The notes beneath the pieces are model-generated. The model worked only from the letters and a program-made list of their open reading frames with translations, was not told where the DNA came from and searched no databases. Positions 1-27,826 of a stretch of DNA of 27,826 nt are shown here, one piece after another. Both the position numbers and the translations under genes were made by a program. The stretch comes from a virus. Every line of letters begins with the position of its first letter. The first letter of the stretch is position 1. The stretch lies in IMG/VR virus record IMGVR_UViG_3300011116_000364, positions 1 through 27,826 of that record. One strand, 5' to 3'.

Positions 1-20
1 CTCGCAAAGGCGGTGCAGGC

Positions 21-251
21 ATGAGCAACGACACGATTCGTCTTGGTGCGACCGTCACCTATTCCGACATGGCCAATCCACTTCGTAGCGGCATCATCGT
101 GGACAAGTACCCGGTGATGCTCACGACCTATCACGGCAACGGCACACGCAGCGAGCGACCTTCCGGCAACTACGAGTACGAAATCTTGTGGAGCGATGGC
201 ACGTTTGACCGCAGCCACTTACGCAGCGCCAGATTCACCGTCATTGACTGA
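21..251 (+). CDS. Hypothetical protein, 76 aa
   Basis: I do not recognise this protein. It is a short soluble polypeptide with alternating hydrophobic residues suggesting a small beta-rich fold (for example GATVTYSDMANP near the N-terminus and EYEILWSDGTFDRSHLR near the C-terminus). The start chosen is ATG 21, preceded at about 7 nt by the purine-rich AAAGGCGG, a plausible ribosome binding site. It is followed closely by a promoter for the next gene, so it probably ends an upstream transcription unit that begins outside the window. The DMANP and WSDGT segments recall small actinobacterial plasmid and phage proteins that bind or protect nucleic acid, but this is only an impression. The gene is credible because of its ribosome binding site and its codon use, which is like that of its neighbours. 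Confidence 0.6.
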   Translation: MSNDTIRLGATVTYSDMANPLRSGIIVDKYPVMLTTYHGNGTRSERPSGNYEYEILWSDGTFDRSHLRSARFTVID

Positions 252-257
252 GGCGGT

Positions 258-286
258 TTGCAAACAAGGTTCACACTGTGTAGACT
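258..286 (+). promoter_or_regulatory. Promoter P1 with GTTCAC element
   Basis: The -35 box is TTGCAA (258-263), the spacer is 17 nt and the -10 box is TAGACT (281-286). A GTTCACAC element starts 11 nt after the first base of the -35 box (269-276), and a second GTTCACAC lies exactly 20 bp downstream (289-296), two helical turns away. It would drive the DUF6573-like gene at 318. The layout matches the promoters near 994 and 6358. Confidence 0.6.
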
Positions 287-317
287 TAGTTCACACACAA
301 ACAAGGGAGACAACAAG

Positions 318-725
318 ATGGGCAAGTTCGACTGGAATGACGGAGACGTGATGTTCGGTGAAGTCATCCACACCTACACACGTGCGGAAGCAATCGAAGA
401 TGGCGCACTCGTGGACGTGACCGAGATGGCACGTGAGGCTGGCTTCAAGTTTCCGGTCGCTATGACCGTCGCTGCATGGTCAGACCTTGTGGCATGGAAC
501 GACAGCAACGCAGCGTGCCAAGACGAAGCAGGTCGTCTGTGGGACGTGCTCACCATGATGCGCTACTTCGCCAAGCAAGGTGGTCGCACGGTGCAGTGCG
601 AAGTGCTTCGGGTTCCAAACACGCCACGTGCACTCAACGCCAAGATGGCAAAGTTCGTGATGAACTGCGGTCCCGGCGACAACGCCGAGCCAGTCATCAC
701 CATCATGCTGCAAGGTGAAGATTGA
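318..725 (+). CDS. DUF6573-like protein, 135 aa
   Basis: The protein resembles a family I know from actinobacterial plasmids and phages as DUF6573 (number from memory); its function is unknown. Family-like features in order are the N-terminal GEVIHTYTRAEAIEDG segment (residues about 14-29), LVDVTEMAREAGFKFPVAMT (about 31-50), a central QDEAGRLWDVL (about 68-78), and a C-terminal GPGDNAEPVITIML close to the end. The frame is also open upstream to 258, but ATG 318 is preferred: it follows an AGGGAG ribosome binding site (304-309) and lies about 31 nt from the -10 box of P1, whereas the upstream start would sit inside the promoter. A 10-bp hairpin follows the gene. Cytoplasmic, role unknown. Confidence 0.7.
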   Translation: MGKFDWNDGDVMFGEVIHTYTRAEAIEDGALVDVTEMAREAGFKFPVAMTVAAWSDLVAWNDSNAACQDEAGRLWDVLTMMRYFAKQGGRTVQCEVLRVPNTPRALNAKMAKFVMNCGPGDNAEPVITIMLQGED

Positions 726-745
726 GCCTTGCAGCACCACACCTT

Positions 746-770
746 GCGAGTCGGCACGAGGCCGATTCGC
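746..770 (+). terminator. Hairpin after the DUF6573-like gene
   Basis: GCGAGTCGGC (746-755) pairs with GCCGATTCGC (761-770) around a 5-nt ACGAG loop, all ten positions paired if one G-T wobble is allowed. No T-tract follows, so it could be a weak terminator, an attenuator or an mRNA-stabilising hairpin. It lies between two same-strand genes, 23 nt before the next start codon. Confidence 0.4.
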
Positions 771-792
771 TTCACCAATGAAAGGCAACACC

Positions 793-990
793 ATGACCGA
801 GATTGACCAAGCATTTGAGAAGATCAACCAGTTCGCAATCGTTGCAATCGAAGCAACGAGCGCACGCAACGAAGCAATCATGGATGCACACAAGGACGGT
901 GCAACACTTCGTCGCATCGCTGCAGCGGCACGCATGACACCACAAGGAGTTGCCAAGATTGTGAACAAGAACAAAGCAGTCGAACTGTAA
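793..990 (+). CDS. Small helix-turn-helix protein, 65 aa
   Basis: This is a small protein that is mostly helical. Residues about 18-63 (EAIMDAHKDGATLRRIAAA, then RMTPQGVAKIVNK) fit a resolvase/MarR-like helix-turn-helix: DGATLRRIAAAARM as positioning helix and turn, and TPQGVAKIVNKN as recognition helix. The same arrangement (R-x-x-A-I-x-x-A-H-x-x-G-x-x-x-R-x-I-A) is common in small actinophage DNA-binding proteins. ATG 793 is chosen because a GAAAGG motif lies about 8 nt upstream; an alternative in-frame ATG is at 778. It lies between a hairpin and a promoter of the GTTCAC family. It is an obvious candidate for a regulator acting on those promoters, but nothing in the sequence proves that. 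Confidence 0.65.
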   Translation: MTEIDQAFEKINQFAIVAIEATSARNEAIMDAHKDGATLRRIAAAARMTPQGVAKIVNKNKAVEL

Positions 991-993
991 TAC

Positions 994-1022
994 TTGACAA
1001 CTCAGTTCACGGTCTGTAGTAT
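994..1022 (+). promoter_or_regulatory. Promoter P2 with GTTCAC element
   Basis: The -35 box is TTGACA (994-999), the spacer is 17 nt, and the -10 box is TAGTAT (1017-1022). GTTCAC begins at 1005, again 11 nt after the first base of the -35 box. It would drive the gene at 1061 and has near-consensus sigma-70-type boxes. Confidence 0.65.
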
Positions 1023-1060
1023 TGACGCACTAGCCACTACACCTACTCAAAGGAGTCTCC

Positions 1061-1411
1061 ATGACCATTGACTACGTAACATGGATTGAAAAGTCCGAAG
1101 CGCAGTTTGCAGCAACGCTCGCAGCGTTTCCGGCAATGCGTACCGGGCAGGTGCACGAGACTGGTCAAGACATTGCGCTCATGGTCGTGGAGATGCGCTA
1201 CGCCAAAGGCACGACCGATGAGCAAGTCATTCGCCACACGGTCGCACCTGAGATGGTCGTGATGACCAGCGATGGTCGGCCAGCCGAGTTCAACACTTGG
1301 CACGAAGGTACAAGCACGGACAGCGTGTACTACGAGCGTTGGACGGCTGCAGGTCGAATTGCTCACGGATGGGTTGACGCCACCAGTCGCAGACTTGTGC
1401 AGGCTGGCTAG
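1061..1411 (+). CDS. Hypothetical protein, 116 aa
   Basis: I do not recognise this protein. It is soluble, has no signal peptide or membrane segment, and is rich in aromatic and acidic residues. The N-terminal half looks helical (residues 1-28), and the rest looks like a small alpha/beta fold with strands around IALMVVEMRYA and EMVVMTSDG. Translation signals are strong: AAAGGAG at 1049-1055 sits 5 nt from ATG 1061, and promoter P2 lies just upstream, so the gene is almost certainly expressed. A GGCGT-c-ACGCC palindrome overlaps its end. The next gene starts about 40 nt later with its own ribosome binding site and is probably in the same transcript. Confidence 0.7.
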   Translation: MTIDYVTWIEKSEAQFAATLAAFPAMRTGQVHETGQDIALMVVEMRYAKGTTDEQVIRHTVAPEMVVMTSDGRPAEFNTWHEGTSTDSVYYERWTAAGRIAHGWVDATSRRLVQAG

Positions 1412-1451
1412 GCGTCACGCCATGATCGAACAAACAACAAAGGGGAGAACC

Positions 1452-1712
1452 ATGAAGGACAACAACATCAGTCAAAGCATTTGGACAATCAGTCTCGTAG
1501 CGTCGCTGGCGACGTTCGTGTGGACGCTGTACATGACCGAACCAGATGCCGGGCCGTTTGGCATCACTGTGGCGCTCGTGTTGTCGGTGGGCGTGCTCTG
1601 TTGGAGCGTCATCATGTTGAGCGTGACCGCCGTGTGTGTGGCTGTTGCCATTGAACGTATTGACCGTGCCAAGAACAAGCCGCAACCGAAGCACGCCAAG
1701 CGTCGGCGTTGA
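1452..1712 (+). CDS. Small membrane protein with two TM helices, 86 aa
   Basis: There are two predicted membrane segments: residues about 9-28 (IWTISLVASLATFVWTLYM) and about 37-66 (FGITVALVLSVGVLCW, then SVIMLSVTAVCVAVAI). The C-terminal tail is strongly basic (about 67-86, ending in KHAKRRR), so by the positive-inside rule that end should be cytoplasmic. ATG 1452 is chosen because AAGGGGAG lies 5-6 nt upstream. Size, two helices and a charged tail would suit a holin, antiholin or superinfection-exclusion protein. It lies one gene upstream of the Rpf-like hydrolase at 1909, compatible with a lysis role, but a promoter and a structured leader separate them. Function not established. Confidence 0.65.
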   Translation: MKDNNISQSIWTISLVASLATFVWTLYMTEPDAGPFGITVALVLSVGVLCWSVIMLSVTAVCVAVAIERIDRAKNKPQPKHAKRRR

Positions 1713-1738
1713 TAACTAAGTTGCCGAGTTGATACCAT
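1709..1738 (+). promoter_or_regulatory. Candidate promoter P3 upstream of the Rpf-like gene
   Basis: The boxes are TTGATA (1709-1714), an 18-nt spacer and TACCAT (1733-1738). The spacer starts ACTAAGTTGCC, similar to ACTCAGTTCAC in P2, so it may be a diverged member of the same family. It overlaps the stop codon of the membrane protein gene. Confidence 0.4.
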
Positions 1739-1908
1739 GTTGACAACATTGACCTTCAAGGAGATGCCACTAGAACGACGATAACCGAAGCGAACTGATG
1801 CACACCTAGAGCCGTCATTGGCTAGGTTCGGTAGCCCTACCCGGCGCCGCTCTGAGGCTTGTATGCAGAATCAGTCGCTACCAACCGATCACACGGAAGG
1901 TGCGGAAC
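1739..1908 (+). other. Structured untranslated leader
   Basis: This stretch lies between candidate promoter P3 and the Rpf-like gene and holds no convincing gene. It contains a stem at 1804-1827 (ACCTA and GCC on one side, with a 2-nt GA bulge, against GGCTAGGT on the other; loop GTCATT), then GGTAG-cc-CTACC (1830-1841) and the perfect palindrome CGGCGCCG (1842-1849). These could form alternative or tandem helices upstream of the GGAAGG ribosome binding site at 1895-1900. Its length and folding suit a regulatory leader. No known riboswitch class could be assigned with confidence. Confidence 0.4.
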
Positions 1909-2472
1909 ATGCGCCGTTACAGATTCACTGCCATCAGTGCAGCCATCATCATCACTGGCATTGCCAGTACGCTCGTCGCCACTCAAGGTGCCGAGTCATC
2001 ACTAGCAAGTGCGAATACTCACAGTCACAAAGCACCATCTAAAACCACGTTTACGTTGCCGGGTGTTAGTTCATCCACGACAAGTGAACCGAAGTCAAAG
2101 GTGATTGTGGCACCGACCACGACTAGCACGATCATCGTGCAGCAAGTCGTACCAGTTGCACCACCAACTACGGTGGCGCCAACTCCAACCACAACAGTTC
2201 CACCAACCACGTATGCCTACGGTGTCACACCTGCAGACGTTGCTGCATGGACACGTGTGGCCATCTGTGAAGAAGGTGGCGATTGGCATGTGCGTGGCTA
2301 CAAGTATTCCGGTGGACTTGGCATCTTGAACACCAACTGGACGTACTACTCACGTGGTATGGGACTTCCAGCGAGTGCAGCCGACGCCACGCCGATTCAA
2401 CAAATAGCGGTCGCCAAGCGCATCAACGCTGGCTACGCAGTGCCCGATCAGAATGGATGTGCAGCATGGTAA
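1909..2472 (+). CDS. Secreted Rpf-like peptidoglycan hydrolase, 187 aa
   Basis: The protein probably cleaves peptidoglycan outside the membrane. An N-terminal signal sequence (residues 1-30: basic RRYR, then AAIIITGIASTLVA) is followed by a Ser/Thr/Pro-rich low-complexity linker (about 40-102) and a C-terminal domain of about 80 residues. That domain matches the transglycosylase-like fold of resuscitation-promoting factors: AWTRVAICEEGGDWH (about 113-127), GGLGILNTNW, and PIQQIAVAKRI. The Glu after Cys120 (E121) corresponds to the catalytic Glu of the C-E-S-G-G-N-W motif in Rpf proteins. ATG 1909 is chosen, with GGAAGG 8 nt upstream; GTG 1900 is an in-frame alternative. Rpf-type domains are a hallmark of Actinobacteria, hence the host inference. 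Roles in lysis, DNA entry or host wall remodelling are all possible. Confidence 0.8.
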   Translation: MRRYRFTAISAAIIITGIASTLVATQGAESSLASANTHSHKAPSKTTFTLPGVSSSTTSEPKSKVIVAPTTTSTIIVQQVVPVAPPTTVAPTPTTTVPPTTYAYGVTPADVAAWTRVAICEEGGDWHVRGYKYSGGLGILNTNWTYYSRGMGLPASAADATPIQQIAVAKRINAGYAVPDQNGCAAW

Positions 2473-2495
2473 GTCAAACAGGAAGTGAGGATTCA

Positions 2496-2810
2496 ATGCA
2501 GTCATACGCAGAGCAACAGGTCACGGTGCTCACCGCCAAGTTGGTGCAGGAACAAGCACGTGTGAAGGAACTTGAACAGGAAGTTCACCGACTCAACTCC
2601 GTGCACCAGCGTGACTTGATAGAGCAAGCAGAGACACAAGCGTTGTACGACCGGCTGCGTGGCAGTCTCGGCAACGTCGCCACGGCGTATCTCAACTTCG
2701 GCAAGGCGTGGGCACAAACCGATGGCGCCAATGACCAAACACTGCAGGACTTGTGGGTGCAACTGCGCAAGGCGATGTACGGTCAAATTGAGGACACCGA
2801 CTACAACTAA
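2496..2810 (+). CDS. Coiled-coil protein, 104 aa
   Basis: I do not recognise a family. Residues about 4-48 form a likely coiled coil, with heptad-spaced hydrophobics in QQVTVLTAKLV and VKELEQEVHRL, followed by a second helical stretch (about 50-100) with AYLNFGKAW and LWVQLRKAMYGQ. ATG 2496 is preferred because GGAAGTGAGG ends about 5 nt upstream. An in-frame ATG at 2466 would overlap the end of the Rpf-like gene by 7 nt and lacks as good a ribosome binding site. The 23-nt gap suggests co-transcription with the hydrolase. A chaperone-like, structural or DNA-associated role are all possible; nothing decides between them. Confidence 0.65.
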   Translation: MQSYAEQQVTVLTAKLVQEQARVKELEQEVHRLNSVHQRDLIEQAETQALYDRLRGSLGNVATAYLNFGKAWAQTDGANDQTLQDLWVQLRKAMYGQIEDTDYN

Positions 2811-2812
2811 CC

Positions 2813-2832
2813 GGTCGCCACAATGCTACGAT
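2813..2832 (+). promoter_or_regulatory. Candidate leaderless promoter P4
   Basis: A -10 box TACGAT (2827-2832) lies exactly 6 nt before ATG 2839, so the expected transcription start coincides with the ATG. Upstream GGTCGCCAC (2813-2821) lines up with the GGTTCACAC element of P1, P6 and P7 at the same distance from the -10 box. No ribosome binding site is visible, consistent with leaderless translation. A -35 box is not clear. Confidence 0.4.
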
Positions 2833-2838
2833 GACGAG

Positions 2839-3612
2839 ATGACCATGATGGACAACAGCGTTGATAGTGTTGTCGCTTCATCGTGTAGTTCGTCTAGTGA
2901 CGTGTGGCAACGTTGCCTACGTGCGCTCAAGCCCGGTGGTCATGCAGTTGTCCTTGCCGAGCCGACTGCATACCACCGTGTAGCGGTCGCTATTGAAGAT
3001 GCAGGCTTTGAGATTCGTGACCAAATCATCTGGCTGCATGATCGCCACAACTCCATCGTGCTCGCTCGCAAACCACTTGTCGGCACGGTTGCCAACAATG
3101 TCTTGACGTACGGTGTTGGTGGACTGAACATTGACGATACGAGAGTGCCAAGCGATGACGGATTCGAGAAGGCGTGGGACAGGCCAATAAGCACCAACAT
3201 CTCGGCTAAAGGTGGCAAGTTCATAAGTGAAGGTATCCAGCACACCGTTGACCTATCAGGGAACAAGCCGAAAGGCGGTCGCTGGCCTGCCAACGTCATC
3301 ACTGACGGTAGTGCTGGTGTAGTGGCAGGGTTTCCTGATAGTAACGGTGGCGCATTTCCTCAGAAATCAAATGTGCCAACAGGTCGCCATTATGAGGGTG
3401 GCTGGGGAGCGGTAGATAATGGCGTGCGAACTGAAATGGGTTCAGGTTCCGCAGTCCGCTTCTTCGCCACTGCACCCACGCAGATTTCACTATTTCGCTA
3501 TCTCATCAAACTCGTGACTCCACCGAACGGTGTAGTCCTTGACCCATTTGACGATTCCACCATTGCCGCTGCGATTGAGGCAGAAGGCATGACTAGAGCA
3601 AGGAACAAATAA
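2839..3612 (+). CDS. Degenerate DNA methyltransferase paralogue, catalytic motifs lost, 257 aa
   Basis: This is clearly homologous to the methyltransferase that follows: NSVDSVV, LRALKPGGHAVVLAEP, YHRVAVAIEDAGFEIRDQII, IVLARKPLVGTVANNVL, RWPANVITDGSAGVVAGFP and RYLIKLVTPPNGVVLDPF all have close counterparts. The catalytic parts are gone. Where the active copy has T-D-P-P-Y, this one has A-S-S-C-S (residues 13-17); where that one has the SAM-binding D-P-F-L-G-S-G-T-T, this has D-P-F-D-D-S-T-I-A. The YG/SGFPKS block is deleted and the C-terminus is cut short. The frame is nevertheless open over 257 codons. ATG 2839 is the first start after the upstream gene. The stop (TAA 3610-3612) abuts the GTG of the active gene, suggesting coupling. 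It may be a non-catalytic partner, a decoy or a gene in decay. Confidence 0.75.
   Translation: MTMMDNSVDSVVASSCSSSSDVWQRCLRALKPGGHAVVLAEPTAYHRVAVAIEDAGFEIRDQIIWLHDRHNSIVLARKPLVGTVANNVLTYGVGGLNIDDTRVPSDDGFEKAWDRPISTNISAKGGKFISEGIQHTVDLSGNKPKGGRWPANVITDGSAGVVAGFPDSNGGAFPQKSNVPTGRHYEGGWGAVDNGVRTEMGSGSAVRFFATAPTQISLFRYLIKLVTPPNGVVLDPFDDSTIAAAIEAEGMTRARNK
3055..3105 (+). repeat. Direct repeat A, copy 1 (51 bp)
   Basis: This segment of the degenerate methyltransferase gene matches 5530-5580 in the active gene at 50 of 51 positions and codes for IVLARKPLVGTVANNVL in both. Flanking sequence is much less similar, pointing to recent gene conversion or recombination between the paralogues. Confidence 0.85.
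3280..3335 (+). repeat. Direct repeat B, copy 1 (56 bp)
   Basis: This matches 5767-5822 at 53 of 56 positions and codes for RWPANVI-(T/H)-DGSAGVVAGFP in both methyltransferase genes. Confidence 0.85.
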
Positions 3613-6339
3613 GTGCTACTTCGTGGTGATTGCTTGGAACTCATACGACAGATGCCAGACAACAGCGTGGACAGTATCGTGACCGACCCACCGTATGAAC
3701 TTGGCTTCATGGGCAAGTCGTGGGACAACTCCGGCATTGCCTACAACGTTGAGTTGTGGACTGAGTGTCTACGAGTTCTGAAACCGGGCGGCCACCTGCT
3801 TGCCTTTGGTGGCAGTCGTACTTATCACCGCCTTGCTTGCGCCATTGAGGATGCTGGCTTTGAGGTGCGTGACCAGATCATGTGGCTCTACGGATGCCTT
3901 GACGAACAGACAGAGATGCTCGTAGACGGCAAGTGGATTTCCTACACAGACATTTCCGAAGGTCAGAACGCACTTGCGTATGACGCAGACAACGATGAGT
4001 ATTCTTGGCAACCTGTTCAACGAGTTATCCGATTCAACTACACAGACACGGCCTACAGGCTCTCTGGCGCACTCACCAATCAACTTGTGACTCGTGAGCA
4101 TCGCTGCCTTGTCAAGTCCGGCGATAAGTTTGTGTTTCAGGAAGCACAAGATGTTGCGCAAGTTGGATTTGCAGAAGTACCAGTTCTGCAGAATGTAGAT
4201 GCTCTGATTGACGCACTGACTCAACCGATAGAGTGGTCGTATGGCACAGGTCAATCGCAAACCGAACGTGACTTGCGACCTATGTGCGACGCCGATGTAT
4301 CGCCGTGCTTCGCAACTAGCGAATCAAATCGGCAAGTTCTGCTCACGAGCATGTCGCAACAAGGCGTATCCGTTGAAGAACGGCGACAATTTCCCACCAC
4401 CCAAGTTCGGAGCGAACAATCCAGCGTGGAAGGGCGGAGTGACTTACTTTCGCAAGCACGGCAACTACAAGCCGATACTTTACGTTCGCTGCCCAATAGA
4501 GTTTCTCTCAATGGCACGCAAGGACGGCTACGTGATGGAGCATCGGTTGATCGTAGCGAAAGCGATAGGTCGGCCACTTCTGCGAACCGAAGTGGTGCAC
4601 CACGAGAATCACAATCCACAAGACAACCGCTTGGCGAATCTGTCGCTATTCTTGACCAACCGAGATCACAAACTGTACGAGCATCACGGTTCACCACTAC
4701 CGATCTGGTCAGGGTTGAACCAGAGCATTACGACGGAGTGATGTGGTGCGTGACCGTTCCGAGTGGAGCGTTCGTGGCACGTCGCAATGGCAAAGTGTTC
4801 GTGACCGGAAACTCGGGCTTCCCGAAGTCGCTTGATGTTTCTAAGGCGATAGACAAAGCCGCTGGCGCGGAGCGTGAAGTCATTGGGAGCCAACGCACCA
4901 ATGTTGGTATGCAAGGCGGCAATTTCACAGCAGGGTCGCAAGCCGGAGATGTTGCTATCACCGCACCGGCAACCCCCGAAGCCCAACAATGGCAAGGCTG
5001 GGGAACGGCACTGAAACCGGCGTTTGAGCCAGTAATCGTCGCTCAGAAACCTTTGAGAAATAAGGACTACTGCGATTGGATAGGTTCACACTTTGCTACA
5101 CTGCAAGCATGGCTACAGCAGGAAGTAGAGAATCAAATCCAAACTGGCGAGGCGGACGATTCGTTCGTTCCGATGGATACGTCGCTGTCAGAATCGGCAA
5201 CAACTACGTTCTTGAACATCGTCTCATCATGGCTGAACATCTTGGCCGACCTTTATCGCCACGAGAACATGTACACCACGTCAATCGCATCAGGAATGAC
5301 AACCGACTGGAAAACCTTGCACTCATTAGCGTTGAAGATCACGCCAGAGAGCATCACAAGGGAACAGACAAATCCAAGTGGACTACAATCAACTGTTTTG
5401 GTTGTGGGCAATCTATTGAGCGGCGCATGGCTGTCCTTGCAAGGAATCCAAGGGCTTTCTGCGGTAGAGAGTGCTACAGACTTCACGCCAGAAAGACACC
5501 CGGCAGGAACCGAAGTTAGTCACGAGCCAATCGTGCTCGCTCGCAAACCACTTGTCGGCACAGTTGCCAACAATGTCTTGGAGTGGGGAACTGGTGCGCT
5601 GAACATTGACGGTTCACGAGTTGGGACTGAGATTTTAGGTGGCGGAACAATGCCGAACCTAAGAGATGTGGGCGCTATGAGCAAAGAATCCACTGGCATA
5701 GATAAGTTGAGTTTTGGTCAAAATCCAAGACCTGCCACTCGGATTGAGCAACCAACCTACGAAGGCCGCTGGCCTGCCAACGTCATCCACGACGGTAGTG
5801 CTGGTGTAGTGGCAGGGTTTCCGACAAGTTCTTCTAGCAAAACAAAGTCAAACGATAACCGTCAAAATAACGGCAACTCAATGTTTATGGATGGCAAACA
5901 CAGTCCTGACAATTCGTACACAGATTCAGGTTCCGCAGCCCGGTTCTTCTACTGCGCCAAGGCAGGAAAGTCCGAACGTAATGCAGGGCTGGAAGGGTTG
6001 CCAGAACGCCGTGAGTCTGACCGTGAGAAAGATGATGGCGTCGGCGGCGACAACCCACGGAACCGGAGCAATGCCGCAAAGGTGAACTTCCACCCAACAG
6101 TCAAGCCAATCGCCCTCATGCGCTACTTGGTGAAGTTGGTCACGCCACCCGGCGGCACAGTCCTAGACCCATTCCTCGGTAGTGGCACTACTGCCTGCGC
6201 TGCCATCATGGAAGGCTTTGAGTGGCTCGGCTGCGAGATGACTGAGGACTACTGGCCGATTATTGAAGCACGTACAGAATGGGCACGTGACGAGTTCGAC
6301 AAGATCGCCGTACAACCAAAGGCTTCAACACTGTTCTGA
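3613..6339 (+). CDS. DNA methyltransferase (N6A/N4C, beta-class order) with intein and a nested HNH insertion, 908-aa precursor
   Basis: This SAM-dependent amino-methyltransferase should modify adenine-N6 or cytosine-N4 in DNA. The catalytic motif TDPPY is at residues 24-28, followed by LKPGGHLLAFGG and FEVRDQIMWLYG. The SAM-binding motif DPFLGSGTT is C-terminal (852-860), preceded by HPTVKPIALMRYLVKLVTPP; this order fits the beta class. Residues 95-400 are an intein that separates YG from SGFPKSLDVSKAID. A 166-codon insertion begins near residue 472, between two versions of EP-x-IV-x-A-x-KPL, and carries an HNH gene in another frame. Without both, about 436 residues remain, a usual size. GTG 3613 is chosen because AAGGA lies about 8 nt upstream and the preceding stop abuts it. 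Roles could be protection against host restriction or regulation. Whether the enzyme works with the second insertion is unclear. Confidence 0.85.
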   Translation: MLLRGDCLELIRQMPDNSVDSIVTDPPYELGFMGKSWDNSGIAYNVELWTECLRVLKPGGHLLAFGGSRTYHRLACAIEDAGFEVRDQIMWLYGCLDEQTEMLVDGKWISYTDISEGQNALAYDADNDEYSWQPVQRVIRFNYTDTAYRLSGALTNQLVTREHRCLVKSGDKFVFQEAQDVAQVGFAEVPVLQNVDALIDALTQPIEWSYGTGQSQTERDLRPMCDADVSPCFATSESNRQVLLTSMSQQGVSVEERRQFPTTQVRSEQSSVEGRSDLLSQARQLQADTLRSLPNRVSLNGTQGRLRDGASVDRSESDRSATSANRSGAPRESQSTRQPLGESVAILDQPRSQTVRASRFTTTDLVRVEPEHYDGVMWCVTVPSGAFVARRNGKVFVTGNSGFPKSLDVSKAIDKAAGAEREVIGSQRTNVGMQGGNFTAGSQAGDVAITAPATPEAQQWQGWGTALKPAFEPVIVAQKPLRNKDYCDWIGSHFATLQAWLQQEVENQIQTGEADDSFVPMDTSLSESATTTFLNIVSSWLNILADLYRHENMYTTSIASGMTTDWKTLHSLALKITPESITREQTNPSGLQSTVLVVGNLLSGAWLSLQGIQGLSAVESATDFTPERHPAGTEVSHEPIVLARKPLVGTVANNVLEWGTGALNIDGSRVGTEILGGGTMPNLRDVGAMSKESTGIDKLSFGQNPRPATRIEQPTYEGRWPANVIHDGSAGVVAGFPTSSSSKTKSNDNRQNNGNSMFMDGKHSPDNSYTDSGSAARFFYCAKAGKSERNAGLEGLPERRESDREKDDGVGGDNPRNRSNAAKVNFHPTVKPIALMRYLVKLVTPPGGTVLDPFLGSGTTACAAIMEGFEWLGCEMTEDYWPIIEARTEWARDEFDKIAVQPKASTLF
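4208..4234 (+). promoter_or_regulatory. Candidate leaderless promoter P5 for the intein-nested HNH gene
   Basis: TTGACG (4208-4213), a short 15-nt spacer and TAGAGT (4229-4234). ATG 4241 follows 6 nt after the -10 box, exactly where transcription should begin. No Shine-Dalgarno sequence precedes the ATG. The TAG inside the -10 box is also an in-frame stop for the HNH frame, so that frame cannot be a direct extension of the upstream intein frame. The short spacer makes this tentative. Confidence 0.35.
4241..4741 (+). CDS. HNH homing endonuclease nested out of frame inside the intein, 166 aa
   Basis: This probably makes the DNA break that lets the intein spread into intein-free copies of the methyltransferase gene. 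An N-terminal zinc-finger-like segment has C12-x2-C15 and C34-x3-C38. A linker with NNPAWKGGVTYF follows. The HNH core has E100-H101, then VVHHENHNPQDNRLANLSLF (H120, H121, N129, N133), and a later RDHKLYEHH (H143, H148, H149), as in the HNH_3-type family of phage homing endonucleases. The whole frame lies inside the intein but is shifted by one base from it, and its last codons overlap the DNA of the intein C-terminal motif. No ribosome binding site is visible; a TANNNT box 6 nt before ATG 4241 suggests a leaderless message. Inteins normally carry the endonuclease as an in-frame domain. Confidence 0.82.
   Translation: MAQVNRKPNVTCDLCATPMYRRASQLANQIGKFCSRACRNKAYPLKNGDNFPPPKFGANNPAWKGGVTYFRKHGNYKPILYVRCPIEFLSMARKDGYVMEHRLIVAKAIGRPLLRTEVVHHENHNPQDNRLANLSLFLTNRDHKLYEHHGSPLPIWSGLNQSITTE
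5073..5102 (+). promoter_or_regulatory. Leaderless promoter P6 for the second HNH gene
   Basis: GGTTCACAC (5083-5091) is followed by TACACT (5097-5102), the same element and spacing as in P1 and P7 (GTTCAC 12-13 nt before the -10 box). ATG 5109 lies 6 nt after the -10 box and has no ribosome binding site. The -35 region is weak (TTGGAT at 5076-5081 or CGATTG at 5073-5078). It sits inside the methyltransferase reading frame. Confidence 0.5.
5109..5519 (+). CDS. HNH homing endonuclease nested in the third frame, 136 aa
   Basis: This is a phage-type HNH endonuclease. Residues 10-27 (NPNWRGGRF, then SDGYVAVRI) form the usual N-terminal strand region. The core is YVLEHRLIMAEHLGRPL (E36, H37), then HVHHVNRIRNDNRLENLALI (H56, H57, N63-D64-N65, N69) and EDHAREHH (H78, H82, H83). 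The C-terminal zinc-finger-like part has C96-x2-C99 and C118-x3-C122. HNH1 carries a similar Cys pattern (FCSRACR against FCGRECY) at its N-terminus. ATG 5109 is preferred over TTG 5076 because a TACACT box lies 6 nt before it; TAA at 5061-5063 closes the frame upstream. The stop at 5517-5519 lies directly before the resumed methyltransferase sequence. Its target is probably a related methyltransferase gene. Confidence 0.85.
   Translation: MATAGSRESNPNWRGGRFVRSDGYVAVRIGNNYVLEHRLIMAEHLGRPLSPREHVHHVNRIRNDNRLENLALISVEDHAREHHKGTDKSKWTTINCFGCGQSIERRMAVLARNPRAFCGRECYRLHARKTPGRNRS
5530..5580 (+). repeat. Direct repeat A, copy 2 (51 bp)
   Basis: This is the partner of 3055-3105 (50 of 51 identical). 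It begins just downstream of the HNH insertion, in the resumed methyltransferase sequence. Confidence 0.85.
5767..5822 (+). repeat. Direct repeat B, copy 2 (56 bp)
   Basis: This is the partner of 3280-3335 (53 of 56 identical); part of the conserved RWPANVI region of the methyltransferase. Confidence 0.85.
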
Positions 6340-6357
6340 TTGCTGTACTCGCTTGGC

Positions 6358-6387
6358 TTGACAACTTGGTTCACACGTGTCTACAAT
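6358..6387 (+). promoter_or_regulatory. Promoter P7 with GTTCAC element
   Basis: The -35 box is TTGACA (6358-6363), the spacer is 18 nt and the -10 box is TACAAT (6382-6387), the best promoter in the window. GTTCACAC starts at 6369, 11 nt after the first base of the -35 box, and overlaps the palindrome ACACGTGT (6373-6380). A related GTCACAT lies 20 bp downstream (6389). It drives the 287-aa gene at 6427. Confidence 0.7.
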
Positions 6388-6426
6388 GGTCACATGACAA
6401 ACCACACAAACCAAGGAGCCAACACC

Positions 6427-7290
6427 ATGAACACCATCAAGCGCAGTGAAGTCGAAGTTTCCGTTCGTTTGACTGACAACGAAACCAGCACATTGCGTGT
6501 AGCAATGAGTGGATACGCTTACGAGCAAGACGAGAGCGGTCAATGGGTCAAGGTCATTACCAACGCAACGTACGCTGACACCTACGACCGGTGCTACGGC
6601 AACTACCGTCAGTCCGATCTTCTCGTGTTCACCGAAGCCGATGAGGCCGTGATCGTTCTGGCGCTCACCAAGTTTCAAGCCAAGGCAAAGGCAGACGGCG
6701 ACCGTAGCGAACAAGTGCGTGCCACCCGGTTGCTCAAGAAAGTTGTGAACGCCATTGACGACAAGTTGGAGCGTGACAACGAAGCCTGTCGCAACCAGTG
6801 GATTCGCAAGGCACGCTCACTCAACAAGAGGCGTGAGATTGTCGCAGCCGGTTACCAGCCTGACACCTTCCAAATTGTGTTCAATGAGAACAGCAATCGT
6901 GGCGTCGTTACCGTTGAGCACTGGACTGAAAAGGCACTGGCCGAGCGTGACGTCGTTGACCACTGGTCTAGCCGTTACTTGTACACCCACACTGCCGAGA
7001 TCGAAGTCAACTTCGTGATCGTGGATGGCGCTGTGACCATGACGTACACGCACCGCAAGGGTGGCTGGCACGACAAGACCGCTGTTGCTCACGACACCTT
7101 CGATGAGGCTTTGACTGATGCCAAGGCTTACCTTGAACTCTGTGCCATCTCGCACAATGAGCGCACCGCCGAAGATTTTGAGACGATCATTGCCGAGTTG
7201 GCCGAGTTGGAACAAGACGAAGCATTGGTCATGCAGGCCAAGGTTGTTGCAGAGGCCGATGCGATGCTCAAGGAGAACGTCGCAGCCTAA
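6427..7290 (+). CDS. Hypothetical protein, 287 aa
   Basis: I do not recognise this protein. It is soluble and acidic, with no signal peptide. The N-terminal third has strands around VEVSVRLTDNE and LRVAMSGYAYEQ. The middle (residues about 95-140: KFQAKAKADGD, VRATRLLKKVV, IDDKLERDNEACR) is charged and helical, possibly coiled coil. A beta-rich part follows (FQIVFNE, GVVTVEHW, EIEVNFVIVDGAVTMTY), and the C-terminus is an acidic helix (ETIIAELAELEQDEALVM). ATG 6427 is chosen because AAGGAG (6413-6418) lies 8 nt upstream. ATG 6394, in frame, falls at the predicted transcription start and is less likely. With the strongest promoter in the window, it is probably abundant early after infection. Confidence 0.75.
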   Translation: MNTIKRSEVEVSVRLTDNETSTLRVAMSGYAYEQDESGQWVKVITNATYADTYDRCYGNYRQSDLLVFTEADEAVIVLALTKFQAKAKADGDRSEQVRATRLLKKVVNAIDDKLERDNEACRNQWIRKARSLNKRREIVAAGYQPDTFQIVFNENSNRGVVTVEHWTEKALAERDVVDHWSSRYLYTHTAEIEVNFVIVDGAVTMTYTHRKGGWHDKTAVAHDTFDEALTDAKAYLELCAISHNERTAEDFETIIAELAELEQDEALVMQAKVVAEADAMLKENVAA

Positions 7291-7317
7291 GCGACACAAT
7301 CGCCTACAAACGCAGAA

Positions 7318-7357
7318 ACGCAACTCGTGCGCCCTTGTTAGGGAACACGAGTTGCGT
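7318..7357. terminator. Bidirectional terminator-like inverted repeat
   Basis: ACGCAACTCGTG (7318-7329) and CACGAGTTGCGT (7346-7357) form a perfect 12-bp stem around a 16-nt loop that itself contains CCCT and AGGG. It lies between the convergent ends of the plus-strand gene (7290) and the minus-strand operon (7390), so it probably stops transcription from both sides. There is no long T-tract on either side. Confidence 0.65.
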
Positions 7358-7389
7358 CGCTGTACGACGACTACAGGCGTGTCTGGTGG

Positions 7390-7659
7390 CTACTTCTTGG
7401 CTGATGCTGCGTAGGCCATCATGGCTGCCTTCTGCACACCACGATGAGTCACCATGTTGAAGATTTGAGCACCACCAGCGACGATGAGTCCGACCGCAGG
7501 GAGAAGTGCCTGCACGGCATCAGGCTCGCCTTTGCCAGTGAGCACGGCAATGATGGCGAACACGCCAGCGACAACCGACGTGATGTACGAAGTCACCGAT
7601 GCTGCGTCAGTCCATGTTGGCAACGGTGGCAAGACAGGTGTTGGAGTTTGAGTAGGCAT
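7390..7659 (-). CDS. Holin-like small membrane protein, 89 aa
   Basis: A short Pro/Thr-rich N-terminus (MPTQTPTPVLPPLP) precedes two hydrophobic segments: residues about 24-41 (TSYITSVVAGVFAIIAVL) and about 51-68 (ALLPAVGLIVAGGAQIFNMV). The C-terminal tail (HRGVQKAAMMAYAASAKK) is basic. Size, two helices and a charged tail fit a phage holin that would permeabilise the membrane and release an endolysin. The gene directly follows a papain-like peptidase in the same transcript (9-nt gap) and ends the minus-strand operon. AAAGGAAC lies about 5 nt before ATG. Actinophages often have a membrane protein next to the lysin, which supports but does not prove the role. Confidence 0.6.
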   Translation of the reverse strand: MPTQTPTPVLPPLPTWTDAASVTSYITSVVAGVFAIIAVLTGKGEPDAVQALLPAVGLIVAGGAQIFNMVTHRGVQKAAMMAYAASAKK

Positions 7660-7668
7660 GTCGTTCCT

Positions 7669-8394
7669 TTAGTGAGTGAGGCTGCTTAGGTCGACTTGCA
7701 GCGTTTCAATGTCAAGCAGAGGCCCACGACCGGCTTCTACGTATTGGTGCGAGATGATCGCCCATGCTTCGGTCAGGTAGTGACTGAGCCATGGCCACGT
7801 GACTTTGGCAACACCGCCCCACGTGACGCAGTAGACGTACGTGTGGTCGTAGCCAACGGCAACGATGCAGTGTCCGCCTTCGATTGGTGACTTCGGGTCA
7901 AAGACCCACGGCTTGAAGTTGGCGAACTGTTCTTGCGCAGACGCAGGAAGCGCCACGCCAAGATACGCCACGCCATAGAACGCAATCGCTTGTTGGAGTC
8001 CAACGAAGTCGTGTCTCTCAACTGGTGCGTAACCAGCAATCTTGGCGCCGAACAGTCCGTGCTTGTGCCAGTGCTTGAGCACGTCGGCTTCGACAAGCCC
8101 GGCATCTGCGCCACCTGTCAAGTCAAAGTAAGTGCTCTCAACTTGCGCATCGGTTGGCACTTCATCGTTCACGCCGACCTGTTGGTTCCACGCCATGATC
8201 GCATGACCGACGCCGGAGATGGTGCAGCAACCAAGTCGGTCATTGTCCATCATTCCCCACGAGCGTATCTTCGGCACTTGTGACACCGCTGGTGGCTTCG
8301 GCAACTTGCCTTTGGAGTAGACGGCAAGCGTAGACAGTCCGTGTGGCCGTTGCGGTGCGAGCGCACCAAGTTTGTATGTCTGGTTCATTCTCAT
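7669..8394 (-). CDS. Papain-like cysteine peptidase, possible lysin, 241 aa
   Basis: The protein resembles uncharacterised actinobacterial and phage proteins with a papain-like fold. The probable nucleophile is C57 in RLGCCTISGVGH (relatives usually have G-D-C-T, here C-C-T). The general base is H175 in EGGHCIVAVGYDH, followed by YVYCVTWGG in the place of the papain N-S-W-G. The segment TDAQVESTYFDLTGG and DVLKHWHKHGL between them is typical of this group. There is no signal peptide. It could cut peptide cross-links in the host wall, or process a virion protein. ATG 8394 is chosen because its ATGA overlaps the stop of the small upstream gene at 8391-8534; GTG 8412 and ATG 8388 are alternatives. 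The holin-like gene follows at 9 nt. Confidence 0.65.
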   Translation of the reverse strand: MRMNQTYKLGALAPQRPHGLSTLAVYSKGKLPKPPAVSQVPKIRSWGMMDNDRLGCCTISGVGHAIMAWNQQVGVNDEVPTDAQVESTYFDLTGGADAGLVEADVLKHWHKHGLFGAKIAGYAPVERHDFVGLQQAIAFYGVAYLGVALPASAQEQFANFKPWVFDPKSPIEGGHCIVAVGYDHTYVYCVTWGGVAKVTWPWLSHYLTEAWAIISHQYVEAGRGPLLDIETLQVDLSSLTH

Positions 8395-8534
8395 CTCGTT
8401 GGTTGTGCGCACCTATGTCCATCGTGAGCGAGCACTACGGCTTCAAGCAGTTTGTGCGCTGGTGGCATTGTTTGGATGTTTCCCTTGTGCAATGCAATCG
8501 TCGCTTTGCATTTCTCACAGATGTAGGCAAGCAC
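8391..8534 (-). CDS. 47-aa Cys/His-rich miniprotein
   Basis: This is a short gene filling the gap between the metallophosphoesterase and the peptidase. GTG 8534 directly follows the TAA stop of the upstream gene, with GGGAG 5 nt before it, and its TGA overlaps the ATG of the peptidase gene (ATGA), so it is tightly packed on both sides. It has C6-x2-C9 near the N-terminus (YICEKCKATIALH) and AHDGHRC near the C-terminus (H37, H40, C42), a plausible single zinc-binding knuckle. The exact fit between neighbours is the main evidence. Its function is unknown; a small zinc-binding adaptor is one possibility. Confidence 0.6.
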   Translation of the reverse strand: MLAYICEKCKATIALHKGNIQTMPPAHKLLEAVVLAHDGHRCAQPTR

Positions 8535-9914
8535 TTATTCTCCCGAACCTAGAATCGCTAAATCAGACCAGCCACGTGCGTCATGGCGTCCAGCGAGAAA
8601 CGTTAGTGTACCCGGCGTTGCCCAATTTCCACTCATGTCGGTGTAGTACTTGCTACCGCCGTCAAGGCTTGGACATTGCAGACGCCACCAAGGTCCGAAG
8701 TCGTCAACTCGCACGTGATGCTTGTGCGCCGTGACCCATAGACGAGGCTCTGCACCGTGCTCACGAAGCAACCTGATTGACTGCGCACGAAGCCAGTCGG
8801 CTTCTTTGGCAGCACTTGGAATTTTGTGACCGTGAGTGATTGCAACTTTCAGGCCGGACAGGTCAAGCATCGTGATCATCTCGTCGTGCGGTATTGACCA
8901 CTCGCTCGGTGCACCTTCACGACCATCAAATACTCGCTGCAACGTGTCGCCTAAGTAGCCGCCCACGTTGTCGCTGTCTGTCGTGACCGGCTTCGTTCCG
9001 TAGCCACGTCGTGTCCACTCACCGTGATTGCACAATACGCTAGCGAACACGTCTGGCTCAATGGCAAGGATGCCGTTCGCCCAAAGGTCAAGACACAGAT
9101 TCAGTTGCTCACGTTGGTTGAGTTCGACCGAGTGCAGTTGCGATGGGTAGTTGGAGTCGCAACCTTCAATCGGGTCGCCCATGTTCAAGATGGCGACCTT
9201 CTCTATGTTGCGTCCCATCTTGCGAAGTTCGGCAATCCTGTCCACGCACAGTTGGTAACTTTCCTCAATGCGAGCGACCGTTGCTTTGACGCCACCACCG
9301 GCAGACTTGGCAAGTTGCCAGTCCGCCCAACAGATGACGAACGTGCTTGGTGTCTCATCGCTTGTGTTGCGTGCAGGTGCTCTCGGCTTCCACCGTTGCA
9401 CACGCTCACGTAGTTCTTCAACATCAAACTGTTCAACGTCGGCCGTGCGTCTCGTGAAACTTGCCTTGTACGAGTAGAGCCACACAATGTCTCGGTCACC
9501 ATTGTCCAGTCGTCTACTTTGCTGCCACTTCGACATGGCAACGGTGTCACCTTGAACTTGGAACACGTCAGGGTCAAGACCAAAGCCACGCATCACTTCG
9601 TCCCAATCGGTAGACAGGTCAAGTGGCTTGTCAAGTGCGCCGGTTGAGAATGTTCCGCCGTCTGGCGTGACGACAATGTTGGCGCCTTCGTAGTCTGCGA
9701 CTTGTGGTGGCTTTGGCTTTGGCTGTGCCTGTGGTTTTGCTGGCGGGTTTGCCATGCGTCTGCGATACCGACGCACGGACATTTCGCTAAGTGGATAGCC
9801 CCACGATGACAACTTGTCTGCAATCGTGGTGTGACCAACTTCGTTGTCTGACAGCATCGCACTGATTTCAGTGCGCTGGTCTTGCGTCAGTGGCAGTTCG
9901 TCAATCTTGGACAT
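8535..9914 (-). CDS. Metallophosphoesterase with N-terminal HTH, 459 aa
   Basis: This is a calcineurin-like metallophosphoesterase. Metal-binding motifs appear in order: A-D198-W-Q, G-D247-P-I-E, N296-H297-G-E, T-H361-G-H363, and A-H397-K-H-H, matching the family's D-x-H / GDxx / GNH(E/D) / GH / GHTH series with Trp-Gln replacing the usual first His region. Residues 1-55 (LTQDQRTEISAML and HTTIADKLSSWGYPLSEMSVRRYRRRM) look like a DNA-binding helix-turn-helix, followed by a Pro/Lys-rich linker (56-70). A helix-turn-helix plus phosphoesterase suggests action on nucleic acid, such as a nuclease or end-processing enzyme, though phosphatase activity is possible. TTAGGAACG precedes ATG 9914. Related proteins occur in actinophage genomes. 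Confidence 0.8.
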   Translation of the reverse strand: MSKIDELPLTQDQRTEISAMLSDNEVGHTTIADKLSSWGYPLSEMSVRRYRRRMANPPAKPQAQPKPKPPQVADYEGANIVVTPDGGTFSTGALDKPLDLSTDWDEVMRGFGLDPDVFQVQGDTVAMSKWQQSRRLDNGDRDIVWLYSYKASFTRRTADVEQFDVEELRERVQRWKPRAPARNTSDETPSTFVICWADWQLAKSAGGGVKATVARIEESYQLCVDRIAELRKMGRNIEKVAILNMGDPIEGCDSNYPSQLHSVELNQREQLNLCLDLWANGILAIEPDVFASVLCNHGEWTRRGYGTKPVTTDSDNVGGYLGDTLQRVFDGREGAPSEWSIPHDEMITMLDLSGLKVAITHGHKIPSAAKEADWLRAQSIRLLREHGAEPRLWVTAHKHHVRVDDFGPWWRLQCPSLDGGSKYYTDMSGNWATPGTLTFLAGRHDARGWSDLAILGSGE

Positions 9915-9992
9915 TTACGTTCCTAACTGACAAGGCATGGAAGCCGAGTTGAATAAGGCTACTCATTGAGTCGCAAATTGGTCAATGAATCG

Positions 9993-10517
9993 CTAGTTGC
10001 TGCCGAGATAAATCATGTGCAAACGAGTTGCGTCAGGGTCAGGATTGGTGAGCAATGTGGCACCGGACAAGTTGCCAAGGTTCAGGCTAATGAGATCGAA
10101 CTTGTTGCACTGCAAGATGCCTGAGCCAACTGATGTAGGGCCAGACGAATACGAAGGTGTTGTGGCGCCTTTGATGACCGGCGTTCCATTTTGATAGACG
10201 TATGACCAGACCGTGTTGCCAGCCGCACCTGTCCCGGCGCTGCTTGCCATACCAACCGAGAACATCACGGCATACAGTCCTGCCTGCGGAACAAGCATGT
10301 AGTTGCCGTACATGGAGAAGCCATAGTTCGCTGCCGTAATCCCACCAAGTGAAATCTGTGTAGTTGAACCAGCCGGGCACGAAGTTCGGTATGAGTTGTA
10401 ATACATGCCGTACGGTGTCTGGTACAAGAACGTCTGGTTGTTGGCAACGATGTTCCAGTTCGTAATGTCAAGGACTTCGCCATCAACGTGCGTAGTCGGG
10501 TTGCGCCATGTTGACAT
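9993..10517 (-). CDS. C1q-like tail or fibre protein, 174 aa (copy 2)
   Basis: This is probably a virion surface protein with a jelly-roll (C1q/TNF-like) domain, a fold phages use for receptor binding. An N-terminal segment (NWNIVANNQTFLYQTPYG, residues about 20-38) is shared with the neighbouring gene and may anchor it to the tail. The rest reads as beta strands ending in a typical C1q-like series: AGLYAVMFSVGMA, VWSYVYQNGTPVIKG, then SGILQCNKFDLISLNLGNLSG. It is a tandem paralogue of 10517-11035; the TAA of that gene overlaps this ATG (TAATG). GGGGAG lies upstream. The C-terminal ATRLHMIYLGSN parallels ATFLELVFMGSQ in the other copy. Confidence 0.65.
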   Translation of the reverse strand: MSTWRNPTTHVDGEVLDITNWNIVANNQTFLYQTPYGMYYNSYRTSCPAGSTTQISLGGITAANYGFSMYGNYMLVPQAGLYAVMFSVGMASSAGTGAAGNTVWSYVYQNGTPVIKGATTPSYSSGPTSVGSGILQCNKFDLISLNLGNLSGATLLTNPDPDATRLHMIYLGSN

Positions 10518-11035
10518 TATTGGCTCCCCATGAACACGAGTTCCAAGAACGTTGCATCAGGGTCGGCACTGGTTGAAAGTGATGCACCACCCAAGTTGCC
10601 GAGATACAACCCAATGCGATCACCGGCGTTGCATCGCAGTAATCCACTACCGGGTGTAGTCGGCCCCGATGAGTATGACGACACGGTGCCACCTTTGATG
10701 ACCGGCGTGCCGTTCTGCCAGACGTATGACCAGATTGCGTTGCTGCCTGAACCAGTGGCGCTACTCATTGCCACGGAGAACTTCACCATGTACAGCCCTG
10801 CAATCGGGATGACTGCATTGTTGACCGATGCTGCAGCAAAGCCGTAGCCAACCGTGGAACTGCCGAGCGTGATTTGTGTGGTCACACCATTCGGACACGC
10901 CGTTGTCACGCTGTTCCAATAGATGCCGTACGGCTTCTGGTATAAGAACGTTTCGTTATTGGCAACGATGTTCCAGCCGGATACTTCAATGTTGTCACCT
11001 ACCGCATAGACAGGTGGTGTGTTCCAAGTAGCCAT
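10517..11035 (-). CDS. C1q-like tail or fibre protein, 172 aa (copy 1)
   Basis: Tandem paralogue of the downstream gene. Shared blocks are GWNIVANNETFLYQKPYGIY (N-terminus), AGLYMVKFSVAMSS, IWSYVWQNGTPVIKGG, YSSGPTTPGSGLLRCNAGD, LYLGNLGGASLSTSADPDAT. The regions between them differ (for example TTACPNGVTTQITLGSSTVG against the other copy's SCPAGSTTQISLGGITA), as expected of exposed loops. It lies directly after the large minor tail protein and has AGGAGAAACA before its ATG. Both copies probably form trimers on the tail tip. Assignment rests on the strand pattern and context and not on a proven match. Confidence 0.65.
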   Translation of the reverse strand: MATWNTPPVYAVGDNIEVSGWNIVANNETFLYQKPYGIYWNSVTTACPNGVTTQITLGSSTVGYGFAAASVNNAVIPIAGLYMVKFSVAMSSATGSGSNAIWSYVWQNGTPVIKGGTVSSYSSGPTTPGSGLLRCNAGDRIGLYLGNLGGASLSTSADPDATFLELVFMGSQ

Positions 11036-11043
11036 TGTTTCTC

Positions 11044-14040
11044 CTAGAGGGTGAGTTGTCCTGCGGTCACTGATGCTGCCGTGAACGTTGCACTTGATGT
11101 GCCGAACACGATGGCGTCAAGCAGCACTTCGTACGGACTGAGCGCCCACGTAGTTGTCCATTCCGGGCCACTGTCAAGCACGATGCTGTGTGCGATTTGT
11201 TCGACCACCGACTGTTGCTTGAACTGTGGGCCGGGCGTCTGTCCTTGGTACTGCACTTCCACCAAGTCAATCAAGTCAAGGCCAAGCATGTTCGGGATGT
11301 TGCTGCCGTTGTCACTTGCCGATGATGTTGAGATTTGCGTGATGCGCTGCAACGGAGTTTGATACCAAGCAAGGTAGTTCTGCGCCAGCGACATTGCGTC
11401 AAGGTCGTATTCTTGCTGCAGTGACGTCAAGCCCTGCATGGTGCGAGCACCGTAATAGGCGTTCGACACAGATGCCGCTGCCGATTGCACCGGCCCCCAT
11501 TCTTGGAGCACCGAAGCAGTTTGACCAGTGATAGCATTGGCCGGTCGTGATGACTGCACCTGCACGTCATTCCACAGGTCAAGGTCGTCTGCCGTGATTT
11601 GCAGTCCGTCGCCAAGGTAGTGATACGCCACCGATGCGCTGTCACCGTAAATGGCTGTCGTTGCGACGCTCTTGGGATTCAGGTATTGGTACTGCCGGTT
11701 GTAGGCGTAGATCATTCCGTCTTGCCCTTGGTAAATGACACCCGGTTCAGTTTCGGTAATCGTCTGGATGTAGTTGAGCGCCGAAGTTGTGGTTAGGTCT
11801 GCGCTCTCTGCATACAACTGCGTCTTGAACGGATACGGCACGTTGAGCACCGTGGCCGGGTCAAGGCCGACAGTCGCTAGAACCTTATTGAGACGCCCGG
11901 CTGTGTAGTCACCATTGTCTGCGCCAATTTCAACTGACTGGAACCACCGAGTCGCTGCGTAGTGATTGGCAACTTGCGTGGCGGTGAGTGCCGTGTCGTA
12001 GAGCGACACGTCTTGCATCCACCCTGCGAAGCCGTTGGTCGGCACGCCAAAGATAGGTGCAGGGATGTTGTTCACAAGGTCACAGCCAAATGAAATGTTG
12101 CGTGGCAGGCTGTAGTTCGTGCCGACATAATACGGCGACCGTGCATCTTCAACGCCGTCAATGTAGACGCTTACGCTGCCGCTCGTGTAGGTCACAGCAA
12201 CTTGGTGCTGCAGTCCATCTTGCAGATTGTGATTGCGAGTGAATCCTTGAACTCGCATACCGGGCAACACACTGTAGCGAGCGCCCAGCATGTTGCCGAC
12301 CATCAGTCTGTTTGAGCGCACCGGAATTGCCGTGTAGGTATTGCCGGGGTCAGGGTCATCAACTTGTGTGCCTACTCGCATCTCAAACTGGCCGCCCACC
12401 GTTGAGACCGAGAACAGTGCGAACGATGCCGGATAGATGTTGACCGGCACAGCACCAGAACTTGCTTCGGTTGGATTAGTGAGAAAGACAAGTGTGCCGG
12501 TAAATGTGTAGCCTTCCCACACGTACGTGTTGTCCGGTATGCCAGAACCAGTGACAAGCGAGCCAACAGGGATTCTGGCGTAGTCGGCCGTTGATACCGT
12601 CAAAGTTCCATTGCCAACAGTTGCGGAAACTGTAAACGGCACAGACAACGCCGTGTAGTCAGTTCCGCCAGTCCACTGCACCCACATCTCCGCCGACCAC
12701 ACCGATGCCGAACCGAGTGGCTGCACTGAGACAGGTGCGGTGCCGGTGTTGTTGATGCTGCAGATACCACCACCGGAAACATTAGAACCATTGGTCAAGT
12801 CAAGCGACGTGTTGGAGTCGCTGATGAAGAAGTTGGTGTTGCCGTAAGCAGGCAAGCCGGGACGACCAGCCACCAGTGCAGCCGTCTGTCCGTTGCCGCT
12901 GTAGTCGGAGACTGATGTGGTGCCAACGTTGTCACCAAGTCGGTAGTACGCCGTCGGGTTATCAGTTAGAACATGCTGCGCATAGTTGTCGTTCGACAGG
13001 TACTTGAGCGACAGCATTTGGAAGATATCAACACACGTGATCGTGGCGTCCACGTTGAGCACGTCGCTGATGCTTGGCGTGATTGCTTGCGTGTAGCCGT
13101 AGAAGATTGGATAGGTGATGCCAGACCATGCTGCAGTGATTTTGACCGGGTTCTGCGCCTTGAGTCCTGCGCCACCGTTCCACAAGAAACTGCTTGTGTT
13201 CCACGTGTTGAACGTGCCGTCTCGGTTGTCCACGTTCACTTGTGCGGTGGATGCTTCAATGCGATCAAGTTCGTGCTGGCGACCGAGTGGCCCAATGTCC
13301 ATGGAGCGCACGTAACTAGAAATGTTTGTCCACACGCCGATACCTTGCAGTGGCGCTAGGTAGTTGCTCTGTGTGCACACTTCCACGAGCGTCTCAGGAA
13401 ACTGCAACCGAGGATTGACACCGGATTGTCCGGGCACAAACGAAGCCAAGCACGTGCTGTAATCACCGACACTTGCAGAAGTCCATGACGGAATTGCAGC
13501 AACGCTGCCAGACAGAACTTGGTAGCACGCTGCTTGATTTCCGGAGAACAAAGACGTGTAGCCACTCGGTTGTGCAGTTACCGAGGCGCTCGTAGAAACG
13601 ACGCCAACCAGAACTTCACCGCTCGTTCGTGGTGACAGACCGGATGCAGTAGGTGAAGCACTTGTGCCGTAGTTCGTGCCGTACTGGTCAAGCGGGTCTA
13701 CATACCAAACGCCGGTGAAGCGAGCGACATTGGCTGATGTCCGTGACGCAAGACTGATGCCAGCCATCGTGACGTAGACGCCACGATTGAACAATGAGCC
13801 ACGGTTCTTGATGCCCTTGGAATACCAGATTTCGGTGACGTAATCACCGTTTGTTGACTTGGCAATCTGCATCCACCTGTTGCCGTCGGTATCACTGACA
13901 TACCGCACACCATCGGTCTTGTAAGACGAAACGGTAAGCACAAACGTGTCACCGTCAACATCATCCAATGGCGAGATGCGAAACGTGCTGGTGAATCCGG
14001 TGACACCGCCTGAGTAGTTGCTTGCGCAAGTGATTGCCAT
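11044..14040 (-). CDS. Minor tail protein with LamG-like lectin domain, 998 aa
   Basis: Placed directly after the tape measure, this should be the distal-tail or tail-tip protein that meets the host. Residues about 1-210 form a beta-rich domain (GDTFVLTVSSYKTDGVR, ARFTGVWYVD, GEVLVGVVS). Residues about 230-350 (ELDRIEASTAQVNVDNRDGT, then YPIFYGYTQAI) resemble the phage distal-tail-protein fold. Residues about 365-690 form a concanavalin-A/LamG-like domain (PTAYYRLGDN, SAEMWVQWTGG, HQVAVTYTSGSVSVYIDG, MQDVSLYDTALTATQVANHY), probably sugar-binding. The C-terminal 300 residues (IYQGQDGMIYAYNRQY, LDLIDLVEVQYQG, EWTTTWALSPYE) resemble tail proteins of other actinophages. AAGGCGG lies before the ATG. 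Confidence 0.8.
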   Translation of the reverse strand: MAITCASNYSGGVTGFTSTFRISPLDDVDGDTFVLTVSSYKTDGVRYVSDTDGNRWMQIAKSTNGDYVTEIWYSKGIKNRGSLFNRGVYVTMAGISLASRTSANVARFTGVWYVDPLDQYGTNYGTSASPTASGLSPRTSGEVLVGVVSTSASVTAQPSGYTSLFSGNQAACYQVLSGSVAAIPSWTSASVGDYSTCLASFVPGQSGVNPRLQFPETLVEVCTQSNYLAPLQGIGVWTNISSYVRSMDIGPLGRQHELDRIEASTAQVNVDNRDGTFNTWNTSSFLWNGGAGLKAQNPVKITAAWSGITYPIFYGYTQAITPSISDVLNVDATITCVDIFQMLSLKYLSNDNYAQHVLTDNPTAYYRLGDNVGTTSVSDYSGNGQTAALVAGRPGLPAYGNTNFFISDSNTSLDLTNGSNVSGGGICSINNTGTAPVSVQPLGSASVWSAEMWVQWTGGTDYTALSVPFTVSATVGNGTLTVSTADYARIPVGSLVTGSGIPDNTYVWEGYTFTGTLVFLTNPTEASSGAVPVNIYPASFALFSVSTVGGQFEMRVGTQVDDPDPGNTYTAIPVRSNRLMVGNMLGARYSVLPGMRVQGFTRNHNLQDGLQHQVAVTYTSGSVSVYIDGVEDARSPYYVGTNYSLPRNISFGCDLVNNIPAPIFGVPTNGFAGWMQDVSLYDTALTATQVANHYAATRWFQSVEIGADNGDYTAGRLNKVLATVGLDPATVLNVPYPFKTQLYAESADLTTTSALNYIQTITETEPGVIYQGQDGMIYAYNRQYQYLNPKSVATTAIYGDSASVAYHYLGDGLQITADDLDLWNDVQVQSSRPANAITGQTASVLQEWGPVQSAAASVSNAYYGARTMQGLTSLQQEYDLDAMSLAQNYLAWYQTPLQRITQISTSSASDNGSNIPNMLGLDLIDLVEVQYQGQTPGPQFKQQSVVEQIAHSIVLDSGPEWTTTWALSPYEVLLDAIVFGTSSATFTAASVTAGQLTL

Positions 14041-14067
14041 GTAGTCCGCCTTGTGTCGTGGATAAGA

Positions 14068-17000
14068 TTAGCGTGGAGTGCGATTCGGGCTGAGGCCAGT
14101 TGCGCCGCCAGTTTGGTTGCCACCTGCGTAGCGGCCAAGTGCGTTGCCGGTGCCTCGTGACCCTTGAAGTTGGTACTTGGTGACGACCGTGGCAATGGTC
14201 TTGCCGTCAATTTGGATTGGCGTGGTGACTTGAAGCATTTGCCCACCTGTGCGTGCACGTGCGCTGCCAAGGCTCATCATCTTGTTGTTCTTGCCACTAC
14301 CCATGCCAAGCAAGTCCATCATTGTGTTGCTGGCTGCAGCCATCTCTGCCATGGACTCTTTGTACGTGTTGGCCATGTCGCTCATTGCTTTGCTCACTCG
14401 GTTGAGCACGAGCACGACGCCGTTGACGCCGCTCTTGATGCCGTCCACAAGTCCGTGCATCATCTGAGCGCCCAAGTTGGCGAACCATTGCTTTGAGTCC
14501 TTGAACGTGTCACGGATGGTGGCTTTCAACGCCTTGAAGTTGTCAATGATTCGCTTGATAGCGTCACGTACGTGGTCGGTGCTGCCCTTCACCTTGTCCA
14601 TAGCGTCGGACAACGACTTGCCGTCGTCCTTAGATGACTTCATGGCATTGCCAAATGCTTTCCAGTTGTCCACCGACTCCTTCACCTTGTCGGCTGATTT
14701 GCTGATTGCGTCGGCAACCTTGTCGAATGTCGGTTGAATTGCCTTAGCCACTTCGGCGTTCTGGTTGAGTGCCTTCTTGAGATCGGGACCAAGCGCCTTG
14801 GTTGCTGCCTTGACCGATGAACCCATGGAGTTCAAGTTGGTGCGAATGTCCTTGAGCGTTTGGTTCAGGTCGTGAGCATTGTTCTTGCTGTCTTTGAGCG
14901 TGTCCCTCATGCCGTTCCACTTACCCTTGGCACCGTCAATCGTCTTGCTGGTGTGACCAATTTGAGTACCGAGCGACAAGAACGCTGCCTTGACCGGCTT
15001 GCTGTGCGTCACGAACGAAGCGAAGGCGAGTTCGTTACGGTGCAGGCTTGGCCGTACGTCCACGGTGCCAATCTTCTTGAGTCCGTCCACAATGGCGTGG
15101 ATGCCCTGCGTGATTGGGCCGGGTCGCAATGACGTAGCCACAACCGACAGTGACTTCAAGTTCTCACCGAACGTCTTGCTCATCTTCATTGCGCCAGCGT
15201 CTTTGAGCGCCCTTGCAATGGTGCGGATAGCGTCACCGGCTGGCTGCACCTTGCCCTTGGCATACGCACCACCGTCTGCAACTGCACGTAGTGATTCGCC
15301 TACGAACTTGAGCACGTCGCCCATGTGCTTGCCTGCCTTGCCGATGGCGTTGAACTCCTTCTCAAGTTTCTTGCCCATCTTGAGACTCTTTAGTTCGGCA
15401 CCTGCCAAGTCCTTGTTGTCTTTGATGCCCTTGTGCAGACCTTCCATCATGTTCTTGCCGTAGCCAGCGAACTTCTTTGACGGCGAGAAGATACCGAAGA
15501 ACGAAGTGAACGCATGGACAATGCTGTGCCCCACGTGCTTGATCGCATCTACGGCGTGCTTGACGCCGTTCTTGATGCCCTTGACCAGACCGTGAATGAT
15601 GTTCGCACCGGCATCCCATAGCCACTTGCCAGCGTTCTTGACCCAGCCCCAAATCTTGCCCGGCAGACTACTGAACCAGTCCCACAAGAACTTGGCGCCT
15701 GCGACCATTCCGTTCCACAAGCCCTTCAACAGTTTGATGCCTGTGTCGTGCAGCCACACAATCGCCGTGACAAAGAAGCGCAGAATCTTCTTCGGCATTT
15801 CCACGTACCAGAACACGATGCCTTGCCAGACCAACTTCAAGCCGTTCCACAAGCCCTGCAGAATGTCCATACCGATGTGACCGAGCCACGAAATTGCACC
15901 CTTGAAAATGTCAATAATCTTTCCGGGGATGGCTTTGAGGAATGACAGAATGGCGTTCCATACAATAGAAATGCCTCGTTTGATTTTGTCAAAGTTCTTG
16001 ATGACCAAGATGACAAGCAACCCAATACCGCCAGTCATAACGCCAAGAATGATGCCCATGACGACGGTGAGATGCTTCTTGATGAAGTCCCACGCTGTCT
16101 TGATTACGCCAACGATGCCATTGAACACACTTGTCAAGAAGTGCCACACACTGAGCGCAACGCTCTTGACGAATCCCCACACTTGCTTCCAGTGTGTCGC
16201 CATCCAAATGATTGCGCCGACGAGCAATGCGATACCGGCAATGATGCCAAGCGTGGCGAGGTTCTCTGCAACAAAGGCTGCGGTGGCTGCTATTGCAATA
16301 GATGCGTACAGAGCAATCTTGATAGCGTTCATCGCAAGCCACTTTGCGAATTGAATGGCAGTTTCGGCTACCCACTTCGCACCTGCCGCAATCATCTTGC
16401 CAAACTGTATGACTGAGTTCACACCAGCCACAATGAGTGATGCAATGTATGCGCCGATGGCTGCGACGAGCACTCCACCAATAACCGATGCCAAAGCGAT
16501 CATGGCGCCCTTGTGCTGCACAAGGTAGTTCACAAACTTGGCGAACATGTCTGCGACGTGCTTGACGGTCGGTGCCAGTGCTTCGGCCATCTTGCCAACG
16601 AGGTTCTCCACGTTGGCCTTCACCATCTTCATCGTGTTGCCAAACGATTCCATCTTGAGCATGGCGGCTTCGTGTGCAGCACCGTTCTCGGTCACCTTTG
16701 CTTTGGCTTCGTCAAAGCCCTTGCCACCGTCACGGACAATCCCAAGAAGTTTGGCAGCCTGACCACCGAAGCCGATGGCCTTGAGTGTACCGATGGCTTG
16801 AGCGTCGCTCATGCCCTTCACCCGGTTCTTGAGTTGCTCAAGGATGTTGGACATTGGCAGCAACTTGCCGCTGGCGTCTGTGGTGCTGATGCCGAGTTTG
16901 TCTTGAGCGGTCTTTGCGGCGTCCATCCCTGATGCCGCTTTGATGTAGGCGCCCCAAGTCTTTTGCTGCGCTTCGGTCATGTTCTTTGTAGCGTCCTTGG

Positions 17001-18018
17001 CCTGTTGCATCGTCATCTTGTGGTTGATGAGATTGGAAGCCATGGACTTCATGCTTGGGTCAAGGTTCTTGGTGGCAATGTTCAGGTCAACTGCGGCCTT
17101 GGCTGCAGCATCGGACGGCTTCAAGAACGTCGTGAACGCACCAGCCAGTGCACCAACCGCCATGCGACCGGAGATACCGTGTTTGGTCATGTCACTCATA
17201 AGCCCGGCCATCTCGTCAAGTGACGGTGCGGTGGCACCAAGACGTGACTTCATCTTGGACAGAGCACTTGCTACTGCGCCCACGCTTGTGCCTGTAGCGT
17301 CCGCCGTGCTGTCAAGCACATCGGTAGTGTGCACAGCGTCCTTGGTGCTTAGACCGAACGCCAGCATGGTGTCGGCCAGCGCCTTTGTGGTGCTCGCAAG
17401 ACTGTCGCCATTGGCAACGGCAAGGTCGCTTGCTGCAGCCATGACCTTTGTGGCTTCGGCTGCAGTGAGCGTGTGACCGGCCATTGAACCTAACTGACCG
17501 GACACGTCGGCGTACGCCGTGGCCATTTCTTCGCCACTAGCAGTCGTCTTGATTCCCATGTTGAGAAAGCCCATGGTGATCTTGTGCGCTGCTTCGTAAC
17601 TGACGTTCGCCGTGTTGGCGATGGTGCTTGTGGCTTCCTCTAGCCCCTCATGCGCCTTGAACATCTGGTAGCCAAGACCGGCTGCCGCAGCACCCAAACC
17701 AATCGTTGCAATCTTGCCAGCACCGGCGAACTTTTGGAACGTTGACTTGGATGCTGTATCAACCTTGTTGAGCGCCAATGCCGCTTTGTCAAGACCATCA
17801 GTTAGTGGGCCAAGCGGTAGACCGGCCTTGCCGAGTGCTTGACTGACCTTGGAGATACCACCGGACAGTGCACCCTTGAAACCTGTCGCACCTTTGACCG
17901 CTGCCGCTTCGGATGCAGCACCAAAGCCAATCACTTCACCTTCGGCGCTAGCCATGGCGGCGACAAACTGCGCTGTGTTGGCGATGAGCGTTGCTACTAC
18001 TGGCTCAAGTACCGGCAT
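14068..18018 (-). CDS. Tail tape measure protein, 1316 aa
   Basis: This protein sets tail length and enters the host envelope during DNA delivery. Residues about 120-330 match the TP901-type tape measure core (EGLEEATSTIANTANVSYEA, SGEEMATAYADVSGQLG, ADTMLAFGLSTKDAVHTTDV, LDEMAGLMSDMTKHGI). Around residues 500-620 several strongly hydrophobic helices follow (ALASVIGGVLVAAIGAYIAS, ALYASIAIAATAAFVAENLA, LGIIAGIALLVGAIIWMATH), as usual for membrane insertion. A Trp-rich repeat-like part (WDFIKKHL, WNGLKLVWQGI, WNGMVAGAKFLWD, at about 650-790) and a Lys/Ala-rich helical C-terminus complete it. By the rule of about 0.15 nm per residue the tail would be near 200 nm, so a siphovirus. No lytic domain was recognised. 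Confidence 0.93.
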   Translation of the reverse strand: MPVLEPVVATLIANTAQFVAAMASAEGEVIGFGAASEAAAVKGATGFKGALSGGISKVSQALGKAGLPLGPLTDGLDKAALALNKVDTASKSTFQKFAGAGKIATIGLGAAAAGLGYQMFKAHEGLEEATSTIANTANVSYEAAHKITMGFLNMGIKTTASGEEMATAYADVSGQLGSMAGHTLTAAEATKVMAAASDLAVANGDSLASTTKALADTMLAFGLSTKDAVHTTDVLDSTADATGTSVGAVASALSKMKSRLGATAPSLDEMAGLMSDMTKHGISGRMAVGALAGAFTTFLKPSDAAAKAAVDLNIATKNLDPSMKSMASNLINHKMTMQQAKDATKNMTEAQQKTWGAYIKAASGMDAAKTAQDKLGISTTDASGKLLPMSNILEQLKNRVKGMSDAQAIGTLKAIGFGGQAAKLLGIVRDGGKGFDEAKAKVTENGAAHEAAMLKMESFGNTMKMVKANVENLVGKMAEALAPTVKHVADMFAKFVNYLVQHKGAMIALASVIGGVLVAAIGAYIASLIVAGVNSVIQFGKMIAAGAKWVAETAIQFAKWLAMNAIKIALYASIAIAATAAFVAENLATLGIIAGIALLVGAIIWMATHWKQVWGFVKSVALSVWHFLTSVFNGIVGVIKTAWDFIKKHLTVVMGIILGVMTGGIGLLVILVIKNFDKIKRGISIVWNAILSFLKAIPGKIIDIFKGAISWLGHIGMDILQGLWNGLKLVWQGIVFWYVEMPKKILRFFVTAIVWLHDTGIKLLKGLWNGMVAGAKFLWDWFSSLPGKIWGWVKNAGKWLWDAGANIIHGLVKGIKNGVKHAVDAIKHVGHSIVHAFTSFFGIFSPSKKFAGYGKNMMEGLHKGIKDNKDLAGAELKSLKMGKKLEKEFNAIGKAGKHMGDVLKFVGESLRAVADGGAYAKGKVQPAGDAIRTIARALKDAGAMKMSKTFGENLKSLSVVATSLRPGPITQGIHAIVDGLKKIGTVDVRPSLHRNELAFASFVTHSKPVKAAFLSLGTQIGHTSKTIDGAKGKWNGMRDTLKDSKNNAHDLNQTLKDIRTNLNSMGSSVKAATKALGPDLKKALNQNAEVAKAIQPTFDKVADAISKSADKVKESVDNWKAFGNAMKSSKDDGKSLSDAMDKVKGSTDHVRDAIKRIIDNFKALKATIRDTFKDSKQWFANLGAQMMHGLVDGIKSGVNGVVLVLNRVSKAMSDMANTYKESMAEMAAASNTMMDLLGMGSGKNNKMMSLGSARARTGGQMLQVTTPIQIDGKTIATVVTKYQLQGSRGTGNALGRYAGGNQTGGATGLSPNRTPR

Positions 18019-18031
18019 CGGTTTCTACTTT

Positions 18032-18478
18032 CTAGTGAGTGGCTGCGTTCCATGACCGGATGAACAAGGCGTTCATCATTGGCGTGACTTTCTTGACGGC
18101 AGGTTGGAGATACGGATACGCACGTTGGTTGTATGAGCGACCAAGCGAGTCCGTGCCAGTAAAGCCAAGTTCAATACGACGGCCATACTTCGTGGTCGGT
18201 GCAACTGTTTGCAGGTATGAAGCCGGGCCAATCTTGCGTGGTGTTTCAGGGAAACGACCGATTGACTTTTTCAAGTCCTCTGAGTGTGCGTACGGCTTTG
18301 GGTTGTCATCTGGCCGTGGCACACCAATAGGAACTTGACCGGCGAAGTTCTGCTTGGCGTTGCGTTCAATAAGGCTCGCACCGTCACGCACCGTCAATTT
18401 CGTAGCGTTGTCTACAGCCTTGATGAGCATGTCCACGCTGCCAAGAAACTTCTCCATGTCAATGCGTATGTTGGTCAT
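18032..18478 (-). CDS. HK97-gp10-like neck/tail protein, 148 aa
   Basis: The N-terminal helical part (IDMEKFLGSVDMLIKAVDNA, then LTVRDGASLIERNAKQNFAG) and the following HSEDLKKSIGRFPETP are typical of the HK97-gp10-like family of phage neck and tail-completion proteins. The C-terminal half is basic and aromatic (YGRRIELGFTG, AYPYLQPAVKKVTPMM). Such genes usually lie between connector and tail tube; here it lies between the chaperone pair and the tape measure, which is unusual. ATG 18478 is chosen because AGGGG sits 6 nt upstream; GTG 18481, just after the chaperone G-T stop, is an alternative that adds one residue. Confidence 0.6.
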   Translation of the reverse strand: MTNIRIDMEKFLGSVDMLIKAVDNATKLTVRDGASLIERNAKQNFAGQVPIGVPRPDDNPKPYAHSEDLKKSIGRFPETPRKIGPASYLQTVAPTTKYGRRIELGFTGTDSLGRSYNQRAYPYLQPAVKKVTPMMNALFIRSWNAATH

Positions 18479-18481
18479 CAC

Positions 18482-19116
18482 TTACCCCTGACGTTGCTCG
18501 GCGGCTTCTTCCAGTTCACGTTTGACTTCGTGGTACGTGTCGTCAATCTTGAGCAACCATGACGACTCCCAGTGCGGTCGTTCCTCGTACTCGGTCACGG
18601 AACAGTGGAACAACTTGCAGTACTTGTACGCCCGATACAGTTCCTCTGTCTCGGCATCTAACGGCTCAAGTAGCAGTCCACCTTTGAGCGCCGCCTTTAG
18701 TTGTCGGAGCCTTCGGTATCCGCTTTTGGGTCGGCTGCGTTCTCCATCCCAAACGAGTCGCTCAGGTCAATGTTGATTGCAGCCGTGGTGAGTGGCACAA
18801 AGATTGGTCGTGGCAGATCGTCAACTTCATCTGGCGTCACTGGCAGTGGCAGGTCAAGCGACCATGACTTGAGACGAGTGACCACGCACGTGCGCTGGAA
18901 CAGGTCAAGCGTGTCGGCTTCTTCGTCAGTCATGTCGGTGAACGCAGTCCACGTGGAAGGGTCGTTCTCGTCAAAGCCTGATTCCTGCAACCGGGTGGCG
19001 ATGCCCATGGCAACACGTGCTGCACGACGAAGATTCTTGACTTCTTTGTTGGTCAGGTCAACGTCGTCTTTGAGTACGGCCATCTGTCCATCTGGAAGTT
19101 GTACGGTGGTGCTCAT
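18482..19116 (-). CDS. Tail assembly chaperone G-T fusion made by -1 frameshift, 211 aa
   Basis: Sequence after the slip site stays open in the -1 frame for 80 codons, ending at TAA 18484-18482, just before the gp10-like start. A ribosome slipping back one base at CCCAAAA (18730-18724) would make 131 residues of G plus an 80-residue extension. The extension includes LLLEPLDAETEELYRAYKY and ends EVKRELEEAAEQRQG, acidic and helical as in T extensions of other phages. There is no good start codon and ribosome binding site for a separate gene in that stretch. In phages such as lambda, G-T binds the tape measure, and only a small fraction of ribosomes shift. Confidence 0.8.
18697..19116 (-). CDS. 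Tail assembly chaperone G, 139 aa
   Basis: This is the shorter product of the tail chaperone locus, which keeps the tape measure protein soluble and recruits tail tube subunits. It has the acidic, helical character of such proteins (LTNKEVKNLRRAARVAMGIA, DMTDEEADTLDLFQRTCVV) and lies, as expected, between the major tail protein and the tape measure. An AAAGGAAC site precedes ATG 19116. A CCCAAAA slippery heptamer lies at codons 130-131, eight codons before the stop, giving the G-T fusion listed separately. No specific enzymatic motif is present. Confidence 0.82.
   Translation of the reverse strand: MSTTVQLPDGQMAVLKDDVDLTNKEVKNLRRAARVAMGIATRLQESGFDENDPSTWTAFTDMTDEEADTLDLFQRTCVVTRLKSWSLDLPLPVTPDEVDDLPRPIFVPLTTAAINIDLSDSFGMENAADPKADTEGSDN
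18724..18730 (-). promoter_or_regulatory. -1 programmed frameshift site CCCAAAA
   Basis: The heptamer reads C CCA AAA in the G frame, a canonical X-XXY-YYZ slippery sequence with A-A-A in the A site. Slipping by one base joins the 131-codon G part to the 80-codon T frame. GGCTCCGAC and CAACTAAAGGCGGCG follow; no strong pseudoknot was identified by eye. Confidence 0.78.
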
Positions 19117-19172
19117 TTTGGTTCCTTTGTTCTAGGGAGTTACCTGCGACACCGTGTCACAGGGTGCTGCAT

Positions 19173-19484
19173 TTACTTACGGCCGCGGAAGTTCGCACTC
19201 TCAACTTGGTGTACAGCGATGAGCCAGTCAATCGCAGCCGGGTCGCTTTGGTCTAGTGCGACGAACTCCTCATGCGTGGTGCCGGTAAACACTTTGCGAT
19301 ACGTGTATTCACGCAAGTAGTTCAGTGCATCAGGACAATCGGCCAAGTCATCTTTTGGTGGTACATCTGACTGCAGATGCACCGATAGCCGACGCAACTG
19401 AGCGAACGGAGATTTCGGGTCAACACTTGGCCTGAAATCTACCGCTGCACCAGTGCGTCGGCTAAACAGTTGCGAATTATTCAT
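19173..19484 (-). CDS. Hypothetical protein, 103 aa
   Basis: I do not recognise this protein. It is soluble, mixed charge, with an N-terminal part rich in Arg and Pro (FSRRTGAAVDFRPSVDPKSP) and a helical C-terminal part (LNYLREYTYRKVFTGTTHEEF, then AIDWLIAVHQVESANFRGRK). It lies between the major tail protein and the chaperone pair; small genes there often belong to tail assembly. GAGGGAA precedes the ATG. The small gap to both neighbours (45 and 56 nt) suggests a single transcript. Confidence 0.7.
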   Translation of the reverse strand: MNNSQLFSRRTGAAVDFRPSVDPKSPFAQLRRLSVHLQSDVPPKDDLADCPDALNYLREYTYRKVFTGTTHEEFVALDQSDPAAIDWLIAVHQVESANFRGRK

Positions 19485-19529
19485 GTGGTTCCCTCTCGTT
19501 GTTTCGTCGGGCGTTGCACTGCGTGTGGC

Positions 19530-20519
19530 TTAGTAGGCCGTGGACACGCCGTTCGTGCAGGTGACCTTGATCGGTGAGTAGCCGGAGTTCACAGCGTCGG
19601 TCGTGTTGGCGACTGCGACGAAGTTGGCGGACAGTGCCACGTACGCCTTGCTCTGGTCAATCTGTGGTGCTTCCAACTGAACCTTGCTCATCTGGAACAA
19701 GACGTTGTAGCCGGTAGCAGGGTCAGTCAACTTGATGAGCACCTGTTGCTGGTTGGCGGTCAATGCGTTGGCGTAGAACGTCTCGCCTGCTTCGACCACG
19801 AACGAGAACTTGCCTTCAACGGCGATAGGGCCTTGGAAGTTGTTGTATGGGCCTTGCTGTCCAAGCGTGTGGATGGCTGCGGTGTTGCGCTTGATACCGA
19901 TTTCCAAGTTCTCAATGACGGCAACCGAAGCGCCACCGATTGAAGCGGCACAGTTCCACGATGGCACAAGGTGCTGAGTGGATTCGTTTGGCGTAACCGA
20001 AGCCACGATTGAGGCAGCGTTACCAGCGAAGTTGAACGTGGCTTCTGCAGCCGCATCAACCGACACCGACACCGTGAGGTCTACAAGGCGTGAAGCCGTC
20101 AACTGGTATGGCGCATCCACCGAGTTGTTGACGATGGTGTACGACGGTGCCTGTGAACCGGTGTTCGGTGAGTTGAGCAAACCAATGACGTGTGGGTAGG
20201 CCGTGCTTGTAGCACCAGCCGAGTTCGTGACTGAAACCGATGCACCAACTGAGTCCGAAGAACCAAGTGCTGCACGCACAAGGCTTGGAAACACGTCGCT
20301 GTAGATGTAGGTCTTGCCGTCAAACGTGCCCTTGATGACACCAGCGACCTGATCGTAGTGCATGGTGGGCGAGCCACGGAAAGCACTGTCGTCAAGCCAC
20401 GTGAGTTCGGTGGTGACCTTCGGGCTGTCAATCGGCGTGAATGTTGAGATGGATGCTGCGGTGCCGTAGGTCGTCTCTGGTGCAAGACCAAAGTACGAGT
20501 TCGCTGACATGTATGGCAT
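19530..20519 (-). CDS. Major tail tube protein, 329 aa
   Basis: This is the protein that builds the tail tube. The N-terminus (YFGLAPETTYGTAASIST, then SPKVTTELTWLDDSAFRGS, PTMHYDQVAGVIKGTF) strongly resembles actinophage major tail proteins. A C-terminal segment (VALSANFVAVANTTDAVNSG, then PIKVTCTNG) could be a small Ig-like extension or the end of the tube domain. AGGAG lies upstream of ATG 20519; the second ATG at 20510 is an alternative. The position, three genes before the tape measure, is as expected. It should be among the most abundant virion proteins. Confidence 0.85.
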   Translation of the reverse strand: MPYMSANSYFGLAPETTYGTAASISTFTPIDSPKVTTELTWLDDSAFRGSPTMHYDQVAGVIKGTFDGKTYIYSDVFPSLVRAALGSSDSVGASVSVTNSAGATSTAYPHVIGLLNSPNTGSQAPSYTIVNNSVDAPYQLTASRLVDLTVSVSVDAAAEATFNFAGNAASIVASVTPNESTQHLVPSWNCAASIGGASVAVIENLEIGIKRNTAAIHTLGQQGPYNNFQGPIAVEGKFSFVVEAGETFYANALTANQQQVLIKLTDPATGYNVLFQMSKVQLEAPQIDQSKAYVALSANFVAVANTTDAVNSGYSPIKVTCTNGVSTAY

Positions 20520-20522
20520 GAC

Positions 20523-20777
20523 TTACTTCTCCTCGTTTGTGTCAACCGTGACCGGCGACTCTGATTCCACCGGCTCGGCCGGTTCGGTTGGCTGTTGTTT
20601 CTTTGACGCTTCGGCTTTCGCTTCGGCTTGGACTTCGATGACTTCCACAAGCAGAGGGTGAGCGATTGGCTCGTCTACCGTGATCGTGTCACCGTTGTTC
20701 GGCACCCACGTCTCACCATTACTTTGCAGCGTGATGAATACCGTAGGCAAATCTCCGGTGTATCTGTAAGTGTGCAT
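20523..20777 (-). CDS. Hypothetical small protein with acidic tail, 84 aa
   Basis: Residues 1-50 look like a compact beta domain (YTGDLPTVFITLQSNGETW, PNNGDTITVDEPIAHP). Residues 51-84 form a low-complexity acidic tail (QAEAKAEASKKQQPTEPAEPVE). It lies between the tail-terminator-like gene and the major tail protein; similar proteins appear in the same place in other actinophages. GAGAGG precedes the ATG. Its stop lies 3 nt before the tail tube start. The role may be in the head-tail joint or assembly; not established. Confidence 0.68.
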   Translation of the reverse strand: MHTYRYTGDLPTVFITLQSNGETWVPNNGDTITVDEPIAHPLLVEVIEVQAEAKAEASKKQQPTEPAEPVESESPVTVDTNEEK

Positions 20778-20786
20778 GTTGCCTCT

Positions 20787-21299
20787 CTAAGTGTTCAAGA
20801 TTTCGCAGACGGTCACACGAACGATTGCTTGAAATAGCATCACTCCACCATTTACCGTCTTTGGCACCGGATAGTCAATACGAATGTCCGGACCACCGCC
20901 AACTCCACCTTCGCCCCATTGGAAGATCACCGTAGGGTCACCAGCGTTGCGGTCTGCTTCGATGTAGCCGGTGAGCGAATCTATGAAGTAGTCGAACGCA
21001 ACTTGACCTTCGGCCGACGTCTGTAGGTCGCTCTTGAGCACGCACAACAGAGACAAGCCGTATGGTCGAAACTTCCGACCTTGCTGTGGCCCACCAAGCG
21101 CAATACGTGTTTCCTCTTGGTTCTCAATAAACATGTACATCACTGCACCAACGCCAGCACCGGGTGGTACGAAGTTGAACAAGTCGCTTTCGTTCGCCAC
21201 CTTCGGCAACGCTGGATACACCGTACCGAGCGATGTGATGTGCGAGTTCTCAGGACGCAGGTATTCGTAAAGCGCCTGTCGAACTTCGGACTTCGGCAT
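20787..21299 (-). CDS. Tail-terminator-like / head-tail joining protein, 170 aa
   Basis: This is an alpha/beta protein in the place where tail terminators or neck proteins lie. Residues about 1-35 (VRQALYEYLRPENSHI) resemble the N-terminal helix of terminator proteins. The middle alternates strands and helices (GAVMYMFIENQEETRIALGG, SLLCVLKSDLQTSAEGQ, AFDYFIDSLTGYIEADR). The C-terminal strand (MLFQAIVRVTVCEILNT) fits as well. Identification rests mostly on order. The ATG overlaps the stop of the connector gene by one base (TAATG), so the two are probably translated together. Confidence 0.58.
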   Translation of the reverse strand: MPKSEVRQALYEYLRPENSHITSLGTVYPALPKVANESDLFNFVPPGAGVGAVMYMFIENQEETRIALGGPQQGRKFRPYGLSLLCVLKSDLQTSAEGQVAFDYFIDSLTGYIEADRNAGDPTVIFQWGEGGVGGGPDIRIDYPVPKTVNGGVMLFQAIVRVTVCEILNT

Positions 21300-22246
21300 T
21301 AGTAACCCACCATAATCTGACGGAATGGTTTGAGCAACGTCTCGGCTTGGTCCCAGTCACTCAGACTGTTCTGCGACGCACCTGTGATGGTGCGACTCAG
21401 TTCACCAATGTCTTGCACGACTAGCGCACCGCTACCACGTTGCTTGATGAAAGCCGTGGTTGCCAGAATTGCCGCCTGCTTGATCGCCGGTGGGATGTTG
21501 GTAATCATGGCAGATGTAGAGTGCGAAGTCCATAGAGGCGAAACTAGAGGCACTACAGCCGAACCGGGAACGTACGTGGAAGCCACTGTGATCGTTTCAT
21601 CGTTTGGCATGTCGTAAATCTTGAGATTGGTTCCGGGATAGATGCCGGTGATCGTGACAGGTGTGATGCTCGTGTCACCAGCGACAGCCGGTTGCGCAAG
21701 TGTCGTGACCGGCCAGCCATTCGTGTATGTCCACTGGCACAGGTATTCGCTTGTGGTGATGCCGTAGGTTGAGTTCAAGTTCCACTGTGCCGTGCCACCG
21801 GGCTGCACAATGAACTGTTGTGGCTCAATCCACACGTTACCTGCCGGTGAGATGCTCGCAGCGTTCGTGCCAAATCCAGCCGTCGCACCTGCAGCGCCCC
21901 AGCCCGGCGCCGTGACTGCCGAGTACGAAAAGGTGTCCACTGACAAGATTGGCCAGTACTTCGGGTGCACAATGATCTGGCCGTAGCGGTTGCCCCACAC
22001 ACGACCGTTCTCTACGTTCTGCGTGGCGCACAAGGTGCCCCATGCTCCACAGGTGTACTGGTCAATCCATGATGATGCACGACTAATGACTTCGGTGAGT
22101 GCCTGCATCTGCACGTTGATGTCGCCGCCCGGAATCAGATTGAAAATGTCCATTGCGGTCGGTGCGTTCTGGTATTCCTGCACCGTGAGATACGGCGTGC
22201 GTTGCGTGTAGGAAACGTCGTACGCTGCGTATGCGCTGTTGGTCAT
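21299..22246 (-). CDS. Head-tail connector protein, 315 aa
   Basis: This probably forms part of the ring connecting portal and tail (gp6-like or Ne-type). An N-terminal helical part (YLTVQEYQNAPTAMDIFNLI, then MQALTEVISRASSWIDQYT) resembles connector proteins, and the C-terminal helices (PPAIKQAAILATTAFIKQRG, LSDWDQAETLLKPFRQ) close the fold. A beta-rich insert (about residues 105-235, including VNFVWIEPQQF-like strands and GDTSITPVTITGIYPGTNLK) makes it longer than usual. AAGGCGG lies before ATG 22246. It follows the fibre genes and not a capsid gene, which is unusual. Portal and capsid genes are presumably beyond the right edge. Confidence 0.65.
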   Translation of the reverse strand: MTNSAYAAYDVSYTQRTPYLTVQEYQNAPTAMDIFNLIPGGDINVQMQALTEVISRASSWIDQYTCGAWGTLCATQNVENGRVWGNRYGQIIVHPKYWPILSVDTFSYSAVTAPGWGAAGATAGFGTNAASISPAGNVWIEPQQFIVQPGGTAQWNLNSTYGITTSEYLCQWTYTNGWPVTTLAQPAVAGDTSITPVTITGIYPGTNLKIYDMPNDETITVASTYVPGSAVVPLVSPLWTSHSTSAMITNIPPAIKQAAILATTAFIKQRGSGALVVQDIGELSRTITGASQNSLSDWDQAETLLKPFRQIMVGY

Positions 22247-22264
22247 CTTGTTACCGCCTTATCG

Positions 22265-25200
22265 TTAGAAGCCATGAGAAGCGAACTGAACTTGCATCAT
22301 TGGCACTTGGCTCACGGCTGCACCGACCACAAATGTTGCAGGTAGTGATGATTGCCCGGTCATTGTGAAGCCACATGGAATCTGGTGTGTTGTCGTGGCG
22401 CTTTGGTTCCATGGAGCCGGACTACCGACAGGGATGCCGTTAGCCGCAGCGTGAACTGACACTGCAGTTGCGGTCGTGATGTTGCCAACCACAAGCCAAT
22501 ACCAACCGGTGCGCATGTTCCACCACAGAGCACCTGCCGTCGTCTGTGCGATACCAGCCGCAGTGGCCGCAATCGTGACAGCCGTGCCACCGTAGTTGGC
22601 AACCGAAAAGTCAACAAGCAACGGCCCGGGCTTCGCTCTGCTATTGTCCGGCAAATACAGGCCGCATGTCAACTTGCCACCTGCTACGGCTGGCGATTGA
22701 ATGTAGGTCGCAAGTCCGGTCAGTGCACTGGTCACTGTTGAGTTCACGTAGAACGGAATGGCGTACAAGGTGCCTTGCGGCATTGTCATCGTGATGTTGC
22801 CAGCCTCTTGCGGCATGAGCACGTTCCAATAGCCGTCTGCGTATGGCAGCGTCGGGATTGGCGAACCTTCGGTTAGCGAGAACGCAGACATACCTGCCGT
22901 TGGCAAGTTGGTTGGCTGTCCCAAGAAACTGTTGTAGGCCGACGTGTAGAACTTGCTTGCGAAGTAACCAGCACCAAGTGAGTTCGGGTGAATACCGTCA
23001 CTTGAAATCCAACGCATGTCAATAACGTATGAACCACCAAACGTGAACGACCCACTGGTGACGGTGCTTGTTGCGTTTTGCGACAACACAAGTTGGTCAG
23101 GCCGACCGTTCACGTATCCGTCAATGACGGTGTTGTTTGGAATACCAGTGCCGGTGACGTTCGTGCCGGGAGCAAAGCCGGTGGTCTTGTAGACCGTGCC
23201 AACCGTCGTGAGTGCTGGCTGTTCGTTTGTTTGCGTACCGAGTTGCTGACGTGTAGGCGAAAGCCGTGTCCAGAAAGTTGTTGCGTCAATGACGTCAGTG
23301 ACCACGACCGGACCGTTGAAGTGAGCCGGTGCAAATCCGGTTGCGTAGATGGTGTCGCCAACTACGAGTCCGTGAGCCGACGTTGTGGTGTAGACCCAAG
23401 CCGTCTTGCTTGATTGTGTCCACGTGTCAATCGTCGTGACCGCTGGCACTGCCGTCAAGAAGTTACCTGATGACTTGGTGAGCGTGGCGCTGCCGCTTGT
23501 GCAGTTGGCAACAATGGTCTGTTGACCATACTGAGCGTTGCTTGGCTGCGTGTACCCTGCGATGCCACGATTGACGGCAAGCACCCATTCGGTTGCAGAC
23601 GTCTTGGTGATGTTCGTGACCATCATTTGTTCGTTGAACGCCACCTGCGGTTGTGGAAATCCAAAGATGGGTGGATTGGTGCCACCGTTGACAATGGCTT
23701 GGCCGTTGCTGATGACCATGATGCGCATGTTCTTGTCACCGACATAGTTGCCGTACTCGTCTTGACCGAACGTGCTGCCCGGCTGCAGCGTGACGGTGAT
23801 TGAAGCGGCTGTGTTGGAGAACGTGCTTTTGAGATTGCCGGTGCGTTGAAACACGTCGGCGTCAATGTCAACAAGCACAAGATTGCTTGCACCAATGCTT
23901 GCGCTCTGGCTGTTGTAGATCGCCTTGGTCTGCTTGTTGAGCGAGTAGGACATACCTACTTGGTCGTTCAAGATACGTGGACTGGTCGCCATCATTACAG
24001 GTGACAGACTGTCTGCGTCACGACTCCAACCATCGAACACAACGCAAGGCTGGATGGTGCCCGAAGTTGATGGGTTGGTGCCTGCCGTGTTCATGGTCAA
24101 CACGTTGCGACTTGAAGTTGTTGTGCCGGTGACGTAAAGACCCATCGTGTTGCTTGGCACGCCTTGACCAGTAACGATTGACGGCACGTAGAGAAGCGGT
24201 GCTGCCGTGCCTGAGCCAATCGTTCCAACAATGTAGTCAGTGCTTCCGTTGGCCGTTGTCGGCGCTGCAGCAAATGAACTTGCAACCGGTACGCCTGCCA
24301 CCGTTGAAATGATGGTCTTGCCAGCATCCGAGCCAAGGCAGTTGAACGTGGCGACACGCATGATCGGTTGACCGAACTCACCTTGTGCGGAGAGTGCGAG
24401 CGAACCAGTTGCGGCTGAGCACGTACCAGAGAAGTCAACTCGCAGTGCGTTTGGTTCCTCTGCGCTTGTGCCCCAAAAGTGGAGCCGAACGGTGCCACCT
24501 TGGAATGTGGTCGGCAGTGTGACCGTGATGGTCGAACCGTTGACGACCGAAGCCAACTGAGTCGGGCCGGTGCCAATGTTGGTCTTTTGCGTTGTCCATG
24601 TGCCACCGGTTGAGATGGTGGAGTGCGTAGACGGATAGAGCGAACCAGCGTTCAGTCGTGACACCACGCCACGAACCACGTTCTGCCAAGCGGTGAGTCC
24701 TGACCACTGTGTTGAAGCAATCGTCTGCACGGACGCTTGGCCGGTAAACAATGTCAATAGCACATCGTTGATACCGTGCACAAACAACGAAGGCGGCTGA
24801 CTGACGGTCGGGTAAATCTGGTCACTGAACGAAGCGTTGTTTGCGCCCTTGTAGCCGTAAGGCACAATCATCTGGCACAGCGAACCCCAGTCCGATGAGT
24901 TCGGTGAGTTGCGAATGTCGGTAAGTGCAGCACCGGAAGTTGACAAGTTGATGACGTCAACGGTGTTCACGCCGAACATGGCCTGCAAGCGTGAGGCAAG
25001 GTTGCCGTAGTTCACGTCAGGGTTGGTTGCACCGGCTGCACCAAGCCATGAGTGACCGAACAGTTCGATGGCTGAAATTGGATTCTGTGGTGCGCCGTTA
25101 GCGATGCTTGTGACCACACCAACCGATGACACGGTGACGTTGGCGTTATTGTACGAACCCGGTGTCACAGACGCTTGCGTGGCTAGCGAGATGACCGAGC

Positions 25201-26290
25201 CTGACGTGATCTGCACCGGGTAGACAGCCGACGCAACACCAACTGTACCCGGAGCACCCTGTGGCCCAGTGGCACCAACCGAACCAGTAGCACCAGCCGG
25301 AATGTAGAAGTTGAGAATTGCGTTACTTGGTGTGCCGGTATTGGTAACTGATGCAGCCGAACCGTATGCAACCGAAGCGGTAGAGCCAACCACGACGCTT
25401 GCAGCCGTGCCTTGTGCACCTTGCGCACCAACTGAACCTGACGTACCTTGCGGGCCTTGTGGGCCGACTGAACCTGCAGCACCTTGAGCACCAGTTGCAC
25501 CAACTGAACCGGTTGCACCTTGAGCGCCTGTTGCGCCTTGTGCGCCTGCCGGAATGAAGAAGTTGAGCACGGCACTTGTGGTCGTGCCGGTATTCGTTAC
25601 CGATGCTGCCGAGCCGTATGCGACCGATGCTGTTGTTCCGACCGCCACACTGGCGGCTGTACCTTGAACACCTTGAGCGCCAACTGAACCAGCCGTGCCT
25701 TGCGCACCAGTTGCACCTTGGGCACCAGCCGGGATAAAGAAGTTGAGTACGGCGTTGGTTGTGTTGCCACTGTTGGTGACCGATGCTGCCGAGCCATAGG
25801 CAACTGATGCAGTAGTGCCAACGGCAACGCTAGCGGCTGTACCTTGTGCGCCTTGAGCACCGACTGAACCAGATGTTCCTTGTGCACCTGTAGCACCTTG
25901 TGAACCTTGCGGACCGACCGAACCTGATGTGCCTTGTGCGCCCTGTGCGCCCTGCGGCCCCACGGAACCGGCTGCACCTTGCGCTCCTTGCGCACCAGTG
26001 GAACCAGATGTTCCCGAAGCACCGGTTGCACCTTGCGCACCCTGAGCACCCTGAGCGCCAACTGGAATGTAGAAGTTCAGGATGGCACTTGTTGACGTAC
26101 CGGTGTTGGTGACCGATGCCGCAGAACTTGAAGCGATCGACGCAGTTGTACCGACAGACACACTTGCCGCAGCACCTTGATTGCCCTGCGGACCGCCTGA
26201 TGGACCCTGTGCTCCGGGTGCACCTTGAGCACCGACGACCGCCGTGACCCACGTGCTTGATGCTGCGTCGTAGTACTTGAGTTGGGTCAT
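22265..26290 (-). CDS. Collagen-like fibre protein with SGNH hydrolase domain, 1341 aa
   Basis: This is a virion fibre with an enzyme head. Residues about 15-385 contain collagen-like G-x-y runs ([13 protein letters not shown]) alternating with four copies of a 37-residue cassette (AASVxVGTTASxA to NFxIP), which should trimerise. From about residue 400 an SGNH/GDSL hydrolase begins: block I is ELFGHSW (Ser414), block III is HGINDVL (N508, D509), and block V is SSDGIHPN (Asp1098, His1101). The approximately 590 residues between blocks III and V include two beta-rich inserts, so the hydrolase is spread over the gene. It may deacetylate or de-esterify surface sugars. ATG 26290 overlaps the preceding TGA (ATGA) and has AGGAATCAA upstream. 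Ends with a beta-rich C-terminal domain (about 1150-1341). Confidence 0.8.
25298..26173 (-). repeat. Four 111-bp fibre cassettes
   Basis: Copies at 25298-25408, 25550-25660, 25730-25840 and 26063-26173, each 37 codons long, separated by collagen-like runs of varying length. Copies 2 and 3 (in plus coordinates) are nearly identical. A fifth, partial one lies at 27776-27826 in the neighbouring gene. They could allow recombination that changes fibre length. Confidence 0.8.
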
Positions 26291-27826
26291 TTGATTCCTA
26301 ACCAAAGAAGGCGACTGAACGAACCGGGCGTGCCGGTGAACGGAGATGGCAGAGCGCTGACTGATGCCGGACCACTGAGCGCACGACCACCGCCTGCGAA
26401 CGTGCCAGATGTCTGCGTCGAGCCGATGTTGATGACCGTGCTTCCAGCCAAGGCGACCACTGACAACGATGGCGCTGTTGTGGCGCTGCCGATGAGCACG
26501 GCGATGTAGTAGATCGTGTTGGCGTAGAGCGTTACCGATGACGTGAGTCCCACTGTGATTGCGCCGGTGTTGGTGCCGAGCGTTGCCGAGAAGTCACTGG
26601 ATACGGCGAGCCTTGCTCCTGCCTGTGAGTAGATGCCGACGTAGCAGTTGGCCGGTACGGACGCCGCCGATGTGACGTTGAACGTGACGCTCGCTGCCGT
26701 GACTGTCATTGGCGACGTGAAGCCGCAATAGACCGGAGTGCCTGCGGTGAGTGCCGTGCCGCCGGTGAGCACGGTCGCCGGGTCGCCAGTCCAACCTTGG
26801 AAGCCTTGCGCCTGCGGAGTCCATGAGTTGTTGTACATGGGAACTGATTGCGGGTTAGAGGCGGTGACGTAGACCGTAGGTCCGCCAGCGTACGAACCTT
26901 GATAGTTGTACGAACTGCCCGGCGGCATCGTAAAAGGCTGCGTGGTTGCAACTCCTGCAACAGTGACCGCTCCGGGCTGCGCCGAGTTGGTGATGGTAAA
27001 TGATGTTGTTGTTGGCGTTGATGCAACCGTGTACGAACTTCCGTTGTAGGCCGTTGGCGTTAGACCACCAAGCACAACTGTTTGACCAACCGAGAAGCCG
27101 TGTGCCGCTCCGGTCGTGACCGTCCATGTTGTGCCGTTGGTCGTAATGCCGCCAGCCGATACAACGTATGACGTATACGTGGTGCCGTAGACATTAAGTA
27201 CTCCTGCTTGAGATGCCACGTTGGAGTTGGCAAGAAGCAAACAAGTTTGAGTAGAGACGTTGGTAATAATTTGGGGAACGGCATTTTGCGTTGCCGACCC
27301 GTTGATGACCAAGATGCCGGGACTAGCGCCTGTGTAAATTTGCTTGAAACCAAGGCCGAGCGTTGTGTTGGCGGCTGTGATGTTTGATGTAGATGTAAGC
27401 GAGCCGATTGCCGTGAAGTTGCCGGACGTTGGCGTGACTTCAAGAAAATAGTTGCTTGTGCCATCAGTCCAGACGATTGCAGGCAGTCCGGACGGAATGT
27501 AGTACGACGACGATGACCTGTTTAGAACAGCACTTGCAGTTGGGGTCACTGTGACTTGACTGCTTGATGAGACGTAAGTGGCGAGCCACGGTGCTGCCGG
27601 TGGCGTTGCTGGAAGCGTGACAATGCAAGCGCCAGAAAATACAATCATCTTGCCGTTGTCGGCTGCTGATGCTGTCCATGTCGTTGCTGCTGATGTTGTA
27701 ACTGAGCCAGCGATCTGACTCGTGCCTTGTGCTCCCTGCGAACCCTGTGCGCCTGTCGCTCCCTGCGAACCCACTGGAATGTAGAAGTTGAGTACAGCGT
27801 TGCTTGACGTTCCGGTGTTCGTTACC
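26287..27826 (-). CDS. Collagen-like fibre protein, 5' end outside the window
   Basis: The frame runs off the right edge: codons upstream of the GTG at 27774 continue a cassette identical in type to those of the downstream gene ([20 protein letters not shown]), so that GTG codes for an internal Val and is not the start. A short G-x-y run ([13 protein letters not shown]) follows, then beta-rich domains of about 470 residues: [17 protein letters not shown], then [13 protein letters not shown], a possible Ig-like or spike repeat ([16 protein letters not shown]) also echoed in the neighbouring gene ([15 protein letters not shown]), and a C-terminal part with [18 protein letters not shown], similar to carbohydrate-binding folds. 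It is probably a second fibre. The TGA overlaps the ATG of the next gene. Confidence 0.72.

Follow-up and report, generated by a model that had tools for sequence, protein, structure and literature searches.

A predicted intein in a phage DNA methyltransferase carries an HNH nuclease gene overprinted one base out of frame

We analysed a 27,826-nucleotide virus sequence (IMG/VR record IMGVR_UViG_3300011116_000364, positions 1 to 27,826; the window) and found, within a single DNA methyltransferase gene, a predicted intein whose DNA also encodes a zinc-finger HNH nuclease in a frame shifted by one base. This dual-frame architecture is conserved among relatives, in which host-frame stop codons are avoided across the nuclease, the splicing residues of the intein are intact and the HNH signature residues are present. 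We interpret the locus as a composite mobile element formed by a splicing intein and an overprinted HNH homing endonuclease (probability of about 0.78). In the proposed mechanism, a splicing-only (mini-intein-like) HINT domain would occupy a conserved methyltransferase site, and a stretch encoding the HNH homing endonuclease in +1 would replace the usual in-frame endonuclease domain. Translation of this stretch in the host frame would give a disordered linker that is constrained only to be stop-free, and self-excision of the intein would restore the methyltransferase. Translation of the same mRNA from a separate start codon (ATG 4241 in the window) would yield a free HNH nuclease that may cut uninserted methyltransferase alleles, whereupon repair would copy the intein in and the element would spread.

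Table 1 Features of the methyltransferase gene (coordinates are those of the window)
Feature	Position	Strand	Remarks
Host gene, N6/N4 DNA methyltransferase	3613..6339	+	Frame 1, 908 aa, open throughout
Intein, host frame, 306 aa	3895..4812	+	Between WLYG and SGFPKS
HINT splicing domain, N-terminal part (intein residues 1–109)	3895..4221	+	Predicted, pLDDT mostly above 90
Intein block B, Thr-Arg-Glu-His	4090..4101	+	Also read by the HNH frame in most relatives
Host-frame linker (residues 110–260), HNH-overprinted	4222..4674	+	Predicted disordered, pLDDT mostly below 50
HINT domain of the intein, C-terminal part	4675..4812	+	AlphaFold model, conserved splicing residues
TAG in the HNH frame	4229..4231	+	Rules out in-frame upstream extension of HNH1
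HNH1 nuclease, +1 frame (frame 2), 166 aa	4241..4741	+	Pfam HNH_3 match
ShiLan-type second insertion	5026..5523	+	Ends approximate
HNH2 nuclease, +2 frame	5109..5519	+	Homologue of the ShiLan-domain HNH

The methyltransferase has motif IV (DPPY) near its N terminus and FxGxG near its C terminus, and contains two insertions within its single open frame. Given that HNH1 lies in +1 and HNH2 in +2, all three forward frames of the gene are used. The first insert starts with Cys1, has TREH as block B and ends in TGN followed by Ser; Cys1, the [T/S]xxH block B, the C-terminal TGN and Ser+1 were intact in all 45 related inteins analysed (45/45, window included). The penultimate His typical of inteins is absent (the C terminus is GN), and the match of Pfam Intein_splicing to host-frame residues 19–296 was weak and under the cut-off (E = 0.009). 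In the PDB, a profile of the intein's family matched the AceL NrdHF intein (E = 1.7e-11). AlphaFold modelling predicted a HINT domain composed of residues 1–109 and approximately 261–306 (mostly >90 pLDDT), with the roughly 150 residues between them mostly at <50, and this predicted disordered stretch coincides with the HNH1 overprint. When the model was searched with Foldseek, intein structures ranked first and the best matches were inteins and hedgehog. The intein-free allele is represented by the uninserted homologue Nala gp101, which reads WLYG-SGFPKS without a break. Despite the sub-threshold Pfam match, the insert is well supported as a predicted intein on the basis of its residues and fold, and its placement in frame with the methyltransferase by a first-pass annotation of the window stands. 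The window intein alone, used as a query against viral contigs, gave no matches; related inteins were retrieved by alignment-based queries rather than by a single-sequence intein query.

The overprinting frame 2 ORF matched Pfam HNH_3 (E = 7e-7, above the curated cut-off), in agreement with the earlier observation of an HNH one base out of an open host frame. The protein has an N-terminal zinc finger (C12, C15, C34 and C38) followed by an HNH core in which residues H120, H121, N129 and N133 are invariant, and an AlphaFold-type prediction of the HNH frame had a mean pLDDT of 87. A PDB sequence search with HNH1 found no match, and a Foldseek comparison of the model with I-HmuI gave a weak match (E = 2.4). 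HNH1 resembles I-HmuI in combining an HNH core with DNA-binding additions, although the structural match is weak; I-HmuI is encoded in a group I intron, whereas HNH1 overprints a protein-coding frame. As also noted in the first-pass annotation, the end of HNH1 overlaps the C-terminal region of the intein (4693–4741).

A scan of IMG/VR with the HNH1 protein recovered 80 loci. Of these, 77 have the HNH nested within a homologous methyltransferase gene, as does the jumbo-phage record LR756508; in each, the HNH is +1 to every placeable flank and the host frame has no stop across it. Window included, this gives 79 nested loci. The exceptions to methyltransferase nesting were L033, L046 and L081, and the single host-frame stop of L044 lies outside the HNH. 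Further loci, likewise in phase +1, came from alignment-based scans of IMG/VR and GTDB genomes, and clustering at 85% nucleotide identity left 115 non-redundant nested relatives of HNH1—71 in an intein at the window's site and 44 in a methyltransferase loop without an intein. The phase was +1 in both contexts wherever the flanks could be placed in one frame, and the IMG/VR and GTDB scans yielded no HNH in frame with its host. The 71 inteins indicate that the layout is not unique to the window, and compensating indels cannot explain the nesting because the phase is common to 115 divergent loci, whose number also makes an error in the frames of the window unlikely. Four loci (L033, L103, L109 and L143) were classed by hand as free-standing because methyltransferase homology did not enclose the HNH on both sides in one frame. 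Matches in bacterial genomes included loop-type copies in isolates of Cupriavidus necator (UYPR2.512) and Antribacter gilvus, as well as copies in several MAGs; in a Cloacimonadota MAG (L108), the nesting is in a different N6_N4 methyltransferase. Given that loop-type loci tolerate the HNH without an intein, the intein is not required for the HNH. The retention of the double reading by more than 100 related viral and bacterial genes argues for a real two-in-one mobile element and against coincidence.

We quantified selection on the host frame by recoding each locus with the HNH protein fixed and synonymous codons drawn from the locus itself, and counting host-frame stops. Across the HNH of the 115 non-redundant nested loci, 0 stops were observed versus 1061 expected (inteins, 671.5; loops, 389.7; 0 observed in each class). 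The third phase, for which no protein is known, contained 1054 stops versus 836 expected. Recoding of the window HNH1 alone gave a mean of 8.4 host-frame stops, and 0 of 20,000 recodings were stop-free, so that the odds of about 4 in 10,000 previously assigned to an open frame were too generous to chance. The +1 nesting in inteins and loops and the zero host-frame stops support the view that one stretch serves two overprinted roles, as a putative splicing linker and a putative separate nuclease.

Start usage is the weakest step of the mechanism. Within the window intein, the HNH frame has six stops (at 3923, 4088, 4196, 4205, 4217 and 4229), all upstream of 4241; because these reach to 4229, HNH1 must start 3′ of 4231, and the first ATG is at 4241. 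The TAG had been taken to argue against a simple fusion, and these positions bear this out. For the family, we held the host protein fixed in 45 inteins and compared HNH-frame stops with expectation: stops occurred as expected 5′ of codon −19 relative to block B and were strongly avoided from that codon onwards (2 versus 23 expected in the last bin ahead of block B, and 1 versus 20.6 shortly after). Codon −19 is ATG or GTG in 22 of the 45. The avoidance from this codon onwards therefore indicates that the nuclease also overprints block B in most members, whose longer nuclease frame carries a second N-terminal zinc finger; the window is an exception. The Shine–Dalgarno signal at the HNH1 start of the window is weak (−2.5 kcal/mol). 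At the −19 starts, signals of ≤ −4 kcal/mol were found in 10 of the 21 tested (mean rank versus recoded controls, 0.44), and signals were strong in L023, L024, L042 and L051, with the family overall not clearly above recoded controls. Shine–Dalgarno support for the HNH starts is thus present in a minority of loci and is not decisive.

Instead of internal initiation, programmed +1 frameshifting from the precursor could produce a short intein–HNH fusion. Weak Shine–Dalgarno signals in many loci are consistent with this, and a single shift event would suffice for every locus because the phase is always +1. However, in L002, L021, L022, L048, L053, L056 and the window, an HNH-frame stop precedes the ATG by 1–10 codons, so that a shift site would have to fit into a short interval; the stop-avoidance boundary in the inteins also coincides with the recurrent ATG or GTG. 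Given such stops within 10 codons of the ATG in several loop-type loci and in the window, frameshifting is a live explanation but an unlikely one, and we favour internal initiation.

A further possibility is that the host-frame stretch is itself a selected functional domain (in the loop class, for example, one for target recognition) and that the HNH is secondary. The loop-class stretch takes the place of the variable segment that separates the SGFPKS and GTALKPA blocks, the position expected for a recognition domain in a methyltransferase of this order. Against this, the linker is predicted to be disordered, and amino acid identity in the host frame (0.27 between intein loci versus 0.235 simulated; intein class only) exceeded the simulated level no more strongly than did identity in the unused third phase (0.286 versus 0.258). 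Considering that the excess over the level forced by the HNH is small and similar in the third phase, we rejected sequence-specific selection on the linker. Most simply, the linker has to remain open whatever its sequence, and a selected host-frame domain is quite improbable.

Alternatively, the open host frame could be a product of chance or base composition, with HNH1 simply an inserted gene and the methyltransferase non-functional. Long shadow ORFs do occur elsewhere in the window, and an uninterrupted host frame across the +2-phase HNH2 is not especially improbable (3.3 host-frame stops expected; 1.9% of recodings stop-free), making it less telling than the open frame across HNH1. Seven free-standing relatives were near the expected number of host-phase stops (107 versus 116), in contrast to the nested loci, and for HNH1 the stop counts refute chance openness, which we regard as almost certainly wrong. 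Group I introns often contain HNH ORFs, but an RNA-level intron with an HNH ORF has next to no probability here, given that Rfam searches at the gathering threshold found no match, and thus no intron-core RNA, in the window or in L002, L006, L033 and L046, that the intein splicing residues are invariant and that the host frame stays open across the HNH in every nested locus.

The element shares with canonical large inteins (PI-SceI and PI-PfuI) the combination of HINT domain and homing endonuclease in one locus; in those inteins the endonuclease is fused in frame, whereas in the window and its relatives the two occupy overlapping frames, with the HNH +1 to the intein. To our knowledge, known endonuclease-bearing inteins all fuse the nuclease in frame, and searches of the open-access literature found no report of an out-of-frame endonuclease within an intein. 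The mycobacteriophage methylase intein (for example, ShiLan gp65) has the same insertion site and a related splicing domain, but carries an in-frame LAGLIDADG endonuclease (Gosselin 2023, PMC9957025) where the present element has an out-of-frame HNH. ShiLan and Starcevich have an intein at the site of the window intein with weak LAGLIDADG_3 matches, and a relative of the window intein (L263) has an in-frame LAGLIDADG_3 match (E = 3e-6).

Out-of-frame HNH insertions outside inteins have precedents. The ShiLan domain, published in 2025, places an HNH out of frame in this methylase family, and Pacc40 gp60 is a different case, also outside an intein (PMC11855218); the ShiLan precedent, missing from the first-pass annotation, corrects it. 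Like HNH1, the ShiLan domain is a zinc-finger HNH hidden in another frame of this methyltransferase family, with an open host frame and a patchy distribution. It differs in having no intein, a linker that is thought not to be removed and phase +2, whereas HNH1 belongs to a separate HNH group that is in +1 and whose members lie mostly within an intein. The evidence for the ShiLan case was an open frame in a small number of phages (PMC11855218); here, stop avoidance was measured over 115 loci. Applejack gp54/gp55, a methylase with an out-of-frame HNH (genome announcement PMC12613952), has the same general layout, but an intein has not been reported in the Applejack methylase.

The second nested HNH of the window gene, which was absent from the first-pass annotation, is of this published type. 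Its insertion has repeat-like flanks (EPVIVAQKPL/EPIVLARKPL), and HNH2 starts at ATG 5109, with a TTG at 5076. HNH2 is 51–56% identical to the mycobacteriophage ShiLan-domain HNH, 54.5% to a cyanophage Cr-LKS3 copy and 61% to an IMG/VR locus (L088). It shares homology and the +2 phase with the ShiLan domain, and likewise combines an alternative frame and an open host frame with no splicing element; HNH1 does not conform to this type, given that it sits in an intein. The match of HNH2 to the published domain means that out-of-frame HNH insertions in phage methylases were already known (PMC11855218).

As the parts and the trick are known and the arrangement was not found described, the novelty lies in the arrangement, together with evidence of selection and a breadth that earlier reports lack. 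We consider it rather probable that inteins with a fully overprinted homing endonuclease, which in most members includes the block B DNA, are widespread in uncultivated phages, that one codon string is selected both for splicing and for a DNA-binding nuclease, and that the module moves between inteins and bare methyltransferase loops while the host frame is kept open. Overprinting would be another low-cost way for a homing gene to ride a protein-coding gene, with the frame decoupling the nuclease from the host protein, and would explain puzzling low-complexity linkers in inteins and methyltransferases. It also predicts many unannotated nucleases, as annotators choose the long frame and overlook the short one. 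The locus provides a clean example of dual-frame coding with two recognizable protein families that can be tested by counting stop codons, for which the free-standing relatives and the shortened HNH of the window serve as natural controls for overlapping-frame evolution.

Methyltransferase distance was scarcely correlated with intein distance (r2 = 0.05) or HNH distance (r2 = 0.07), which, with uninserted homologues such as that of Nala, suggests mobility, although the low methyltransferase–HNH correlation could also reflect saturation at these distances. Comparison of the HNH sequences identifies the window HNH1 as a probable chimera of the loop and intein types. Its first 55 residues are loop-type (best identity, 69% loop versus 35% intein) and residues 131–166 are intein-type (69% intein versus 42% loop), and the HNH tree places it among loop-type copies, next to L002, with moderate support. 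The front portion of an intein-type HNH was apparently exchanged for loop-type sequence, and stops may then have accumulated where the frame was no longer used.

Nesting of an HNH nuclease in the +1 frame extends beyond one methyltransferase family, given that the methyltransferase of locus L108 is of a different N6_N4 type; its own frame remains open across the nested HNH. One methyltransferase gene can also hold two nested HNHs. HNH2, the second out-of-frame HNH within the methyltransferase gene of the window, is homologous to the ShiLan domain (PMC11855218); the mycobacteriophage version is longer, and the HNH2 frame contains a TAA at 5061-5063. In the methyltransferase of L088, one HNH lies in the +2 frame (ShiLan type) and the other in the +1 frame at a different, more C-terminal site. 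The HNH frame of the L024 intein encodes several tandem zinc fingers, and this overprinted frame therefore seems to have gained extra DNA-binding modules.

Coordinates of nested HNH loci and neighbouring features
Feature	Location	Frame or strand	Remark
Methyltransferase	L108 305-2461		different N6_N4 type; Cloacimonadota MAG
Nested HNH	L108 1749-2264	+1	
Two nested HNHs	L088 965-1327 and 1834-2541		one methyltransferase
Intein	L024 3343-4623		427 aa, longest seen
Methyltransferase-like paralogue	window 2659-3612		upstream of host methyltransferase gene
Second insertion (HNH2)	window 5026-5523 (5109-5519)	+2	ShiLan-domain homologue
Two large proteins	window 22265-27774	minus	long GAQGAQG / GPQG collagen-like repeats

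Directly upstream of an HNH-frame ATG, a TACCATAT(A/G)ACCATG-like sequence recurs ahead of loop-type HNH starts (L063, L073, L075 and L107); the host frame reads it as PY(N/D)H, the HNH frame as YH(I/M)T-M. Across the 115 nested loci, the unused third phase contains an excess of stops (1054 observed versus 836 expected); possible causes are a bias in dinucleotide composition and selection that favours hidden stops.

Cys1, the block F Cys (VWC) and the Thr of TGN are invariant in the intein family, and the penultimate His is absent (window 4744-4812 and alignment A2). The top structural match was the AceL class 3 split intein; the family may connect class 1 chemistry with that of class 3.

The methyltransferase-like paralogue is probably catalytically dead: ASSCSS stands in place of the DPPY motif and DPFDDSTIAA in place of FxGxG, and the region with both insertion sites is absent. 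The two collagen-like repeat proteins are probably tail fibres.

Follow-up and report, generated by a model that had tools for sequence, protein, structure and literature searches.

A homing gene that lies within conserved codons is thought to spare its host only with the help of an intron or an intein. Inteins and group I introns that bear homing endonucleases resemble the element analyzed here in being insertions at conserved codons, in carrying an endonuclease, and in having relatives with an empty site. The closest described system is the ShiLan domain of mycobacteriophage methylases, an insertion with an HNH gene in the third frame (PMC9957025, PMC11855218). The ShiLan element begins with an 11-residue repeat of its downstream flank, which has already been described, and its HNH was reported to have no detectable ribosome-binding site, so that leaderless initiation was suggested (PMC11855218). 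Mobility of the domain is supported by published phylogenies (PMC9957025). Applejack gp54/gp55 is also among the closest known systems, the likeness being drawn from its announcement alone and not from sequence (PMC12613952). The insertion in Pacc40 gp60, compared here by its published description alone, lies in another methylase family and at another site (PMC11855218).

We analyzed a 27,826-base IMG/VR virus record, referred to in its full length as the window. It contains an N6/N4 DNA methyltransferase ORF (Pfam N6_N4_Mtase, E 5e-31; phrog_67, E 3e-73) whose frame is uninterrupted over its whole length. Motif IV (DPPY, 3685-3696) comes first and motif I (DPFLGSGT, 6166-6189) last. Both are conserved in the methyltransferase alignment, and the catalytic motifs are kept in invaded copies. 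The features of the gene are as follows.

3613-6339, plus strand: host gene, an N6/N4 DNA methyltransferase ORF of 908 aa with a GTG start
3895-4812, plus strand: intein with Cys as its first residue and Asn as its last, followed by Ser
4241-4741, plus strand: HNH1, an out-of-frame ORF nested in the intein at offset 1 (Pfam HNH_3, E 7e-7)
5026-5523, plus strand: insertion of 498 nt (166 codons), stop-free in the methyltransferase frame
5026-5058, plus strand: repeated flank EPVIVAQKPLR, carried by the element, a diverged copy of the downstream host segment
5061-5066, plus strand: candidate Shine-Dalgarno (SD) sequence TAAGGA for HNH2, 9 nt 5' of TTG 5076
5076-5519, plus strand: HNH2 ORF at offset 2, 147 aa from TTG 5076 or 136 aa from ATG 5109
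5524-5556, plus strand: host copy of the repeated segment, EPIVLARKPLV, then GTVANNVL, in the same context as in uninvaded relatives

Two other parts of the window were also noted. A decayed methyltransferase paralogue with an N6_N4_Mtase match lies directly 5' of the host gene (2842-3612); it is without DPPY and has DPFDDST where DPFLGSGT is expected. On the minus strand (22265-27774), two large ORFs, probably tail-associated, carry long collagen-like GAQGAQG/GATGAQG repeats.

Eighty related methyltransferases were fetched from IMG/VR, and 77 of them were readable at the insertion site. All 77 are continuous at the empty site, which reads GTALKPAH^EPIVVARKPL with minor variation, and the segment 5026-5523, bounded by two GAG codons, is therefore an insertion. 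Because its first 11 codons repeat host sequence, the foreign part comprises about 155 residues. The repeat is found as E..h.A.KP in nearly all copies of the element. Read in the host frame, the insert had no credible match in Pfam or PHROGs. A search with the host-frame alignment (A2) found no clear case of the insert kept without the HNH, its extra matches being mostly the GTALKPAxE anchor alone.

The HNH2 frame is open from 5064 to the stop codon TAG at 5517-5519 and leaves only about 54-87 nt of the insertion outside the ORF. Its product matches Pfam HNH_3 (E 1.4e-9) and PHROG HNH families (E down to 1e-19) and is 51-61% identical to other nested HNHs. It consists of an HNH_3 core and a C-terminal CxxC..C..C zinc finger, while the N-terminal zinc finger of its relatives is missing. 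The intein upstream in the same gene has a weak Pfam Intein_splicing match (ORF residues 112-389), and its boundaries were set by uninvaded relatives reading WLYG^SGFPKS. For HNH1, nested in this intein, the host frame is the other alternative frame, which is likewise stop-free. An HNH related to HNH1 was also seen within the intein of the methyltransferase of contig L137 (1263-2324). Since the offsets of HNH1 and HNH2 are 1 and 2, respectively, all three forward frames of the gene are in use.

An earlier note on this DNA, made from the sequence alone, had described the 498-nt, 166-codon insertion between GAG codons, the open methyltransferase frame across it, an HNH gene at 5109-5519 in the third frame, a foreign insert of roughly 155 residues, and the use of all three frames. 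These claims stand with all their coordinates, and the comparison with homologues lacking the insertion, which the note had proposed, is the one that yielded the 77 empty sites. What the note missed were the repeated flank and the identity with the ShiLan domain.

That identity emerged from a tblastn search with HNH2 against phage records, which found similar HNHs in the methylases of the mycobacteriophages ShiLan, Starcevich, Mantra, OwlsT2W, Filuzino, Bipolar, MISSy, and others. Identity to these hidden HNHs was 51-56% over 96-99% of the length; for ShiLan it was 56% over 96% of the query (E 2e-43), and for the cyanophage Cr-LKS3 54.5% over 82%. Compared with those same relatives, the host-frame reading of the window insert was only about 30% identical. 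The window element and the ShiLan domain have in common the methylase family, the site KPAx^EPIVVARKPL, the third-frame HNH, the stop-free host frame, the 11-residue repeat of the downstream flank, the lack of any intein or intron motif, and a patchy distribution. They differ in that the window copy has 166 codons as against 202 in ShiLan and has lost the N-terminal zinc finger. By these sequence characters, we identify the window insertion as a divergent, distant member of the ShiLan domain (PMC9957025, PMC11855218). Unlike inteins and group I introns, it has neither a splicing domain nor a ribozyme, and the insert would stay in the product. The kind of element is already known; what is new here is the breadth of the family, the test of stop avoidance, and the ribosome-binding site.

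The family as found here extends beyond mycobacteriophages to one cyanophage and many uncultured phages. Further nested copies were added by a profile scan, which detected many in uncultured phages and one on a bacterial MAG contig (L182). In each of the 67 nested matches, the host frame is stop-free and the HNH lies at offset 2 to it; zero stops was one of the criteria defining the nested set, and it removed nothing because stops were absent from every match with an in-frame methyltransferase C-part. The architecture GTALKPxx | E..h.A.KP ... | EPIVLARKPL is common to 53 non-identical copies, among which the insert measures 139-224 codons, always a whole number (the pattern set the right boundary of one of them, L120, wrongly). 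In L144 (2896-3423) and L149 (2308-2868), the HNH lies slightly upstream, before GTSLKP or NVALKP, which is another site, again with the host frame open.

More HNH ORFs were seen 3' of the first nested one in L001 (2272-2541), L111 (3897-4280), L147 (4015-4455), and L150 (3012-3272). Each has one stop-free alternative frame, and they are probably nested elsewhere in that gene.

Two cases depart from this pattern. In L138 (1512-4775) and L137 (812-3414), on contigs of 257 and 289 kb, the N-terminal part of the methyltransferase stops just past the repeated segment, the HNH is a separate gene, and no in-frame C-terminal part adjoins. In L138, a C-terminal ORF restarts at the repeated segment, beginning EVRVITVARKPLSGTVA; it is without the HPTxKP and FxGxG motifs and looks truncated and decayed. 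Since both carry host-frame stops, an open frame is not obligatory everywhere.

We then asked how many host-frame stops the HNH sequence alone would predict. Synonymous codons were shuffled with the HNH protein and its codon counts held fixed, using 44 nested clusters at 80% nucleotide identity. The host frame had 0 stops where 50.4 were expected (sum of log10 P -35), while the other alternative frame had 392 against 391 expected. In a set without methyltransferase flanks, the equivalent frame had 86 stops against 89.9 expected; besides a few unclassified cases, this set includes HNH1 of the window, for which the other alternative frame is the host frame. Free-standing HNH relatives thus show no avoidance of host-frame stops. 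For the window alone, 1.69 stops were expected and none was seen (P = 0.07). Chance is therefore a weakly unlikely explanation of the open frame in the window, and across the 44 clusters the evidence against it is overwhelming.

Amino-acid constraint in the host frame was modest. In close pairs (80-99.5% nucleotide identity), a dN/dS-like ratio, which is a simple count from few and non-independent pairs, was 0.31-0.67 for the host frame; the control frame gave 0.76-1.87 and the HNH 0.15-0.33. For pairs at 70-80% identity, the host-frame ratio was 0.46-0.94. The free-standing HNH control held 31 substitutions, too few for use. Taken by their sequences, the relatives indicate that both frames are held by selection, and the insert is probably retained in the methyltransferase as an added loop.

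The alternative that fares best is that two parts of the enzyme, N-terminal and C-terminal, are made and associate, the repeated segment being present in each of them. A full copy is present on both sides of the insert; L138 shows a natural split at precisely this point, its HNH being a gene of its own, and the N-terminal part of L137 ends right past the segment. However, no stop closes the N-terminal part in any of the 53 copies, and the C-terminal ORF of L138, with its motifs missing, looks decayed. We regard this arrangement as improbable. The earlier note had named both outcomes, and the one with a foreign insert in the enzyme is favored by the 53 whole-codon, stop-free copies and by the 44-cluster test, along with the modest amino-acid constraint on the host frame.

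Removal of the segment from the protein by an unrecognized splicing domain would likewise need an open host frame, and a true intein is present elsewhere in the same gene. Against this, Pfam gave no intein match within 5026-5523, as the note had claimed from the lack of motifs. All listed copies begin with Glu; their last residue differs from copy to copy (H, L, W, F, S, V, C, and others), and the residue after the insert is mostly E, D, T, or S; in the window, they are Glu, His, and Glu. With such ends, the standard chemistry of Cys/Ser ... Asn plus Cys/Ser/Thr is not available. The intein reading was rejected on the missing motifs and the variable ends, and protein splicing of any kind is very unlikely.

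Excision from the RNA, by an intron of minimal or unknown type that contains an endonuclease ORF, is slightly less likely still. The 5' end of the element resembles the 3' flank, as is sometimes the case in group I introns (PMC11855218). However, an intron has no reason to avoid host-frame stops, and the absence of all of about 50 expected argues strongly against it and for read-through. The 54-87 nt outside the ORF leave no room for a group I core, as the note had stated, and a search with Rfam covariance models found no intron and no group I core at E up to 1, the sole match being a chance snoRNA at 4322-4431. The Rfam result and the stop avoidance led us to reject the intron reading.

Equally hard to credit is that the open frame simply follows from HNH codon usage in a methyltransferase that is just a broken gene. 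Chance would allow this in the window taken alone, but it is rejected for the family, where the shuffled sequences still predict 50 stops over the 44 clusters, the stop count of the second alternative frame agrees with expectation, and the catalytic motifs are intact.

We next considered how the HNH is translated. SD matches of at least 5 nt preceded 30 of 73 starts lying directly 5' of the N-terminal zinc finger and 20 of 294 other in-frame starts (P 9e-12); matches of at least 6 nt preceded 7 of the 294. GGAGG-type sites often precede HNH starts, unlike in the published account, and ShiLan itself is included. The SD and start contexts read ctGGAGGacgaGTG in ShiLan and ttGGAGGcccgtttATG in Cr-LKS3. 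The ShiLan HNH start is accordingly placed here at the GTG that follows GGAGG, and not at the one that lies 18 bp into the insertion. The sites sit within host-frame codons, where RLExxLW is a recurrent host peptide. In the window, TAAGGA before TTG 5076 is one instance only, and the alternative start, ATG 5109, is aligned with the starts of relatives but is without an SD sequence; HNH2 may start at either codon. A ribosome-binding site, where the published ShiLan description saw none, makes the published question of how the hidden HNH is translated directly testable.

In all 44 pairs compared, the similarity of the HNH exceeded that of the flanking methyltransferase (mean 0.87 versus 0.59). 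These pairs were picked for an HNH identity of at least 75%, which biases the comparison and leaves HNH2 of the window, at 51-61%, below the threshold. Similar elements in less similar host genes fit homing, and because the pairs were chosen on HNH identity this is suggestive only.

Our preferred reading, which we consider likely from the sequence comparisons, is that the window carries a homing element of the ShiLan type, free of splicing, with an internally started HNH and a dual-coding insert that the host tolerates. The HNH protein would be made by ribosomes that initiate within the methyltransferase mRNA, at an SD sequence inside the methyltransferase frame. It would cut the empty site in the methyltransferase genes of co-infecting phages, and repair would copy the element into that site. 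Read in the host frame, the element is a stop-free, Ser/Thr-rich stretch, and it brings along a copy of the segment that it interrupts, E-x-h-h-h-A-x-KP, which is probably a beta strand. Once the element is in place, the segment would be complete in each half of the enzyme, the halves being separated by a loop of about 150 residues, and the product could remain active. Splicing would be unneeded because the element is dual-coding, consists of complete codons, and supplies the interrupted segment a second time.

For the family as a whole, we lean toward the view that splicing-free, dual-coding homing elements are widespread, with a ribosome-binding site leading the internal start of the endonuclease and with a stop-free, partly constrained host-frame loop behind an element-supplied copy of the segment. 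There is neither an intron nor an intein here, yet the host frame stays open across 44 lineages. If this view is true, overprinting together with a spare copy of the interrupted segment would be a third mode of coexistence between a homing gene and its host.
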